This document shows positions 1-64,000 of a stretch of 64,000 bases of DNA, piece after piece; the stretch's first letter is position 1, and each line of letters begins with the position of its first letter. The notes beneath the pieces were generated by a model. The model was given only the letters and a program-made list of their open reading frames with translations. It was not told where the DNA came from and did no database searches. The position numbers and the translations under genes are program-made. The DNA comes from Anaerolineales bacterium (GTDB taxonomy: Bacteria; Chloroflexota; Anaerolineae; Anaerolineales; UBA11579). The stretch is taken from assembly GCA_021463845.1 (NCBI GenBank), contig JAJTXV010000001.1, forward strand, positions 186,001-250,000, read 5' to 3'.

Positions 1-1331
1 CCCTGGATGCGCTCAACGGACGTGTGCTGGCGCTGGTGGGCGATATGCAGACCGCCCACGCGGCAGGCAACCTGCTGCTGCCGTTTGTTTACTTGGATTC
101 GTTCGCGGCGGGCAATGCGCCCGCGACGCTAACGTGGAATTTTGACACGGCCGCCGCGGCCGGGTTGCGCGGCCCGTTGAGCATGCGCAGCGCGCTGGCG
201 AACGGGTTGGCGCAGCCCGCCCAAGCCGCCCTGGAGCAGAACGGCGCCCACCACACCGCCAGTGTGCTGGCTGCGGCAGGCCTGGGCGCCTTCCGCAGCG
301 CGCTGAGCGCGCCGCAGGCCGCCGAACAGGTATTGGGCGATGCGGCCGCCAGCCCGCTGGAGCTGGCCGCCGCCTACGCCAGCCTGAGCAGCGGCCAGTT
401 GAGCGGGCAGTGGCTGCAGGGCCGCTTGCAGCCCGCCAGCTTGCTGTTCGTCACCGATGAGACCGGCCAAGTGGTGCTTGATTGGAGCCAGCCGCAGTAT
501 GAGGCCCTGGCGAGCGCCGAGCTGGCCTTCTTGATCAGCGATACATTGAGCGATGTCAGCGTGCGCCCGGCCCAGGCGCGCCAGCGCATGCTGGCGCTGG
601 GCCGCCCGGCCGCTTTAGCGCCCGAAGGTGTCTCTGCCGATTGGCAATTAGGTTACACGCCGCAGCGCGTGGTGTTGAGCCTGGGCGCGGCGGATTGGCC
701 GGCCTTGTTCGCCGCCGCGCATGCCAGCCTGCCCATCCGCGATTGGCAGGCGCCGGGCGGCTTGAGTTCAGTCATGGTGTGTGTCCCCTCCGGCCAGCTG
801 CCGGATGAAGATTGCCCGCAGACCCGCCGCGAATACTTCGTCAGCGGCACCGAGCCGCGCTTCGCAGATGCGTTGTACGAGCGCCTGGCGGTGAACTCGC
901 TGAATGGCCGCTTGGCGACCGTGTTCACGCCCGCCGAGTTTGTGCACGAGGAATTATTCGTGCGTGTGCCCGCCGCGCTGCACACCGCCGCCCTGGCGGC
1001 GGGTCTGCCGCTGCCCCCCGAAGACTTTGACAGCGTGCCAGCCTTCCCGGCCGGCAACGCCGTCAGCCTGCTGCAACCTGAGCGCTTCAGCACGGTCAGC
1101 GGTACGCTGACCGTGCGCGGCCAGACGGGTGAGCAGGCCACTGGCTGGGACTTGCAGGTGGGGCAGGGGCTCTATCCGCGCCGCTGGCTGCAGCTGGCCA
1201 GCGGCAGCAGTGCCCAACCGCGGGCGCAGTGGGATACGAGTGGACTCAGTGGGCTGTGGGTGATCCAGCTGCAAGTGTGGGATGAAGACGGCAATGTAAG
1301 CCGTAGTTATACGGTGGTAACTGTTGAATAG
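1..1331 (+). CDS. Penicillin-binding-protein-like (bifunctional PBP C-terminal region), 5' truncated by window edge; transpeptidase motifs degenerate
   Basis: The frame is open upstream of the listed start (LDALNGRVLALVGDM, compare the PBP 'D..tGevLAmvGg' region). LLLPFVYLDSFAAG, SALANGLAQPA and LGYTPQRVVLSLG align with PBP1 landmarks. C-terminal Ig-like tail. Confidence 0.7.
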   Translation, partial: LDALNGRVLALVGDMQTAHAAGNLLLPFVYLDSFAAGNAPATLTWNFDTAAAAGLRGPLSMRSALANGLAQPAQAALEQNGAHHTASVLAAAGLGAFRSALSAPQAAEQVLGDAAASPLELAAAYASLSSGQLSGQWLQGRLQPASLLFVTDETGQVVLDWSQPQYEALASAELAFLISDTLSDVSVRPAQARQRMLALGRPAALAPEGVSADWQLGYTPQRVVLSLGAADWPALFAAAHASLPIRDWQAPGGLSSVMVCVPSGQLPDEDCPQTRREYFVSGTEPRFADALYERLAVNSLNGRLATVFTPAEFVHEELFVRVPAALHTAALAAGLPLPPEDFDSVPAFPAGNAVSLLQPERFSTVSGTLTVRGQTGEQATGWDLQVGQGLYPRRWLQLASGSSAQPRAQWDTSGLSGLWVIQLQVWDEDGNVSRSYTVVTVE

Positions 1332-1350
1332 GGCGAGGCATGCCTCGCCC
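1331..1350. repeat. Perfect palindrome gggcgaggcatgcctcgccc (REP-like)
   Basis: Self-complementary; a second, longer copy lies at 1580-1605. Confidence 0.85.
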
Positions 1351-1385
1351 CTACGCTCGACTTACAAGCATGCGTGCTTCTACGA

Positions 1386-1535
1386 TTTGTCATTCCGAAC
1401 GAGCCGCGTAGCGGCGAGGAGGAATCCGTATGGGCTAGTTGAGACTTGTGCATATCTGGATAAGCGAGTGCTTTTTGCAGATATGCTGGTTTTGCAAGAT
1501 GAATACGGATTCCTCGCTGCGCTCGGAATGACAAA
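1386..1535. repeat. MITE-like inverted repeat with ttgtcattccga / tcggaatgacaa ends
   Basis: Inverted terminal arms (tttgtcattccga...aggaggaatccgta and tacggattcctcgctgcgctcggaatgacaaa); a related arm occurs at ~16614. Confidence 0.75.
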
Positions 1536-1579
1536 GCTGTGTTAGTAGTGACGATGCGCGGTGCTGTAGGAGAATAATC

Positions 1580-1605
1580 TAGGGGCGAGGCATGCCTCGC
1601 CCCTA
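1580..1605. repeat. Perfect 26-nt palindrome taggggcgaggcatgcctcgccccta
   Basis: Self-complementary; same family as 1331-1350. Confidence 0.88.
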
Positions 1606-1622
1606 CCTAGATTGCCTGAACC

Positions 1623-3620
1623 CTAGCCCGCCATTTCTTCTTGCTTCTTGAACTGGCTCATGTACAGGTCGTAATAGAAGCCCTTTTTCTCGAGCAGCTC
1701 GGCGTGTTTGCCGCGCTCGATGATCTCACCGGCTTTGAGCACCAGAATGACATCCGCGTTACGGATGGTGCTGAGGCGGTGGGCGATCACAAAGCTGGTG
1801 CGGCCGGCCAACAGCTTCTCCAGCGCACTCTGGATCAGGCGCTCGGTGCGGGTGTCCACGCTGCTGGTGGCCTCGTCCAGGATGAGGATGCGCGGGTCGG
1901 CAAGGGCCGCCCGGGCGATGGCTAGCAGCTGGCGCTGACCCTGGCTCAGGCCGGAGCCGCGCTCGCCCAACACGGTGTTGTACTTCTCCGGCAGGCGCTC
2001 GATGAAGCTGTCGGCATGCGCCAGCTTGGCGGCCGCAACCACTTCCTCATCCGTAGCCTGCGGGCGGCCAAAGCGGATGTTCTCCATGACCGTGGTGCTG
2101 AACAAGAAGGTGTCTTGCAGCACTATGCCGATCTGCTGGCGAAGCGACTCCTGCGTGACCTCGCGCACATCCGTACCGTCGATCTTGACCGAACCGCCGG
2201 TGACATCATAAAAGCGCGGGATCAGATTGATGATGGTGGTCTTGCCCGCCCCGGTCGGCCCAACGATGGCCACGGTCTGGCCCGGGTTGGCGTAGAAATT
2301 CACATTGCGCAGCACTGGCTCGCCAGCCTTGTACTCGGCGCTGACGTTGTCCAGCTCGACCTTGCCCTCGATCGCGCCCATGATCTGAGCGTTGGGCTTG
2401 TCTTGGATGCTTGGCACCACATCTAGCAGGCCAAAGATGCGCTCGGCGCCGGCCACGGCGCTCTGGATGTTGCCCCACAGCACGGCGATCTGCTGGATGG
2501 GCTGGTTGAAGCGCTGCACATAGCCCAGGAAGGTGATCACAAGGCCGATGGAAACCGCCGTGCCGCCCAACGACGAGCCGTTGAGCAGCGCCAAGCCGCC
2601 GGCCACCGTCACGATCGCCAGCGCGAGATAGCTCAGCGCTTCCAGCACCGGCGCCAGCGCCGAGGTGAAGGCTACAGCGCGCACGTTGGCGTCACGGTTG
2701 GCGGCGTTGGTGGCGCGGAAATGCTCGATGTTCTCCTCGGCGCGGTTGAAGGCTTGCGACTCGCGCACCGCCGAGATGCTTTCCTGCAGGTTGGCGTTGA
2801 CCGAGCCCATCTCCACCCGCGTCTTGCGGAAGGCTTTGCGGGCCTGTTCCGAGAACCAGATGGTGGCCACCGCCATCAGCGGTGCGATCGCCATGCTGAG
2901 CAGGGCGAAGGTGACGTTCTTGGTGAGCATGTTGTAGGCGATCCACACCAGCAGCAGGATGCCGCTGACCACGTTCACCAACGCAAAGCTCATTGCCTGC
3001 TGGATGGTGTCGCTGTCGTTGGTGATGCGGCTCATCAGGTCGCCTACTTCGTTCTCGGCGTAATAGCCAACCGGCAGGCTGTGCATGTGGCTGAACAGCT
3101 GGGCGCGCACGTCGCGCAGCACATGCTGGCCAGCCCAGCTCATTGAAAAGAAGGTCAGGCCAGTGAGGAAGGAGCCGATCATGAACAGCACGATCAGAAT
3201 AGCGATGAGCTGGCCCAGGCCCGCCACGCGCTCAGCGTTGGTCAGGTTGGCGGGGTCAGCAGGCAGCTCAAAATTGGCCAAGGTGAAGGCGCCCTTGATG
3301 ATGCGCTGGGTCGTGGTGGCCGACTCCACACCGCTGGCCAGCCAGCAGTTGCTCTGCGCCGCCTGGCTGGCATCGCCAGCCAGGGGCGATGCCTCGCCGC
3401 CGAAGCTGGCCGCCGCCGCGGGGGTCAGATAACAGTCAACGATCTGGCCGGTCAGTTCCGGCGTGGTGACCTGGGCCCAGGTGGCGATGATGACAAAGGT
3501 GCCAGCCAGCAGCAGGGCATACCAGAAGGGTTTGAAATAGGCGGCCAGGCGGCCCAGCGTCTCGCTGGTCCGTTTGGGCTTCAGGGCTTCCTGATCAAGT
3601 AATGCGCGGGTATTGAACAT
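1623..3620 (-). CDS. ABC transporter, fused permease/ATPase (heterodimeric exporter subunit)
   Basis: Walker A GPTGAGKTT, signature LSQGQRQ, Walker B ILILDEATSSVDT, H-loop IAHRLST. Confidence 0.93.
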   Translation of the reverse strand: MFNTRALLDQEALKPKRTSETLGRLAAYFKPFWYALLLAGTFVIIATWAQVTTPELTGQIVDCYLTPAAAASFGGEASPLAGDASQAAQSNCWLASGVESATTTQRIIKGAFTLANFELPADPANLTNAERVAGLGQLIAILIVLFMIGSFLTGLTFFSMSWAGQHVLRDVRAQLFSHMHSLPVGYYAENEVGDLMSRITNDSDTIQQAMSFALVNVVSGILLLVWIAYNMLTKNVTFALLSMAIAPLMAVATIWFSEQARKAFRKTRVEMGSVNANLQESISAVRESQAFNRAEENIEHFRATNAANRDANVRAVAFTSALAPVLEALSYLALAIVTVAGGLALLNGSSLGGTAVSIGLVITFLGYVQRFNQPIQQIAVLWGNIQSAVAGAERIFGLLDVVPSIQDKPNAQIMGAIEGKVELDNVSAEYKAGEPVLRNVNFYANPGQTVAIVGPTGAGKTTIINLIPRFYDVTGGSVKIDGTDVREVTQESLRQQIGIVLQDTFLFSTTVMENIRFGRPQATDEEVVAAAKLAHADSFIERLPEKYNTVLGERGSGLSQGQRQLLAIARAALADPRILILDEATSSVDTRTERLIQSALEKLLAGRTSFVIAHRLSTIRNADVILVLKAGEIIERGKHAELLEKKGFYYDLYMSQFKKQEEMAG

Positions 3621-3637
3621 GCGGTGTTCTCCTGCAG

Positions 3638-5665
3638 CTAGGCTGCGCTCTGCCCAGGCTTTTCGGCCTGGTCGCCTACCAGCTGCGAGTTGTAGATGTC
3701 AGCGTAGATCTCGTTCTCTTCCAGCAGCTGGGCGTGCTTACCGCTGGCCACGATCTTGCCTTTGTCGAGCACCAGGATCTGGTCGGCATTGATCACGGTG
3801 CTGATGCGCTGGGCGATCACGAAGGACGTGCGGCCCAGCATCAGCTGGTCGAGGGCGGCCTGGATCTGGCTCTCGGTCTGCAAGTCTACACTGGAGGTCG
3901 AGTCATCCAGGATCAGGATGCGCGGGTTGAGCAGCAAGGCCCGCGCGATCGCAATGCGCTGCTTCTGGCCGCCACTCAGCGTAGTGCCGCGCTCGCCCAC
4001 CGGGGTTTCGTACCCCTGCGGGAAGGACATGATGAACTCGTGGGCCGCGGCGGCTTTGGCCGCCGCTTCCACTTCGGCCTGGGTGGCCTCGGGCTTGCCG
4101 AAGGCAATGTTGTCGCGGATGTTGCCGCTGAACAAGGTCGTCTCTTGCAGCACGATGCCGATCTGGCTGCGCAGCGACTCGAGGGTCACATCGCGCAGGT
4201 CGTGCCCGTCCACGGTCACGCGGCCCTCGGAGGGATCGTAGAAGCGCGGGATGAGATTGATGATCGTGGTCTTGCCGGAGCCAGTTGCGCCCAGCAGGGC
4301 TACGGTCTGGCCGGGCTCGGCCGAAAAGCTGACATTGTCGAGCACGGGGTCGCCGCCGCCGAAGTAGCGGAAGGTCACATCTTCAAAGCGCACCTCGCCC
4401 TTGACTGGCGGCAGGGCCAACGCGCCAGGCTTGTCGGTCACGTCTGACTTGGCGTCCAGGATCTCGAAGATGCGCCCGGCTGAGGCCATGGCCTGGCCGA
4501 ACTGGCTGATGATGAAACCAAACTGGGCCAGCGGGATGAAGAGATAGATCAGGTACAGACTGAATTCCTGCCATTCACCCAGGCTGAGCGTGCCAGCGAT
4601 GATCTGCTGGCCGCCGGCGTTGAGCGTGGTGGCCTGGCCCAGGTTGGCGACCAGGAAGATGAGCGGGAACAAGAAGGTGAAGATGCGGGCGATGCGAATC
4701 TGCTCGTTCATTAGCGTGTTGACCGATTCGCCAAACTTGCGCTGCTCGCTCTTCTCGCGCGTGAAGGCCTTGACCACTTTGATGCCGGCCAGGTTCTCTT
4801 GCAGAATGGTGTTGAGGGCCGCCAGGCGTATCTGCAGTCTCATGAACAGCGGCTGGCTGATGCTGCCAAAGATGAAGAACAACGCCAGCGCCACCGGCAG
4901 GATCCACAGCGTGACCAGAGCCAGCTGCACATTGGTGGTGAACAGAATAATGAGCGTGGCGCTCAACAGCACCAGCGCGCTGACCAGTTGCACCAGGCCT
5001 TGACCCAGGAACAGGCGCACTTTTTCCACATCGTCCGTGGCGCGGATCATCAGCTGGCCGGTCTGGTTCTGGTCATGGTATGAAAATGACAGCCGCTGGA
5101 TCTTGGCGTACAGCTCATTGCGCATGTCGAACGACACGCTCTGCGAGTTACGCTCAGCCCAGTAGGATTGCAAAAAGGCGAACAGGCCGCGCAGCACGGC
5201 GAACACCACAATGAAAATGCCGGCCCGCACCAGCAGCTCGGGCGCGGCGGTTTGGTCTGCGGTCAGCTGGGTCACCAGCTGCTCCTGGGTCGTGCCCGGC
5301 GCGTAGTTGAGAAACTCCAGAATGCGCGGCAAGGCCTGCGCCATGAATGCAGTGGGGATGCTCTGCAAACTTTCCAGCACCTGGGTGGCGATGACGCCCT
5401 GGGTGACCGCATCGATCATGTTGCGGATCAGGCGCGGCACCGCCAGCTGCGCCAGCGTGGCCACCAGTAGGAAGATGTAGGGCAGGGCGGCTTCCCACTT
5501 GTAGCGGAACAAATAGCGCACTGCGCGCGGAAACACGCCTTTGGGTAGTCGGGGGCGGTTGGCGGCGCCAGCCGCCCGCTTTGAACGCTCCCGACCCTGG
5601 GTTTGGGTTGCTTGCACTAGGTTGTCCTTTCTGTTGCTACCGGTAAGAAGCGCTTCCATATTCAT
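3638..5665 (-). CDS. ABC transporter, fused permease/ATPase (partner subunit with degenerate catalytic residues)
   Basis: Walker A GATGSGKTT, signature LSGGQKQR, Walker B ILILDDSTSSVD, H-loop position IAQRIST; adjacent to 1623-3620. Confidence 0.93.
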   Translation of the reverse strand: MNMEALLTGSNRKDNLVQATQTQGRERSKRAAGAANRPRLPKGVFPRAVRYLFRYKWEAALPYIFLLVATLAQLAVPRLIRNMIDAVTQGVIATQVLESLQSIPTAFMAQALPRILEFLNYAPGTTQEQLVTQLTADQTAAPELLVRAGIFIVVFAVLRGLFAFLQSYWAERNSQSVSFDMRNELYAKIQRLSFSYHDQNQTGQLMIRATDDVEKVRLFLGQGLVQLVSALVLLSATLIILFTTNVQLALVTLWILPVALALFFIFGSISQPLFMRLQIRLAALNTILQENLAGIKVVKAFTREKSEQRKFGESVNTLMNEQIRIARIFTFLFPLIFLVANLGQATTLNAGGQQIIAGTLSLGEWQEFSLYLIYLFIPLAQFGFIISQFGQAMASAGRIFEILDAKSDVTDKPGALALPPVKGEVRFEDVTFRYFGGGDPVLDNVSFSAEPGQTVALLGATGSGKTTIINLIPRFYDPSEGRVTVDGHDLRDVTLESLRSQIGIVLQETTLFSGNIRDNIAFGKPEATQAEVEAAAKAAAAHEFIMSFPQGYETPVGERGTTLSGGQKQRIAIARALLLNPRILILDDSTSSVDLQTESQIQAALDQLMLGRTSFVIAQRISTVINADQILVLDKGKIVASGKHAQLLEENEIYADIYNSQLVGDQAEKPGQSAA

Positions 5666-5778
5666 AAGCCGTTAAGGCTTCTGAAATACAAAAGCGGATA
5701 AGTGTAACGATGTCCTGCTAAACGTCAAGGAACAAAATGCGCATCGCAGGCGTTAGTAAAAGTGATAGGAGGTAACTT

Positions 5779-6189
5779 ATGAAAACCATGCTTACTTTGA
5801 TGCTTTTGGGCGCCGTGGCGCTGTCTGCTTGCGCCAGCGTTCCCCAATCCCCGGAACTGGGTGGTGGCGCCTGGGTGCTAACCAGCTTGGATGGCAATAC
5901 CCAGGTGGGCAGCGCCGCCGGGGGCAACGACATCACCTTGCAGTTTGGCGAGGATGGCCGCGCCGGCGGCAGCGGTGGCTGCAACCAGTATGGCGCTGGC
6001 TACACCGTATCTGGCAACATGCTGACCTTTGAACAGCCGGTATCGACCCTGATGTACTGCGAACCCGAACTGACCATGCAGAACGAAGCCGCCTATCTGC
6101 AAGCCCTCACTATGGTGGGCGAGTGGCAGATCAGTGGCAGCACGCTGACCCTGACAGGTGGCGGACACACCCTGGTCTTCACCCGCTAG
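5779..6189 (+). CDS. META/HslJ-type lipoprotein
   Basis: Lipobox LSAC; GGCNQYGAGYTVSGNMLTF...MYCEPE matches the META domain pattern. Confidence 0.8.
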   Translation: MKTMLTLMLLGAVALSACASVPQSPELGGGAWVLTSLDGNTQVGSAAGGNDITLQFGEDGRAGGSGGCNQYGAGYTVSGNMLTFEQPVSTLMYCEPELTMQNEAAYLQALTMVGEWQISGSTLTLTGGGHTLVFTR

Positions 6190-6200
6190 CTGATCGGCAA

Positions 6201-6233
6201 ACAAAAGAGGCGCACATTGTGCGCCTCTTTTGT
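6201..6233. terminator. Rho-independent bidirectional terminator
   Basis: acaaaagaggcgcacattgtgcgcctcttttgt. Confidence 0.85.
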
Positions 6234-6251
6234 TGCTTTGCAGCTCTCAGT

Positions 6252-6836
6252 CTAGGGGACGGAGTTGAACAAGCGCTCGCAGGCCGTGTTGGGGGACTCA
6301 GGGGAGGCGCCAACAACACCCTGCTGCAATAGACGCAGGTTGACGAAGGCGTCACCCACCATCACATAGCGCAGATAGCGCCCATATTCATCTGTATCCG
6401 CTTCATCACGTACCAGGATCACCTGTTGGTTCTCGATCAGGGCGCGGTTGGCTTCCAAGGCTTGCGGGCTGTCGCCATCGTCAATGCCAATGTAGCGCAC
6501 GCCGTAATCTTTGCCGTCCACGCGCACCACAATGCTGTCACCGGTGTAGATCTCCACCACGGTGCCCACCGAGCGGTCAGTGCCCAGGGGCACGCAGCTG
6601 GCTTCGGCGGGCAGGCCGGGGATGCTTTCAGCGGTCGGCAGCAGGGAGCCGGGATCGCTGGTCTGAGCCGGGGCTTCTTCGGCAGGCGCTTCGGTGGCAT
6701 CCGCAGGGGCGGGAGCCTGCTGGGTCAGCAGGGCCGCCACGGCGGTTTGTACGGCGGTATCGTCAGTGCTGGGCGCCGAGGGGGCGCAGGCGGCCAGCAG
6801 CATCGTGATCAGGGTTATTGCAAGGACTTTTTTCAT
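6252..6836 (-). CDS. Lipoprotein with staphylococcal-nuclease-like (SNase) domain
   Basis: Lipobox LAAC; GTVVEIYTGDSIVVRVDGKDYGVRYIGID...TDEYGRYLRYVMVGDAFVNLRLLQQG. Confidence 0.75.
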   Translation of the reverse strand: MKKVLAITLITMLLAACAPSAPSTDDTAVQTAVAALLTQQAPAPADATEAPAEEAPAQTSDPGSLLPTAESIPGLPAEASCVPLGTDRSVGTVVEIYTGDSIVVRVDGKDYGVRYIGIDDGDSPQALEANRALIENQQVILVRDEADTDEYGRYLRYVMVGDAFVNLRLLQQGVVGASPESPNTACERLFNSVP

Positions 6837-6884
6837 AACACCTCTCTTGAGCCAGAAGTATAGCGGCTCTAGTTTGGAGCGGCA

Positions 6885-7421
6885 TTAATCTTCGGGTGCG
6901 TAGGGAGCCTTGCCATGCTGGTCACCCACATAGCTGGCCAAACCGGTGTGCCCCAGCATCTGGCGGATGCCCTGGCTCTCGCCCAGGTGATACCAGTAAT
7001 GGTGACGCACCCGCAGCAAGTAGGAGCCGATGCTCTCGCGGTACTCGGTGCCGTCTTCCTGGGTCAAATGCTTGATGAGCTTCTTGCTGGTAAGCGTATC
7101 CAGCCATGCGTCGCTGGCGGCCGTGATCGCTTTCCACGCCTTCCAGGCATACGCCAGGGTAGGCGTGCTGGCCGGCGCGCCGTTGGCCTGCTCGCGCACT
7201 TCGGGCACCAGCAGGATGCCCTGGGCGCGGGTGAGCCAATATAACTGCTCGTGCCAGGCCATATGGGCGATGATCCAGCTGATGCTGTTCATTGGCCCGA
7301 GGCGTTTTTGGGCATCCGCTTCGGAGAGATTCTTGAGCCCGCGCTGGAACTCCTTGCGGGTAAAGCGTAGTTGTTCTACCAGTGGATGAGCCATGAGCGC
7401 AGTATACAAAAAAGAGCGCAC
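6885..7421 (-). CDS. DinB-family protein
   Basis: FTRKEFQRGLKNLSEADAQKRLGPMNSISWIIAHMAWHEQLYWL and C-terminal HHYWYHLGESQGIRQMLGH. Confidence 0.8.
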   Translation of the reverse strand: MRSFLYTALMAHPLVEQLRFTRKEFQRGLKNLSEADAQKRLGPMNSISWIIAHMAWHEQLYWLTRAQGILLVPEVREQANGAPASTPTLAYAWKAWKAITAASDAWLDTLTSKKLIKHLTQEDGTEYRESIGSYLLRVRHHYWYHLGESQGIRQMLGHTGLASYVGDQHGKAPYAPED

Positions 7422-7440
7422 CAGCGGTGCGCTCTTTTTT
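7408..7440. terminator. Rho-independent terminator
   Basis: aaaaaagagcgcaccagcggtgcgctctttttt. Confidence 0.8.
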
Positions 7441-7462
7441 GCTTTGTGTCATTGCGAGGATC

Positions 7463-7492
7463 CTGAAAGTTGCATGAATATGCAACTTTCAG
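7463..7492. repeat. Perfect 13-bp hairpin ctgaaagttgcat-gaat-atgcaactttcag inside a tcattgcgag...cgaagcaatct repeat
   Basis: Self-complementary arms with a 4-nt loop. Confidence 0.8.
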
Positions 7493-7518
7493 CCCGAAGC
7501 AATCTCCAAGCTCGCGGG

Positions 7519-9018
7519 CTACGCCTCTCGCGGGATCTCGCAACACAGCACCAACTGCCGCGCCGCCTTGACCTCATCCATGCGGCCGTACTTGGTGGTG
7601 TGCGGCGCCTGCTGCAGTAGCTCAGGCGTGGTGTGAGCTTCCTCGGCGATCTTGAGCATGGCGTCCACAAAGGCGTCTAGCACTTCCTTGCTCTCGGTTT
7701 CGGTTGGCTCGATCATCAACGCTTCACGCACGATCAGCGGGAAGTAGTTGGTGGGCGGGTGGAAGCCAAAGTCCATCAAACGCTTGGCAATGTCCAGCGC
7801 GTGCACATCGGGCGCGTCGGCCCAGCGGCCTTCCAGCACCACTTCGTGCATGCACACCCGGTCGTAGGGCACCTTGTATGCGCCTTGCAGCTTGACGCGC
7901 AGGTAGTTGCCGTTCAGCACGGCGTGCTCGGCCACCGAACGCAGACCCTCGGCGCCCTGCATCAGGATGTAGGTGAAGGCGCGCACGTGCATACCGAACT
8001 GGCCGTGGAACGCCTTCAGGCGCCCGATGCTCTTGGGCGGCTGGTGCCAGCCGTACACCGGCCCCATCTCTTCGCTGCCTTCCTCCTCGATGCCTACGAT
8101 GGGGCCAGGCAGGAAGTCGGCCAGGTGGGCGGCCACGCCCACAGGGCCGGAGCCCGGGCCGCCGCCGCCGTGCGGCGTGGTGAAGGTCTTGTGCAGGTTG
8201 TAGTGCAGCACATCCACGCCCAGGTCACCCGGGCGGGCAATGCCCAGGAGGGCGTTCATGTTGGCGCCGTCGCCATACACCAGGCCGCCGGCGGCATGCA
8301 CCGCTTCGATGGCCTCCTGTACCTGTTCTTCGAACAGGCCCAGGGTGTTGGGATTGGTCAGCATCAGCGCCGCCAGGGTCTCGTCACATTCGGCTTTGAG
8401 CGCTTCGAGGTCCAGGTTGCCGCGTGCATCCGAAGGGATCTCGACCACGCGGTAGCCGGACATGGCGCTGGTGGCCGGGTTGGTGCCGTGAGCCGAGTCA
8501 GGGATCAATACTTTGTTGCGCTTGCTGTCGCCGCGGCTGGCGTGGTAGGCCTTGATCATCAGCACGCCGGCCAGTTCGCCGTGGGCGCCGGCGGCGGGCT
8601 GCAGCGAGACGGCCGCAAAGCCGCCGATCTCCTTGAGCCATTCCTGCAGGTGATACATCACCGCCAGGCTGCCCTGCATCATCTCGGCGGGCTGCAAGGG
8701 GTGGGCGTGCGCAAAGCCGCCCAGGCGCGCGGTTTCCTCGTTGATGATCGGGTTGTACTTCATGGTGCACGAGCCCAGCGGGTAGAAGCCGGTCAGGATG
8801 CTGTGGTTGAGTTGCGATAGGCGCGTCAGGTGGCGCAGCGCTTCCAGTTCGCCTAGCTCCGGCAGCGGCAGGTTGTCGCGCACCAAGCCCTTAGGCAACT
8901 CGGCCAGCGGTACATCCGGAACAGGCATCTGCACGCCGGTGCGGCCAGGTGCGCCCAGGTCGTAGATCAGTGGCTCAGGCATGCGCCACCTCCGCCAGGG
9001 TCTCAACAAGGTAGTCAA
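7519..9018 (-). CDS. gcvPB: Glycine dehydrogenase (decarboxylating) subunit 2
   Basis: NLHKTFTTPHGGGGPGSGPVGV PLP-lysine region; GSCTMKYNP; adjacent gcvPA. Confidence 0.95.
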   Translation of the reverse strand: MTTLLRPWRRWRMPEPLIYDLGAPGRTGVQMPVPDVPLAELPKGLVRDNLPLPELGELEALRHLTRLSQLNHSILTGFYPLGSCTMKYNPIINEETARLGGFAHAHPLQPAEMMQGSLAVMYHLQEWLKEIGGFAAVSLQPAAGAHGELAGVLMIKAYHASRGDSKRNKVLIPDSAHGTNPATSAMSGYRVVEIPSDARGNLDLEALKAECDETLAALMLTNPNTLGLFEEQVQEAIEAVHAAGGLVYGDGANMNALLGIARPGDLGVDVLHYNLHKTFTTPHGGGGPGSGPVGVAAHLADFLPGPIVGIEEEGSEEMGPVYGWHQPPKSIGRLKAFHGQFGMHVRAFTYILMQGAEGLRSVAEHAVLNGNYLRVKLQGAYKVPYDRVCMHEVVLEGRWADAPDVHALDIAKRLMDFGFHPPTNYFPLIVREALMIEPTETESKEVLDAFVDAMLKIAEEAHTTPELLQQAPHTTKYGRMDEVKAARQLVLCCEIPREA

Positions 9019-10321
9019 TTTCTTCCTTGCTGTTCAACTCGGTCACGGCCAGCAGGCTGCAGTTCGCCAGGGTGGGGTAGTCACCGCCTAGGTCGTAGCC
9101 GCCGATGATGCCGCGCCCCAGCAGGCGCAGGTTCAGCTCCGCCGCCGGGATGGGGCTTTCCATCACAAACTCATGGAAGAAAGCATCCTTGAACTTGAGG
9201 CCAAAGCCCTTGAGCTTGCTGATCTCGGCCGCGGCGTAGTGCGCCTTGTGATAGCAGCTCTCGGCCACCTGGCGCAGGCCGCTCTTGCCCAGCAGGCTCA
9301 TGTACGTCGTGGCGGCCAGCATCATCAAGCCTTGATTCGTGCAGATGTTGGAGCTGGCCTTCTCGCGCTTGATGTGCTGCTCACGCGTGCTCAGCGTCAG
9401 CACAAAGCCGCGCTGGCCGCGGTTGTCCACCGTTTCGCCCACCAGGCGGCCGGCGATCTGGCGCACGTACTGGTTGCGCGTAGTCAGGATGCCGAGGTAT
9501 GGCCCGCCGAACGAGAGCGGGATGCCCAGCGGCTGGCCTTCGCCGGTGACGATGTCGGCGCCCATCTCACCGGGCGGCTTGAGCAGCCCGAGCGCGGTGG
9601 GGTTCACCGACACCGCCAGCAGGGCGCCCTTGGCGTGGGCGGCTTCGGCCAGCTTGGTGTAGTCATACACCCGGCCGAAGAAATCCGGATAGGCCACGCA
9701 CACCAGCCCGGTCTGCTCGTCGATCATGTCGATCAGCGCGTCTGGCCCGGCGCTCAGGTCGAAGTCTTCGCCGACGAACTGCAGGTCGCCGCCGTCTTCA
9801 TAAGTGTGTACCACGGCGCGGTACTGCGGGTGGATGCCGGGCGACATAATGATCTTGTTGCGCGCCCCGCGGTGGATGCCGCGGCTCATATTGACCGCTT
9901 CGGCCAGCGCCGTGGCGCCGTCATAGTGTGAAGCGTTGCTGACTTCCATGCCGGTCAGCGCCACGATCAGGCTCTGGTATTCGAAGATGGCCTGCAGCGT
10001 GCCCTGCGAGATCTCCGGCTGGTAGGGCGTGTAGGCGGTGTAGTACTCGCCGCGGCGCAGAATGCTGTCGACTCCGGCAGGGATGTAATGGTGATAGGCT
10101 CCCGCGCCGAGGAAGCTGACCAGATCGTCAGCGCTTTCGTTGGCCTCGGCGATGCCTTTGAGCTCGCCCAGCGCTTCCATCTCGGTGAGCGGGGCGGGCA
10201 GGTTAAGTTTGGGGAAACGGAACTTTTGCGGCACCGCGCTGAACAGATCGGCAATGGTCTTGACGCCGATCGCCTCCAGCATCTGCTGGCGGTCGCGCTC
10301 CGTATGCGGAACGAAGGTCAC
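8975..10321 (-). CDS. gcvPA: Glycine dehydrogenase (decarboxylating) subunit 1
   Basis: MTFVPHTERDRQQMLEAIGV...FLGAGAYHHYIPAGVDSILRRGEYYTAYTPYQPEISQGTLQ. Confidence 0.95.
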   Translation of the reverse strand: MTFVPHTERDRQQMLEAIGVKTIADLFSAVPQKFRFPKLNLPAPLTEMEALGELKGIAEANESADDLVSFLGAGAYHHYIPAGVDSILRRGEYYTAYTPYQPEISQGTLQAIFEYQSLIVALTGMEVSNASHYDGATALAEAVNMSRGIHRGARNKIIMSPGIHPQYRAVVHTYEDGGDLQFVGEDFDLSAGPDALIDMIDEQTGLVCVAYPDFFGRVYDYTKLAEAAHAKGALLAVSVNPTALGLLKPPGEMGADIVTGEGQPLGIPLSFGGPYLGILTTRNQYVRQIAGRLVGETVDNRGQRGFVLTLSTREQHIKREKASSNICTNQGLMMLAATTYMSLLGKSGLRQVAESCYHKAHYAAAEISKLKGFGLKFKDAFFHEFVMESPIPAAELNLRLLGRGIIGGYDLGGDYPTLANCSLLAVTELNSKEEIDYLVETLAEVAHA

Positions 10322-10710
10322 GCCGAACGCTCCTTGCAGTAGGCCTCATAGGCCGCCGCATCCAGCAGTGCATCCAGCTGGGCCGGGTTGGTCAGCTTGA
10401 CCTTGGCCAGCCAGGCTTCGCCGAACGGATCGCTGTTGATCGCTTCCGGCTTCTGCGCCAGAGCGCTGTTGACCTCGACCACTTCGCCGTCCACCGGCAT
10501 GTAGATGTCGGCGGCCGCCTTGACCGACTCGACGCTGGCAAACGTAGCGCCCTGCGCTACGTTTGCGCCGGGTGCCGCGCTGAAATCGACATATACGATG
10601 TCAGACAGCTGATCCTGGGCGTAGTCGCTGATGCCAACCGTGGCGCTGTCGCCTTCCACGCGGACCCATTCGTCGTTCTTGGTGTACTTCACATCGCTGG
10701 GATATTTCAT
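10318..10710 (-). CDS. gcvH: Glycine cleavage system H protein
   Basis: YTKNDEWVRVEGDSATVGISDYAQDQLSDIVYVD...ASVESVKAAADIYMPVDGEVVEVN (lipoyl-lysine motif ESVKA). Confidence 0.96.
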   Translation of the reverse strand: MKYPSDVKYTKNDEWVRVEGDSATVGISDYAQDQLSDIVYVDFSAAPGANVAQGATFASVESVKAAADIYMPVDGEVVEVNSALAQKPEAINSDPFGEAWLAKVKLTNPAQLDALLDAAAYEAYCKERSA

Positions 10711-10741
10711 CTAAAACCTCCGGCCTTGCGAACTGGTGTAG

Positions 10742-10761
10742 GGGCGCAGCATGCTGCGCCC
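10742..10761. repeat. Perfect palindrome gggcgcagcatgctgcgccc in the gcvH 5' leader
   Basis: Self-complementary, shares the gcatgc core with the 1331 and 1580 palindromes. Confidence 0.8.
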
Positions 10762-10773
10762 AGTTGCGAAAAC

Positions 10774-10805
10774 AAAAAAGCGCACACGAAATAGACGTGT
10801 GCGCC
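10774..10805 (-). terminator. Rho-independent terminator / expression platform of the glycine riboswitch
   Basis: Minus strand GCGCACACG-TCTATTT-CGTGTGCGC followed by TTTTTT, directly downstream of aptamer II. Confidence 0.85.
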
Positions 10806-11010
10806 TCTGTTTTGGACCTGAGAGTTTGATCGCGGCACGCCTTTCGCCGCAACTTGCCCCGTCGGTTGAGACTGTAGCGGCGGCGTCAGCCGATGCGTCA
10901 CAGTCTACATTTCCAGAGGAGTATGGCGAACGCGGGTCCTTTGTACCTGAGAGTTTCGCGCGCAGTGGTGTGCCGCGCACTTGCCCCTTCGGTGGCGCCA
11001 GATGCAGCGC

Positions 11011-11035
11011 GGAGAAACCTGGTGTTGGTTTCTCC
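11011..11035. repeat. Hairpin repeat ggagaaacc-tggtgtt-ggtttctcc, copy 1
   Basis: 9-bp perfect stem, 7-nt loop. Confidence 0.85.
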
Positions 11036-11060
11036 GCCGCACAGTAGGTACTGCGCACAC

Positions 11061-11085
11061 GGAGAAACCTGGGTTTGGTTTCTCC
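11061..11085. repeat. Hairpin repeat ggagaaacc-tgggttt-ggtttctcc, copy 2
   Basis: 9-bp perfect stem, 7-nt loop, 50 bp from copy 1. Confidence 0.85.
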
Positions 11086-11229
11086 CGCGGCGCAGTGGGT
11101 TTCTGCGCCGCAACTCTCCCCTACGTTCGTTCTTAATTTTGGCGATTCTAAAAGAGGCGGGGGGGAAAGTCAAGCAGGGAAGGAAGCGGCCAGCCTTGCT
11201 TGGATCCCTAATCTCCACTCACCAGTGCT

Positions 11230-11610
11230 CTAGCTATTCACCTTCTCAAAATACGCTTCCACCTCAGGGTCGGTGTACATGGTCAGCGAGAGGATGCCGA
11301 TCACGCCAGAGATCACGTTCAGATACAGGAAGCTGATGATCTGGGCGATGGCGATCGGCTTGGAGGGCTTGACCGGCTGGGGCGGGTTGGCCATCAGCTT
11401 GACGCCGTACAGCACCTCGAACACACCCAGCACCGCCGGAGCGATAGTGAGCGGCAGGCACACCAGGCCGAGGAAGAAAGTGCCGAGCACGACGCTGATG
11501 GTGAGGCCGCCGCCAACCAGAATGTTGATGGCGCCGCTGACCAAATTCATTACGCCAATGGCGTTGACGTTGCTGGGCTTCTCAGGGAGGGCAGTTTGTT
11601 TGCTTGGCAT
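11230..11610 (-). CDS. Small membrane protein of unknown function
   Basis: 126 aa, three predicted hydrophobic segments; flanked by a terminator. Confidence 0.65.
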   Translation of the reverse strand: MPSKQTALPEKPSNVNAIGVMNLVSGAINILVGGGLTISVVLGTFFLGLVCLPLTIAPAVLGVFEVLYGVKLMANPPQPVKPSKPIAIAQIISFLYLNVISGVIGILSLTMYTDPEVEAYFEKVNS

Positions 11611-11624
11611 GCCTGCATTCTAAC

Positions 11625-11658
11625 AAAAACGCCTGCGCAATTTGCGCAGGCGTTTTTT
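11625..11658. terminator. Rho-independent terminator
   Basis: aaaaacgcctgcgcaatttgcgcaggcgtttttt. Confidence 0.85.
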
Positions 11659-11676
11659 GCTTGAAAAGGAGTGAGC

Positions 11677-11997
11677 TTAGGCCCAGCCCTGCTTCTTCAC
11701 GAAGTCAGTGATGACCGGAATGGTGATGCTCTCACCCTGGTAGGCCTTGTAGGCCCAGAAGATCTGCGGGATCCACACCGCCCAGGCTACGCAAGCCAGG
11801 ATGATGGTGGCGCCCAGCACGAAACCCAGCACAATGGACACAATGCCCCAAACCAGGGCCTGGGCCAGATGCTCCTTGATGAAGGGGCGGTCCTTCTTGC
11901 CCTCGATCAGGAAGAGGATGACCGGGATGAGCGGCGTGAACAAATACGCCAGTGCTGCCCACAGCTTGTCGTCGTTTGTTGCAGTACCTTGAGCCAT
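11677..11997 (-). CDS. DUF4870-like small membrane protein
   Basis: DDKLWAALAYLFTPLIPVILFLIEGKKDRPFIKEHLAQALVWGI. Confidence 0.7.
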   Translation of the reverse strand: MAQGTATNDDKLWAALAYLFTPLIPVILFLIEGKKDRPFIKEHLAQALVWGIVSIVLGFVLGATIILACVAWAVWIPQIFWAYKAYQGESITIPVITDFVKKQGWA

Positions 11998-12125
11998 ACG
12001 AAATCTCCTTTAGATGATTGCTCGAATTAGAAGCATTGTATTGCGCTCTGGTGCGCAACACAAGAGCCATAACGTACTAGTTGGCGATTAGTTACTAAAA
12101 GCACGCATGCTAGAATGCGATTGAA

Positions 12126-13046
12126 ATGCCGATCCGTATCGTATTCATGGGCTCGCCTGAGTTTGCCATGCCCAGTCTGCAAGCCCTTGCAGACCGGGGC
12201 CAGGCAAACCTGGTGGGCGTAGTCACCCAGCCAGACCGCCCAGCTGGCCGCGGCCGCCAGCTGACCCCGCCGCCGGTCAAGACCCTGGCCCAGCAGCTTA
12301 ACATCCCCGTCATCCAGCCCGAACGCCTGCGCGAAAAAGCCGCCATGCAGCAGCTGCACGCCTGGGCGCCTGAGCTCATCGTGGTGGCGGCCTACGGCCA
12401 GATCCTGCGGCCCGCCGTGCTGGACCTGCCCGTCCATGGCTGCGTCAATGTGCATGCCTCGCTGCTGCCCCGCTGGCGCGGGGCCTCGCCCATCGTGGCC
12501 GCCATCCTGCATGGTGACGCCGAAGCCGGCGTCACCATCATGCGCATGGACCCGGGCATGGACACCGGCCCCATGTTGAGCAAACGCAGCATCCCTATCC
12601 AGCCCGACGATACCGCCGCCAGCCTGGGCGATAAGCTCAGCCTGCTTGGCGCCGAACTCTTGGTTGAAACGCTGCCGGGCTATCTCGATGGCAGCTTGCA
12701 GGCCCAGCCGCAGCCCGAGGAGGGCGTGACCTTGGCCCCGCTTTTGGAAAAGAGCGCGGGAGTACTCGATTTCAATGAAACTGCTGAACAACTGGAGCGC
12801 AAAGTACGCGCCTACAACCCTTGGCCGGTAGCTAGCCTGCCGTGGAAGGGTGGGCCGCTGCGCGTGTTGCGCTCCAGGGTTGCGGCCGGCAGCGGGGCGG
12901 CCGGCCGCCGCGTGATCCTGGATGGCCTGCCCGCCGTCGTGACTTCGCAAGGGGCGCTGGTGTTAGAGCAAGTACAACCCTCTGGCAAGAAACCCATGAG
13001 CGGCCGAGACTTTCTGCAAGGCGCACGCGACTGGGCCTCTGCTTAG
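12126..13046 (+). CDS. fmt: Methionyl-tRNA formyltransferase
   Basis: RIVFMGSPEFAMPSLQAL; NVHASLLPRWRGASPI; MRMDPGMDTGPML. Confidence 0.95.
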   Translation: MPIRIVFMGSPEFAMPSLQALADRGQANLVGVVTQPDRPAGRGRQLTPPPVKTLAQQLNIPVIQPERLREKAAMQQLHAWAPELIVVAAYGQILRPAVLDLPVHGCVNVHASLLPRWRGASPIVAAILHGDAEAGVTIMRMDPGMDTGPMLSKRSIPIQPDDTAASLGDKLSLLGAELLVETLPGYLDGSLQAQPQPEEGVTLAPLLEKSAGVLDFNETAEQLERKVRAYNPWPVASLPWKGGPLRVLRSRVAAGSGAAGRRVILDGLPAVVTSQGALVLEQVQPSGKKPMSGRDFLQGARDWASA

Positions 13047-13789
13047 CGGTTCAGCATCATTAGAAAATAGTTGATGCGCTGCATCAACCCTTGTGCTGTA
13101 TCTTCAAAGGCTTTTAGTTGTCTTGTTTTGTTTCCCTGCACCTCGCTGGGGTCAGGGAAGCTCCAGTGAATTTGCTCGGGTGCGCCCGGAAAGATCGGGC
13201 AGCTGTCCTTGGCGCGGTCACACACCGTGATCACGTAATCAAAATGCTGGCCTAAAAAAGCGTCTATGGATTTGGATTGTTGGGCGCGAATATCAATGCC
13301 CAATCCATCCATGGCTTCGATCGCCAGCGGATTGACCACGGACGGTTCTGTGCCTGCGCTGAACACCTCCACGCGCTCCCCGCCTTTGGCGCGCAATAAT
13401 CCTTCCGCCATTTGCGATCGGGCGCTGTTGTGTGTGCACAAAAAGAGGATGCGCAGCCTTTTGCTGCCACTGGCGGCAGCGCCGTCCTCCGGATTGGGCG
13501 TCAAGGCAGGGTGCAGGCTTTCGCCACTGGAGAAGAACAGGCGCTGCAAGTTTGGCATGTTGAGGCTGTAATACGTCTCGCGACTGTCTGCAATGCTGGA
13601 TGTTTCTGTGACCAGTTTGGCCTTCCTGAGTTTGCCCAAGTGATAGGACACAAGGTTTTGTTTTCCATTCACCTTTTGCTGCAATTCATTGACGCTGAAA
13701 TCGCCTCTCACCAAGGCAGAGACAAGCTTCCAGCGCATGTCGTTTCCTAGCAGGCTAAACAGTTGCGGGGCATATGTGGCGGCGTGCAT
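13043..13789 (-). CDS. ArsR-type HTH regulator fused to LMW-PTP-type arsenate reductase
   Basis: N-terminal winged HTH (FSVNELQQKVNGKQNLVSYHLGKLRKAKLV); C-terminal ILFLCTHNSARSQMAEGLLR and YVITVCDRAKDSCPIFPG (three-Cys ArsC pattern). Confidence 0.88.
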   Translation of the reverse strand: MHAATYAPQLFSLLGNDMRWKLVSALVRGDFSVNELQQKVNGKQNLVSYHLGKLRKAKLVTETSSIADSRETYYSLNMPNLQRLFFSSGESLHPALTPNPEDGAAASGSKRLRILFLCTHNSARSQMAEGLLRAKGGERVEVFSAGTEPSVVNPLAIEAMDGLGIDIRAQQSKSIDAFLGQHFDYVITVCDRAKDSCPIFPGAPEQIHWSFPDPSEVQGNKTRQLKAFEDTAQGLMQRINYFLMMLNR

Positions 13790-13806
13790 GGGTCGCTCCT
13801 ATTCAC

Positions 13807-13822
13807 ATCAAAATGAATTGAT
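13807..13822. promoter_or_regulatory. Candidate ArsR-family operator ATCAA-N6-TTGAT
   Basis: Perfect inverted repeat atcaaaatgaattgat in the divergent intergenic region. Confidence 0.55.
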
Positions 13823-13900
13823 ATAATATCACATACAATCAATCCGTGCGCCAGACTAGAATAAGAGCCTGGAAAATATGGACGGGCTACAAGGAGAGCT

Positions 13901-14533
13901 ATGAAAACAAAAGTTTGGTTGGCTGAATTTATTGGCACCGCCGCGCTGATCTTTGTGGGTGCGGGCGCCGGAGCGCTGGGCATCGGCGGTCTGCTCGGCG
14001 TGGCCTTTGCTCACGGCCTGGTGCTGGTGGGCCTGGCCTATGCCTACGGCAGCGTGTCAGGCACGCACATCAACCCCGCCGTCACCCTGGCCGTGACCCT
14101 GGCGGGCAAGCTGAAGTGGGCGCAGGCTGCCCGCTACTGGCTGGCCCAGATGCTGGGCGGCGCCGTGGGCGCCGGCCTGCTGTTCGTCGCCCTGGGCGGC
14201 GCCAACAGCGGCCTGGGCGTCACGCTGCCGGCTGGCAGCGTCAGCGCGTTGCAGGCCATCGTGGTCGAAGCGGTGCTTACTTTCCTGCTCGTCACGGTTG
14301 TGCTGCGCACCGCCGTGCAGAAGGATGGCACACCGTTTGCCGGCGTAGCCATCGGCCTTACGCTGGCCGCGCTGATCCTGATGGGCGGGCCGCTCACCGG
14401 CGCCTCACTCAACCCGGCCCGCAGCTTTGGCCCGGCGCTGTTCACGGGCAACCTGGCCTCGCTGTGGATCTACATCGTAGGCCCGTTTGCCGGCGCGGCC
14501 CTGGCCGCCTGGTCGCAGCGCTTTCTGAAGTAG
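13901..14533 (+). CDS. MIP-family channel (aquaporin / aquaglyceroporin)
   Basis: Two NPA motifs (THINPAVT, SLNPARSFGPA), six hydrophobic segments. Confidence 0.9.
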   Translation: MKTKVWLAEFIGTAALIFVGAGAGALGIGGLLGVAFAHGLVLVGLAYAYGSVSGTHINPAVTLAVTLAGKLKWAQAARYWLAQMLGGAVGAGLLFVALGGANSGLGVTLPAGSVSALQAIVVEAVLTFLLVTVVLRTAVQKDGTPFAGVAIGLTLAALILMGGPLTGASLNPARSFGPALFTGNLASLWIYIVGPFAGAALAAWSQRFLK

Positions 14534-14550
14534 CGCGTACTGGCTTCTAT

Positions 14551-14591
14551 AAACAAACAGGGCACTGCCGTACGCAGTGCCCTGTTTGTTT
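14551..14591. terminator. Rho-independent terminator
   Basis: aaacaaacagggcactgccgtacgcagtgccctgtttgttt. Confidence 0.85.
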
Positions 14592-14806
14592 TGGAGCAAA
14601 CTCGCCCGGATTGCGCCTTGCTATCTAGCCAGAGACAGATAAAATTCTCCGAATTAAAGGTAGCTTTACGCTTAGACGGGCATTCGGAACACCCTGAAGT
14701 TCTAGACGCCTCACAAGTAAAGAGCGAACGTAACTGGGCTGGCCTTGCCGCACGGCATGCTGGCTGTTTTCAGTATGTATCGCTCGAGCTACGCATGAGG
14801 TGAAGT

Positions 14807-15472
14807 ATGTACGAGTTTACGTTGTTGCGTCACGCCGAATCGCAGGGCAACATTGACAAGAAGCATCAGGGCCAGGCCGAGTTCCCGCTGACGGAGCTGG
14901 GCCGCCAGCAGGCCGCCGCACTTGGGGAGCGCTGGCGCAGTGAGGATGTGCAGTTCACGCGCATTTTCTCCAGCCCTCTGCAGCGCGCCCGCCAAACCGC
15001 CGAGATCATCAACGCCGCGCTCAATGCCCCGCTTGAGCTTGAGCCCCTGTTGGCCGAGCGCCACCTGGGCGAGCTGACGGGCCTGACACATGATATTGCC
15101 AGCCAGCAAGTCCCGCCGCCGCCCTTCCTCACCCCATACGAGCCGTACGGCAACACGGGTGAGGGGCAGTGGCAGCTCTTTCTGCGCGCCGGTCAAATGC
15201 TGCACAGTTTGCTCAGCCAGCCGCGCGGCAAGTACTTGGTGGTTTCCCACCGCGGCTTCCTGGGCATGCTCATGTACGCCATCCTCGGCATCAACCCCCA
15301 CGCCAATTTCCAGGGCCCGCGCTTCCATTTCCAGAACACCGGCTTTGCCCGCCTGACCTATGACACGCACAATCACCAATGGCGGCTCTTCGCTTTCAAT
15401 GACCTGAGTCATCTGGGCGATCTGCCGGTCAGCTCGCTGCTGGTGCCGGCTCCGGCGCACAGCAGCAAATAG
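14807..15472 (+). CDS. Histidine phosphatase (phosphoglycerate-mutase-like) family protein
   Basis: LLRHAESQGN...FPLTELGRQQAAALGERW...FSSPLQRARQTAEII...VVSHRGFLG. Confidence 0.9.
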   Translation: MYEFTLLRHAESQGNIDKKHQGQAEFPLTELGRQQAAALGERWRSEDVQFTRIFSSPLQRARQTAEIINAALNAPLELEPLLAERHLGELTGLTHDIASQQVPPPPFLTPYEPYGNTGEGQWQLFLRAGQMLHSLLSQPRGKYLVVSHRGFLGMLMYAILGINPHANFQGPRFHFQNTGFARLTYDTHNHQWRLFAFNDLSHLGDLPVSSLLVPAPAHSSK

Positions 15473-15476
15473 AAGC

Positions 15477-15503
15477 AAAAATGCGGCGCAAGCCGCATTT
15501 TTT
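15477..15503. terminator. Rho-independent terminator
   Basis: aaaaatgcggcgcaagccgcatttttt. Confidence 0.8.
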
Positions 15504-15605
15504 ATTTCGCTCTTACGAAAATCTATGATTAATGCATTACCCTATACTAATCAGCAGCCTTGCTGAGTCGCAGCGGCGCCTCCGCTGACTATACCAGGAG
15601 GACCC

Positions 15606-16541
15606 ATGAGCTTTTTGTCTTCGATCGGCACCTACGCATTCTGGTTTGTCGTGCTGCTGATCCTTCTCCCCGGCACCATCTTCACTGTGCAGCAGCAGAC
15701 CGCGGTCATTGTGCAGCGCTTCGGCAAGTTTGCGCGCATTTATCGCCCGGGCCTCAATTTCAAGATCCCTCTGATCGAGCAGATCGCCGGCCGCGTCAAC
15801 CTGCGCTTGCAGCAACTGGACGTCGACATTGAGACCAAGACCAAGGACAACGTATTCGTCAAAATGACCGTCTCCGTGCAGTACCTGATCCGCGAAGACA
15901 AGGTGTTCGACGCCTTCTATCGCCTGCAGGACCCGCACACCCAGATCCGCTCCTTCGTCTTCGACGTGGTGCGTGCCAATGTGCCCAAGATGACGCTCGA
16001 CGAAGTCTTCGAGAACAAAGAGGACATCGCCACCGCCGTGCGCACCGAGCTGTCTGACGCCATGGATGATTTCGGCTACAACATCCGCCAGACCTTGATC
16101 ACGGACATTGACCCGGATCCTAAGGTCAAGCAGGCCATGAATGAGATCAACACCCAGGAGCGCCTGCGCCTGGCCGCCGCCCAGAAGGCTGAGGCTGAGT
16201 ACATCATCACCGTGAAAGCGGCCGAGGGTGAAGCCGAAAGCAAGCGTCTGCAGGGTGTGGGTATCGCCAACCAGCGTAAGGAAATTGCTCAGGGTCTCAG
16301 CAGCGCCGTAGGCGATTTCCAGAAGGAGATCCCCAGCGTCTCGCCCCAAACGGTGATGGACCTGCTGATGGTTACCCAGCACTTTGACATGCTCAAGGAC
16401 ATCGGCGCCCACGCCGGCAGCAAGGTGGTGCTGATCCCCTACAGCCCCAACGCCGTTGGCGACCTGACCGACCAAATGCGCAATGCCATCTATGTCGGCA
16501 ACGAGATGGGTGCGGACGACAGCCCTCCCGCCAAGAAGTAG
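15606..16541 (+). CDS. SPFH/Band 7 (stomatin/prohibitin-like) protein
   Basis: N-terminal TM; QQTAVIVQRFGKFARIYRPGLNFKIPLIEQI; coiled-coil AAAQKAEAEYIITVKAAEGEAESKRLQG. Confidence 0.9.
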   Translation: MSFLSSIGTYAFWFVVLLILLPGTIFTVQQQTAVIVQRFGKFARIYRPGLNFKIPLIEQIAGRVNLRLQQLDVDIETKTKDNVFVKMTVSVQYLIREDKVFDAFYRLQDPHTQIRSFVFDVVRANVPKMTLDEVFENKEDIATAVRTELSDAMDDFGYNIRQTLITDIDPDPKVKQAMNEINTQERLRLAAAQKAEAEYIITVKAAEGEAESKRLQGVGIANQRKEIAQGLSSAVGDFQKEIPSVSPQTVMDLLMVTQHFDMLKDIGAHAGSKVVLIPYSPNAVGDLTDQMRNAIYVGNEMGADDSPPAKK

Positions 16542-16556
16542 CCGCAGATCAGTAAC

Positions 16557-16593
16557 CAAAAAGAGCCACCCGTTTCGGGTGGCTCTTTTTTTG
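16557..16593. terminator. Rho-independent terminator
   Basis: aaaaagagccacccgtttcgggtggctctttttttgg. Confidence 0.85.
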
Positions 16594-16689
16594 GTGCGTC
16601 GCCCGTTTTTTTCTTGTCATTCCGACGAGGCCGTAGGCCGAGGAGGAATCCTTTAGGACATTGCAAAGCCCATCTGAGGCTGCACGGTC

Positions 16690-17520
16690 CTAGTTCACGA
16701 AGCTGGGGTATGCCCGCCCGGCCGCCCACACGAACAGCGCCGCCACCAGGATCAGCACCGCGAAATCAGTGCCCAGGCCGAAGTGGCTCTGCCCGCCATC
16801 CAACATGAAGGTGCGCAGCGCATCCACCACATAGGTCAGCGGGTTGAAGCGCGAGATCGCCTGCAGCCAACCCGGCATGATCTCGATGGGGTAGATGGCG
16901 TTGCTGGCAAAGAATAGCGGCATGGTCATGAACTGGCCAATGCCCATAAAGCGCTCGCGGGTCTTCACCTTGATCGCCACCAGCAGCGAGAACGTAGAAA
17001 ACAGCACCGCGCCCATCAGCACGGTGAACAGCGTGCCCAACAGGGCAAAGATGTTGAAATCCAGTTTCACGCCCATGACGTAGGCCAGCGGGTAAATAAT
17101 GAAAGTTTGCGAGATGCCGCGCACGCCCGCCGAGAGTCCCTTGCCCAGCACCAGTGCGGCGCGCGGCGCCGGGCCAGCCAGGAACTTGTGGATGATGCCC
17201 AGGTCACGTTCCCAAATGATCGAGATACCGTAGAAGATCGAGATGAACAGCATGCTTTGCGCCAGGATGCCGGGCGCCATGAATTCAATGTAGCCGAATT
17301 CGCCGGTAGGGATGGCGCGCACCCCGGCCAGCACCTGGCCGAAGATCAGTATCCACAGCACCGGCTGGGCGGCCCGCGTCAGCAGGTCGAGCGGTTCGTG
17401 GCGCAGCTTGCGCATCTCCATCTCGGCGATGTTGAGTGTCTTGCGGATGAAGAACACGATCGCCTCAATCGGGCGCAGCCAGGCGGCCGGAGCGTTTTGG
17501 GGGTTTACGATGTCTGTCAT
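16690..17520 (-). CDS. ABC-2 type transporter permease
   Basis: Six hydrophobic segments; YIEFMAPGILAQSMLF...SRFNPLTYVVDALRTFML. Confidence 0.9.
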   Translation of the reverse strand: MTDIVNPQNAPAAWLRPIEAIVFFIRKTLNIAEMEMRKLRHEPLDLLTRAAQPVLWILIFGQVLAGVRAIPTGEFGYIEFMAPGILAQSMLFISIFYGISIIWERDLGIIHKFLAGPAPRAALVLGKGLSAGVRGISQTFIIYPLAYVMGVKLDFNIFALLGTLFTVLMGAVLFSTFSLLVAIKVKTRERFMGIGQFMTMPLFFASNAIYPIEIMPGWLQAISRFNPLTYVVDALRTFMLDGGQSHFGLGTDFAVLILVAALFVWAAGRAYPSFVN

Positions 17521-17526
17521 GCTGTC

Positions 17527-18327
17527 CTATCCCACGCGGCGCGCATTGATGCGCGTGCGTGAAGTTTCAAGGTAAGAGCCCGGGGTGGCTTCCAGCGCGG
17601 CCCCGGCGAAGTGGCTGAACACAGCGTTCAGGTCGGCCGCGCCGCCATTGACGGATGCCTTGAGCTCTTGCGGCGAACCGATCGCGGCCAGCTGGCCCTG
17701 ATGCATGATGGCGATGCGCTGGCACAGGCCGTCGGCCTCGTCCATGTAATGGGTGGTGAGCAGGATGGTGGTGTTGAACTCGTCGCGCAGGCGCTTGATG
17801 TGCTCCCATACCGACGCACGCGCGATCGGGTCCAGGCCAACGGTGGGCTCGTCCAGGAACAGCACCCGCGGCCGGTGAATGACCGACTGGGCGATCTCCA
17901 GCTTGCGGATCATGCCGCCCGAGTAGGTCTTGACCATGCGTGAGGCCGCGTCTTGCAGGCCCATCATCTCCAGCAGGCGCTGGATGCGCTCTTCGCGCAC
18001 ATTGGTCGGCAGATCGAAGATCTTGGCGAAGATGAGCAGGTTCTCGTAGCCGGTCATGTTGCCGTCAGCCGAGAGTAGCTGCGGCACATAGCCCGTCGAG
18101 CGGCGCACCTGAGCCGACTGGCTGACGATGTCGTAGCCCGCCACTATAGCGCCGCCGCCGCTGGGCGGCAGCAGCGTGGTCAGCATCTTGATCATGGTGG
18201 TCTTGCCGGCGCCGTTGGGGCCAAGCAGGCCAAAGATCTCGCCTTCTTGCAGGGCCAGCGATACGCCGTTCACCGCCGTAAAATCGCCAAATTGGAGCGT
18301 AAGCTCATGGGTTTCGATCACATTCAT
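17527..18327 (-). CDS. ABC transporter ATP-binding protein (DrrA-like); start taken at the internal ATG
   Basis: GLLGPNGAGKTTMIKML, YSGGMIRKLEIAQSVIHRPRVLFLDEPTVGLDP. Confidence 0.92.
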   Translation of the reverse strand: MNVIETHELTLQFGDFTAVNGVSLALQEGEIFGLLGPNGAGKTTMIKMLTTLLPPSGGGAIVAGYDIVSQSAQVRRSTGYVPQLLSADGNMTGYENLLIFAKIFDLPTNVREERIQRLLEMMGLQDAASRMVKTYSGGMIRKLEIAQSVIHRPRVLFLDEPTVGLDPIARASVWEHIKRLRDEFNTTILLTTHYMDEADGLCQRIAIMHQGQLAAIGSPQELKASVNGGAADLNAVFSHFAGAALEATPGSYLETSRTRINARRVG

Positions 18328-18337
18328 GGGTTGCGTG

Positions 18338-18808
18338 TCACTCCTTCTTGGGTTCGTTGCCAGCTGCAGGGGAGGGGCTTGCAAATGCGTCTTTCAAGAT
18401 GTGCATGGCCTCCACTACCGCTTCTTGTTGCTTTGGGCTGAGGTGCGCCAGTTGCTCGGTCAGAAATTCGCGCGTGTGCTCACGCACGATCTGGATGCTC
18501 TTCTGCCCCTTGGGCAGCACGCTCAGCTGCACACGCCGGCGGTCGCCGGCATGTGCTTCGCGCTTGGCCAGCCCGCGCTGCACCAGGCTCTCCACCAGCT
18601 TTGAAGCGGCCGGGGCTTCGACGCCTACGAATTCCGCCAGCTCGTTCAGCGCGCAGCCTGGATTGCGGTTGATGTAGGCTAGGGCGCGGAACTCCGGCAG
18701 GGTCAGATCCGGGTCACGCCGGGCGCGGAAGTTGCGCCGGATGATGCGCATCACCATCGGAATGGTTTCCAGCACTTCGGTGGCTATGGTTGTCTTTTTC
18801 TCGCTCAT
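18338..18808 (-). CDS. MarR-family transcriptional regulator
   Basis: LTLPEFRALAYINRNPGCALNELAEFVGVEAPAASKLVESLVQRGLAKREAHAGDRRRVQLSVLPKG. Confidence 0.9.
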   Translation of the reverse strand: MSEKKTTIATEVLETIPMVMRIIRRNFRARRDPDLTLPEFRALAYINRNPGCALNELAEFVGVEAPAASKLVESLVQRGLAKREAHAGDRRRVQLSVLPKGQKSIQIVREHTREFLTEQLAHLSPKQQEAVVEAMHILKDAFASPSPAAGNEPKKE

Positions 18809-18888
18809 TAGTTGCTTTTGGAAACTATTTGACTAGGAATATATCCTGACTCTGTGTGCAGGTCAAGCCTTGGTTTAAAATCACAGTG

Positions 18889-19560
18889 ATGGACGAGAGC
18901 ATACTGGCCCAGCAGCTGGCCTACTACAACGCCCGCGCTCAGGAATACGACGAGTCGGTGCAGCAGACCGGCCGCTACACCGGCCCCGGCATCCCCGAGG
19001 TCGATGCGGAGTGGCAATACATTGCCCGCCGCCTGTACACACTGCCGCGGGTGGGCCATTCCCTGGAGCTGGCCTGCGGCACCGGCCTGTGGACGCAGGA
19101 GCTGCTGGACATCTCAGAGCACATCACCGCCGTGGACGGCGCGCCCGAAATGCTGGCCACCAACAAGGCCAAGCTGAACAGCCCGCGTGTGCGCTACCAG
19201 CAAGCCGACCTGTTCAAGTGGCAGCCCAGCGGCGTGTATGACCTGGTGTTCTTCGCTTTCTGGATCTCGCACGTGCCGCCGGAGCTGCTGCCGGCCTTCA
19301 TCGAGAAGGCGGCCGCAGCCGTGAAGCCCGGCGGGCGCATCGTGATCGCCGATGAGCCAGGCGGCGGCAAGCAGCTCTCCGGCCCGGTGGAGAACAAGAT
19401 CGAGCAGACCCGCACCCTGCACAACGGCGAAACCTATCGCATCGTCAAGGTCTATCACGACCCGCAAGTCCTGCAGCGCCAGCTCGAAGCCCTCGGCTTC
19501 ACTGATATTGATCTGTGGGTAGGCGACTTTTTCTTCTCGCTCACGGCGGTAAAGAAATAG
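18889..19560 (+). CDS. Class I SAM-dependent methyltransferase
   Basis: GHSLELACGTGLWTQELL...ITAVDGAPEML. Confidence 0.88.
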   Translation: MDESILAQQLAYYNARAQEYDESVQQTGRYTGPGIPEVDAEWQYIARRLYTLPRVGHSLELACGTGLWTQELLDISEHITAVDGAPEMLATNKAKLNSPRVRYQQADLFKWQPSGVYDLVFFAFWISHVPPELLPAFIEKAAAAVKPGGRIVIADEPGGGKQLSGPVENKIEQTRTLHNGETYRIVKVYHDPQVLQRQLEALGFTDIDLWVGDFFFSLTAVKK

Positions 19561-19673
19561 CTCCAGAGCATATAAACATCAATATCATTCCACAAGCAAA
19601 TATTGAGCCACACTCGGCGCGCAAGGGCGGAACACACAAATACTTGCAGTCAGGCGCGCGTTGGCTATGACGC

Positions 19674-20810
19674 TTAGTCTTGCTCTATCACGTGGCGGAC
19701 GATGACCATGCGCATGATCTCGCTGGTGCCTTCACCGATCGTCATCAGACGCGCATCGCGATAAATGCGCTCGACCGGGAATTCGGAGCTGTATCCGTAA
19801 CCGCCGTGGATTTGGATCGCATTGCGGCACACGGTCTCGGCCACTTCAGTGGCGAACAGTTTGGCCATGGCAGCTTCTTTGGCGAAGGGCTTGCCGTTGT
19901 CCTTGTTCCAGGCGGCTTGCCAGACCAGCAGACGGGCGGCGTTCAGCTGGGTCTCAGCGTCAGCCAGCATCCACTGGATGGCCTGGTGGTTGGCGATGGG
20001 CTGGCCGAAGGTGTGGCGTTCCTTGGCGTACTTGACCGCTTCTTCCAGCGCAGCGCGGCCCAGGCCGACGGACAGCGCGCCGATGCCGACCCGGCCGCCA
20101 TCCAGCGTGGCGAAGGTGTAGCTCAAACCCTTGCCCTGCTCACCCACCAGGTTGGCATCCGGCACGCGCACATTCTGGTAACTCAGCGCATGCGTGGGTG
20201 AGCCGTGCAGGCCCATCTTCTTCTCCGCCGGGCCGATGGAGAGGCCGGGCGTATCTGTTGGGACAAGGATGAGACTGTGGCGCTCGCCGGTGCGCACGAG
20301 GGTGACGATGAAATCAGCAATGGATGCATTGGTGCACCACATCTTGCTGCCGTTGATGACCCAGCTATCGCCATCCTGGACTGCGCTGGTCTGCACACCG
20401 CCGCTCAGGTCTGAGCCAGCCCCGGGCTCGGTGAGCGCCAAGGCGGCTAACTTGCCGCTGCCGCTTGCGGCAGGCGGCAAGTATGTTTGCTTGAGCTCTT
20501 CGGAGCCGAACAGAGCGACCGGCGCGCAACCCAGAGCGCTGTGAGCGCCGATGCTGAGGGCGGTGCTGCCGCAGCCCCAGCCCAGCTCCTCGACCGCCAG
20601 CACGATGCTGAGCGTATCCAGCTCGGCGCCGCCGTAGGCTTCGGGGATGTGCATGCCCAGCAGGCCGAGGGCCGCGCCTTTGCGGGCGGCCTCCCAATTG
20701 AACTCGCTGCGCTCATCGACCTCGCGGGCCTTGGGCTTCACTTCCCTGGCGACAAAGTCGTGCACGGCGGCTTGCCATTGCTTGTGCTCCTGGCTGAGTT
20801 CAAAATTCAT
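19674..20810 (-). CDS. Acyl-CoA dehydrogenase
   Basis: ALTEPGAGSDLSG, QIHGGYGYSSEFPVERIYRDARLMTIGEGTSEIMR. Confidence 0.95.
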   Translation of the reverse strand: MNFELSQEHKQWQAAVHDFVAREVKPKAREVDERSEFNWEAARKGAALGLLGMHIPEAYGGAELDTLSIVLAVEELGWGCGSTALSIGAHSALGCAPVALFGSEELKQTYLPPAASGSGKLAALALTEPGAGSDLSGGVQTSAVQDGDSWVINGSKMWCTNASIADFIVTLVRTGERHSLILVPTDTPGLSIGPAEKKMGLHGSPTHALSYQNVRVPDANLVGEQGKGLSYTFATLDGGRVGIGALSVGLGRAALEEAVKYAKERHTFGQPIANHQAIQWMLADAETQLNAARLLVWQAAWNKDNGKPFAKEAAMAKLFATEVAETVCRNAIQIHGGYGYSSEFPVERIYRDARLMTIGEGTSEIMRMVIVRHVIEQD

Positions 20811-21043
20811 TTGGGCAGTCTCCTTTTGGTTACCGGAGATTAATTGTACGCTGGATGTGTACTCAAGTGGAACGCGCCGCTCTACGGCAGTGGCCTGCGG
20901 CGGTAACTCCACGCCAAGATGTTGTTCGTTTTTGGTGTGGGGGTGGGGGGTGCAACTAAAAGATATCTGGAAACAGCAAGGCTAGGCAGGTCATGGGCGT
21001 ACTATGCCAGAACTTTGACGAATCTTGTGGATTGGGGCTGCGC

Positions 21044-21179
21044 TGTCAAGGAGAGAGTTGTCATTGCGAGCGAGCGAAGCAATCTACCCGGCTAGAAGAA
21101 CTCTAAATCCAGATTGCTTCGTCCGTTTCCATCGCTAATGCGCTGGATACTCCTCGCAATGACAAAAGCTTCCTTGACA
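21044..21179. repeat. Long inverted-repeat element tgtcaagga...ttgtcattgcgag...ctcgcaatgacaa...tccttgaca
   Basis: Nested complementary arms, ~136 bp. Confidence 0.75.
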
Positions 21180-21230
21180 GGATACTAACTACTATCAATC
21201 AGGTGATTTTATTCGCTTTATACTCACTGT

Positions 21231-21893
21231 ATGGATGTGCGCATTGAAGCCAGTTGGAAGGAAAAGCTGGCCGAGGAGTTTGAGAAGCCGTATTTTGGGC
21301 AGCTGGCCGAGTTCGTGCGGGCGGAGTACAAACAATTCACCATCTATCCGCCCGGCAGCAAGATCTTTAATGCGTTCGACGCCTGCCCGTTTGACAAGGT
21401 GAAGGTAGTCATCCTGGGGCAGGACCCATATCACGGCCCGGGCCAGGCCAACGGCTTGTGCTTCTCGGTCAGCGAGGGCATCCCGCTGCCGCCCTCGCTG
21501 CAGAACATCTACAAGGAGCTCAAAGACGATCTGGGCGTGCAGCCGCCTGCCAGCGGCGACCTGGAGCGCTGGGCGCGGCAGGGCGTGCTGCTGCTCAACG
21601 CGACCCTGACCGTGCGCAGGGGTGCGGCGGCCAGCCACCAGGGCAAGGGCTGGGAGGAGTTCACCGATGCGGCCCTGCGGGTGCTATCTCAAGAACGCGA
21701 GCACCTCGTGTTCATTTTGTGGGGCGCGTATGCGCGCCGCAAGGGCGCATTCATTGACCGCATGAAGCACCTGGTGATCGAGTCAGCCCACCCGTCGCCG
21801 CTCTCGGCGCACAATGGCTTCTTCGGCAGCAAGCCGTTTTCAAAGACGAATGAGTATTTGCAGCGGTATAGGGTGGAAGCGGTACAGTGGTAA
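21231..21893 (+). CDS. ung: Uracil-DNA glycosylase
   Basis: VVILGQDPYHGPGQANGLCFSV...LLLNATLTV...SAHPSPLSAHNGFFGSKPF. Confidence 0.97.
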   Translation: MDVRIEASWKEKLAEEFEKPYFGQLAEFVRAEYKQFTIYPPGSKIFNAFDACPFDKVKVVILGQDPYHGPGQANGLCFSVSEGIPLPPSLQNIYKELKDDLGVQPPASGDLERWARQGVLLLNATLTVRRGAAASHQGKGWEEFTDAALRVLSQEREHLVFILWGAYARRKGAFIDRMKHLVIESAHPSPLSAHNGFFGSKPFSKTNEYLQRYRVEAVQW

Positions 21894-21902
21894 AAAAACC
21901 TC

Positions 21903-21960
21903 ACCACAAAGACACAAAGAGCACAAAGCAAAAACTTTGTGTCCTTTGTGTCTTTGTGGT
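21903..21960. repeat. CACAAAGACACAAAG-type inverted repeat
   Basis: accacaaagacacaaagagcacaaag-caaaaa-ctttgtgtcctttgtgtctttgtggt, nearly perfect 26-bp arms between convergent genes. Confidence 0.8.
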
Positions 21961-21971
21961 TAAGGGTTTAG

Positions 21972-22808
21972 CTACGCTGTTATCAACGCTATCGCAAGCA
22001 ACGCCAGCCCTACTCCGACAACTTGTAAGCGGCTGAGATGCTCTTCTTCGATGAGACGGGCCATCAGCACAGTGATGCCCGGATAGAGCGAGACCAGCAC
22101 GGCGGCAATATCCAGGCGGCCGGTTTGCACTGCCCGCAGGAACAGAAAATTGCCCAGCATGTCCAGCACGCCCGAAGCGACCAGGATCGCCACGGGAAGC
22201 TTGCTGGGCAGCGACAGGCGGCGGGTGGCCAGGGCGATGCCAGCTAGCATGAGGCTTGACGCCAGGCGGCTGGCGGCCAGCGGCCAGAAGGTAGCGCCTT
22301 CGCTGATCTGATCCAGCGTGGTGAAGAACAGGCCAAAGCCCAGGCCAGCAATGATGCCCAAGCCCAGGCCCGATTTCCGGCTTTCCCCGCCGCGCGGTGA
22401 AACCAGCCAGATGCTGGCGAGCGCCAGAGCGAAGCCCCACAGCTGCTGCGCCGGCGGCATGCCGGCGCGCAACGCGGTGACCAATACCGGCACCATGGCA
22501 CCGATGGCGGCCGCCACCGGCGAGACCACGCCCATGCGCCCGACGGCAAAGCCGTGCAGCATAGACATGAAGCCGACTGTGCCCACCAGGCCGCCCAGGA
22601 TGCCCCAGCCCAGATCTGCCAACGAGGAGACAGGCTCGCCGATGGCCAGAGCTCCGACCAGGGCGGCCAGGAAGCCGATGGGCAGCGAGATCAGCAAAGT
22701 GTGGAAGGCGCCGATGCGGCGGGCACCGAGGCCGCTAATGAAATCTCCGCTGCCCCAGGTGAGGGCGGCGGAGAGTGCGTAGGCGATCGAAGTTGCGAGG
22801 GCGTTCAT
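21972..22808 (-). CDS. EamA/DMT-family transporter
   Basis: About 10 hydrophobic segments; internal duplication; LYPGITVLMARLIEEEHLSRLQVVGVGLALLAI. Confidence 0.85.
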   Translation of the reverse strand: MNALATSIAYALSAALTWGSGDFISGLGARRIGAFHTLLISLPIGFLAALVGALAIGEPVSSLADLGWGILGGLVGTVGFMSMLHGFAVGRMGVVSPVAAAIGAMVPVLVTALRAGMPPAQQLWGFALALASIWLVSPRGGESRKSGLGLGIIAGLGFGLFFTTLDQISEGATFWPLAASRLASSLMLAGIALATRRLSLPSKLPVAILVASGVLDMLGNFLFLRAVQTGRLDIAAVLVSLYPGITVLMARLIEEEHLSRLQVVGVGLALLAIALITA

Positions 22809-24143
22809 TTATCCTGACGGTGGGATGTTGTAGTTGCTGCTGAATATGTTCTCAGGATCATATTGCTGCTTAAGGCGCGATAGGCGCTGGAGAGTCTGCG
22901 GTGGGTAGATCGAAGCCACGTCCTCAGCGGTGGCAGTGTGCAGGAAGTTCATGTAACTGCCCTGCCCCAACGCAGCCAACGGCTCCCAGTTCTTCATCTG
23001 GGCCGCCACTTCGGCCGGAGCGGTATCGCCGGGGAAGAACGAACCGACGAACATCATGATCTCGCTGTCACGCAGGCTATAGGCCGTCTCGCCGTGCGGC
23101 ATGCGCTGGACTGCGCCGCTCATGTGACGCAGCTGAAACACGCGCATGCCCGGCAGGCTGTGCATGGCCGCAATTGCATCAACCACCTCATCGCTGAGTG
23201 ATTTGAAGAACGCGTTCCTGACCGTGATGACCATACCCTCGGGCGGGTGGGCTTCCTCGAGCACATCCGCGTAGGCTACTTCTTTCACATCTACGGCGGC
23301 GGGCGTGCCCAGGTTGCGCAACGGCGCCAGGTGTGGCTCGGCTGCGGCGGCCGGGCCGGCGTAGCAAGCCAGGATCATGCCGGCGGGCTGCATGCCGGGC
23401 GCAAAGGCCGGCATGAGGGTCAGCGAAGTGGTCAGGTCTTCTGTGGAAGCACGCACCGCGTCACGCCAGGCGCGCAGCAGGCCGGGCACATCGTCGAGTG
23501 GATAGCTGATGGTGGCAAAGGTGACCTTGCCGACGGGCTTGGCCACAAAATCGAACGAAGTAATGATGCCAAAGTTGGCGCCTGCGCCGCGCATACCCCA
23601 GAACAGTTCGGGATTCTGGTCATGGCTGGCGCGCACAAACTGGCCGCCGGCAGTGACCAGTTCCACGCCGGTGAGATGATCGAGCGCCAGACCGAACTTG
23701 CGCACCATCCAGCCGATGCCGCCGCCCAGGGTCAGGCCGGCCACGCCGACCGTGCGCGTGTCACCGGAGGAGATCGCCAGGCCGTGCTGGCCGAGCACGA
23801 CGGCCACATCGCCCCATACTGCGCCAGCGCCGATGCGCACCGCGCCGCTGGCAGCGTCGAGCACCTCGACCGCGTTCAGGTTGCGCAGGCTGATGACCAC
23901 GCCACCGCGGTTGGTGCTGACGCCGGCAGTGTTGTGCCCGCCGCCGCGTACGGTGACCTGCAGTCCCTGGCTGCGGGCAGCGGCCAGCGCGGCAGCCACC
24001 TCATGCGGCGTGCGCGGCTGCAGTACGGCAGCAGGCGCGCCCGGGCCACCATAGGTATTGGCAGCGCTAGTGTAGGCCGCGTCGCCCGGCAAGATGATCT
24101 CGCCGGTGAAGCTGTCTGCAAAGGTGCTGGGGTCAAAGGGCAT
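22809..24143 (-). CDS. FAD-binding (BBE-type) oxidoreductase
   Basis: VTVRGGGHNTAGVSTNRGGVVISL; GLTLGGGIGWMVRKFGLALDHLTGVELVTAGG; C-terminal YDPENIFSSNYNIPP. Confidence 0.92.
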   Translation of the reverse strand: MPFDPSTFADSFTGEIILPGDAAYTSAANTYGGPGAPAAVLQPRTPHEVAAALAAARSQGLQVTVRGGGHNTAGVSTNRGGVVISLRNLNAVEVLDAASGAVRIGAGAVWGDVAVVLGQHGLAISSGDTRTVGVAGLTLGGGIGWMVRKFGLALDHLTGVELVTAGGQFVRASHDQNPELFWGMRGAGANFGIITSFDFVAKPVGKVTFATISYPLDDVPGLLRAWRDAVRASTEDLTTSLTLMPAFAPGMQPAGMILACYAGPAAAAEPHLAPLRNLGTPAAVDVKEVAYADVLEEAHPPEGMVITVRNAFFKSLSDEVVDAIAAMHSLPGMRVFQLRHMSGAVQRMPHGETAYSLRDSEIMMFVGSFFPGDTAPAEVAAQMKNWEPLAALGQGSYMNFLHTATAEDVASIYPPQTLQRLSRLKQQYDPENIFSSNYNIPPSG

Positions 24144-24154
24144 AGTGACTCCGT

Positions 24155-24637
24155 TTACTTCTTGCGCTTGCTGGCTTTCCTGGTCTTGGGTTCAGGCCGC
24201 GGCTCCAGCATGCTGCCGCGGCAGTTGGCTGCGCCACAGCGGCACAGGTACAGCTTGTCTACATCCGGCGCGTCATCCTTGCTGCGGGTGAGGTTGTAAT
24301 CGTAGAACAGCTCCTCACCCTTTTGGATCGTGCGGGTCGCCTCGATATAGATGCGGCCCTTGTCGTCCACGGCTTCGCAGTTAGGATCGCACGAGTGGTT
24401 GATGAAACGGGCATCGTTGCCATTCACACCGGCGTCGATGGTGGTTTTTTTGTCGACATTGAAGAGCACCACAATGCTCTTGGGACCAGCGTTGGCGTAG
24501 CGCTCGTCGGCCTCTTTGGGGCTGATGCGCTCGCCCTGGTATTCAATGATGCGCGTGCCTTTGCGGAGCTTCTTGAGCGCAAAACCGCCATAGCGGTGAA
24601 TGGGCGATTTGCGCACTTCCATATACGGATTGGTCAT
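24155..24637 (-). CDS. SET-domain protein with post-SET cysteine motif
   Basis: GNDARFINHSCDPNCEAVDDKGRIYIEATRTIQKGEELFYDYN...YLCRCGAANCRGSM; basic C-terminus. Confidence 0.88.
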   Translation of the reverse strand: MTNPYMEVRKSPIHRYGGFALKKLRKGTRIIEYQGERISPKEADERYANAGPKSIVVLFNVDKKTTIDAGVNGNDARFINHSCDPNCEAVDDKGRIYIEATRTIQKGEELFYDYNLTRSKDDAPDVDKLYLCRCGAANCRGSMLEPRPEPKTRKASKRKK

Positions 24638-24692
24638 GGTCACCAGAATGCTTTCTGTGTTGGAGTTTAGCGATGCGAATTTAACCACTGAA

Positions 24693-26648
24693 TCAACGAG
24701 CAACATCACGAATATGTTGCACCGCGTCAGGATTGACCAGCGAGGACGTATCGCCCGGCGTCTGCCCCAGGTAGGCGGCCCGCACCATGCGGCGCATCAC
24801 CTTGGCGTTGCGGGTCTTGGGCAGGTCAGGCACGAAGTGGACGGCTTTGGGCGCCAACGGTTTGCCCAGCGCGGCGGCCAGCAGGTTGCGCAGTTCGGAG
24901 GCCAGGGCGTCGCCGGCCGCGGCTTGCGGCGCCAGCACGCAGAACACCACCAGGGCGCTGCCCTTGAGCTCATCCGGCACGGCGATGGCGGCGGCTTCCA
25001 CCACGCTGGCGTGCGACACCAGCACCGACTCGACCTCGGCTGGGCCGAGGCGTTTGCCGGCGATCTTGATCGTGTCGTCCGAGCGACCCAGGATGTACCA
25101 CTGGCCGTCTTCGTCGCGGGCAGCCCAGTCGCCATGCACCCAAGTATCCGGCCAGCGCGACCAGTAGGTTTCTTCGTAGCGCTGGGGGTCGTTCCAGAAG
25201 CCGCGGGTCATGCCGATCCATGGAGCTTTGATGACCAACTCGCCCACTTGGCCGGTGACCGAGTTGCCATGTTCGTCGAACACATCCGCAGCGATGCCGG
25301 GGCACGGCCCGGCAAAGGCGGTGGCCTTGAGCGGCAGGATCGGGTTGCCCATGACAATGCCACCCGAGATCTCGGTGCCGCCGGAGTAGTTAATGATGGG
25401 CCGCTTGCCCTCGCCAACAATATTGAAGAGCCACAGCCACGGGTCAGGATTCCACGGCTCGCCCGTGGAGGCGAAGTATCGTACGCTGTCCAAATCATGC
25501 GATTTGGGCAGCGTTTCGCCCAGCGGCATCAGCGTGCGCACCAGCGTGGGCGAGATGCCCAGGGTGGTGATGCGGTGGCGGGCGACCTGGGCCCAGGTGC
25601 GGTCAGGCTGCGGGAAGTCGGGCGCGCCATCGTATAGGAAGAAGGTTGCGCCTAGCAGCAGCGTGCCGAAGACAAGCCACGGCCCCATCATCCAGCCCAT
25701 ATCGGTCATCCAGTAGATGAGGTGGCCGGGGCGCACATCGGTGCCGAAGGCCATGTCCTGAGCGGCCTTGACCGGGAAGCCGCAGTGCGTGTGCACTGCG
25801 CCCTTGGGGCGCCCGGTGGTGCCGGAGGTGTAGATGATCATCAGCGGGTCTTCGGCGCGGGTGATCTCTGTCGGAGCTTCAGCGGCTTGAGTGCTGACGA
25901 GCTCGTGCCACCAATGGTCACGCCCCTGCTGGAAGGGCACCGGCAGCTTGGCATGGTCAAGTACGATGATGTGCTGCAGGCTGGGCAACTGGGCGGCGGC
26001 CGCATCGGCGATGGATTTCATTTCAACGGGCTTGCCGCGGCGCGGGAAGCCATCGGCGGTGAAGAGCGCCTTGGCGTTGCCATCCGCCAAGCGGCTGACC
26101 ACCGCGTCGACACCGTAGCCGGAGAAGAGTGGCAGGATGATGCCGCCCACTTTGGCAATGGCCAGCAAGGCGACGGCGATCTCGGGCACCATGGGCATGA
26201 AAATGCCGACGGCATCGCCCTTGCCAATGCCCAGCGAACGCAGGGCATTGGCAGCCTGGCACACCTGGGCGTGTAGCTCAGCGTAGGTGAGGGTGCGCGC
26301 CGTGCCGTCTTCGCCCTCACATAGCAAAGCCGGGCGGTCTTTCTCCGGCCCGCTTTGGTATTTATCAAGACAGTTATGGACGATGTTCATTTCGCCGCCC
26401 ACACACCACTGCGGCCAGGCGATGCCCCTGCTCAGGTCGACGACATTCGTGTAGGGCTTGTAGAACTGGATGTCGAGAAATTTGAGGACCGCATCGGTGA
26501 ACCAGGCTACATCGGAGGTGGAGCGCTCCATCAGCTCAGCAAAGCTACCGATGCTGTGGGTGCGCATGAATTCGGTCAGGCGCGCATTCTCAATGTAGTC
26601 GGGTGTGGGCCGCCAGACAATGGGGCCGGAGGCGAAGGCTTCTGGCAT
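24693..26648 (-). CDS. AMP-dependent acyl-/acetyl-CoA synthetase
   Basis: [57 protein letters not shown]-type motif; [15 protein letters not shown]. Confidence 0.92.
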   Translation of the reverse strand: [651 protein letters not shown]

Positions 26649-26797
26649 GGGTTAATTGTAATGGGCGAAGGTGATGGGGATGTGAAGCGATTCCAAGGGC
26701 GGGTTTCTTTCCAGAGGCTAGGTGCTTAACGTCTCGCTAATTCTTTGCGGCACACATCCCTCATTCCTTCGTTATCTCCCTCACAAGGAGGAACCAT

Positions 26798-27223
26798 ATG
26801 GAAAAAACGACACTCTCACGACTTGGTTCTTTGATCGCACTTTTTGCCTTGATGGTATTGCCGCTCGCCAGCTGTGGCGACGGCGAGATCACCGGCCCCG
26901 GCCTGTTCCGCATGGATGGCGCCGAGCTGCACAAGATCCTGGTGGCCGTTGCCGCCATCTCCGCCGCGCTGGGTCTGTTCTACGTCTCGCGCAATGCCCA
27001 GATCGGTCTGGGCGGCCTGGGCCTGGCGGCCCTGGCCGTCTCCGCCCTGATGGTGGTGCAGGACGGCAGCGCTGACACGCAGGTGCGCTATGGCACCTGG
27101 GTGGCTGCCGCCGGCTTCATGCTGGCGCTGGTCGCCGGCCTAACCTCACCCGAGGTCAGTGTCCCGGTGCGTAAGATGCCGGCCAAAAAGTCGGCCCGCA
27201 AGAAAGCGGCCCGCCGCCGCTAG
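26798..27223 (+). CDS. Hypothetical membrane protein with basic C-terminal tail
   Basis: Three hydrophobic segments, PAKKSARKKAARRR end, RBS aaggagg upstream. Confidence 0.65.
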   Translation: MEKTTLSRLGSLIALFALMVLPLASCGDGEITGPGLFRMDGAELHKILVAVAAISAALGLFYVSRNAQIGLGGLGLAALAVSALMVVQDGSADTQVRYGTWVAAAGFMLALVAGLTSPEVSVPVRKMPAKKSARKKAARRR

Positions 27224-27225
27224 CA

Positions 27226-27259
27226 AATAAAGAGCGCCCGCAAGGGCGCTCTTTTTATT
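27226..27259. terminator. Rho-independent terminator
   Basis: aataaagagcgcccgcaagggcgctctttttatt. Confidence 0.85.
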
Positions 27260-27274
27260 GACATCTGCTGAGCG

Positions 27275-27559
27275 TTAAATCAGCTCGATCTGGTCGCTGA
27301 CCACTTCAGCATCGTGCCAGTTGCGCTCCACCCAATCCACCACCGCTTGCAGCGTCCGCTCGGCCTGCCCGCCCTGCGTGTTGACCACAGCACAGGCCAC
27401 CACCGCGTCCTGCCAGCTGTCCTGCATCCCCACCTCGGCGGCCGAGATGTTGAACTCGCGGCGCAGGCGGGCCAGCAGCGGCAGCAGGCGGCTGCGCTTG
27501 GCCTTGAGCGAATCGCTGCCCACGAATCTGAGGTGCAGCTGCAGCACGCCAACTTTCAT
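27275..27559 (-). CDS. DUF503 (YlxP-like) family protein
   Basis: MKVGVLQLHLRFVGSDSLKAKRSRLLPLLARLRREFNISAAEVG. Confidence 0.88.
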   Translation of the reverse strand: MKVGVLQLHLRFVGSDSLKAKRSRLLPLLARLRREFNISAAEVGMQDSWQDAVVACAVVNTQGGQAERTLQAVVDWVERNWHDAEVVSDQIELI

Positions 27560-27584
27560 GCGCGCATTATATAATCAACCCACT

Positions 27585-28250
27585 ATGGAAAAAGCACGCG
27601 CGTGGTTGCCGGTGGTCGCTTCTCTGGTCCTGATCGGGATCGTGGGCTGGGGCATGCTGCAGATCCTGGATGTGGTGCGCGGGGCGGCCAACGCCACGCT
27701 CAACCCGGTTCAGGAGCTGTCACAGTCGGTCAGCACCCAGGTGGCCAATGTGCTTAATCCCACGCCCACCGTCATCCCCGACCCGGTCACCATCGTGCAT
27801 GAAGTGCGCAGCATGGCGCGCCTCGAGACCATTCAGTATTCGGTTGAGAAGATCATCACGGCCGAAACGCGCCAAGGCCTGTTTGGTTTTCTGGTGGGCG
27901 ACCGTATCCTGTTCGTCGCCCACGGCACGGTGATCGCTGGCGTGGACCTGCAGAAGCTGCAGCCCGAAGATATGCGCATCGAAGCCGGTGTGTTGTACGT
28001 TACCCTGCCGCCGGCCGAGATCTTCGTGGCCACGCTGGAGAACGACAAGTCTTACGTCTACGACCGCGAGCAGGGTGTGCTGACCCGCGGCGACCAGAGC
28101 CTCGAGACCGTAGCGCGCCAGGCCGCCGAAGACGAGATCGAGAAAGCCGCCCTGGCGGATGGCATTCTGAACCAAGCCCAGGTCAACGCTGAGAACTTTT
28201 TGTATCGGTTCTTTTTGCAGTTGGGATTTCCAGAAGTGATTTTTGAATAA
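27585..28250 (+). CDS. DUF4230 domain membrane-anchored protein
   Basis: N-terminal TM, then RLETIQYSVEKIITAETRQGLFGFLVGDRILFVAHGTVIAGVDLQKL; start at internal ATG. Confidence 0.8.
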   Translation: MEKARAWLPVVASLVLIGIVGWGMLQILDVVRGAANATLNPVQELSQSVSTQVANVLNPTPTVIPDPVTIVHEVRSMARLETIQYSVEKIITAETRQGLFGFLVGDRILFVAHGTVIAGVDLQKLQPEDMRIEAGVLYVTLPPAEIFVATLENDKSYVYDREQGVLTRGDQSLETVARQAAEDEIEKAALADGILNQAQVNAENFLYRFFLQLGFPEVIFE

Positions 28251-28313
28251 AAAAAGAGATTGGAGATTAGAGAGTGGCTTGGCAATCTCCTAATCTCTAA
28301 TCTCTGTTTTTTT
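28249..28313. repeat. agagattggagattagag inverted repeat acting as apparent bidirectional terminator
   Basis: aaaaaaagagattggagattaga...cctaatctctaatctctgttttttt between convergent genes. Confidence 0.7.
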
Positions 28314-29145
28314 ACGCCCGTTCCATCCACGCATCACTCGCATACCGCTGCGCTTCCCATTCGGCCGCGGCGGCCTCTTCTTCCGCGCTCAGCTCGCCTT
28401 CGACCAAGTCAATACTCAACATCTCTGAGAAGCCTTCGATAAAGGCCGCGGCGGCCTCGGCGTAGCTGGGGGTGCGGCCCAGGCCTTCTTCGGCCGTGGC
28501 CGCTCGCTGGCGCACGCGCGCCGCGCTGTCCTCGCGCTCGGCTTGGCTGGCGTAGACCAGCGCATCCGTAATGCGGGCGATGTCGCCAAACAGCGGCAGG
28601 CTGCCGTGCTGCAGCACGCCGCCCTTGCGGCGGGCCTGGGCGCTGCCGATCAGCTTCTTGCCGCCCAGGGTGATCTCGTAATCCGAGGGGACTTCAAAAC
28701 ACACCGGGCCGAGGTCTGCATTGCCGGGCAGCTGGTGCCCGGTTTGCTGCTCCACGCGCAGGCCGAGCACCTTGAGCGACTGCATCAGCGCAGCGGAGAT
28801 GCGCCGGTAACTTTCCAGCACGCCGCCGGCCAGGCGCGGCTCGTCGTTGGGGCCGATCACGGAGTAGGTCAGCTCATCAATGTGCAGGATGGCGCGGCCA
28901 CCGGTGGGGCGGCGCACCATGCCCCAGCCGTTGGCCGCCAGGCGCCCGGTATCCACATCCGCCAGCGGCTGGCCCAGGCCCAGGGTCAGCGTGCCCGGCG
29001 TCCAGTCATACAGGCGCAGGGTGGGCGGGGCTTCGCCCTTGCGGGCCAGCTCCAGGATGGCATCGTCGACCGCCATGTTGCGCGTGCCGCTGGCGGGCGC
29101 ATGGCGCAGCAGGCGCCACTGGGCGCGGGGCAGAGCTTGGATCAT
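28312..29145 (-). CDS. Lipoate-protein ligase A-family protein
   Basis: WRLLRHAPASGTRNMAVDDAIL...GWGMVRRPTGGRAILHIDELTYSV...KLIGSAQARRKGGVLQHGSLPL. Confidence 0.9.
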   Translation of the reverse strand: MIQALPRAQWRLLRHAPASGTRNMAVDDAILELARKGEAPPTLRLYDWTPGTLTLGLGQPLADVDTGRLAANGWGMVRRPTGGRAILHIDELTYSVIGPNDEPRLAGGVLESYRRISAALMQSLKVLGLRVEQQTGHQLPGNADLGPVCFEVPSDYEITLGGKKLIGSAQARRKGGVLQHGSLPLFGDIARITDALVYASQAEREDSAARVRQRAATAEEGLGRTPSYAEAAAAFIEGFSEMLSIDLVEGELSAEEEAAAAEWEAQRYASDAWMERA

Positions 29146-29159
29146 GCGGAGATTTTACG

Positions 29160-30044
29160 CTAAGGGAAGTAGAAGCCCAAATGATTGGCCACCGGGCGCT
29201 CGCGCCCCGGCACGCCGTTGTGGATCGGTGTGTTGAGGATCTGCGGCTGGCCATCCGGCCCGCGCACCACCAGCGTGCTGGAGCCGCCGCCATCCATGTT
29301 CATGGCGGTGAACACGTTCTGCTCCAGCATCAGGCCGGCCAGCTCGCGCTCGGTCACGCCTTCACTGTAGCCGGGCATGCGGCCATCCACCACGATGATG
29401 ACCATCTGCGTGCCGTATTGGTTCAAGCCCACCGCGGTGCGCGGTTCCGGCCCGGTGCTACGCAGCCCTTCCACCGGCTCTTGCACGGAGACCAGCAGGT
29501 CAAAGCCGGAGATGGCATTGTGGAGTTTGTTCTCCAGCACGTTGATATCCGCACTGCCATCTTCGTACAAGTACAGAATGGGGTGGCCCTTGGCGGGCTC
29601 TGAATATGTAACGCTGCGCGAAACGGCAAAGCCCAGCGGGTTGACCCGGTCGCCCGGGTCGGGCTCGGAGCCAAAGGGCCCAAGGTCAAACCACGGGGTG
29701 AAACCATCGCCATTGATCGCCAGCATCAGATTGTTCTGCTGCAGGAAGCTGGACGTGGTCTGGGCCGCGACGCGCTGCGTGTCGGGGTTGCCTTCGGTGA
29801 CCATATTGCGAATGCCAGACATCAGGTCGATCGTGACGACGTGAAAGACAAGGGGGCGCGGGGTTTGGCGCACTACTCGCATATAGACCGCGCCGGGGAA
29901 CAGCTCGCGAGTTTCGTAATCAGGCTGGCTGCGGCCCACGCCGGCTGGGTTGAAGCGGCCAACGTCGCAGGCCAGGGCAGCCAGGGTGAGAGCGATGAGC
30001 GCTAGCAGGACGCGGCGCATGGCAACAGCGCGAGTAGGTTTCAT
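29160..30044 (-). CDS. Phosphodiester glycosidase (NAGPA-like) family protein
   Basis: LAINGDGFTPW...EPRTAVGLNQYGTQMVIIVVDGRMPGYSEGVTERELAGLML...AMNMDGGGSSTLVV. Confidence 0.88.
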   Translation of the reverse strand: MKPTRAVAMRRVLLALIALTLAALACDVGRFNPAGVGRSQPDYETRELFPGAVYMRVVRQTPRPLVFHVVTIDLMSGIRNMVTEGNPDTQRVAAQTTSSFLQQNNLMLAINGDGFTPWFDLGPFGSEPDPGDRVNPLGFAVSRSVTYSEPAKGHPILYLYEDGSADINVLENKLHNAISGFDLLVSVQEPVEGLRSTGPEPRTAVGLNQYGTQMVIIVVDGRMPGYSEGVTERELAGLMLEQNVFTAMNMDGGGSSTLVVRGPDGQPQILNTPIHNGVPGRERPVANHLGFYFP

Positions 30045-30086
30045 GCGGCTGATTGTACCTATGGCGCGCGCTTAACTAGCATGAAA

Positions 30087-30144
30087 GCAAGATAAACAAA
30101 AAGCAGCCTTATACAGGCTGTTTTTTTTTTTTTGTTTATCTTGC
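30087..30144. repeat. Inverted repeat gcaagataaacaaa...tttgtttatcttgc overlapping the DUF1385 stop codon
   Basis: Complementary arms around agcagcct-tata-caggct; abuts a CACAAAG-type tract (~30150-30180). Confidence 0.75.
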
Positions 30145-31149
30145 TCTTTTTCTTTGTGTGCTTTGTGTCTTTGTGCTTGCCTTGGTCTTTCGTGCAGTTT
30201 TCTTCTTGGGCACGCTGAGCTTCAGCGCTTTCGGCTTCGGCGCCTTGCTGGTCTCGAGCTTCAGCATCTCGTTGAAGGCGGCAATGCCAACTTCCAGCAT
30301 TTTTGCATCCGGCGGGCGGGTTGTGAGGCGCTGCAGCGCCAAATTCGGCGCCACCAATACACGCACCAGCGGGTTGCGGATGTATTTGGCGGTGAAGCGC
30401 AAATATTCGTAGGCGACGCCAGCCAACACCGGAATGAGCACCACGCGCAGCAACAGGCGCTGCAGCAGCGGCAGTGGGCCGATCAACGTGAACACAATTA
30501 TGGACAGCACGATCACCGTCAGCAGAAAAGCAGTGCCACAGCGTGGATGCTCCAGCGGGAACTTGTCCACATTCTTGGGGGTGAGCTTGACACCCGCCTC
30601 GTAGGCGTGAATGGTCTTGTGCTCGGCGCCGTGATAGCCGAAGACGCGGCGGATCTCGTCCATGCGGCCCACGGCCCACAAATAGCCCAGCAGGATCATG
30701 AGGCGGAACACGCCTTCGAGCAGGTTGCCCACCAGCGGGCTCAGCGTGAACACGCGCTCAACCAGGTGGCCCAGGCCAGCCGGCAGCAGAAAGAACAGGC
30801 CGATGGCAAAGCTGAACGAGATCAGCATGGTGATGGCCAGCGGCGCGCCTTCCAGCTTTTCCTCTTCGCTCTCGGCCTGCACATTGGCCGAGAGGCCCAG
30901 CACGCGGCTGCCGAGGCCCAACGCGTCCCACAACAGTAGCAGGCCGCGCAGGAAGGGCACTTTGGCCCAGGGGCTGGTGTAGATGGGGCTGAGCACTTCG
31001 CTGTGCAGCACGATCTTGCCCTTGGGGTCACGCATGGCCACCGCCATGAAGCGCGGGCCGCGCATCATTACGCCCTCTATGACGGCTTGGCCGCCATAGA
31101 GGGGTTTTGGCGCAGAACTACTGGCGTTGGTTTTTTGAACGCTAGCCAC
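30136..31149 (-). CDS. DUF1385 family membrane protein
   Basis: YGGQAVIEGVMMRGPRFMAVAMRDPKGKIVLHSE...FGYHGAEHKTIHAYEAG...HPRCGTAFLLTVIVLSII. Confidence 0.92.
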   Translation of the reverse strand: MASVQKTNASSSAPKPLYGGQAVIEGVMMRGPRFMAVAMRDPKGKIVLHSEVLSPIYTSPWAKVPFLRGLLLLWDALGLGSRVLGLSANVQAESEEEKLEGAPLAITMLISFSFAIGLFFLLPAGLGHLVERVFTLSPLVGNLLEGVFRLMILLGYLWAVGRMDEIRRVFGYHGAEHKTIHAYEAGVKLTPKNVDKFPLEHPRCGTAFLLTVIVLSIIVFTLIGPLPLLQRLLLRVVLIPVLAGVAYEYLRFTAKYIRNPLVRVLVAPNLALQRLTTRPPDAKMLEVGIAAFNEMLKLETSKAPKPKALKLSVPKKKTARKTKASTKTQSTQRKRAR

Positions 31150-32526
31150 TTATTCGGCGAGGTTGTAGATGAAGTGGATGAAGGAGTCGATCTGTTTCTC
31201 CCAGCCGGGGATGTGCATGCGCTCGTTGGGGGAGTGCAGCTGGTCGTCGGGCAGGCCGCAGCCCACGTTGATGGACTCGATGCCCAGCTGACCCTGCAAG
31301 TGGCCTACGACGGGCACGCTACCGCCCTCGCGGCGGAAGATGGGCTTGACGCCCCACACCGTCTCCTGCGCCTTGGCCATGGCTTGCACGGCGGCCGAGT
31401 TGCGCTCAGAGATTGAAGGCACGGCATCCGAGAGCAACTTCAGCTCCCAGCTCACACTGGGGTCGATAGTGTCTTCGATGTACTTGCGCACCAGCTTTTC
31501 GATCTCGAACGGGTCCTGATCAGGCACAAGGCGGCACGAGAACTTGGCCATGGCCTTGGAGGGCAGCACGGTCTTGGGGCCTTCGGCGGTGTAGCCGGAG
31601 AGCAGGCCGTTCACATCCAGGGTGGGTTGGGCGGTGGCGCGCTCGTAGGCGCTGAAGTCCTTGTCGCCCCACAGGGCCTTGGAGCCGGCCTGTTTGAGAT
31701 AGAAGTCGTCGTTCTGCGGCAGGCGGCGGAAGTCTGCGCGCTCTTCCTCCTCCAGCTCGCGCACCTTGTCGTAGAAGCCGGGGATGGTGACGCGGCCACT
31801 CTCGTCTTGCATGCCGCCGATGACGCGGGCCAGCTCGTTGGCCGGGTTGCGCACCGTGCCGCCGAAGAAGCCGGAGTGCAGATCGAGGGCCGGGCCGGTG
31901 ACGTGCAGTTCAAAGTACGACATGCCGCGCAGGCCGTAGGTGATGGTGGGCTGGGTGGGGCTGAGCATGCCGGCATCCGGGTTGAGAGCAAAGTCGGCGG
32001 CGAAGGTGTCGGCGTGTTTCTTGATGAACTTGTCCATGCTGGGCGAGCCGGTTTCCTCTTCGCCCTCGATCATGAACTTGATGTTGACGGGGATGTTGCC
32101 GGCGTGCAAGGCGGCCTCGATGGCCGCCAGGCTGCCGATGACCTGACCCTTCATGTCAGAGGTGCCGCGGCCGTACAGCAAGTCGCCCTTTTCCACGGCT
32201 TCAAAGGCGGGCGTGTTCCACAACTCCATCGGGTCGGCCGGCTGCACATCATAGTGGCCGTAGACCAGCATGGTCTTGGCGTCCGGGCCGGCGCCCTTCC
32301 ACTCGCCGAAAACGAGCGGGTGGCCGCCGTTGTCGAGCAGCTGGATGTTCTCGATGCCCATGCTCTTGAGCTTGTTGACGAGCCATTCGGCGGCGCGCTG
32401 GATGTCTGGCTTGTATTTGGGGTCAGCCGAAACGCTGGGGATGGCCACCAGATCGGCCAGCTCCTGGCGGAAGCGAGCGCGGTTGTCTTTGGCGTATTGC
32501 AAGGCGGTGCTGCGAGCGTCAGTCAT
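31150..32526 (-). CDS. M20-family dipeptidase
   Basis: MLVYGHYDVQPADPMELWNTPAFE, GRGTSDMKGQ, MIEGEEETGSPS; start at internal ATG. Confidence 0.93.
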   Translation of the reverse strand: MTDARSTALQYAKDNRARFRQELADLVAIPSVSADPKYKPDIQRAAEWLVNKLKSMGIENIQLLDNGGHPLVFGEWKGAGPDAKTMLVYGHYDVQPADPMELWNTPAFEAVEKGDLLYGRGTSDMKGQVIGSLAAIEAALHAGNIPVNIKFMIEGEEETGSPSMDKFIKKHADTFAADFALNPDAGMLSPTQPTITYGLRGMSYFELHVTGPALDLHSGFFGGTVRNPANELARVIGGMQDESGRVTIPGFYDKVRELEEEERADFRRLPQNDDFYLKQAGSKALWGDKDFSAYERATAQPTLDVNGLLSGYTAEGPKTVLPSKAMAKFSCRLVPDQDPFEIEKLVRKYIEDTIDPSVSWELKLLSDAVPSISERNSAAVQAMAKAQETVWGVKPIFRREGGSVPVVGHLQGQLGIESINVGCGLPDDQLHSPNERMHIPGWEKQIDSFIHFIYNLAE

Positions 32527-32536
32527 GTAAGTCCTC

Positions 32537-33532
32537 TCAGGATCGGAATGCTGCGGATACGGCCGCAAAGGATGTATCGTATCGATGTTTCATGTGGCGG
32601 TGGCCACCTTCGTATTCTTCGTAGTGGAAAGTTATGTTGTGCTGGCGCAGCTGTTCGGCGAACAAGCGGGCACCGTAGAGCAAATTATACTCATCGTAAC
32701 GCCCGCAATCGATGAAGAGCAATTGCAGTGAGCGCAGTGCATCCGTGTGGGTGGCCAGCATGTGCAATGGGTCGTGCGCCAGCCAGCGCTGCCAGGTATC
32801 CGGCAGCCAGGCGCCGCTGTGCAGGTCAATCGGCAGGTCGAATCCCAAAGGTGCGCTCGGGTTGGGGGCGTAGGCGGCGCTCATCGTCAGCAGGTTGAGC
32901 GCCGTGTACGAGGCACCGATGCGCAGCGCCGCGCCCGGGTCCGCCAGCAGGGCTTGCAGCCCATCCAGCCCGACTTTCTCGTAGTAGCGCAGCAGCTCGC
33001 CGAAATCGGGGCGATAGGCCAGCTCAAAGTTCAGGTCCGCGCTGTGGGCGGCCACCAGGCCAAAGGTGGCCGGGTGACGCATCGCCAGGCGCAGCGCGCC
33101 GTACCCGCCGGAGGAATGGCCCACCAGAGCCCGGCCGCCAGGCGCCGCCAGCGTGGGGTACTTGCGGTCAATGAAGCTGACCAGCTCCAGCATGGCGTCT
33201 TCGTAGTCCCCCAGTGCATCTGAGTTGAGATATTGCGAGCCGCCGTAGCGGGTGCTGGCGTCTGGCATCACCACGATAGCGGGTTGGATCACGCCGGAGG
33301 CGATCAGGCGGTCCAGGCGCTGTTGAACATTCTCTTCCCACAAGTCATCGTTGAGGAACTTGAGGCCGCGGCTGCCGAAGGCGGCCAGCAGGTAGATGAC
33401 CGGGTAGCGTTGCTGCGGGTCGTAGCCTGCGGGCAGATAAACCGGCACGCGGCGCGCGGCGGGGTCATTGAGCGGGTTGTGCTCCAGAGCGATGCTATGA
33501 AAATTTTCAATGACGATCTGAGAGCCGGGCAT
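32537..33532 (-). CDS. Esterase (alpha/beta hydrolase, esterase-D-like)
   Basis: RRVPVYLPAGYDPQQRYPVIYLL...GGRALVGHSSGGYGALRLAMRHP (GHSSGG nucleophile elbow). Confidence 0.9.
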   Translation of the reverse strand: MPGSQIVIENFHSIALEHNPLNDPAARRVPVYLPAGYDPQQRYPVIYLLAAFGSRGLKFLNDDLWEENVQQRLDRLIASGVIQPAIVVMPDASTRYGGSQYLNSDALGDYEDAMLELVSFIDRKYPTLAAPGGRALVGHSSGGYGALRLAMRHPATFGLVAAHSADLNFELAYRPDFGELLRYYEKVGLDGLQALLADPGAALRIGASYTALNLLTMSAAYAPNPSAPLGFDLPIDLHSGAWLPDTWQRWLAHDPLHMLATHTDALRSLQLLFIDCGRYDEYNLLYGARLFAEQLRQHNITFHYEEYEGGHRHMKHRYDTSFAAVSAAFRS

Positions 33533-33578
33533 GCGGGGGATTATAAGGGAGCGACACAGGTTTATACTTACTTCGAAA

Positions 33579-33648
33579 GCAGAGACTAGAGAGTAGAGAT
33601 TTTTTAACTGACTTCGAATCTCTAGTCTCCAATCTCTATTCTCTGCTA
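33579..33648. repeat. Imperfect inverted repeat agcagagactagagag...ctctattctctgct
   Basis: Related to the 28249 element (agagattggaga core) in a divergent promoter region. Confidence 0.65.
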
Positions 33649-33670
33649 ATTCACTCGTACTGGAGTTCTA

Positions 33671-34327
33671 GTGACTAAAACCATCGCCATCATCGGCGGC
33701 ACCGGCGCGTTGGGCACTGGCCTGGCGTTGCGCTGGGCGCACGCCGGGCATACAGTTATTGTAGGTTCGCGCACGGCCGAGAAGGCTGAGGCAGCGGCAG
33801 CCGAGCTGAACGCCGAGTTAGGCCGCGAGGCGATCACCGGCATGGAGAATGCCGCCGCCGTGGCCGCTGCCGACCTGGCCATCCTGACAGTGGAGCAGGC
33901 CGCCCATGAGGCCGCGCTGCTGTCGGTCAAGGACGCGTTGCAGGGCAAGGTATTGCTGGATGCCACGGCGCGCCTGAGCTTCCACGAACTGACGCCGCCA
34001 GTCGCGCCGGCCGCGGCCCGCCGCGCCCAGGAGCTGCTGGGCGCCGGAGTGCGCGTGGCCGCCGCCTTCCAGACCGTGCCGGCCGCCGGGCTGCGCAAGA
34101 ACATCACCGAGCCGATGGACAGCGATGTGCTGGTGTGCGCCGACGATATGGACGCGGCCGAGGCCGCCCTGGCGCTGGTGCACGCGGCCGGACTCAACGG
34201 CTACTATGCTGGCAAGCTCGACAATGCCATCACCGTCGAGGGCCTGACCAGCCTGCTGGTCAGCATGAACAAACATTACAAATCCCGTCATGGCACCATC
34301 CGTGTGGCGGGCATTCGCAAAGAGTAA
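33671..34327 (+). CDS. npdG: F420-dependent NADP oxidoreductase-like protein
   Basis: MTKTIAIIGGTGALGTGLALRWAHAGHTVIVGSRTAEKAEAAAAELN; start of F420 gene block. Confidence 0.85.
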   Translation: MTKTIAIIGGTGALGTGLALRWAHAGHTVIVGSRTAEKAEAAAAELNAELGREAITGMENAAAVAAADLAILTVEQAAHEAALLSVKDALQGKVLLDATARLSFHELTPPVAPAAARRAQELLGAGVRVAAAFQTVPAAGLRKNITEPMDSDVLVCADDMDAAEAALALVHAAGLNGYYAGKLDNAITVEGLTSLLVSMNKHYKSRHGTIRVAGIRKE

Positions 34328-35090
34328 ATTGCCACCCCTCGTACTTACTCCCCTGCAGGGCTTGCCATGGGTACAGCCCGGCGATGACCTGCCGGCCCTG
34401 CTGCTGGCGGCCATCCTGCGCCAGGGGCTGACCCTGCAGGATGGCGATGTGGTGGTGTTGGCCCAGAAGATCGTTTCCAAAGCCGAGGGGCGCTATCGCT
34501 TGCTCAGCGAAGTGACGCCCAGCCTGCGCGCCGTTGAGCTTGGGGCTGAGACTGAAAAAGACCCGCGCCTCGTACAGCTGATCCTGGACGAAAGCAATGA
34601 AGTGCTGCGCGCCCGCCCCGGCCTGCTCATCGTGGAACACCGCCTGGGCTTCGTCAGCGCCAATGCCGGCATTGACCATTCCAATTTGCCCGGCTCGGCT
34701 GAGGATGCCTACCTGCTGCTGCCGCAGGACCCGGATGCCAGCGCCAGCCGCGTGCGCAGCACGCTGCAGCAGGCCAGCGGCGCCCAGTTGGGCGTGCTCA
34801 TCATTGATTCGCACGGGCGCGCCTGGCGTGAAGGCACGTTGGGTACCACTATCGGCCTGAGCGGGCTGCCGGGCCTGGTGGACCTGCGCGGCACGCCAGA
34901 CTTGGCGGGCCGCCCGCTGCGCGTGACCCAGCTGGCCGCCGCCGACGAGCTGGCCGCCGCCGCCAGCCTGGCCATGGGCCAGGCAGCCGAAGGCTGCCCG
35001 GCCGTGCATGTGCGCGGCTTCCCCTACGCGTTGCGCGAGGCCAGCCTGAACGAGCTGCTGCGCCCGCGTGAACGCGACCAGTTTCGGTAA
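34290..35090 (+). CDS. cofE: Coenzyme F420-0:L-glutamate ligase
   Basis: DGDVVVLAQKIVSKAEGRYRLLSEVTPS...LIVEHRLGFVSANAGIDHSNLPG...VLIIDSHGRAWREGTLGTTIGLSGLPGLVDLRGTPDL. Confidence 0.93.
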   Translation: MAPSVWRAFAKSKLPPLVLTPLQGLPWVQPGDDLPALLLAAILRQGLTLQDGDVVVLAQKIVSKAEGRYRLLSEVTPSLRAVELGAETEKDPRLVQLILDESNEVLRARPGLLIVEHRLGFVSANAGIDHSNLPGSAEDAYLLLPQDPDASASRVRSTLQQASGAQLGVLIIDSHGRAWREGTLGTTIGLSGLPGLVDLRGTPDLAGRPLRVTQLAAADELAAAASLAMGQAAEGCPAVHVRGFPYALREASLNELLRPRERDQFR

Positions 35091-35139
35091 GATAGATTGC
35101 TCGTGTTCCGTCTGACTTGTATCTGCCTCAAAGGAGAGT

Positions 35140-35541
35140 GTGATGAAGAATGTGCCTGCTGATTTTCAAGATTTGCTCAAAGATGAAACCAAGGCGTTCG
35201 CCTTTTTAGCCACAACTTTGAAAGACGGCTCTCCCCAGGTTAGCCCGGTGTGGTTCAACGTAGAGAATGATCACATCCTCATCAACACCGCCCGCGGCCG
35301 CCTGAAGGACAAGAACATGACGGCCCAACCCAAGGTCGCCATCAGCATTCCTGACCCGGCCAACCCGTACCGCTATTTGCTGGTTCGTGGTGAAGTTGTG
35401 GAAGTGAGCGAAGAGGGTGGGTACGAACACATCAACAAGCTCTCGCATATCTATGACGGCAAGGACTTCCCCAAGCGCGAGGGCCAGGTGCGCGTGATCT
35501 ACAAGATCAAGCCGCGCAAAGTATTCACAAGTGGAGGGTGA
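35140..35541 (+). CDS. PPOX-class F420-dependent oxidoreductase (copy 1)
   Basis: FLATTLKDGSPQVSPVWFNVENDHILINTARGRLKDKNMTAQPKVAISIPDPANPYRYLLVRGEV. Confidence 0.9.
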   Translation: MMKNVPADFQDLLKDETKAFAFLATTLKDGSPQVSPVWFNVENDHILINTARGRLKDKNMTAQPKVAISIPDPANPYRYLLVRGEVVEVSEEGGYEHINKLSHIYDGKDFPKREGQVRVIYKIKPRKVFTSGG

Positions 35542-35953
35542 GATGAGTATTACAGCCCTGCTGCCCGAAATGTATCGCTATTTGCTGGAAGACAAGACCC
35601 AGGCCTATGCCTGGGTGGCCACTGCGTCTGTGGATGGCGAGCCGCAGCTGACCTGTGTATGGTTCAACACGGACGGTGAGCACATTCTGTTCAACACGAC
35701 AGACAGATCCGCCAAGTACAAGCTGCTGAGCAAGAACCCGAACATTGCGGTTGCCATCCCGGACCCCAAGAATCCGCATATGTATTTCCAGGCGCGCGGC
35801 CGAGTGGAGATCACCACTGAGAACGCCGTGGAGCACACGCACGAACTCTCTCGCAAATACACCGGGCAGGATTTCAAGCTCTTTCCCGGCGTTGAGCGTA
35901 TGAAGTTCATCGTGCATGTGGACAGCATCACCCTGTGGCCGCCCCAAGCGTGA
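35531..35953 (+). CDS. PPOX-class F420-dependent oxidoreductase (copy 2)
   Basis: WVATASVDGEPQLTCVWFNTDGEHILFNTTDRSAKYKLLSKNPNIAVAIPDPKNPHMYFQARGRVEI. Confidence 0.88.
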   Translation: MEGEMSITALLPEMYRYLLEDKTQAYAWVATASVDGEPQLTCVWFNTDGEHILFNTTDRSAKYKLLSKNPNIAVAIPDPKNPHMYFQARGRVEITTENAVEHTHELSRKYTGQDFKLFPGVERMKFIVHVDSITLWPPQA

Positions 35954-36558
35954 CCCCTCACGATCTGCAGGCCTGGCTGCGCTCGCGCCGCTCCACGCGG
36001 CGCTTTGCAGCCACGCCGGTGCCAGCCGATGTGCTGGCGCGCGTGCTGGAGACAGCCACCTACGCGCCTAACGCTCACAACCGCCAACCCTGGCGGTTTG
36101 TGATTCTGGAAAGCAGCGAGAGCCGCATGGCTCTCGCTGCGGCGATGGGGCAGGACTTTGCGGTCGCGCTGCAGGCCGAAGGCCTCAACGCGGAGCAGAT
36201 CGCGGCCCAGCTGGACCGCTCGCAAGCGCGCTTGCTGGAGGCGCCGGCGGCGGTGCTGCTGTGCCTGGACGCCAGCGTGCTGGATACGTATGCAGACGCA
36301 GGCCGCACGCAGGGCGAATTGGCCATCGCGGCCCAGAGCGTAGCGCTGGCCGGCGGCCAGCTGCTGCTGGCCGCCCAAGCCGAAGGCTTGGGTGGTGTGT
36401 GGGTGTGCGCGCCGCTGTTCGCGCAGGCCGCGGCGCAGCAGGCGCTGGGCCTGCCCGAGAGCTGGCAGGCTCAGGCGGCTTTGCTGCTGGGCTACCCGGC
36501 CGGCGCGCCGAAGCCGCGGCCGCGGCGCAGTGTGGATGAGATCATTCGCCGCGTGTAA
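35950..36558 (+). CDS. Nitroreductase-family protein (FbiB C-terminal-domain-like)
   Basis: RRSTRRFAATPVPADVLARVLETATYAPNAHNRQPWRFVIL; GTG start overlaps upstream stop. Confidence 0.88.
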   Translation: MTPHDLQAWLRSRRSTRRFAATPVPADVLARVLETATYAPNAHNRQPWRFVILESSESRMALAAAMGQDFAVALQAEGLNAEQIAAQLDRSQARLLEAPAAVLLCLDASVLDTYADAGRTQGELAIAAQSVALAGGQLLLAAQAEGLGGVWVCAPLFAQAAAQQALGLPESWQAQAALLLGYPAGAPKPRPRRSVDEIIRRV

Positions 36559-36579
36559 GGCGGAGTTAGAATTCGGCCT

Positions 36580-37299
36580 ATGTCCAGCCCATTGATCGGC
36601 GTCACCACCCGCAATGCCCATTCTGAGTTCTACCAGAACGATGTCATCCAAACCCCGCGCCCGTACTGCGAAGCCTTGGTGCGCGCTGGCGCCATCCCCG
36701 TACTGATCCCGCTCAACCTACCGCTCGATAAACTGCGCGAGCTGTTGCGACGGCTGGATGGCCTGGTATTCACTGGCGGCGGCGATATTGAGATCGATCG
36801 CTTCAATGGCGAGCCGCACGAGAAGCTGTACGACCTGGACGCCGAGCGGGACGAGATCGAGATCCAGCTAGTGCGCCAGGCCGCCGAGGACAGCAAGCCC
36901 TTCCTCGGCATCTGCCGCGGCCTGCAGATCGCCAATGTGGCTTTCGGCGGCACGCTGTATACCCATATTCCCGATCAGCTGCCCGGCGCGCTGCAGCACT
37001 CCAACTTTCCGGACCACCCCTGGGATCATTTGGCCCACCCGGTGCAGGTGAGCGAAGGCAGCCGCCTGGCGGAGATCCTGGGCGAGCCGATCGTCGAGGT
37101 CAACAGCCTGCACCACCAGGGCATCAAGGAGCTGGCTGCCGGCCTCAAAGCCGTCGCCAGCGCACCCGACGGCTTGGTCGAGGCGATCGAGCTGCCGGAG
37201 CATCCGTTCGCGGTTGGCGTGCAGTGGCACCCCGAGTGTCTGCCGCAGGACGCGCGCATGCAAAACCTGTTCCGCGCCTTGGTGCGCGCCAGCCAGTAG
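36580..37299 (+). CDS. Class I glutamine amidotransferase-like / peptidase C26 gamma-glutamyl hydrolase
   Basis: DGLVFTGGGDIEIDRF, KPFLGICRGLQIANVAFGGTLYTHI, VGVQWHPE. Confidence 0.92.
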   Translation: MSSPLIGVTTRNAHSEFYQNDVIQTPRPYCEALVRAGAIPVLIPLNLPLDKLRELLRRLDGLVFTGGGDIEIDRFNGEPHEKLYDLDAERDEIEIQLVRQAAEDSKPFLGICRGLQIANVAFGGTLYTHIPDQLPGALQHSNFPDHPWDHLAHPVQVSEGSRLAEILGEPIVEVNSLHHQGIKELAAGLKAVASAPDGLVEAIELPEHPFAVGVQWHPECLPQDARMQNLFRALVRASQ

Positions 37300-37304
37300 G
37301 AGCC

Positions 37305-38240
37305 ATGAAAGTCCTTGCACTCGCCGGTGGAGTGGGCGGCGCAAAACTGGCCGATGGCCTGGCGCAGGCGCTGCCTCCGGATGACCTGACGGTTGTTGTC
37401 AATACGGGGGATGACTTTGAGCATTTTGGCCTGACGATCTGCCCTGACCTGGATACGGTGTGCTATACCCTGGCCGGGTTGGCTAATCCGCAAACTGGAT
37501 GGGGTCGCGTAGGCGAGACCCAGCAGGCCATGAGCAGCGTGGAGCTGCTCGGCGGCCCGACCTGGTTCTGGCTGGGTGACCGCGATCTGGGCACGCATCT
37601 GGAGCGCACGCGCCGCCTGCGGGCGGGCGATGCGCTCAGCGCCATCACCGCAGACTTTTGCACGGCGTGGGGCATCCGCGCCCGCGTCCTGCCCATGAGC
37701 GACCAGCCAGTGCGCACCTTTGTGAGCACGGACGAAGGCGAACTGGCTTTCCAGGAATATTTTGTGGCCCGCCGCTGTGAGCCGGTGGTGAGCAGCTTCC
37801 GCTTCGATGGCGTGGCGCAGGCCGCCCCGGCGCCCGGCGTGCTGGATGCGGTCGCCGCGGCCGATCTGGTGGTGGTGTGCCCCTCCAACCCGTGGGTGAG
37901 TGTGGCGCCGATCCTGGCGGTGCCGGGTCTGCAGGCCGCGCTGGCGGCCAAGCCCATCCTGGCCGTCTCGCCCATTGTGGGCGGGCAGGCCATCAAGGGC
38001 CCGGCCGCTAAGATGTTCAGCGAGCTCGGCATCCTACCGAGTGCGCTGGCGGTGGCGCAGCACTATGGCAGCTTGCTGCGCGGGTTCGTGTTCGATGAAG
38101 TCGATGCTGCGCAGAACGAAGCGATCGCCGCGCTCGGTATAATCCCCCGGTCTACTGCCACTGTGATGAAAGAACGCGCCGACCGTGTTCAACTGGCCAA
38201 AGAGATCCTCGACTTTGGCCGCAGCTTGCTCAGTGCATGA
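37305..38240 (+). CDS. cofD: 2-phospho-L-lactate transferase
   Basis: MKVLALAGGVGGAKLADGLAQALPPDDLTVVVNTGDDFEHFGLTICPDLDTVCYTLAGLANPQTGWG. Confidence 0.96.
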   Translation: MKVLALAGGVGGAKLADGLAQALPPDDLTVVVNTGDDFEHFGLTICPDLDTVCYTLAGLANPQTGWGRVGETQQAMSSVELLGGPTWFWLGDRDLGTHLERTRRLRAGDALSAITADFCTAWGIRARVLPMSDQPVRTFVSTDEGELAFQEYFVARRCEPVVSSFRFDGVAQAAPAPGVLDAVAAADLVVVCPSNPWVSVAPILAVPGLQAALAAKPILAVSPIVGGQAIKGPAAKMFSELGILPSALAVAQHYGSLLRGFVFDEVDAAQNEAIAALGIIPRSTATVMKERADRVQLAKEILDFGRSLLSA

Positions 38241-38267
38241 CTCCACACTTGCTGAAAAGGAACGTGC

Positions 38268-38894
38268 ATGTCAATTTGGGCGATTGTTCCCGTTAAACCT
38301 TTGCGCCGCGGCAAATCGCGGCTGGCTTCTGTCCTCTCCGAGGATGACCGCGCCGCTCTGAACGAGCGTATGCTGCTGCATACGCTCGATACGCTCAAGA
38401 GCGTCGCAGCGCTCGGCGAAGTGCTGGTGGTGAGCCGTGACCCGGCCGCGCTGGCGCTGGCGCGTGAGCGCGGCGCCCGCACCCTGCAGGAGGACGGCGC
38501 ACCGCACCTCAACGTGGCGCTGCAGCGCGCTACCGCGGTGGCGCATACATACACAGCCACCAGCGTGCTGGTGGTGCCGGCGGACCTGCCGCAGCTCAAC
38601 CCGGCGGATGTGGACGCCATGCTGCAGGCCGGGCGCGAGGCGCCCTGTGTGGTGATTGCACCCGACCATCATCACGAAGGCACCAATGCGCTGTATATCA
38701 ATCCCATTGGACAGATCGACTATGAGTTTGGCGCAGGCTCGTTCCAGGCGCACAGCGCCCGGGCCGCGGCCAGCGGGGCTGCGTTGCATGTGATGGAGCT
38801 GGGCTCGCTGGCGCGGGATGTGGATGTGCCTGAGGATCTCGACTTCTTGCAGTTGATGGAAGGTAAGGAAGCGGCCAATGACTCTCGCCAATAA
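38268..38894 (+). CDS. cofC: 2-phospho-L-lactate guanylyltransferase
   Basis: IWAIVPVKPLRRGKSRLASVLSEDDRAALNERML...VLVVPADLPQLNPADVDAML. Confidence 0.94.
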   Translation: MSIWAIVPVKPLRRGKSRLASVLSEDDRAALNERMLLHTLDTLKSVAALGEVLVVSRDPAALALARERGARTLQEDGAPHLNVALQRATAVAHTYTATSVLVVPADLPQLNPADVDAMLQAGREAPCVVIAPDHHHEGTNALYINPIGQIDYEFGAGSFQAHSARAAASGAALHVMELGSLARDVDVPEDLDFLQLMEGKEAANDSRQ

Positions 38895-39360
38895 GCTGCC
38901 CAACTCCAAAAACTGCTTCGCGTGCGGCATGGAGAACCCGATCGGCCTGAAGCTGCAGATGTATGCCGACCCGCAGACTGAAGGCGGCGTGGTGTGCGAA
39001 TACACCGTGCCCAAGGTGTACGAGGGCTATCCGGGCATTGTGCATGGCGGCGTCATCAGCACCATTATGGATGAGGCCGTTAGCCGGGTGTTCATGCTGC
39101 AAGACCACAATCGTTTCATGTATACGGCCCGCCTCACCACCAAGTATCGCAAGCATGTGCCGGTGGAGCAACCCTTGCGCATTACTGGCATCGCCGTCAA
39201 AGACCGTGGCCGGGTGGCCGAGGCGCGGGCAGCCATCTACGATGCCAGCGGCGAACTGCTGGCTGAAGGCGAAGCCCTGATGGTGGCACTGCCGGCGGAA
39301 GACCTGAATGGGGTTTCGCTGGATGAGCTCGGCTGGCGCGTGTATGCGGATACTGAATAA
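38878..39360 (+). CDS. PaaI-like hotdog thioesterase
   Basis: NCFACGMENPIGLKLQMY...YEGYPGIVHGGVISTIMDEAVSRV. Confidence 0.88.
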   Translation: MTLANKLPNSKNCFACGMENPIGLKLQMYADPQTEGGVVCEYTVPKVYEGYPGIVHGGVISTIMDEAVSRVFMLQDHNRFMYTARLTTKYRKHVPVEQPLRITGIAVKDRGRVAEARAAIYDASGELLAEGEALMVALPAEDLNGVSLDELGWRVYADTE

Positions 39361-39362
39361 TA

Positions 39363-39920
39363 ATGAGTGAAGTGACCCTCAAGGGCAACACCCTGCGCGT
39401 GAGTGCAGCCGCCAGCCTGCAAGAATTACAAGACGCAGCGGGCTTGCAAACGGCGCTGTACGAGGCCCTGGCACAGCATGCCGATGCGCCCGGTCAGCCT
39501 CTGCTGGCGCAGCTGCTGGCGGCCAGCGGCGACTCACTGCTGGCCGCCGCCTTGCTGGCGCTGGACGCCGAGCTTGAGCTGCAAAACGGCGCAGCGCAAA
39601 GCTACGGGAACTGGCTGGCCCTGCGTGCCACTGCGGGCGAGCCCGCCGCGGTGGCCGGGCTGCGCTTTAGCACCGCCGCCCGGCTGGATTGCACGATAGG
39701 GCAGGGCGCCTGGCTGGCGGTGGCGCGCTGGCCGGCGGGGCGCACCCGGGTCGCCATCGGCGGCTGGGGCTCGACGCCCTTGCTGGCGATGGATGGGCGC
39801 GAGGCTAGCGGCATCCTGGAAGCGGCCGAGAACACGCTGATGTTGGCCAGCAATGGTGAAGTGGATGACGAAGCCCGCCTGGCCGTGGTGCGCGAGCTGG
39901 CGCAGCAAGCCAGTGGATAG
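39363..39920 (+). CDS. Hypothetical protein, possible degenerate CoxM/XdhB FAD-subunit relative
   Basis: ALLALDAELELQNG...RTRVAIGGWGSTPLLAMDG resembles the C-terminal half of FAD subunits; directly upstream of the XDH genes. Confidence 0.45.
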   Translation: MSEVTLKGNTLRVSAAASLQELQDAAGLQTALYEALAQHADAPGQPLLAQLLAASGDSLLAAALLALDAELELQNGAAQSYGNWLALRATAGEPAAVAGLRFSTAARLDCTIGQGAWLAVARWPAGRTRVAIGGWGSTPLLAMDGREASGILEAAENTLMLASNGEVDDEARLAVVRELAQQASG

Positions 39921-39994
39921 CTTTTTTAGCAGAATAGATTCGTTTTACCTTCGCAAAAAGAGTTGTACGATGCGCGGCGTATAATTAGCGCCGC

Positions 39995-41410
39995 ATGTGG
40001 TCCCATTACATCACCGCCCTCACAGTAGAAGATGCATTGGCTGCCCTGGCGCAGCACGGCGGCGCGGCGCGCATCGTGGCCGGCGCCACCGACCTGATCG
40101 TTGAGTATGAGCTTGGCGCCCGCAAAGGCGTGCATACCCTGATCGATGTGACGCGCATCCCCGGGCTCGACGCCATCACAGTGGATGGCGAGGGCCGCAT
40201 CCATCTTGGCCCGCTGGTGACCCATAACGATTGCGCTGCCAGCTCGCTGCTGCGTCAGCAGGCGCTGCCGCTGGCGCAGGCCGCCTACGAGGTCGGCGCG
40301 CCGCAGATCCGCAACCGCAGCACGGTGGCCGGCAACCTGATCACAGCCTCCCCCGCCAACGACACTATCCCGGCTCTGATCGCTCTGCAGGCCAGCGTCG
40401 TGCTGCGCTCTGTGCGCGGCGAGCGTACCGTGCCCCTGGCCGAGTACTACACCGGCGTGCGCAAGACCGTGATGCAGCCGGACGAGATGCTGGTGGACAT
40501 CCATTTCCCGGCGCTCAACCCGGCCACCCAGCGCGGGGCCTTTATGCGCATGACCCTGCGCCGCGCCCAGGCCATCTCGGTGGTCAATGCCGCCATCGTA
40601 CTGGGCCTGCAGGGCGATGTGGTGACCCAGGCTGCCATCGCGCTGGGCGCCGTAGCGCCCACCATCATCCGTGCCCCTGAGGCCGAGGGCTACCTGGTGG
40701 GCAAGGCGCTCTCCGAGGAAACGATTGCCCAGGCGGCCCTGCATGCGCAGGCAGCCGCCAGCCCGATCGGCGATATTCGCAGCTCAGCCGATTACCGCAA
40801 AGAGATGGTGCGCGTGGCGGTTGCGCGCTTGCTGGAAGAGCTGGCCGCGCCACAGCAGCCACAGCGGATACCCGAGAAGCCGGTGCTGCTCGCTCAACCT
40901 AAGAAACCTATTGAGCAGGCAACGATTCAGCCTGCCGGCTCCATCGACACCACGATCAATGGGCAGGCGTATTCCTTTGAAACTGGTCACGAGAAGACAC
41001 TTCTACGTCTGCTGCGTGAAGATGCCTTGCTGACCGGCACCAAAGAAGGCTGCGCCGAAGGGGAGTGCGGCGCGTGCACCGTGTTCATGGACGGCAAAGC
41101 CGTCATGAGCTGCCTGGTGCCAGCCCCGCGCGCCCACGGCGCACAGCTGGTGACCATCGAAGGCCTGTCTGCCGAGGACGGCTTGCTGCACCCGGTGCAG
41201 CAAGCCTTCATCGATCATGCCGCCGTGCAGTGCGGCTACTGCACGCCCGGCTTCGTGATGTCGGCGGCCATGCTGCTGGAGGAACACCCGCAGCCCAGCC
41301 GCCAGCAGGCCAGGCAAGCCGTGGCCGGCAACCTGTGCCGCTGCACCGGCTACTACAAGATCCTGGATGCGATCGAAAGCGCTGGCAAAACTGCACAGCC
41401 TGTGGAGTAA
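39995..41410 (+). CDS. Xanthine dehydrogenase-family FAD-binding subunit fused to [2Fe-2S] subunit
   Basis: GGAARIVAGATDLIVEYELG, GAPQIRNRSTVAGNLITASPANDTIP; C-terminal CAEGECGACTVFMDGKAVMSC, CGYCTPGFVMS, NLCRCTGYYKI. Confidence 0.93.
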   Translation: MWSHYITALTVEDALAALAQHGGAARIVAGATDLIVEYELGARKGVHTLIDVTRIPGLDAITVDGEGRIHLGPLVTHNDCAASSLLRQQALPLAQAAYEVGAPQIRNRSTVAGNLITASPANDTIPALIALQASVVLRSVRGERTVPLAEYYTGVRKTVMQPDEMLVDIHFPALNPATQRGAFMRMTLRRAQAISVVNAAIVLGLQGDVVTQAAIALGAVAPTIIRAPEAEGYLVGKALSEETIAQAALHAQAAASPIGDIRSSADYRKEMVRVAVARLLEELAAPQQPQRIPEKPVLLAQPKKPIEQATIQPAGSIDTTINGQAYSFETGHEKTLLRLLREDALLTGTKEGCAEGECGACTVFMDGKAVMSCLVPAPRAHGAQLVTIEGLSAEDGLLHPVQQAFIDHAAVQCGYCTPGFVMSAAMLLEEHPQPSRQQARQAVAGNLCRCTGYYKILDAIESAGKTAQPVE

Positions 41411-41412
41411 GT

Positions 41413-41751
41413 ATGCTTCTGCGAAAACCTTCCCGTAATCCCTTTCCGTGGCGTGTGCACCCCATCTGGCGCGGCATCGGTTGCATTCTGCTCATCATCC
41501 TGCCGGTGGTTGCGTATGGCTTCACAGATGTGATCATTGCCTGGGCCTTGGCCAACAATCAAACCCTGGCCCAAGGCGCCCAAGCCAATCCAGCGCTGCT
41601 GACCAATCCCTATTTCAAAGGTCTGTTCACATTGGTGCTGACCATTATTCTGTATCTGGTGTTCTCCATCCTGGGGTCCATCATCTATTCATTGGCAGGC
41701 GGGCCGCTGAACGAAGAAGTAGCTACCATGACCCGCGGGCGCTACGAGTAA
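41413..41751 (+). CDS. Small membrane protein of unknown function
   Basis: 112 aa, two hydrophobic segments (GIGCILLIILPVVAYGF; LFTLVLTIILYLVFSILGSIIYSLAG); stop abuts next ATG. Confidence 0.75.
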   Translation: MLLRKPSRNPFPWRVHPIWRGIGCILLIILPVVAYGFTDVIIAWALANNQTLAQGAQANPALLTNPYFKGLFTLVLTIILYLVFSILGSIIYSLAGGPLNEEVATMTRGRYE

Positions 41752-43995
41752 ATGAGCCGACGCAGAGCCAACGCCATCGGCCAGTCACACGGGCGCATCG
41801 ATGCGCACGGCAAGGTGACCGGCCAGACCCTGTACCCGGGTGACATCAACAAGCCCGGCCAGCTGCACGCCAAAGTGCTGTTCGCCGGGCGTCCGCACGC
41901 CATCATCCATTCGATCGATACGCGCGAAGCTGAGGCCCTGGCCGGAGTAGTGGCTATCTTCACAGCCAAGGATGTGCCGGTCAATGAATACGGCCTGATG
42001 GTGCAAGACCAGCCGGTCTTGTGCGGGCCGGGCTCCAGCAAACCGTATGCCGAACGCGTGCGCTTTGTGGGCGACCAGGTCGCATTCATCGTCGCCGAGA
42101 CCGAAGCGATCGCCGCGGCGGCCCGCAGCCTGATCAAGGTCGAATACGAAGACCTTCCAGTGGTGACGGATCCCGAAGGGGCCATGCGGCCGGATGCTTT
42201 GCGCATTCATCCGGACAGCGACAATACCTACCACCGCTACCGCGTACGTTACGGCGGCGATATTGAGGCCGCCTTCGCCCAGGCGGATGTCATCGTGGAA
42301 GGCGAATACCGCACGCCGGTGCAGGAGCATGCCTACCTGGCGCCCGAAGCGGGCCTGGGCTATATCGACGAACAGGGGCGCGTCACGGTTGAAGTGGCCG
42401 GCCAATGGGCGCACGAAGAGCGCATGGCCATCGCCCATGCGCTGGGCCTGCCGGAAGACCAGGTGCGCGTGATCCACCCCGCCATCGGCGGCGCCTTTGG
42501 CGGGCGCGAGGACATGTCGATCCAAATCGTACTGGGCTTGGCCGCCTGGCGCCTGCAGCAGCGCGGCATCATGCGCCCGGTCAAGATCATTTGGAGTCGC
42601 TACGAGTCCATGATCGGGCACCACAAGCGCCACCCGTACATCATTCGCTCCAAGTGGGGCGCCACCAAAGACGGCAAGATCGTGGCGGCCAAGTCTGAAG
42701 TCATCGCCGATTCGGGACCGTACATCTATACCTCGGTCAAGGTGTTGGGCAATGCCACCTTGCTGGCGACCGGGCCGTATGTCATCCCCAACGTGCATGT
42801 GGATGCCTGCACGGTGTACACCAACAACATTCCCAACGGCGCCTTCCGTGGCTTTGGCGGCCCGCAGGGCGCCTTTGCCTCTGAATCACAGATCAACAAA
42901 CTGGCCGAGGCGCTGGGCATCGACGCGGTCAAGCTGCGCATGCTCAACCTGGCGCGGGATGGCGACATATTGGCCACGGGTGCCACCCAGCCGCCCGGCG
43001 TCTCGCTCGACAAAGTCGTCGACGCCTGTGCGCGTGCGGCCGGCTGGCAGGAGCAAGCCGGCCAATGGCAGCGTGAAGCCGCCAGCTGGCCCCAGCTGCC
43101 GACCGCGCCGGCGCACATCAAGCGCGGTGTGGGCTTTGCGTGCGGCTTCAAGAACGTAGGCTTCTCGTTCGGTTTCCCGGAGCGCGCCTACGCCACGATC
43201 GAGATCCACGGCGAAGCCGAGATCGAACGGGTGATATTGCACCAGGCCGGCTCAGATGTAGGCCAGGGCGCCCACACTGCCTTCCGCCAGATGGCGGCCG
43301 ATGCAGTCGGCGTGCCGGTGGAGCAGGTCGAGATGGTGGTGGCCGATACGGCCGTCACGGGTGACTCGGGCTCGGCGTCTGCCTCGCGGCTCAGCTTCAT
43401 GGCCGGCAACGCCATCCGCGGCGCGGCCGAGGCCGCTCTGCAGCGCTGGCAGGATGAAGAGCGCCCGGCCATCGCCGAATTCAAGTACATCCCGCCGCCC
43501 ACCACTTTGCTGGACGCTGAGACGGGGCGGGGCGACCCGATCTTTGCCTATGGCTATGTGGCCGAAGCGGTGGCGGTGGAAGTGGATACGCAAACCGGCG
43601 AAGTGCACATCACCGATGTGATCTGCGCCGATGATGTCGGCAAGGCGATCAATCCACAGCAGATCGAAGGCCAGATCGAAGGCGCGGTGGTGCAAGCCGC
43701 TGGCTATACCCTGATGGAAAATTTCATCCAAGAGGGTGGCTACACCAAGACGCCGTATTTTTCCAACTATCTCATCCCTACTGTGATGGATGTGCCTGAC
43801 CGCGTGCAGTCTCTCATCTTGGAATTTCCTGACCCGAATGGGCCGTGGGGTGTGCGCGGCATGGCTGAGATGCCCTACATTCCCTTCTCGCCGGCCGTGA
43901 CCGCGGCCGTCTACGATGCCACCGGCGTATGGATCGACCAGTTTCCGTTGGTGCCGGAGCGGGTGCTGCGCGCCCTGGGCAAACTGCCCAGCTAG
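41752..43995 (+). CDS. Xanthine dehydrogenase-family molybdopterin-binding subunit
   Basis: HGKVTGQTLYPGDI, AIGGAFGGREDMSIQ, NGAFRGFGGPQGAFASE, GSDVGQGAHTAFRQMAADAVGVP, DVGKAINPQQIEGQIEGA. Confidence 0.95.
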   Translation: MSRRRANAIGQSHGRIDAHGKVTGQTLYPGDINKPGQLHAKVLFAGRPHAIIHSIDTREAEALAGVVAIFTAKDVPVNEYGLMVQDQPVLCGPGSSKPYAERVRFVGDQVAFIVAETEAIAAAARSLIKVEYEDLPVVTDPEGAMRPDALRIHPDSDNTYHRYRVRYGGDIEAAFAQADVIVEGEYRTPVQEHAYLAPEAGLGYIDEQGRVTVEVAGQWAHEERMAIAHALGLPEDQVRVIHPAIGGAFGGREDMSIQIVLGLAAWRLQQRGIMRPVKIIWSRYESMIGHHKRHPYIIRSKWGATKDGKIVAAKSEVIADSGPYIYTSVKVLGNATLLATGPYVIPNVHVDACTVYTNNIPNGAFRGFGGPQGAFASESQINKLAEALGIDAVKLRMLNLARDGDILATGATQPPGVSLDKVVDACARAAGWQEQAGQWQREAASWPQLPTAPAHIKRGVGFACGFKNVGFSFGFPERAYATIEIHGEAEIERVILHQAGSDVGQGAHTAFRQMAADAVGVPVEQVEMVVADTAVTGDSGSASASRLSFMAGNAIRGAAEAALQRWQDEERPAIAEFKYIPPPTTLLDAETGRGDPIFAYGYVAEAVAVEVDTQTGEVHITDVICADDVGKAINPQQIEGQIEGAVVQAAGYTLMENFIQEGGYTKTPYFSNYLIPTVMDVPDRVQSLILEFPDPNGPWGVRGMAEMPYIPFSPAVTAAVYDATGVWIDQFPLVPERVLRALGKLPS

Positions 43996-43998
43996 CTG

Positions 43999-44898
43999 AT
44001 GAGTTTTATCGAGCGCGTCCTTTACTGTGAGCGGGAACGGCTGGGGCGTCAGAACCGCGCCCACCTGCCCGGCGCGCTGGCCCAACTTTCAGACGGCAAG
44101 ACCTATTACGAGATCGCTGGCCCGGCTAAAGGCCAGCCGGTCGTCCTCATCCACGGCTTTTCGATGCCCAGTTTTATTTGGGATCCCACGTTTGCGGCGT
44201 TGGCACAGGCGGGCTTTCGCATCGTTCGCTATGACCTGTATGGGCGCGGCTGGTCAGACCGGCCGGAAGCGCGCTACGACAAGGCCTTGTTCGTGCGCCA
44301 GCTGGCTGAGTTATTGGATGAACTGAAGATCGCCCAGGCCAGCCTGGTGTCGCTCTCCATGGGTGGTGTGATTGCGGCGGAGTTTGCATTTCGTTTTCCG
44401 AAACGTGTTGACAAGCTCAGCTTTGTTGACCCGGCCGGGTTTGACCTGGGCCTGCCGCCGGCGGTCAAGGCCGTCTTCTGGCCGGTGGTCGGCGAGCTGC
44501 TGCTGGGCATGCTGGGTCGTATGGGGCGCAAGACCTTGCTGGAGAGCATGCTGGCCGACTTTTACCAACCTTCAGACGAAGCCATCGAGCTGTTCAAGAC
44601 GCGCTATTTTGAGCAGATGAAGTACCGCGGCTTCAAGCGCGCCTTGCTCTCCTCGCTGCGCAGCGGCATGCTCAATGAAGACCTCGAGCTCTACCGCCGC
44701 GTGGGCGAGAGTGGCAAACCCGTGCAGCTGCTATGGGGCGAGCTGGACGACACCGTACCATTCCGCCATGCGCAGACGTTCCTGGAGCTTGTGCCGCAAG
44801 CCGAATTTCATCCGATAGCCAATGCCCGTCACATTCCGCATTTTGACCGTCCAGACGTGGTGAACCCGTTGTTGGTGGACTTCTTGAGCAAGATATGA
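43999..44898 (+). CDS. Alpha/beta hydrolase
   Basis: VVLIHGFSMPSFIWDPTF...LVSLSMGGVIAAEFAFRFP...RHIPHFDRPDVV. Confidence 0.92.
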   Translation: MSFIERVLYCERERLGRQNRAHLPGALAQLSDGKTYYEIAGPAKGQPVVLIHGFSMPSFIWDPTFAALAQAGFRIVRYDLYGRGWSDRPEARYDKALFVRQLAELLDELKIAQASLVSLSMGGVIAAEFAFRFPKRVDKLSFVDPAGFDLGLPPAVKAVFWPVVGELLLGMLGRMGRKTLLESMLADFYQPSDEAIELFKTRYFEQMKYRGFKRALLSSLRSGMLNEDLELYRRVGESGKPVQLLWGELDDTVPFRHAQTFLELVPQAEFHPIANARHIPHFDRPDVVNPLLVDFLSKI

Positions 44899-45485
44899 GC
44901 GAGCAGGTCGCCGGCATCATTCTGGCGGCGGGCGAATCCCGGCGCTTGGGGCAGCCTAAGCAGCTGCTCGACTGGAAGGGCAAGCCGTTCGTGCGCCAGG
45001 TGGCCGAGACGGCCCTGGCGGCCCGGCTGGAGCCGGTGATCGTGGTCACCGGGGCAGCTGCGGCCGAGGTCAAGACCGCGCTGCACGGTCTGCCCCTGCA
45101 GCAGGTGCACAACGCCGACTGGGCTGAGGGGCAGAGCGGCTCGGTGAAGGCCGGCCTGGCGGCCGTGCCGCCCGATGCGAGCGCGGCCATCTTTATGGTG
45201 GTGGACCAGCCGCAGCTGCCGGTGCGCCTGCTGGATGCCCTGCAGGAGCACTATGCCGAGCAGCACCCGCCGATCATTGCTACCCTGGTGGATGGACGCC
45301 GCACCAACCCGGTGCTGTTCGACCGCAGCACCTTTGCCGACTTTGCGAGCCTGTCGGGGGATACGGGTGGCCGAGCCCTGTTCTCCAAGCATCAGGTGAC
45401 TTGGTATCCGTGGCTGGATACTTCGCTGGCGTTTGATGTTGATACCCCCGAGGACTACGAACGCCTGCTGCGTTTCTTTAGTTAA
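44895..45485 (+). CDS. MobA/MocA-like nucleotidyltransferase (molybdenum cofactor cytidylyltransferase-like)
   Basis: GIILAAGESRRLGQPKQLLDWKGKPFVRQ...VVDQPQLP...NPVLFDRS. Confidence 0.9.
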   Translation: MSEQVAGIILAAGESRRLGQPKQLLDWKGKPFVRQVAETALAARLEPVIVVTGAAAAEVKTALHGLPLQQVHNADWAEGQSGSVKAGLAAVPPDASAAIFMVVDQPQLPVRLLDALQEHYAEQHPPIIATLVDGRRTNPVLFDRSTFADFASLSGDTGGRALFSKHQVTWYPWLDTSLAFDVDTPEDYERLLRFFS

Positions 45486-46060
45486 TGCGCGCCTTTATCG
45501 CCTTTGAACTGCCGGAGAATGTGTTGGCCGCGCTGGCGGCGGTGAGCGCAGACTTACAACGCAGCTTGCCAACGACGGCGCTGCGTTGGGTGCCAGTCAG
45601 CAACATGCACCTCACCCTCAAATTTCTGGGCGAGACCCAGCCGGAGCAAGCATCCGCAATCTCGGCAAGTTTGCAGAGATTGGGCGACACGTATTCAGCC
45701 ATGCCGGTCTCGCTTGAAAGATTGGGCGCGTTCCCCAACCTGCGCAGCCCGCGGGTGGTGTGGGTGGGCTTGCAGGCGCCGGCTGCGTTGGCGCAGCTGG
45801 CCGCCGAAGTGGACGATGCCATGAGCGCACTGGGCTTTGGGCGCGAGGCACGCCCGTTCACACCGCATCTCACGCTGGCGCGCGTGCGCCGTGAGGCGCA
45901 GCCGCGCCAGCTGGCAGGCTTGCAGTCGGCGCTGGCACAGCTTGCTGTGCCAGCCGCCAGCGGCGTGCTCGAACAGCTTGTGCTGTTCGAGAGCCAACTC
46001 AAACCCAGCGGCGCCGTATATAATTCTCTTGCGCGGATCGAACTGCGCGCCAAAGGATAA
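45485..46060 (+). CDS. thpR: RNA 2',3'-cyclic phosphodiesterase
   Basis: MRAFIAFELPENV; NMHLTLKFLGET and PFTPHLTLARVRR (two HxTx motifs). Confidence 0.93.
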   Translation: MRAFIAFELPENVLAALAAVSADLQRSLPTTALRWVPVSNMHLTLKFLGETQPEQASAISASLQRLGDTYSAMPVSLERLGAFPNLRSPRVVWVGLQAPAALAQLAAEVDDAMSALGFGREARPFTPHLTLARVRREAQPRQLAGLQSALAQLAVPAASGVLEQLVLFESQLKPSGAVYNSLARIELRAKG

Positions 46061-46063
46061 GTA

Positions 46064-46408
46064 TTGGACCCGTTAGAACTGGCTCGAAAGATCGTTGACG
46101 CCCTGGAAGACAAAAAGGGCGAAGATATTCTGGTATTGGATCTGCGCAACCAGGCGCCGATCACCGATTACTTTGTGATCGCCTCCGGCACGAGTGAGCG
46201 CAACCTCAAGGCGCTGCAGGACGCCATCGTAGACGAGATCCGTCCGCAGGTCAGCTACAAGCCGCGCCTGGAAGGCAAGCCCGGCGAGGGCTGGCTGCTG
46301 GCAGACTTCGGCAGCGTGATGGTGCACTTGTTTTCGCATGCCCAGCGGGACTATTACCGTCTTGAAGATCTATGGACGGATGCAAAAGTAGTGCTGCACC
46401 TGCAGTAG
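46064..46408 (+). CDS. rsfS: Ribosome silencing factor
   Basis: KKGEDILVLDLRNQAPITDYFVIASGTSERNLKALQDAI...GWLLADFGSVMVHLFSHAQRDYYRLEDLW. Confidence 0.95.
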   Translation: MDPLELARKIVDALEDKKGEDILVLDLRNQAPITDYFVIASGTSERNLKALQDAIVDEIRPQVSYKPRLEGKPGEGWLLADFGSVMVHLFSHAQRDYYRLEDLWTDAKVVLHLQ

Positions 46409-46420
46409 CTCAATAAAAAC

Positions 46421-46453
46421 AAAAAAAAGCGGCCAATCGGCCGCTTTTTTTTA
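46421..46453. terminator. Rho-independent bidirectional terminator
   Basis: aaaaaaaagcggccaatcggccgctttttttt. Confidence 0.85.
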
Positions 46454-46470
46454 TTTGCATCGTGTAGCTG

Positions 46471-46926
46471 TTACTTGCCTTCAAAGACCCACTTGTCAAT
46501 GTCACGGGTCCAGCTGACCAGCTCTTCGGCCTTGAACCACAGGCCAACCTCGCGCTCGCCCGTCTCCGGTTTGTCGGAGGCGTGGGTCAGGTTGCGGCCC
46601 ACTTCCAGGCCGAAGTCGTGGCGGATCGTGCCGGGGGCGGCTTCGGTGGGTCGGGTGGCGCCCATGGTCTGGCGGATGGCCGCCACGGCGTTGGGGCCTT
46701 CCCAGGCCATGGCCATCACCGGGGCCGAAGTGATGTACTCGACCAGGCCGTTGTAAAAGGGCTTGCCCTTGTGCTCAGCGTAGTGCTCTTCAGCCAGGGC
46801 GGTGCTGACCTGCATGAACTTGGCGCCAGCCAGGCGTAGGCCGCGGCGCTCCAGGCGGGCAATGATCTCGCCCACCAGGGCACGCTGGACACCATCCGGC
46901 TTCACCAATACCAAACTGCGTTCCAA
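46471..46926 (-). CDS. ndk: Nucleoside-diphosphate kinase
   Basis: [32 protein letters not shown]...[18 protein letters not shown]. Confidence 0.95.
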
Positions 46927-46937
46927 TGTTCCTCCAC

Positions 46938-46970
46938 AAAAAATGCTCAGAATTTATTCTGAGCATTTTA
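46938..46970. terminator. Rho-independent terminator
   Basis: aaaaaatgctcagaatttattctgagcatttta. Confidence 0.75.
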
Positions 46971-46993
46971 CCAAGTAAGCCGGGGCTGATAGC

Positions 46994-49900
46994 TTACAGC
47001 AGCGCTTTGGCGCGGTTGTAGCAGTCCAGCGCTTCGGTGAGCTCGTTGTTGCGCATGTAGGCGTCACCCAGGGTTTGCCACACCGCCACCTGGCGCGGGA
47101 AGCGGCGCGACGCGGCACGCAGGTCGGCAATCACATCGTCGAGGCGGATGCGGCGGCGCAGGAAGTAGCTGTAGGCTTCGGCGGCGTCGTTGATGTTGCC
47201 GTAGCTGAGCGCCTGGCGAGCGCCCGCCAGGCGGTCTTCGACTTCTTCGGGCGAGAGGCCGCGGCTGCGCTTGCGGGCCGCCTGCTTGGGCTTGGCCGCC
47301 GGGCTGGCTTCGGCGTAGGCTGGTTCGGCTACCGGCTGGGCGACGGGCTCGGGTGCAGGCGGGCTGCTGACGGGCTCAACGTCTTCTGGCTCGGCAGCGT
47401 CTGCGTCAGCTTCATCGTCCGGCTCCCCAGCGCCATAGGTGTCCTCGTCAGCGTCGAGATCTTCTTCGGCCAACGAGGCGTATTCGGTTTCGGCCAGCTC
47501 GGCTTCGGGTTCGGGCTCGGCTGCCGGCTCGTCGCGCCGCTGCTCGGCGGCCGCGGGCTGGCTAACGCTGCCGGAGAAGGTGATCGTCTCGTATTCCACT
47601 TCTTCGTCAGCTTCGGCTTCAATAGTTTCTTCCGGCTCAACAGCCGCTGGCGACTCTGCCGGCGCGTCGGGCAGCTGGCTGGCGGGCACCCAGGTGGGCT
47701 CGATGGCAGGCGAGGGTGCCTCGGTCTCACTGGGCTCCTGGCCGAGCCATTCGGCGCGGTCATCCGCGGCTTCGGGCTCATTGGCTTGCGCAGGCGCGGG
47801 CGGAAGGCTGCCCGTGCCGCCATTGACTTCCTGCTGGCTGAGTTGGCGCAGCCAATCCGGCACGTCTTGCGAATGGGCGCTGGGCTGGTGCGGTGCGACA
47901 GGCTGGCTGGCGGCCTGGTCCTGCTCCTGGCTGAGTTGGCTGAGCCACTGAGGGATGTCGTTGCTTTCTGGCTGGGCTTGAGGTGCAGGCTCGGGGTCGG
48001 CAGCGGGTTGCGCATCGTCTTGCGGGCGCAGCTCGCTGAGCCAGTCCGGCGCATCGCTGAGTTGGCGCGGGGCGATCGGTTCGCTGGGCGCAGCCGCGCC
48101 TTCCAGCGAACCGGTGAACTGGCGCAGCCAGCCGGGGGTGGTGTCGTCTGCGGCCGGCTCGGCGGGCAGCTCATCTTCGTCAGGCTGGCTGAAGGGCGAG
48201 TCGGCTTCCAGCCCGCTGAGCGTTTCGGACTCAGGAGTCATTTCAGGTTCCGGGTCGGGTTCGGGATCAGTGGCAGCATCCACAGGGTCAGCCGCGGCGG
48301 CCAGCTCGTCAAGCCAGCTCAGATTCTCGCTCAGCGTAGCGGGTGCGGCCTCAGCCGCCGGGTTGCTGCCGGCTTCTTCGGCGCGCAGCCACTCAGGCTT
48401 GGAGGTGCGGCGCTGCTCGGGCTCGGTGAGCAATTCGTCTTCGGCCGCGCCGCGGCGGGCGGCCAGACCTTCCAGCCAGTTGAGCGTGTCTTGCTCATCA
48501 TCACTGGCGCTGGCCGGGGCTTGCTCAGGTTCAACCGCGGCCGGCTCATCCAAGCCTGGCTGCGCATCCGCGGCGGGTAAGTCATCAGTGGACAGGCCCA
48601 ACGCTTCAAAGCGCTGCGTGCTGTCGGCATCGGCGGCCAACGGTTCATCCGCCTGGGCGTCGTCGGGGTCATCCTGCATGCCGGAGCTGGCCTGCAGATC
48701 ATCCAGCCAGTTGGCGGCCGGCTCAGTGGGCCGTTTGGCAGGCTCGGCGGGTACGGCTTCATCCGCCGGTTCCGCTTCGGGGGCTGCGTCTGCAGGCGGG
48801 TCAATGAATGCAGGCGAATCAGTGAAAGCGCTTACCGCAGGTCGGGTGGGCTGGGTATGCTCAAGCTCATTTTCGTTAAGTTCGGCCAGCCACTGCGGCA
48901 CTTCGGGCTCAGTGGCGGGGGCGGCAGGTTCTTCGCCTGGGGATCCTTCCTCGCCGTCGCTGAAGGCTGAGTCCAGCCAGCTGAGTTCGCCGGTCGGCAG
49001 CCAACCGGTGGGCTTGCCGCCAGGGTCGCTGGCAACCTGTGGCGGCGCGGGCGGGGCAATCGGAGCGCTGGGCAGCTCGGCCTCAGACTCGTCTTCCGGC
49101 TCCAGATTCGGCGGGCCGGTGGGGCTGAAGCCAGCCTGGGCAAACTCTTCGGTCCAGCGTTTGCCGGGCGGCTGCGCCGGCGGCAGGTCTGCGGCGTCCG
49201 GCGCTCCGTTGCCGGGGCGCAGTTCGCGCAGCCAGTCGGGGATCTCGTCTGGCTGCAGCGCGCCGGTCTTGAAGGGCTGGTCGTCTGCGGTGGTTTCGCC
49301 GGGCAGCTCATCCATGAAGGCGCTGCCGGCTTCGGGCTCGAGACCTTCCAGCGTACTGAGCACTGAACCTTCGGCTTCAGGATCAGCCTCGCCCGCAGTG
49401 GATAGGTTGTCAACTGAAAGCCAGTCGGGCAGGTCTTCTTTTTCGAAATCAGCTTCGGCGCCGGAGGGGGCACCCAGCAGCATGGGGCGGTCAAGCTCCA
49501 GCGCGTCGATAGTCACGCTGTCGGAGGGTACCTGGGCAACGTCTTTGAGCGTGCTGACCTGGGCGGCGTAGGGGTCGAGCTCTTCTACGCGTTCCCAATA
49601 GGGGTTGGCTTCAACATCCTGCTGCGTGCTGCGCAGAATATCCACCATCACACGGTTGGCGTACAGACAGTACGGCAGCTTCTGGATGATCTGGCTGCAC
49701 ACCTCGCTGGCTTCGGCGTGCTGGTTGTTCTTGAAATACATCTCGGCCAGCAAGACTTGCAGGTCGGGGCGTTGGGGATCTTCGGCCAGGGCATTGCGCA
49801 GTTCGCCGATCGCCTGGTTGTACAGATCGCCGTGAGAGTACATCCGGGCCAGCGCGCCGCGGGTCAGGCGCACCTTGGGCGGCTCATAGCCTTCGCGCAG

Positions 49901-50257
49901 GCCGTATAGACGGCGCACTTCGCCCTGAACGGCTTTGTTGGAGGGTTGCGACTCAAAGGCGCGTTCCATATGCCAGATGGAGGCATCCAAGTGGCCTTCG
50001 TCCTCACGGATGATGCTCATGCCGATATTGGCGACGAAGTCATCCGGAATCGAGGAAAGCACGCGTTGGAACAGGTCACTGGCCTCGCTGTGGCGCTTGC
50101 TCTCCAGGTAGGCCTTGCCCATCAGGCGGTAGGTGTCTATGTTCTTGGGGAAGGTTTTGAGCACATGGCGGCAATGAGCCAGGGCGTCTTCGACCTGGTT
50201 TGAATCGATGAGCTGCTCGATTCCTTGTAAATAGTCGCGTAAATTAGTGGCCGCCAT
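46994..50257 (-). CDS. TPR-repeat protein with long acidic low-complexity linker carrying repeated WL motifs
   Basis: N-terminal TPRs (NQVEDALAHCRHVLKTFPKNIDTYRLMGKAYLESKRHSEASDLFQRVL), C-terminal TPR (WQTLGDAYMRNNELTEALDCYNRAKALL); start at ATG 50257. Confidence 0.85.
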   Translation of the reverse strand: MAATNLRDYLQGIEQLIDSNQVEDALAHCRHVLKTFPKNIDTYRLMGKAYLESKRHSEASDLFQRVLSSIPDDFVANIGMSIIREDEGHLDASIWHMERAFESQPSNKAVQGEVRRLYGLREGYEPPKVRLTRGALARMYSHGDLYNQAIGELRNALAEDPQRPDLQVLLAEMYFKNNQHAEASEVCSQIIQKLPYCLYANRVMVDILRSTQQDVEANPYWERVEELDPYAAQVSTLKDVAQVPSDSVTIDALELDRPMLLGAPSGAEADFEKEDLPDWLSVDNLSTAGEADPEAEGSVLSTLEGLEPEAGSAFMDELPGETTADDQPFKTGALQPDEIPDWLRELRPGNGAPDAADLPPAQPPGKRWTEEFAQAGFSPTGPPNLEPEDESEAELPSAPIAPPAPPQVASDPGGKPTGWLPTGELSWLDSAFSDGEEGSPGEEPAAPATEPEVPQWLAELNENELEHTQPTRPAVSAFTDSPAFIDPPADAAPEAEPADEAVPAEPAKRPTEPAANWLDDLQASSGMQDDPDDAQADEPLAADADSTQRFEALGLSTDDLPAADAQPGLDEPAAVEPEQAPASASDDEQDTLNWLEGLAARRGAAEDELLTEPEQRRTSKPEWLRAEEAGSNPAAEAAPATLSENLSWLDELAAAADPVDAATDPEPDPEPEMTPESETLSGLEADSPFSQPDEDELPAEPAADDTTPGWLRQFTGSLEGAAAPSEPIAPRQLSDAPDWLSELRPQDDAQPAADPEPAPQAQPESNDIPQWLSQLSQEQDQAASQPVAPHQPSAHSQDVPDWLRQLSQQEVNGGTGSLPPAPAQANEPEAADDRAEWLGQEPSETEAPSPAIEPTWVPASQLPDAPAESPAAVEPEETIEAEADEEVEYETITFSGSVSQPAAAEQRRDEPAAEPEPEAELAETEYASLAEEDLDADEDTYGAGEPDDEADADAAEPEDVEPVSSPPAPEPVAQPVAEPAYAEASPAAKPKQAARKRSRGLSPEEVEDRLAGARQALSYGNINDAAEAYSYFLRRRIRLDDVIADLRAASRRFPRQVAVWQTLGDAYMRNNELTEALDCYNRAKALL

Positions 50258-50365
50258 GCTGTTTGGGAAAGTAGTATGCCATTTTAGGCACTTACATGCA
50301 AGGAAAGCGCTCCAATACCTGGGCCGGCTTGCGCAGGCCTGGGTATTGAGCTTATCATTCCCGCC

Positions 50366-51361
50366 ATGAGCATGGTGATCGAAGCAGACGGCATAGGCCG
50401 TGACTATGGCAAGCTGGTGGCAGTGGACGCGCTGGACCTGGCGGTTGGGCAAGGCGAGATGTTCGCCTTGCTTGGCCCGAACGGCGGCGGCAAGACCACC
50501 ACGGTGGGCTTGCTGACCACACTGCTGCGGCCCAGCCGCGGCAGCGCCCGCGTGGCGGGCTACGATGTCGCCCGCCAACCCGCCGAGGTGCGCAGCCGGA
50601 TCGGCGTGGTGTTCCAGGGTCCCAGCCTGGATGAACACCTGACCGCCTGGGAGAATTTGGACTTTCACGCCCGCATCTACAAGATGCCGCGGGCGCAGTT
50701 CCGCCAGCAGGCAGGTGAGCTGCTCGCGCTGGTGGAGTTGGCCGAGCGCCAGCACGAGCCGGTGCGCAACTTCTCCGGTGGCATGCGCCGCCGTTTGGAG
50801 CTGGCCCGCGGCCTGCTGCACCAACCGCAGGTGCTGTTTTTGGATGAGCCCACAGTGGGGTTGGACCCGCAGACGCGCCGGGCGATCTGGGAGTACTTGC
50901 ATACGCTGCGCCAGCAGAACGGCGTCACCATTTTCTTGACAACCCATTATTTGGAAGAGGCAGAGAGCTGCGACCGCGTCGCCATTCTGGATGGCGGCAA
51001 GCTGGTTGCGCTGGATACGCCCGCGGCGCTGAAAGCGACGCTGGGCGGTGATGTGCTGTACATCCGCACCACAGATGTACAGGCGGCCGAGCAGCTGCTG
51101 CGAGCCGAGGGGCTGGCCGTGCGCCACATCGCCGAAGGATTGGCGGTGGAAGCGGACGATGGGCCGGCCAAGATCCCCGAACTGGTGGCCTTGCTGGAAC
51201 GCAGCGGCCATGCGGTGCAGGCGGTCAACTTGCGGCGGCCTTCGCTGGAAGATGTGTTCATTAAACTGACCGGGCGCGATATCCGGGCTGAGAACCCGGA
51301 CGCCGCTGAGGTGTTGGGCCGCAAGGCCCGCATGGGGCGCGGGCCGCGAGGTGGCCGATGA
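50366..51361 (+). CDS. ABC transporter ATP-binding protein (DrrA-like)
   Basis: ALLGPNGGGKTTTVGLL, FSGGMRRRLELARGLLHQPQVLFLDEPTVGLDPQTR. Confidence 0.94.
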   Translation: MSMVIEADGIGRDYGKLVAVDALDLAVGQGEMFALLGPNGGGKTTTVGLLTTLLRPSRGSARVAGYDVARQPAEVRSRIGVVFQGPSLDEHLTAWENLDFHARIYKMPRAQFRQQAGELLALVELAERQHEPVRNFSGGMRRRLELARGLLHQPQVLFLDEPTVGLDPQTRRAIWEYLHTLRQQNGVTIFLTTHYLEEAESCDRVAILDGGKLVALDTPAALKATLGGDVLYIRTTDVQAAEQLLRAEGLAVRHIAEGLAVEADDGPAKIPELVALLERSGHAVQAVNLRRPSLEDVFIKLTGRDIRAENPDAAEVLGRKARMGRGPRGGR

Positions 51362-52137
51362 GCGCGCTGTACACGATCTGGCTGCGCGACCTGACCCGCT
51401 TCCTACGCAACCGTTCGCGCATTTTCACTTCGCTGGCACAGCCGCTCCTGTATCTGGCGATCTTCGGCACAGGGCTCTCCAGCCTCTTGTCGGGCACATC
51501 TTCGCTAGGCGGAGTGAGCTTCACGGCGTTCGTGTATCCGGGTGTGATCGGCCTGACGATCATGTTCACGGCGCTGTTCACGGCTATCTCGGTAGTGTAT
51601 GACCGCGAGTTTGGCTTTTTGAAAGAGGTGCTGGTCTCGCCCGCACCGCGCCTGGCAGTGGCGCTGGGCAAAGTGGCCAGCGGCAGTACGATCGCTTTGC
51701 TTCAGGGCGTGCTGACCCTGCCGCTGGCCTGGCTGCTGGGCCTGCCCCTGACGCTGGGGCAAGTGGCCCAGCTGATCGGCATCATGGCGGTGCTGGCGGC
51801 GATGTGCACCGCGCTCGGTTTGCTGGTCTCCACCCGGCTGCGCGGCATTGAAGGCTACAACGTGATCATCAATTTTCTGATGATGCCGCTGTTCCTGCTG
51901 TCCGGCGCGCTCTTCCCGCTGGCCGGGTTGCCAGTGTGGATGAATGTTCTGGTGCGGGTCAACCCGATGGCGTATGCCACGGACGCGCTGCGCCAGGTGG
52001 CGCTGGCGGGGGCGGCGGAGCCGGGGTTCCTGGCCGCCAGTCGCCTGCACCCAGTGAGCGTGGATGTGCTGGTGCTGCTGGGCTTCTTTGTTCTCTTTCT
52101 TGTGCCGGCGGTGCGGGCGTTCAGCAAGCAAGAGTAA
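51358..52137 (+). CDS. ABC-2 type transporter permease (DrrB-like)
   Basis: LTRFLRNRSRIFTSLAQPLLYLAIFGTGL...FLKEVLVSPAPRLAVALGK; overlaps upstream ATPase by 4 nt. Confidence 0.92.
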   Translation: MSALYTIWLRDLTRFLRNRSRIFTSLAQPLLYLAIFGTGLSSLLSGTSSLGGVSFTAFVYPGVIGLTIMFTALFTAISVVYDREFGFLKEVLVSPAPRLAVALGKVASGSTIALLQGVLTLPLAWLLGLPLTLGQVAQLIGIMAVLAAMCTALGLLVSTRLRGIEGYNVIINFLMMPLFLLSGALFPLAGLPVWMNVLVRVNPMAYATDALRQVALAGAAEPGFLAASRLHPVSVDVLVLLGFFVLFLVPAVRAFSKQE

Positions 52138-52185
52138 TGCGTTGCTACGCAAACTGCGTTTGGTAGTGCGCTTGGATGACATTTT

Positions 52186-52224
52186 ACAAAAAAAGCCCCG
52201 CTGCATTGCAGCGGGGCTTTTGGT
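52186..52224. terminator. Rho-independent terminator
   Basis: acaaaaaaagccccgctgcattgcagcggggcttttggt. Confidence 0.85.
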
Positions 52225-52245
52225 TTGCTTGGTCAGCTGTGCGCC

Positions 52246-54597
52246 TTAGCGGCGGGCAGCAGCCTTCTTGGGCTTGGCGCCGATGGAGCCGGTGCTCTTG
52301 CTGGACAGGATCGACCAGCCCAGCAGGGCGACCATGACGGCGGCGGCAGCCCATTCACCAGGGCCGAGCCGTTCGATCTGCACCACCACCGGGGCGATGA
52401 TGACCGAGACCAGGTTGACCACCTTGATCATGGGGTTGAGGGCCGGGCCCGCAGTGTCCTTCAGCGGGTCACCTACGGTGTCACCGACCACGCTGGCCTT
52501 GTGGCGCTCAGAGCCCTTGCCCAGGTTCTTCTTGGGGGTCTTGGGCTCGTCTTCGATCAGCTTCTTGGCATTGTCCCAGGCGCCACCGGCGTTGTTCATG
52601 AACACCGCCAGCAGCTGGCCGGAGAGGATGATGCCGGCCAGGAAACCGCCGAGCGCATTCACGCCCAGCAGCAGGCCAACCAGGATGGGGGTCACAACGG
52701 CCAACACGGCCAGGGGCACCAGCTCTTTCTGAGCGGCGCCGGTGGAGATGTTGACAGCCTGCTTGTAGTCAGGCTTGACCTTGCCCTTGAGCACGCCACG
52801 GGCGAACTGGCGGCGGCATTCTTCCACGATCAAGGCGGCAGCACGGCTGACGGCCTGAATGGCGTAGGACGAGAACAGCCAGGGCAGCGCGCCACCGATG
52901 AGCATACCCACGAACACCTGGGGCACATCGATGCGGATACCGATGGACTGGATCTGCTGGGCCAGCGGCACGCCAGCGGCGGCCTGGGCACGGCTTACAT
53001 CGACGAGGTAGGAGCCGAACAGGGCCACGGCGGCGATCACGGCGGAGCCGATGGCGACGCCCTTGGTGATGGCCTTGGTGGTGTTGCCCACCGCGTCGAG
53101 GTCAGCCATGATGCGCTGAGCCTTCTTGGTGGTGGGGTCAGACTTGCCGCTCCACGACATCTCGCCGATGCCGTTGGCGTTGTCAGCGATGGGGCCAAAG
53201 GAGTCCATGGCCACGTTGTTGCCGGTCAGGGTTAGCATGCCGATACCGGTCATGGCGACGCCGTAGAGGATGTAGGTGATGGTCTCGGCGGGAGTGGTGC
53301 CGATGCCGCCGAAGAGCAGGATGGACGAGAAGATGGTGGCGGCGATGACGATGGCAGCCCACACGGAGGACTCGTAGCCGACGGACAGACCCTGAAGGAT
53401 CAGGGTGGCCGGGCCGGTGTCAGCCGCTTTCTTGATCTCATCCACCGGCTTCTGGTGCGTGCCGGTGAAGTACTCGGTCATGCGGTCGATCAGGATGGCG
53501 AGCAACACGCCGATCCCGACGGCCGCGGGGGTGAGCCACCAGGCGCCGGGCAGGCCGGCATCCTTCAGGTAGAAGAAGGCGGCGGCGAAGAACAGCACCA
53601 CGGAGATGACCGCGGAGGACAGGAAGCCACTGAAGATGGCGCTCATGGCCTTGGCGGCGTTGCCTTCCTTGCCAGCCTTGACGGCATAGGTGCCGATGAT
53701 GGAAGACAGCACACCCACACCGCGCACGATCAGCGGGTAGATGATCCACTCAATGTGGCCGGTCAGGGCGTGCAGTGCCACACCCAGGATCAGGCCGGAG
53801 ACGATGGTGACCTCGTAGGACTCGAAGATGTCTGCGGCCATACCGGCGCAGTCACCCACATTGTCACCCACCAGGTCAGCCACCACGGCGGGATTGCGCG
53901 GATCGTCTTCGGGGATGTCGTTCTCCACCTTGCCGACCAGGTCAGCGCCGACGTCAGCGGCCTTGGTGAAGATGCCGCCGCCGACGCGCATGAACAGCGC
54001 CAGCAGGGTGCCACCGAAGCCGAAGCCCAGCAGGGCGTCGGGCGCGGCGATGCCGAAGTAGATGAAGAGCACGGTGCCGCCGAGCAGGCCGAGGCCGTCG
54101 GTCAGCATACCGGTGATGGTGCCGGCGCGGTAGGCGATCTTGAGCGCGCCACCGAAGGAGTTGCGCGCCTCAGAGGCTACGCGCACATTGGCGTGAACCG
54201 CCATGCGCATACCGATCTGGCCCACCAACAGGGAGAACACGGCGCCGAGCACAAAGCCCACGGCGCGGCCCACACCGATGATGGTGCGAACCTCTTCCGG
54301 GGTGTTGCTGTGGAAGCGCTCAATGGCCTCAGGGGTGGGGGGCACAATGGCCACCGAGAGGTACATGGCCACGGTGAGGATGACGATGAGGGGCACAATG
54401 GTGCGCAGCTGGCGACCCAGGTAGGCATTGGCGCCGTCACGGATGGCGGTCCAGACCTCCTGCATCTTGGGGGTGCCGGCGTCAGCCGCCATCACCTCTT
54501 TGCGCAGCCACAGCGCATAGGCCAGGCCGAGGATGGCAATGCCAAACACGGCCCAGATGGCTGTGACTTCAAAACTGGTCAACCCTAATTCATACAT
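52246..54597 (-). CDS. hppA: Membrane-bound ion-translocating pyrophosphatase
   Basis: GGGIFTKAADVGADLVGKVENDIPEDDPRNPAVVADLVGDNVGDCAGMAADIFESY; DAVGNTTKAITKG; GDTVGDPLKDTAGPALNPMIK. Confidence 0.96.
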   Translation of the reverse strand: MYELGLTSFEVTAIWAVFGIAILGLAYALWLRKEVMAADAGTPKMQEVWTAIRDGANAYLGRQLRTIVPLIVILTVAMYLSVAIVPPTPEAIERFHSNTPEEVRTIIGVGRAVGFVLGAVFSLLVGQIGMRMAVHANVRVASEARNSFGGALKIAYRAGTITGMLTDGLGLLGGTVLFIYFGIAAPDALLGFGFGGTLLALFMRVGGGIFTKAADVGADLVGKVENDIPEDDPRNPAVVADLVGDNVGDCAGMAADIFESYEVTIVSGLILGVALHALTGHIEWIIYPLIVRGVGVLSSIIGTYAVKAGKEGNAAKAMSAIFSGFLSSAVISVVLFFAAAFFYLKDAGLPGAWWLTPAAVGIGVLLAILIDRMTEYFTGTHQKPVDEIKKAADTGPATLILQGLSVGYESSVWAAIVIAATIFSSILLFGGIGTTPAETITYILYGVAMTGIGMLTLTGNNVAMDSFGPIADNANGIGEMSWSGKSDPTTKKAQRIMADLDAVGNTTKAITKGVAIGSAVIAAVALFGSYLVDVSRAQAAAGVPLAQQIQSIGIRIDVPQVFVGMLIGGALPWLFSSYAIQAVSRAAALIVEECRRQFARGVLKGKVKPDYKQAVNISTGAAQKELVPLAVLAVVTPILVGLLLGVNALGGFLAGIILSGQLLAVFMNNAGGAWDNAKKLIEDEPKTPKKNLGKGSERHKASVVGDTVGDPLKDTAGPALNPMIKVVNLVSVIIAPVVVQIERLGPGEWAAAAVMVALLGWSILSSKSTGSIGAKPKKAAARR

Positions 54598-54630
54598 GCA
54601 AATAACTCCTGTGAAAGTGTGCTGTTTTCC

Positions 54631-54667
54631 TTAAAAAGCGCCGGTGGCGGTAGCCGACGGCGCTTTG
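54631..54667 (-). terminator. Hairpin/terminator between ABM gene and hppA
   Basis: Minus strand AAAGCGCCG-N14-CGGCGCTTTTT. Confidence 0.6.
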
Positions 54668-54735
54668 TTTAGGCAATGCAAGCGTGGATTGTAATTTGTG
54701 GGTAGGGTTTGCGTCAAGCGCTCGGCTTGTGCCGC

Positions 54736-55038
54736 TCAGAGGCCTTTGCCGCCCTGGGTATCGAGTTCCACCCGGTCAGAGATGGCTGCGATGAGCGGGC
54801 GGGCCTGGCTGATGAGCTCGCGGGTGGCCTGATCTTCGAGGGAAGCCTGGTGGGCGGCCTGGCTGGCCCAGACTTCACTGACCCAGACGGCATCCGGCTC
54901 GCCTGGCTGGGCGCTGACGAGGTAGATCAGGCAATCCGGGTTGCTGCGCAACCCTTCGGCGGCCTGGAGCAGGAGCTGGAGGAGGGCCGGGCCGTTACCG
55001 GGTGTGGCGCTGAACTTGCCGTGGACGCCGTAGTACAT
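54736..55038 (-). CDS. Antibiotic biosynthesis monooxygenase-like (ABM) small protein
   Basis: MYYGVHGKFSATPGNGPALLQLLLQAAEGLRSNPDCLIYLVSAQPGEPDAVWVSEVWASQAAHQAS. Confidence 0.75.
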   Translation of the reverse strand: MYYGVHGKFSATPGNGPALLQLLLQAAEGLRSNPDCLIYLVSAQPGEPDAVWVSEVWASQAAHQASLEDQATRELISQARPLIAAISDRVELDTQGGKGL

Positions 55039-55109
55039 GCTGAGATTATATGTGGCCCCTACTATATGAGGGCAGGAGGACATTAATCCGCCCGCGAACG
55101 ATTTCGTTG

Positions 55110-55139
55110 TTGACTCGGCTGTTTGATTCGCTGTATATT
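55110..55139 (+). promoter_or_regulatory. Candidate sigma-70 promoter TTGACT-N18-TATATT upstream of the sigma factor gene
   Basis: Each hexamer matches consensus at 5/6 positions. Confidence 0.5.
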
Positions 55140-55166
55140 GACAATCCACTTGGAAAGCTAACATTC

Positions 55167-55195
55167 CAGCAACAGCACCGGTTGCTGGCTTTTTA
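55167..55195 (+). terminator. Leader hairpin with T-rich tail (possible attenuator)
   Basis: ccagcaac-agcaccg-gttgctgg-cttttta between candidate promoter and sigma factor start. Confidence 0.45.
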
Positions 55196-55250
55196 TGCCC
55201 CGTTTTTATGAAATTCCTGGTGAGGCCCACAGCGAAAAGAGCTCCTGTAA

Positions 55251-56495
55251 GTGCTGAACGAAAAACTCCTTAGCGACATCGTCGAAAACGATCACGATCA
55301 AGACCGAGATCACCCTGCAGTAGTCCGTTTAATTGAATTAGGCCGTAAGCAAGGCTATGTCACCATTGATGACATCCTCAACTTCTTCCCTGAGGCTGAG
55401 CGTGACGTAGATAAGCTCGAAGAGGCCTTTGCGGCCCTGTTGGGCGCGGGCGTAGCCTATGTGGACGACCCCGAGGGCCTGGAGCAGGTGGCGGACGCTG
55501 ACCTGAGCGGCGATGAGGATGAGGAAGAAGAGAGCGAAAGCCGCCGCCAACGCGAGGCTGACGACAATTACCTGGCCAACATCGACACCGATGACATGAT
55601 CGGCCTGTACCTGAAGGAAGTTGGGCGAGTACCCCTTCTGACGGCAGCCGAGGAAGTTAGCCTGGCCAAGCGCATTGAAAAGGGCCGCGTGGCCCGCGAA
55701 GTGCTGGCCTCTGGGCGCCTGGAAGAGGCCCAGCGGGGCAAGTATCGCTTGAATATTGAAGATGGCTGGGCGGCCCGTGAGCATCTGATCACGGCCAACA
55801 GCCGTCTGGTGATCAGCGTGGCCAAGAAGTACATGGGCCGCGGCGTTCCCTTCCAGGACCTTATTCAGGAAGGCAACATCGGCCTGATCCGCGCCGCCAA
55901 GAAGTTCGACTACCGCCGCGGCCACAAGTTCAGCACCTATGCCACCTGGTGGATCCGCCAGGCGGTGACGCGTGCCATCGCCGACCAGGGCCGCACCATC
56001 CGCGTGCCGGTCCACATGGGCGACCAGATCAATAAGCTGCTGCGCGTGCAGCACCAGCTGACCCAGCGTCTGGGCCGCGAACCATCGGTTGAGGAGCTGG
56101 CTGCCGCCCTGGATGTGCCCGCCAAGAAGGTGGAGAACATGATCCAGGTGGCCCGCCGCCCGCTCTCGCTGGAAACCCCCACGGATGATGAGGAAGATTC
56201 GGTGTTGGGCGACTTCATTCAGGATCACGAAGCCCCGGCCCCAGACGACTCGGCGACCTACAACCTGCTGCGCCAGCATCTGGGCGAAGTGCTCGATGGG
56301 CTGCCGCCGCGCGAAGTGCGCATTCTGCAGCTGCGCTATGGGCTGCTGGATGGCCAGGCGTATACGCTGGAGGAAGTGGGCAGCAAGATGGGCGTGACGC
56401 GCGAGCGTGTACGCCAGATCGAGGCCCAAGCGCTCAGCCGCTTGCGCCACCCAGTGGTGAGCAAGAAGCTCAAGGAATATTTGGGCGAGAACTAA
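55251..56495 (+). CDS. rpoD: RNA polymerase primary sigma factor (sigma-70 family)
   Basis: [105 protein letters not shown]. Confidence 0.97.
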
Positions 56496-56503
56496 GCATG
56501 AAA

Positions 56504-56535
56504 CAAAAAAGGCGCCGATCAGGCGCCTTTTTTAT
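56504..56535. terminator. Rho-independent terminator
   Basis: aaaaaaggcgccgatcaggcgcctttttt. Confidence 0.85.
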
Positions 56536-56547
56536 TGGTCGATCTAG

Positions 56548-57063
56548 CTAGAGCAAATTGCTTCCATATCTGGCGAAGTATTCTTCGCGTGTAGCGACAA
56601 CCGGAAGGAAGAAGGCCGCCGCGAAGTAGACGAGGATGAACGCACCGCCAGTGACAAGGGCCAATCCAATAAAGATCGTTCGCAGCCAATCGACGTCGAT
56701 ATCGGAGTAAGCCGAAAGCCCCTGACAGATCCCAAGGATGTCCTGGCCTTCTTGAATGCGCACCAATCGACGCCGGCCTTTTGGAGGCGTGTGGGCTCCA
56801 CTGTCGCCAGCCACTGGACCAACTTCGGCCAGCACGGCGTTGATGTCGGCGAGGGTCAGCACCTGCTCGGCTGAGGCCAGGCGGGCGGCGAGCTTCTCGC
56901 CGATGGACTGCTCAAGGTCGCGCAGAACTTCTTCATGGTCAGGGTCGGCCTGCAGGCTGCGCTTGGCGCGGTCAAGGTATTGACGCAAGGCGTCGTAGGC
57001 GTCTTGCTCAGCCTTGAAACTGGCGCTGTGGCCGCTGAGTGTGATGAGGACTAAATTCTTCAC
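56548..57063 (-). CDS. PspC-domain membrane protein
   Basis: RRRLVRIQEGQDILGICQGLSAYSDIDVDWLRTIFIGLALVTGGAFILVYFAAAFFLP; probable GTG start overlapping upstream stop. Confidence 0.82.
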   Translation of the reverse strand: MKNLVLITLSGHSASFKAEQDAYDALRQYLDRAKRSLQADPDHEEVLRDLEQSIGEKLAARLASAEQVLTLADINAVLAEVGPVAGDSGAHTPPKGRRRLVRIQEGQDILGICQGLSAYSDIDVDWLRTIFIGLALVTGGAFILVYFAAAFFLPVVATREEYFARYGSNLL

Positions 57064-57389
57064 TTCGTTTCTCCTAGCTTGTTGATTAGGGTCGTGAGCT
57101 GTTTCCAATAGGCATTGAACTCAACTAGCTGCTTGCGGCCGGCGGGAGTGAGTTTGTAATACTTGCGCGGGGGGCCGGCGTCAGACTCCTGCCACTCGTA
57201 GTCAAGCAGCTCGTCGCGGCGCATTTTGCTGAGCAGCGGGTAGAGCGTGCCCTCCTGGGTGGCAAAGTCAGTCTGGCTCAAACGCTCCATAATGTCGGCG
57301 GCATATACCTTGCCCGAGGACACGATGGTGAGGATGAGGAATTCCAGCAGGCCTTTGCGCAGCGGGGCGAACTTTGCGGTGTTCTCCAT
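57060..57389 (-). CDS. PadR-family transcriptional regulator
   Basis: LRKGLLEFLILTIVSSGKVYAADIMERLSQTDFATQEGTLYPLLSKMRRDELLDYEWQESDAGPPRKYYKLTPAGRKQL. Confidence 0.93.
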   Translation of the reverse strand: MENTAKFAPLRKGLLEFLILTIVSSGKVYAADIMERLSQTDFATQEGTLYPLLSKMRRDELLDYEWQESDAGPPRKYYKLTPAGRKQLVEFNAYWKQLTTLINKLGETK

Positions 57390-57455
57390 AACAGTACCTT
57401 TCTATACAAAGGTACTATATTGCAAAAGCTATGTCAAGGAGGAGTTTTGCTTGTT

Positions 57456-59012
57456 TTATTGTTGAAGCTCGTAAATTAGAAGGCCGTCTGTACTGTAGAT
57501 GCTGGCTGGAATGGCTTCGACCAGCTGGTAGGCGGCGATGAAACGCGGATCCTGGAGCAGGCCGTAGCGTCCGTAGATCTCGAGAATGACGATGAAATCA
57601 GGGCGTTGGTGCATGACAAGGTCAGGTGAGACCGCGTACAGGAAATCTCCGTAGTTCTCAGCATCCAAGGGGTAGTAAGGCAGTGACTCTTTTGAGTTCA
57701 AGCCGACAAGGTCGAGGATGGGGGTCGTAGGCAGCTGGTAGCCGAGCACGCCGACATCGGCGGCGGCCAGGGTTGGCGGCGTGGAGTGGGCAGCCAGGCG
57801 CGGCTGCAGGATGGCGGCGGCCTGGGCGTAGAGCAGCTCAAGCTCGATCCAGGCCATGCGCGGGGCGGGGCGGCCAAGGTCTTGCTCAGGCTGCAGGGTC
57901 CAGCCGCGTAGGAGCGATAGCGTGGGCAGCAAGACCAGCGCGGCGGCCAGCGCCAGGCTGAGGGTACGGGACGGAGTACGCTGGGCGGTTAGTTGGATGT
58001 AGAGCGTATGCACGCCAAGAGCGATGAACAGAATGTAGAAGGGCAGCGGCGGCGTAAGATACCAGCGAAAGATGAGTGGATTGGCGATGGCAAAGATGGC
58101 GAAGTAGAGCCAGGGGAAAAGAATGAAAGGCATAGTGCTGCGCTGGCGTTTGTAGACGGCCCACGCACCGGCGATGAAAAGGAAGGGGTGCAGCCACAGG
58201 CCAATGTACAGCCATTGCATGCCGAAGGTGAGGTGCTCAAGAAAGGGCGTGGCGTAGAAATTGAGAAAGTTGCTGAGCGCGCCGAGCGGTGTAATCCGGT
58301 AGGCATTGCTCTTAGCTGAGACGGATTGGGCGATGGGGCTGCCGAAGGCGAGCCAGGCCCAGGCGGCCCAAGCCAGGAGGGGCAGCAGGAAGATAAGGAT
58401 GGCTTTGGCGTTGTTACGCCAGAAGCCGCCCTGCAGCAGGCTGGGGCGCGAGCGCAACGCGTGCCAGGCGAGCAGCGGGCCGGCCAACACGACCGCGTCG
58501 GGGCGGGTTAGGATCGCCGCGGCGCTCAGGCCGGCGGCCAGTGGGATGCGGTTGTGCAGGTAGGCCCAGAAGGTGCCGACGAGCAGAAGGACGTAGACGC
58601 TGGTCTCCAGACCGCCGATGGCGAAGGTGACGCTGAACGGAGCGATGGCCCAGGCCAGGGCGGCGGCCAGCCCGGCGGCGCGGCTGCCGAGCTGTTGGCC
58701 GAGCGCGTAGAGCAGGACGGCGGTCAGGCCGTCGGCGACGGCGGAGACGCCGATGGCGAGTGCGGGGAAGTTGGCGCTGGCGCCGCCGAAGGGCAAGGCC
58801 AACAGCACCAGCAGGAAGGTGAAGAGTGGCGTGGTGGTGCCGAGCACCGGCTGGCCTGGGTTGTAGACGAAACCGTGGCCTTCGAGAATATTGCGGGTGT
58901 AGCGGAAGGTGATGAAGGCATCATCAATGACGCGGGGGCCGGGCAGCAGGCGTGCTGCCAGGGCCAGCGCGAACAACGCCAGCAACAACCAGGGGATGGA
59001 CCTGCGCGCCAT
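57456..59012 (-). CDS. Polytopic membrane protein, glycosyltransferase-like (GT-C type)
   Basis: Many TM segments; RVIDDAFITFRYTRNILEGHGFVYNPGQPVLGTTTPLF. Confidence 0.8.
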   Translation of the reverse strand: MARRSIPWLLLALFALALAARLLPGPRVIDDAFITFRYTRNILEGHGFVYNPGQPVLGTTTPLFTFLLVLLALPFGGASANFPALAIGVSAVADGLTAVLLYALGQQLGSRAAGLAAALAWAIAPFSVTFAIGGLETSVYVLLLVGTFWAYLHNRIPLAAGLSAAAILTRPDAVVLAGPLLAWHALRSRPSLLQGGFWRNNAKAILIFLLPLLAWAAWAWLAFGSPIAQSVSAKSNAYRITPLGALSNFLNFYATPFLEHLTFGMQWLYIGLWLHPFLFIAGAWAVYKRQRSTMPFILFPWLYFAIFAIANPLIFRWYLTPPLPFYILFIALGVHTLYIQLTAQRTPSRTLSLALAAALVLLPTLSLLRGWTLQPEQDLGRPAPRMAWIELELLYAQAAAILQPRLAAHSTPPTLAAADVGVLGYQLPTTPILDLVGLNSKESLPYYPLDAENYGDFLYAVSPDLVMHQRPDFIVILEIYGRYGLLQDPRFIAAYQLVEAIPASIYSTDGLLIYELQQ

Positions 59013-59089
59013 GAACGCTATAGTAAGCCAAAAGCAATTTGCGGCCTGCAATTTTGCAAAGCGAAGATGCGATGAATTACCATAGCTGC

Positions 59090-60544
59090 ATGTCTTTCCG
59101 CCGCCTGGTGCTGACACTGACATTCATTGCCATCTTTGCGATGGCGCTGCGCATTTCAACCGACACGGACACATGGTGGCATTTACGGGCCGGGCAAGAG
59201 ATCGTGGAAGGGACGCTGCCGCGGGTTGACGCCTACTCGCACACGCGCGCCGGCGCGGTGTGGCTGTACCCCAGCGCGGCCTGGCTCAGCCAGGCGCAGC
59301 TGTATCTTGTGCATGCGTGGGCTAGCTGGGCAGGGCTGAACCTGTGGGTGGCCGCGCTGGTGACACTGGCGTTCGCATTTGTATATGCGTCGTTGAGCCG
59401 CAGCAACCTGTTCCTGCGCAGCGGCGTGGTGCTGCTGGCGGCGGCCAGCTCGGCGGTGTACTGGGCGGCGCGGCCGTATTTGTGGAGCTTTGTGTTCAGC
59501 GCAGTCACTCTGTGGCTGCTGGAAGCCGCCCGGGCGGGCCAAGTGCGCCGCCTGCTCTGGCTGCCGCTGGTCATGCTGATATGGGCCAACAGCCATCCCG
59601 GCTTTGCGGTGGGTTTTATTTTGCTGGCCATCTATGGCGCAGAGCAAGCCGCCAGCTGGTGGCAGGCGCGTGGACAGAAAGATGCTGCGGCGCGGGCATG
59701 GCGTGCGTGGGGGCAGTACCTGGCGTTGGCGGCGGGCGGCATGCTGCTGGCAATGTGCATCAATCCATCCGGGCCGGTGATGCTGCGCTATCCCTTCGAT
59801 ACGGTAGAGATGGATGTGCTGCGTGGCTATATTCAGGAATGGCAGTCACCCAATTTTCACGAGACACGCGTCTGGCCGTTCGCAGCGCTGCTGGGGCTGA
59901 CGGTGCTGGCGATGCTGTTCGCGCCGCGCCGGCCGGCGCTGTATGACCTATTGCTTGTGAGCGTGCTGGGCGCGATGAGCCTGCTGGCGGCGCGCAACAT
60001 TGCCTTGTTCGCGCTGGCGGCGCCGATCGTGCTGGACCGTAACCTGCCCAACGGCGTACTGAAGCTGGAGAAGCGGCTGCGTTACCGGCACAGGCCGACG
60101 CGTGCGCAGGCGCTGCTGCACACGACGATGCTGGTGCTGGCGCTGGCCGCAGTAGCGGCCAAAGCCAGCACAGTGCTGCCTGAGGCGGTGAACACACGCC
60201 AGTTCCAGGCGAGCCTGCCGGTGGGGGCGGTGGAATATATGAAAGCGCAGCTGCCAGAAGGGCAAATGTTCAACTCGTATAATTGGGGCGGCTACCTGAT
60301 CTGGGCGCTGCCGGAGTATCCCGTATTTGCCGACGGACGCACCGACTTGTACGGTGACGAAGTATTGGGCGAGTGGTTGCGCATCGCCAACGCCGAACCC
60401 GGCTGGGAGCAGGCGCTGGAGGCGCGGGATGTGAACCTGGTGCTGCTGGAGCCAGGCTGGGCGTTGAGCAAGCTGCTGCCCCTGGCGGGCTGGCAGACCC
60501 TGTACGAAGACAAAGACACACTACTGTTTGGACAAAGTGAATGA
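59090..60544 (+). CDS. Polytopic membrane protein (GT-C-like)
   Basis: TDTDTWWHLRAGQEIVEGTLPRVDAYSHTRAGAVWLYPSAAWLSQ...FNSYNWGGYLIWALPEYPVFADGRTDLY. Confidence 0.78.
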   Translation: MSFRRLVLTLTFIAIFAMALRISTDTDTWWHLRAGQEIVEGTLPRVDAYSHTRAGAVWLYPSAAWLSQAQLYLVHAWASWAGLNLWVAALVTLAFAFVYASLSRSNLFLRSGVVLLAAASSAVYWAARPYLWSFVFSAVTLWLLEAARAGQVRRLLWLPLVMLIWANSHPGFAVGFILLAIYGAEQAASWWQARGQKDAAARAWRAWGQYLALAAGGMLLAMCINPSGPVMLRYPFDTVEMDVLRGYIQEWQSPNFHETRVWPFAALLGLTVLAMLFAPRRPALYDLLLVSVLGAMSLLAARNIALFALAAPIVLDRNLPNGVLKLEKRLRYRHRPTRAQALLHTTMLVLALAAVAAKASTVLPEAVNTRQFQASLPVGAVEYMKAQLPEGQMFNSYNWGGYLIWALPEYPVFADGRTDLYGDEVLGEWLRIANAEPGWEQALEARDVNLVLLEPGWALSKLLPLAGWQTLYEDKDTLLFGQSE

Positions 60545-61146
60545 GCACAGACCCCCACAACACCACGGTTACCCGCGGCCACGGCCTGCTGGAAGGTTTC
60601 CTGTCACGCTTGCGGGCCAACAAGGCCAATTCGCTGATCCCGGATGAGCTGCGCCGCGGCGCGGTGCTGGATATTGGCTGTGGTAGCTTCCCGTTTTTTC
60701 TTAGCAATACGCAATTTGCGCACAAGTTTGCGATCGACCAGCTCCCACCCTCGGTGGCGGACGAGCACATCACCTGGCATGTGCGCAACTTGAACGAGAC
60801 GCCAAGCCTGCCGTTCAAAGACGGCGAGTTGAGTGTGATCACGCTGCTAGCGGTAGCCGAGCACATTCATCCGGACAGCCTGGCCGCGATCCTTAAGGAA
60901 GCGCACCGGGTGCTGAAGCCGGGTGGGCGGGTGATCCTGACCACGCCAGCGGGCTGGACGGACGGCTTGCTCAAGTTCATGGCACGGGTGGGCCTGGTGA
61001 GCAGCGAGGAGATCGACGAGCATGTCATCGGCTACACCAAAGCACTGCTGGCTGCGCAGTTGAGCCGGGCGGGTTTTGCGGCAGATAAGTTCAAGGTGGG
61101 CACATTTGAGCTTGGCGTGAACCTGTGGGCGATGGCCGAGCGGTAG
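60541..61146 (+). CDS. Class I SAM-dependent methyltransferase
   Basis: GAVLDIGCGSFPFFL...AVAEHIHPDSLAAILKEAHRVLKPGGRVILTTPA. Confidence 0.88.
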   Translation: MSTDPHNTTVTRGHGLLEGFLSRLRANKANSLIPDELRRGAVLDIGCGSFPFFLSNTQFAHKFAIDQLPPSVADEHITWHVRNLNETPSLPFKDGELSVITLLAVAEHIHPDSLAAILKEAHRVLKPGGRVILTTPAGWTDGLLKFMARVGLVSSEEIDEHVIGYTKALLAAQLSRAGFAADKFKVGTFELGVNLWAMAER

Positions 61147-61147
61147 C

Positions 61148-62365
61148 ATGCGCACAGCCGGGCCGCGCATCCTGATCAGTGTTGTGGCGCTGGCTGTGCT
61201 GGCGGCGGCCTTGACCGTGGTGAACCTACGTTTCACGCAGGTGAGCCCGGGCGGCAACGACTTTTTGCCGCGCTGGGTGGGCACGCGGCTGTTTATTACG
61301 GAACGACAAAACCCCTACAGCGCAGAAACCACCGCGGCCATTCAGGACCGCATGTACGGACGCTCGGCCGAAGAGGGCGAGGACGCGGCCCTGTTCGCAT
61401 ATCCCTTCTATTCGATGTTGGTGTTTGCGCCGTTTGCGCTGGTGGAAAGTTACCCGCTGGCGCGGGCCTTGTGGATCACGGCGCAAGAGATCGCCGTGGC
61501 GGTGAGTGTGCTGGCCGGGCTGGGCTTCAGCGGCTGGCGGCCGGGCCGCTGGCCGCTGGTGGCGCTGCTGCTGTTCGCGTTGATGTGGTTCCACAGCGCC
61601 AAGCCGCTGGTGGACGGCAACGCGGCGGTGATGGTGAGCATGTTCATGGCATTGGGCTTGTTTGCCATGCGGCGCGGACGCGACGGGCTGGCAGGCATGG
61701 CCTTTGTGTTGAGCACGATCAAGCCGCAGATGGTGCTGCTGCCGCTGATCCTGATCTTTGCCTGGGCACTCTCGCACAAGCGGCGCAGCCTGCTCGTTTC
61801 GTTTGGCGTATGCATGCTGGTATTGTTGGCAGCTTCGTTCGCCTTACAGCCCAGCTGGGCCGCAGAGAACCTGGCGCAGGTGCTGCTGTACGGCGGCTAC
61901 AGTCCGCCAGGCACACTGATCGGCGTGTTCAACGCCTGGTGGGGTGATGCCGGGCACACCGCTGGCTTGGTGGTGAGCGCCGGGGTGGGTCTGCTGCTCT
62001 TCTATGAATGGGTCAGCGTGGCTGGGCAGCGTTTTGATTGGCTGCTATGGACGCTGTGCGTGACTCTTGCGCTGAGCCCTCTGGTGGGCATGCCCAGCAC
62101 CAGCTCCAATCATGTGATCCTGCTGTTGGCGGTGGTGTGGCTGCTGGCCTTGTGGCAGCGGCGCACCGGGCAGCCGCGGGCGGTGTGGGTGCTGCTGCCG
62201 GTCTTGTTCGTGGGCATTTGGGCTTTGTTCCTGCTGACGTTGGAGCAGGAGCAAGCCCAGTTTGGTGAGCATCTCAGCTTGCTGTTGGTGGCCCCAGTCT
62301 TTTTAGCGATCAACCTGTACTGGCTGCGTTGGTGGTTGCTGCGCCCGCAAGGAGTGAAAGCGTGA
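61148..62365 (+). CDS. Glycosyltransferase family 87 / DUF2029-like membrane protein
   Basis: GGNDFLPRWVGTRLFITERQNPYSAETTAAIQDRMYG...STIKPQMVLLPLILIFAWAL. Confidence 0.82.
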   Translation: MRTAGPRILISVVALAVLAAALTVVNLRFTQVSPGGNDFLPRWVGTRLFITERQNPYSAETTAAIQDRMYGRSAEEGEDAALFAYPFYSMLVFAPFALVESYPLARALWITAQEIAVAVSVLAGLGFSGWRPGRWPLVALLLFALMWFHSAKPLVDGNAAVMVSMFMALGLFAMRRGRDGLAGMAFVLSTIKPQMVLLPLILIFAWALSHKRRSLLVSFGVCMLVLLAASFALQPSWAAENLAQVLLYGGYSPPGTLIGVFNAWWGDAGHTAGLVVSAGVGLLLFYEWVSVAGQRFDWLLWTLCVTLALSPLVGMPSTSSNHVILLLAVVWLLALWQRRTGQPRAVWVLLPVLFVGIWALFLLTLEQEQAQFGEHLSLLLVAPVFLAINLYWLRWWLLRPQGVKA

Positions 62366-64000
62366 AAACGCGCCCCATCCTGGCGGCCGGGGTGCTGCTG
62401 TGGTTCGGTATCGGCTTGGCGTACTACTACGCGTATCACCGCCCGTTCACGCCGGAGTTTGCACTGCGGGCGCTGCTGGCAGGGCGCGATTTGCTCTGCA
62501 CGGCGTTACTGTTTGTGATCGCAGGCGGTGTTGGTGCGCGCCTGCTGCCCACGCTTTCAGTAGCGCCCCTGGCGCGGCTGGCCGTGCGGGCCGCGGTAGG
62601 CCTGGGCGGGCTGGGGTTGCTGTACCTGCTGGTCGGCTCGACGCTGGGCACCGGCAGCCTGCTGGCGTGGGGGCTGGCGCTGGGTTTGCTGGTAGGGCTG
62701 CGGCGCGCCATCCGAACCTGGTGGCAGGACGCGGCCGGGTTTGCGGCCCTATGGCAAGCCAGCGGGCGGCTGGGCCGCGCGCTGGGATGGCTGAGCGCGG
62801 TCATCCTCGCCGCGGGCTTGCTGTTGGCGCTGGCGCCGCCGTTGGCCTTTGACGCACTCGTGTATCACTTAAGCCTGCCAAAGATCTATTTGCAGGCTGG
62901 GCAAGTGACATATGTGCCTGAGATCACGCATTGGGGCTTCCCGCAGCTTGCGCATATGCTGGTTACCTGGGCTGGCGCGCTGGGCTCGACCCACGGCGCG
63001 CTGGTGGGCTGGGGCATGGGCATATTGGCGCTGCTAGGCTTGTTGGGGCATCTGGCTGAGGGGCTTGGAGCGCGGCCGGCCTGGGTGGCGGTGGCCGCGC
63101 TGCTGAGCGGCGTTTCATTGGTAACTGCGCTCAGCTCGGCGTATGTGGACTGGCCGGGCGTGCTGATGGGCTGGGGTGTGCTGCTGATGCTGGAGCAGTG
63201 GTGGCACATTCGTGATCAGCGCTGGGCGGTGTGGGCGGGCGTGTTGTGCGGTTTGGCCTTTGGCGTTAAATACACTTCGGGCATTCTGGCTCCGCTGGGC
63301 GTGTTGGTGCTTGTATTTGGCAAGGCGGACTGGCGCACGGTGGCGCGCTATCTGGGTGCGGCGTTATTGCTGGCATTGCCTTGGCTCTTGCGCAACCTGT
63401 TGGCCACCGGCAACCCTTTCTACCCATTGCTGTTGCCGGGCGGTGAGATGGACGCGCTGCGGCTGAGCTATTACCAGGGCTTTTCGGCGCAGGCCACCTG
63501 GCTGGATGCGGTGTTGCTGCCGGTACGGGCAACCTGGCTTGGTATTGAGGGTGGGCATATTGGCGGGGCAGCTGGCTACGAGACCTCGCTGGGGCCGCTG
63601 CTGCTGGCTTTTGGTGTGCTGGCAGCGCTGCCGATGCAGTTGAGTGAAGCGGCGCGGCCGCTGCGGCGCATTGCGGCCGTGATGGCGCTGGGCGGCATGC
63701 TGGTGTGGGCCGCCGGCGGCCTGCTGACCGGCCACCTGATCCGCAGCCACTTGTATTTCAGCTTGTTCGCAGCTTTTGCCACGCTGGCCGCGTTTGGCTT
63801 TGCGGCGCTGGATGGCTTGCGCATCGGCAGCGTGCGCGTGGGGCGCATGGCGGCCGCCGTGGCGGTGCTGGCGTTGGGGTTGAGCGCGGTGCAAAGCGGC
63901 CTGGAGCTGGCGCAGCGCGGCGTTGCGGAGCTGTGGGGCGGCGGGTTGGATGCGCAAGGCTATTCGGAGCGCAACCTGGGCCTGTACGCGCTGGTGATGA
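62362..64000 (+). CDS. Polytopic GT-C-like membrane protein, 3' truncated by window edge (not in supplied ORF list)
   Basis: GTG start overlapping upstream TGA; frame stays open to the window end; APPLAFDALVYHLSLPKIYLQAGQVTYVPEI...GLAFGVKYTSGIL...LPWLLRNLLATGNPFYPLLLPGGEM. Confidence 0.8.
   Translation, partial: MKTRPILAAGVLLWFGIGLAYYYAYHRPFTPEFALRALLAGRDLLCTALLFVIAGGVGARLLPTLSVAPLARLAVRAAVGLGGLGLLYLLVGSTLGTGSLLAWGLALGLLVGLRRAIRTWWQDAAGFAALWQASGRLGRALGWLSAVILAAGLLLALAPPLAFDALVYHLSLPKIYLQAGQVTYVPEITHWGFPQLAHMLVTWAGALGSTHGALVGWGMGILALLGLLGHLAEGLGARPAWVAVAALLSGVSLVTALSSAYVDWPGVLMGWGVLLMLEQWWHIRDQRWAVWAGVLCGLAFGVKYTSGILAPLGVLVLVFGKADWRTVARYLGAALLLALPWLLRNLLATGNPFYPLLLPGGEMDALRLSYYQGFSAQATWLDAVLLPVRATWLGIEGGHIGGAAGYETSLGPLLLAFGVLAALPMQLSEAARPLRRIAAVMALGGMLVWAAGGLLTGHLIRSHLYFSLFAAFATLAAFGFAALDGLRIGSVRVGRMAAAVAVLALGLSAVQSGLELAQRGVAELWGGGLDAQGYSERNLGLYALVM

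Follow-up and report, generated by a model that had tools for sequence, protein, structure and literature searches.

The tandem glycine riboswitch (Rfam RF00504), as known from the Bacillus subtilis gcvT leader, comprises two aptamers with conserved cores and P1 and P3 helices, a terminator after aptamer II and a gcv operon downstream. The B. subtilis gcvT riboswitch is an ON switch that works through its terminator (PMC5666159). Riboswitches are described as carrying variable stem-loop insertions that leave the core intact, and those collected by Barrick and Breaker (2007) are long, nonconserved, self-folding peripheral stem-loops (PMC2258182). The P2 helix of aptamer I was poorly resolved by cryo-EM of a tandem glycine riboswitch (PMC12060979). 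A report on the Neisseria gonorrhoeae gcvT riboswitch names the helices P1, P2 and P3, with P3a inside P3, and describes a 73-nt Y-shaped P3 loop in aptamer 2; there, too, a tandem glycine riboswitch has one of its peripheral stems enlarged to two stem-loops (PMC13104608).

A locus of this kind is located in the window, the whole 64,000-nt stretch of Anaerolineales DNA analysed here, where a promoter, aptamer I, aptamer II and a terminator follow one another on the minus strand directly upstream of the glycine metabolism genes gcvH-gcvPA-gcvPB (Table 1). The locus has all the elements of the B. subtilis type leader and differs from it in the P2 arm of aptamer I, which is 121 nt long and contains a tandem-duplicated two-hairpin unit. 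It resembles the insertions of Barrick and Breaker, but in this case a relative with a single unit reveals the origin by tandem duplication. The N. gonorrhoeae stem belongs to the other aptamer and to P3 rather than P2, and the passage on it reports no duplication. The finding is an unusually long, historically readable variant of a variable riboswitch insertion and not a new mechanism.

Table 1. Features of the glycine riboswitch locus in the window
Feature	Position	Strand	Basis or remark
Sigma-70-like promoter, TTGACT-17-TAGAAT	11145..11173	-	similar hexamers at equivalent place in most relatives
Aptamer I P1 5' strand, CGAACG..GGG	11119..11129	-	pairs with 10936-10927, pair probabilities 0.91-1.0
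Aptamer I 5' core GGAGAG (true core)	11114..11119	-	sequence; conserved among relatives
Aptamer I P2 arm, expanded, 121 nt	10993..11113	-	folding and comparison with relatives
Hairpin A1, GCGGCGCAG-AAACCCA-CTGCGCCGC	11087..11111	-	sequence; comparison with G002
Hairpin B1, GGAGAAACC-AAACCCA-GGTTTCTCC	11061..11085	-	pattern search
Hairpin A2, diverged A1 copy, GCGCAGT-ACCT-ACTGTGC	11039..11056	-	unit alignment
Hairpin B2, GGAGAAACC-AACACCA-GGTTTCTCC; 5' strand is decoy core for Rfam model	11011..11035	-	pattern search, Rfam
Short hairpin GCGCT-GCATCT-GGCGC, arm 3' end; identical in G002	10995..11010	-	
Aptamer I P3, CCGAAGGGGCAA ... CTCTCAGG	10946..10992	-	Rfam, folding; 46/47 identical to G002
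Aptamer I P1 3' strand	10927..10936	-	folding
Glycine aptamer II, P2 arm ~44 nt	10797..10926	-	RF00504 match over these positions, 32.8 bits
Intrinsic terminator	10776..10808	-	5' side overlaps CAGAGG (10809-10804)
gcvH	10318..10710	-	
gcvPA, after gcvH	8975..10321	-	sequence reading
gcvPB, after gcvPA	7519..9018	-	sequence reading

The Rfam glycine family is called for both aptamers at 32.8 bits each against a gathering cut-off of 32, while every non-Glycine Rfam match in the region lies far below cut-off, and the conserved cores GGAGAG, CCGAAGGNGCAA, CTCTCAGG and GGAC are all found in the right order. The aptamer I match spans 11047-10925 and starts wrongly at the second GGAGAA, in hairpin B2, so that its alignment uses a decoy core as a consequence of the insertion. 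As this match barely passes the cut-off, longer arms could escape annotation; such an arm can mislead a standard covariance model, and similar cases could stay hidden. The upstream GGAGAG is the true core because P1 (CGAACG..GGG with CCC..CGTTCG) forms there and because the core of a congener, G002, occupies the corresponding place. In the unconstrained minimum free energy fold of the whole leader (RNAfold) aptamer I adopts its canonical P1 and P3 while the arm pairs within itself, and whole-leader pair probabilities give none of the GGAGAG bases a best partner in the arm. The proposed competition of GGAGAAACC with GGAGAG is therefore not apparent at equilibrium, where P1 pairs with probabilities of 0.91-1.0. 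Upon deletion of the arms, the aptamers of the window and 20 relatives (21/21) refold to a common P1-P3 core, and the P1 sequence varies among them while the pairing is kept, as judged from predicted folds, per-position counts without bulges being uninformative for some species. Family scan, leader fold and refolding together bear out the original prediction of a glycine aptamer I that has kept its core through an expansion of about 100 nt, and judged by its sequence the locus is a tandem glycine riboswitch of ordinary type, with glycine binding and switching predicted.

CAGAGG (10809-10804) is complementary to CCTCTG (10919-10914), a sequence at the 5' side of aptamer II, and is likely to be the 3' strand of the aptamer II P1. 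Since the 5' side of the terminator contains this probable strand, P1 and terminator would be mutually exclusive. The riboswitch most likely acts as an ON switch, by transcription antitermination on gcvH-gcvPA-gcvPB, which would be in line with B. subtilis (PMC5666159). The stretch from terminator to gcvH measures 64 nt in the window versus 21-31 nt in congeners, and contains at 10761-10742 a palindrome, GGGCGCAGCATGCTGCGCCC / GTAGGGGCGCAGCATGCTGCGCCC, that is dispersed in the same genome (18 sites with at most two mismatches, 10 of them exact).

Aptamer I GGAGAG is separated from CCGAAGG (10992-10986) by 121 nt of hairpins, compared with about 19-34 nt in family relatives outside the genus. 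The arm had been assigned to P3a, but it is P2, because the Rfam structure line places this hairpin after P1 and before P3, in agreement with the naming in the literature. All the hairpins originally listed are present where they were described, yet they are not independent insertions: Tandem Repeats Finder (TRF) resolves the array into 1.9 copies of a 50-bp unit with 83% matches, read as A1-B1-A2-B2. Hairpins A1 and B1 have identical AAACCCA loops, and GGAGAAACC-N-GGTTTCTCC matches twice in the window versus never in 100 shuffles. The side arm is unusually long because the two-hairpin unit was duplicated in place, and this local tandem duplication explains the repeats.

The folding energy of the arm is -70.9 kcal/mol compared to -40.2 +/- 4.1 for dinucleotide shuffles (z about -7.5). 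Its lowest-energy fold is not the row of four hairpins, which at best reaches -66.3 kcal/mol and is thus 4.6 kcal/mol weaker, but hairpin A1 followed by a long rod in which the B strands of unit 1 and unit 2 pair together, the outer ones with each other and the inner ones around A2. In G002 a closing P2 stem, GATGCAG/CTGCATC, was considered and rejected, since the hairpin fold is favoured over it by about 10 kcal/mol.

The length of aptamer I P2 varies widely within the genus, from 19 nt (G005) through 34-35 (G009, G007, G008), 40 (G001), 46 (G006), 65 (G002) and 80-82 (G003, G010) to 121 nt in the window, which marks the arm as fast-evolving and peripheral; in the order-level loci that were read P2 is short, as in other genera of the family. 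Among the genus genomes compared, only the window's species and G002 carry the A-B arm; the hairpin pattern occurs once in G002, in the same riboswitch, and is absent from nine other congeners. G002 has the A-B unit once, as GCGATGCAG-AAACCCA-CTGCGTCGC followed by GGAGAAACCAGGTTTCTCC, and lacks six of the seven B-loop bases. The 3' flank of the arm is identical between the two across 39 nt, and stem A differs by one compensatory change (G-C to A-U) and one C-G to U-G change with pairing kept; on account of the compensatory change, selection may be acting on the pairing of stem A. Aligned positions between about 11030 and 10980 show 98-100% identity of the window to G002, whereas in the flanking stretches the identity is about 53-85% and the window is mostly closer to G007. 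In the gcvP DNA tree G002 groups with G001 (100/100), apart from the window, and by fmt and gcvP identities the window is nearest to G005, G007 and G008. This discordance suggests local recombination over a short tract as the simplest reading, although the unusually high conservation of arm and P3 between window and G002 could instead reflect constraint or selection. In G001 an inverted repeat, AGTAGTAGGGAGGGTC-TAA-GACCCTCCCTACTACT, lies upstream of the riboswitch promoter (L033).

The explanation in which we place considerable confidence is that of a tandem glycine riboswitch whose P2 was lengthened by the 50-bp duplication into a variable insertion that the structure tolerates and that is close to neutral. 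The arm is regarded as tolerated because it folds on itself without disturbing P1, the junction or P3; by prediction and comparison it is self-folding, nonconserved and core-sparing. Aptamer I P2 would then be a peripheral stem that tolerates insertions, the single-unit form seen in G002 was probably exchanged between lineages by local recombination, and its duplication probably followed in the window's species, so that G002 with one unit and the window with two would provide a before-and-after example of a riboswitch side arm that grows around an intact sensor core. It is quite unlikely, by comparison, that selection maintains the arm as a regulatory or tertiary-contact module whose competing folds or 7-nt loops adjust co-transcriptional folding or the dimerisation of the aptamers. 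The near-equivalence of the four-hairpin and rod folds (within about 4.6 kcal/mol), the shared A1 and B1 loop, the compensatory change in stem A and the separate long architecture common to G003 and G010 (80-82 nt) speak for such a role, but the core is retained in G005, G007, G008 and G001, whose arms measure 19-40 nt, no congener arm except that of G002 has the loop motif, and G002 itself lacks most of the B loop. The new regulatory module that had been envisaged thus finds no support: the core persists in congeners whose arms span 19-82 nt and are unrelated in sequence, and the spread from 19 to 121 nt within one genus does not indicate a module.

The original prediction also held that a dispersed hairpin repeat had colonised the arm. 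The genome-wide search proposed alongside it located GGAGAAACC-N-GGTTTCTCC solely at the riboswitch in the 2.33 Mb genome, not in the many copies of a dispersed family, and elsewhere in that genome the array has only 14-24 nt matches with E values of 0.7 or above. Confinement to one locus means that the hairpin is not a dispersed repeat of the window's genome, and insertion of a dispersed palindrome of that genome into the arm is very unlikely, even though GGGCGCAGCATGCTGCGCCC is dispersed there with one of its sites in the riboswitch leader and a 7-bp dispersed repeat forms the P2 arm in three other genomes (G309, G416 and G291, see below), given that GGGCGCAGCATGCTGCGCCC differs in sequence and lies past the terminator. 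That the repeat is an assembly or sequencing artefact, as a tandem repeat in a single assembly might be, is hardly credible: the two units have diverged from each other at several positions, the array sits in a contig of 792 kb, and the unit is present independently at the equivalent place in G002.

Long P2 arms are found elsewhere in the bacterial class. A survey of 397 genomes yielded exact-core matches with 12-42 nt arms in at least 78, these counts being lower bounds because the patterns demand exact cores and skip some lengths. Long-arm matches were accepted where CTCTCAGG followed and no inner core was present, which gave arms of 50 nt (G125), 59 nt (G446), 63 nt (G291 and G416), 73 nt (G107), 77 nt (G309) and 100 nt (G399 and G238). 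In G187 (L218) a GGGAAGAG core lies further upstream and aptamer I P2 is about 130 nt long with a 37-bp x 2.0 tandem repeat. The long arms of G399, G238, G309, G416, G291 and G187 (63 to about 130 nt) are comparable to that of the window in position and length, and the arm of G187 in its tandem repeat too, but their sequences are unrelated. In one distant genus (G309, G416 and G291; L207, L206 and L205) P2 is built of 7-bp repeats of the CGGTAAT type, trimers of which have about 100-200 matches per strand genome-wide in these genomes and none in a reversed control or in the window's genome. These counts make the genus a genuine example of a dispersed repeat occupying a riboswitch arm, so that the idea of colonisation holds for the distant genus and fails for the window. 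A class-wide generalisation, in which sequence repeatedly lands and expands in P2, independently in each case, through tandem duplications (window, G187) or dispersed 7-bp repeats (G309, G416, G291), and is exchanged between species by short recombination, with alternative folds tuning the switch, is unlikely.

A separate scan for gaps of 95-125 nt yielded candidates that were rejected: among the matches listed, 114 of 120 ran from aptamer I GGAGAG to aptamer II CCGAAGG and 5 of 120 had a nearer core, while the remaining one (L118), in which a CCCCTGGC..GCCAGGGG-type hairpin immediately precedes CCGAAGG, seems to owe its upstream GGAGAG to chance. Repeats also occur in aptamer II of two of the surveyed loci, where P3 of L218 (G187) carries 8-bp TAGTC-type repeats and P2 of L208 (G446) is enlarged by 16-bp (2 x 8) repeats of the TAGTCGTTTAGTCAGG type.

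Follow-up and report, generated by a model that had tools for sequence, protein, structure and literature searches.

Arrays of a short Trp-Leu motif in a TPR scaffold protein and a membrane protein of Chloroflexota point to a possible shared docking system

The window examined in the present study is the whole 64,000-nucleotide stretch of contig JAJTXV010000001.1 (positions 186,001 to 250,000) taken from the 2.3 Mb assembly of an Anaerolineales bacterium (GCA_021463845.1), and it raises the question of why the long linker of one of its proteins carries so many Trp-Leu (WL) pairs and what might read them. This protein, hereafter the scaffold, combines a disordered region with TPR domains according to Pfam and AF2, and its linker is rich in Ala, Pro, Glu and Asp. 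TPR_19 matched with 76.5 bits against a curated Pfam cut-off of 25, and several further TPR models also scored above their cut-offs; such generic TPR matches were the only ones obtained from Pfam, NCBIfam and PHROGs. The scaffold gene is followed on its own strand by ndk (46926-46471), and on its other side an ABC transporter gene runs divergently from 50366. Of the 22 stretches examined, 14 have ndk in the vicinity of the scaffold gene and 14 have a gene for a membrane-bound H+-pyrophosphatase (52246-54597) there, and nothing in these neighbourhoods pointed to a reader of the motif.

The first-pass annotation had counted 14 WL pairs against two other tryptophans in the linker, and this count holds. 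Fourteen of the 16 linker tryptophans precede a leucine, all 14 of the peptides originally listed were found, with Trp codons running from 49423 down to 47749, and the remaining two residues are W368 (RWTEEF) and W856 (TWVPAS). Shuffling the linker 20,000 times produced a mean of 1.24 WL pairs and a maximum of seven, compared with the 14 observed. Leucine follows tryptophan in 40 of 231 instances (17%) in the other window genes examined, a background against which 14 of 16 has a binomial probability of about 2e-9. The array is therefore far above what composition predicts, and the chance frequency that the annotation had named as a ground for refutation does not apply. The pattern it proposed (x-P/x-(D/E/Q/G/N/S)-W-L-x-x-L) is followed loosely in this protein, where 8/14 sites have Pro at -2 and 9/14 have Leu/Phe at +4, and becomes sharp across homologues. 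The spacing, said to be regular, is not, as gaps between successive WL pairs vary from 8 to 77 residues. Tandem DNA repetition was considered as the origin of the array and rejected, since a single trivial repeat (2 x 18 bases) was all that the gene contained and the codons of the motifs are varied.

Table 1 Features of the scaffold gene and related loci. Positions are those of the window unless a locus or genome handle is given; residue numbers refer to the scaffold protein
Feature	Position	Strand	Evidence or conservation
TPR-linker-TPR scaffold gene, 1087 aa	46997..50257	minus	ORF, Met codon at 50257; homologues found
N-terminal TPR head, residues 1-235	49553..50257	minus	TPR_19 and other TPR Pfam models
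Disordered acidic linker, residues about 240-995	47273..49540	minus	Composition; AF2 pLDDT about 30
C-terminal TPR-like domain, residues about 1000-1087	46997..47260	minus	TPR_2/TPR_14 matches; AF2 pLDDT 80-93
WL motif W279 PDWLSVD	49409..49429	minus	W kept in 5/5 congeners
WL motif W342 PDWLREL	49220..49240	minus	W kept in 5/5 congeners
WL motif W419 TGWLPTG	48989..49009	minus	W kept in 5/5 congeners
WL motif W427 LSWLDSA	48965..48985	minus	W kept in 5/5 congeners
WL motif W456 PQWLAEL	48878..48898	minus	W kept in 5/5 congeners
WL motif W517 ANWLDDL	48695..48715	minus	W kept in 5/5 congeners
WL motif W594 LNWLEGL	48464..48484	minus	W kept in 5/5 congeners
Longer recurring module around W594, residues 586-611, NWLEGLAARRGAAEDELLT	48425..48502	minus	Predicted helix 586-610; repeated in homologues
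WL motif W623 PEWLRAE	48377..48397	minus	W kept in 5/5 congeners
WL motif W648 LSWLDEL	48302..48322	minus	W kept in 5/5 congeners
WL motif W710 PGWLRQF	48116..48136	minus	W kept in 5/5 congeners
WL motif W739 PDWLSEL	48029..48049	minus	W kept in 5/5 congeners
WL motif W771 PQWLSQL	47933..47953	minus	W kept in 4/5 congeners
WL motif W802 PDWLRQL	47840..47860	minus	W kept in 4/5 congeners
WL motif W837 AEWLGQE, poorly conserved	47735..47755	minus	W kept in 2/5 congeners, WL in 0/5
PxWL membrane protein, 516 aa	L010:8129-9679 (G000:C12:127128-128678)		Genome pattern scan
PFSL[ED]xL scaffold homologues	L173-L178, L180		G049, G164, G068, G328, G196, G310, G180

Comparison of six congeneric proteins indicates that the WL motifs are conserved islands inside a fast-evolving linker. 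Columns -2 to +5 around the linker tryptophans have a mean identity to the query of 0.80, versus 0.50 elsewhere in the linker, and none of 5000 random placements in a permutation matched the conservation of the motif columns. All but one of the WL tryptophans (13/14) are kept in at least four of the five congeners, the exception being W837. An AF2 model of the full scaffold, based on a three-sequence alignment, placed the linker at a pLDDT of about 30, although many WL sites form short helices and one longer helix spans residues 586-610, in a block reaching a pLDDT of 76. This helix is part of the longer module around W594 (NWLEGLAARRGAAEDELLT), further copies of which occur in homologues, L030, L039 and L044 among them.

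Scaffold homologues were found in 36 of the 41 genomes searched, including the source genome, and WL motifs recur across the order, so that the loss of conserved motifs in homologues, named at the outset as evidence against an array, was not seen within the order. A set of 30 scaffold linkers, some of them incomplete where they stop at the edge of the fetched stretch, contains 342 WL pairs compared with 40 expected from composition. The linker profile comprises Asp or Glu at -5 and -4, Ile, Leu or Val at -3, Pro at -2 (62%) and Asp at -1 (54%), followed by Leu or Met at +1 and Leu, Ile or Met at +4. An aromatic residue at +4 is rare, which sets the motif apart from the WxxxF/Y type of PEX5.

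A scan of the source genome for P[DEQH]WL revealed a second cluster, in a gene on a contig other than that of the scaffold. The encoded membrane protein consists of an N-terminal tail with four PxWL motifs, a transmembrane helix, a domain of about 230 residues and a second transmembrane helix. Most of its relatives outside the genus have an additional N-terminal zinc ribbon and longer disordered tails, and, going by the charge around the transmembrane helices, the tail is probably on the cytoplasmic side. The gene belongs to an operon encoding DUF6754, a small membrane protein, the PxWL protein, another membrane protein, a MutL/GlmL-like ATPase and a KOW-domain protein; the core gene order from DUF6754-like to MutL-like looks identical in G033 and G164. 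The membrane protein had no match in Pfam, NCBIfam or PHROGs, and its neighbours in the operon include DUF6754 and the MutL/GlmL relative, the latter scoring below NCBIfam cut-offs. No published description of the operon was found in the open-access literature.

The tails of 29 such membrane proteins hold 180 WL pairs versus 21 expected, with Pro at -2 in 81%, Asp at -1 in 61% and Leu, Ile or Met at +4 in 64%, a profile nearly the same as that of the linkers. Both families share [DE][DE][ILV]-P-D-W-[LM]-x-x-[LIM], and the occurrence of the same core motif in unrelated families is the surprising part of the result. Clustered P[DE]WL sites were confined to the scaffold and membrane-protein genes in the five genomes scanned, the scan beyond the source genome using [DE]xP[DE]WL in G033, G005, G310 and G222. 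The beginning of G222:C81 seemed to encode a third carrier, but this was rejected because the sequence is the C-terminal end of a TPR scaffold. Within the source genome, P[DEQH]WL sites (100 of 102 listed) were followed up in 40 stretches, which yielded single matches only, mostly in globular or non-coding-looking frames. An enoyl-CoA hydratase-like protein (L100, G000:C1 near 384345; L228, G005) has a conserved acidic C-terminal DDAPEWLGG tail; it is probably unrelated to the arrays, the match being either coincidental or the mark of a carrier with one motif. The linkers and tails also share another short motif, TGxL, with an enrichment of about 13-fold in the former and about 7- to 9-fold in the latter; examples in the window linker are at residues 331-334 (TGAL) and 815-818 (TGSL).

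Of 301 Chloroflexota genomes, 96 have a detectable TPR head, 70 have the membrane domain and 56 have both, compared with about 22 expected if the two were independent and shared ancestry is left uncorrected. The scaffold is a member of a widespread Chloroflexota family for which a limited open-access search found no description; PDWL, DUF6754 and Chloroflexi TPR linkers likewise returned no relevant description in the open-access literature, although subscription papers may contain one. Linkers of Anaerolineae and of G048 contain 7-32 W[LMVI] motifs, and the tabulated membrane proteins that keep a tail contain 3 to 70, mostly PxWL, G054 excepted. In Anaerolineae and relatives there is a weak correlation between the motif counts of the two families (rho 0.38, P 0.06, uncorrected for ancestry), and strict co-variation between them was therefore discarded. 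G206 combines a divergent scaffold homologue lacking a WL array with a membrane tail (L262) that has one WL and a repeated HRPQ(R/Q)KWDD.

A different motif is found in a distant group that presumably represents the class Chloroflexia (f33, f43, f68, f71 and f86). Their scaffolds have the same head-linker-C-terminal TPR layout and also carry an array of Pro-capped short motifs, but the linkers have almost no W[LMVI] and instead contain 10-32 motifs of the PFS[LF] type, PFSL[ED]xL (e.g. LQPFSLEELGLS), in place of PDWL. Matches to the PFS[LF]-type pattern were clustered solely at the scaffold locus in G196 and G180, with 3/9 located there in G310. The excess over composition, the conservation at orthologous positions, the occurrence across the order and the helices predicted at many of the sites give good support to the initial proposal that the disordered linker displays a multivalent docking array; this proposal had missed both the second carrier family and the motif replacement in Chloroflexia, and its idea of a condensate gained no support.

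These observations are best explained by a receptor for a Pro-capped turn, because the motif is precise, conserved as islands and common to two unrelated proteins. We put at about even chances that the soluble WL scaffold and the membrane protein are joined via one shared receptor in a PEX5-like multivalent short-motif system. We infer that the motifs bind, that both arrays have a common reader, that the TPR domains hold clients and that the tail lies on the cytoplasmic side. The scaffold would then be a cytosolic multivalent platform, in which two folded TPR ends acting as putative client binders flank a linker with about 14 copies of P-D-W-L-x-x-L, each forming a Pro-capped amphipathic helical turn. 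A single receptor domain would read both the linker array and the membrane tail array, contacting the Trp, Leu(+1) and Leu(+4) that face it on the turn, and many weak contacts of this kind could tether the scaffold and its TPR-bound clients to the membrane complex, or set them in competition for it.

The design of carboxysome scaffolds such as CsoS2, in which a long disordered protein carries many copies of a short docking motif, resembles that of the present scaffold, although the motif and flanking domains differ and no shell genes were seen beside the scaffold in the window stretch examined. In its working principle the nearest analogue may be PEX5, a soluble TPR protein whose disordered region has several acidic Trp motifs, partly pre-forming helix, and whose partner PEX14 is membrane-anchored (PMC8086558). 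The present scaffold is similarly soluble, joins TPRs to a disordered acidic region with Trp motifs and appears alongside a membrane-anchored protein, a likeness of layout in which homology was compared as far as generic TPR matches. It would not be a PEX5-type system, as motif and partner differ: the PEX5 motifs are WxxxF/Y rather than P-D-W-L-x-x-L, PEX5 has one C-terminal TPR domain whereas the scaffold has TPRs on both sides of its array, and PEX14 is itself the reader whereas the Chloroflexota membrane protein displays the motif and has no known reader domain. The TPR groove of kinesin light chain binds disordered peptides in which Trp adjoins an acidic residue (PMC6224480). Such Trp-acidic pairs in disordered sequence occur here too, but in the present case the array is inside the TPR protein itself and the membrane protein has up to about 70 copies.

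The kinesin precedent leads to the most specific alternative, which we regard as unlikely, that the N-terminal TPR head is itself the receptor and reads its own linker, other scaffold copies and the membrane tail, producing a self-assembling, membrane-recruited meshwork. TPR grooves can hold Trp-acidic peptides on their inner concave surface (PMC6224480), the head is the best-conserved part of the scaffold family in the homologue comparison, and scaffold and membrane protein co-occur. Membrane proteins that are tail-less or nearly so in G056, G074 and G114, where no scaffold was detected, also favour a reading head. G166 has a similarly reduced membrane protein and a weak, linker-less scaffold homologue; G214 and G137 were dropped from this group because their contigs end inside the gene. 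Against the head as reader, the membrane tails of G198, G229, G312 and G330 keep 2-4 W[LMVI] motifs in genomes with no detectable scaffold. An AF2 model of residues 1-350, covering the head and the start of the linker, left both PDWL motifs unordered at a pLDDT of about 27-36, a weak argument given its three-sequence alignment and lack of interface output.

It is rather improbable, in our judgement, that look-alike motifs serve two different readers, the tail motif being tied to its own operon and that of the linker to some other protein. The membrane tails show a 9.5-fold enrichment of Arg at +5, which is not a leading residue in the linkers, the gene neighbourhoods of the two proteins differ, and in Chloroflexia only the tail keeps WL. 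A core motif that is nearly identical, and that clusters solely in these two proteins among the genomes scanned, speaks against separate readers, as does the absence of WL from both proteins in G054. The least probable reading has the Trp/Leu patches acting as non-specific aromatic stickers or as anchors at the membrane interface, driving condensation or loose contact with the bilayer with no dedicated protein reader; this would match the sticker-spacer layout expected of spaced aromatics in an acidic disordered linker and the membrane contact of some PEX5 WxxxF helices (PMC8086558), but fits less well because Pro, Asp and Leu positions are selected along with Trp, Pro at -2, Asp at -1, Leu at +1 and Leu/Ile/Met at +4 being enriched although a sticker needs none of them, and because acidic flanks would be unfavourable for contact with anionic lipids.

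The shared receptor is thus the preferred reading, with the restriction that it cannot hold everywhere, since the Chloroflexia linker has lost WL for PFSL and the tail keeps WL. The weak correlation of motif counts, the separate locations of the two genes in the source genome and the four genomes with WL in the tail but no detected scaffold also count against it. More tentatively, we suggest a Chloroflexota-specific docking code, in which one reader would recognise PDWLxxL arrays on both the TPR scaffold and the zinc-ribbon membrane protein to form a membrane-linked assembly, and the Chloroflexia scaffold would have switched to PFSL[ED]xL with a reader of its own. Arrays of short linear motifs that have their own readers are familiar from eukaryotes; to our knowledge they have seldom been documented in bacteria. 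The occurrence of one motif in two unrelated proteins, one of which can contain about 70 copies, offers a bait for finding the reader, and the shared motif would give a first functional lead on the conserved DUF6754/MutL-like membrane operon.
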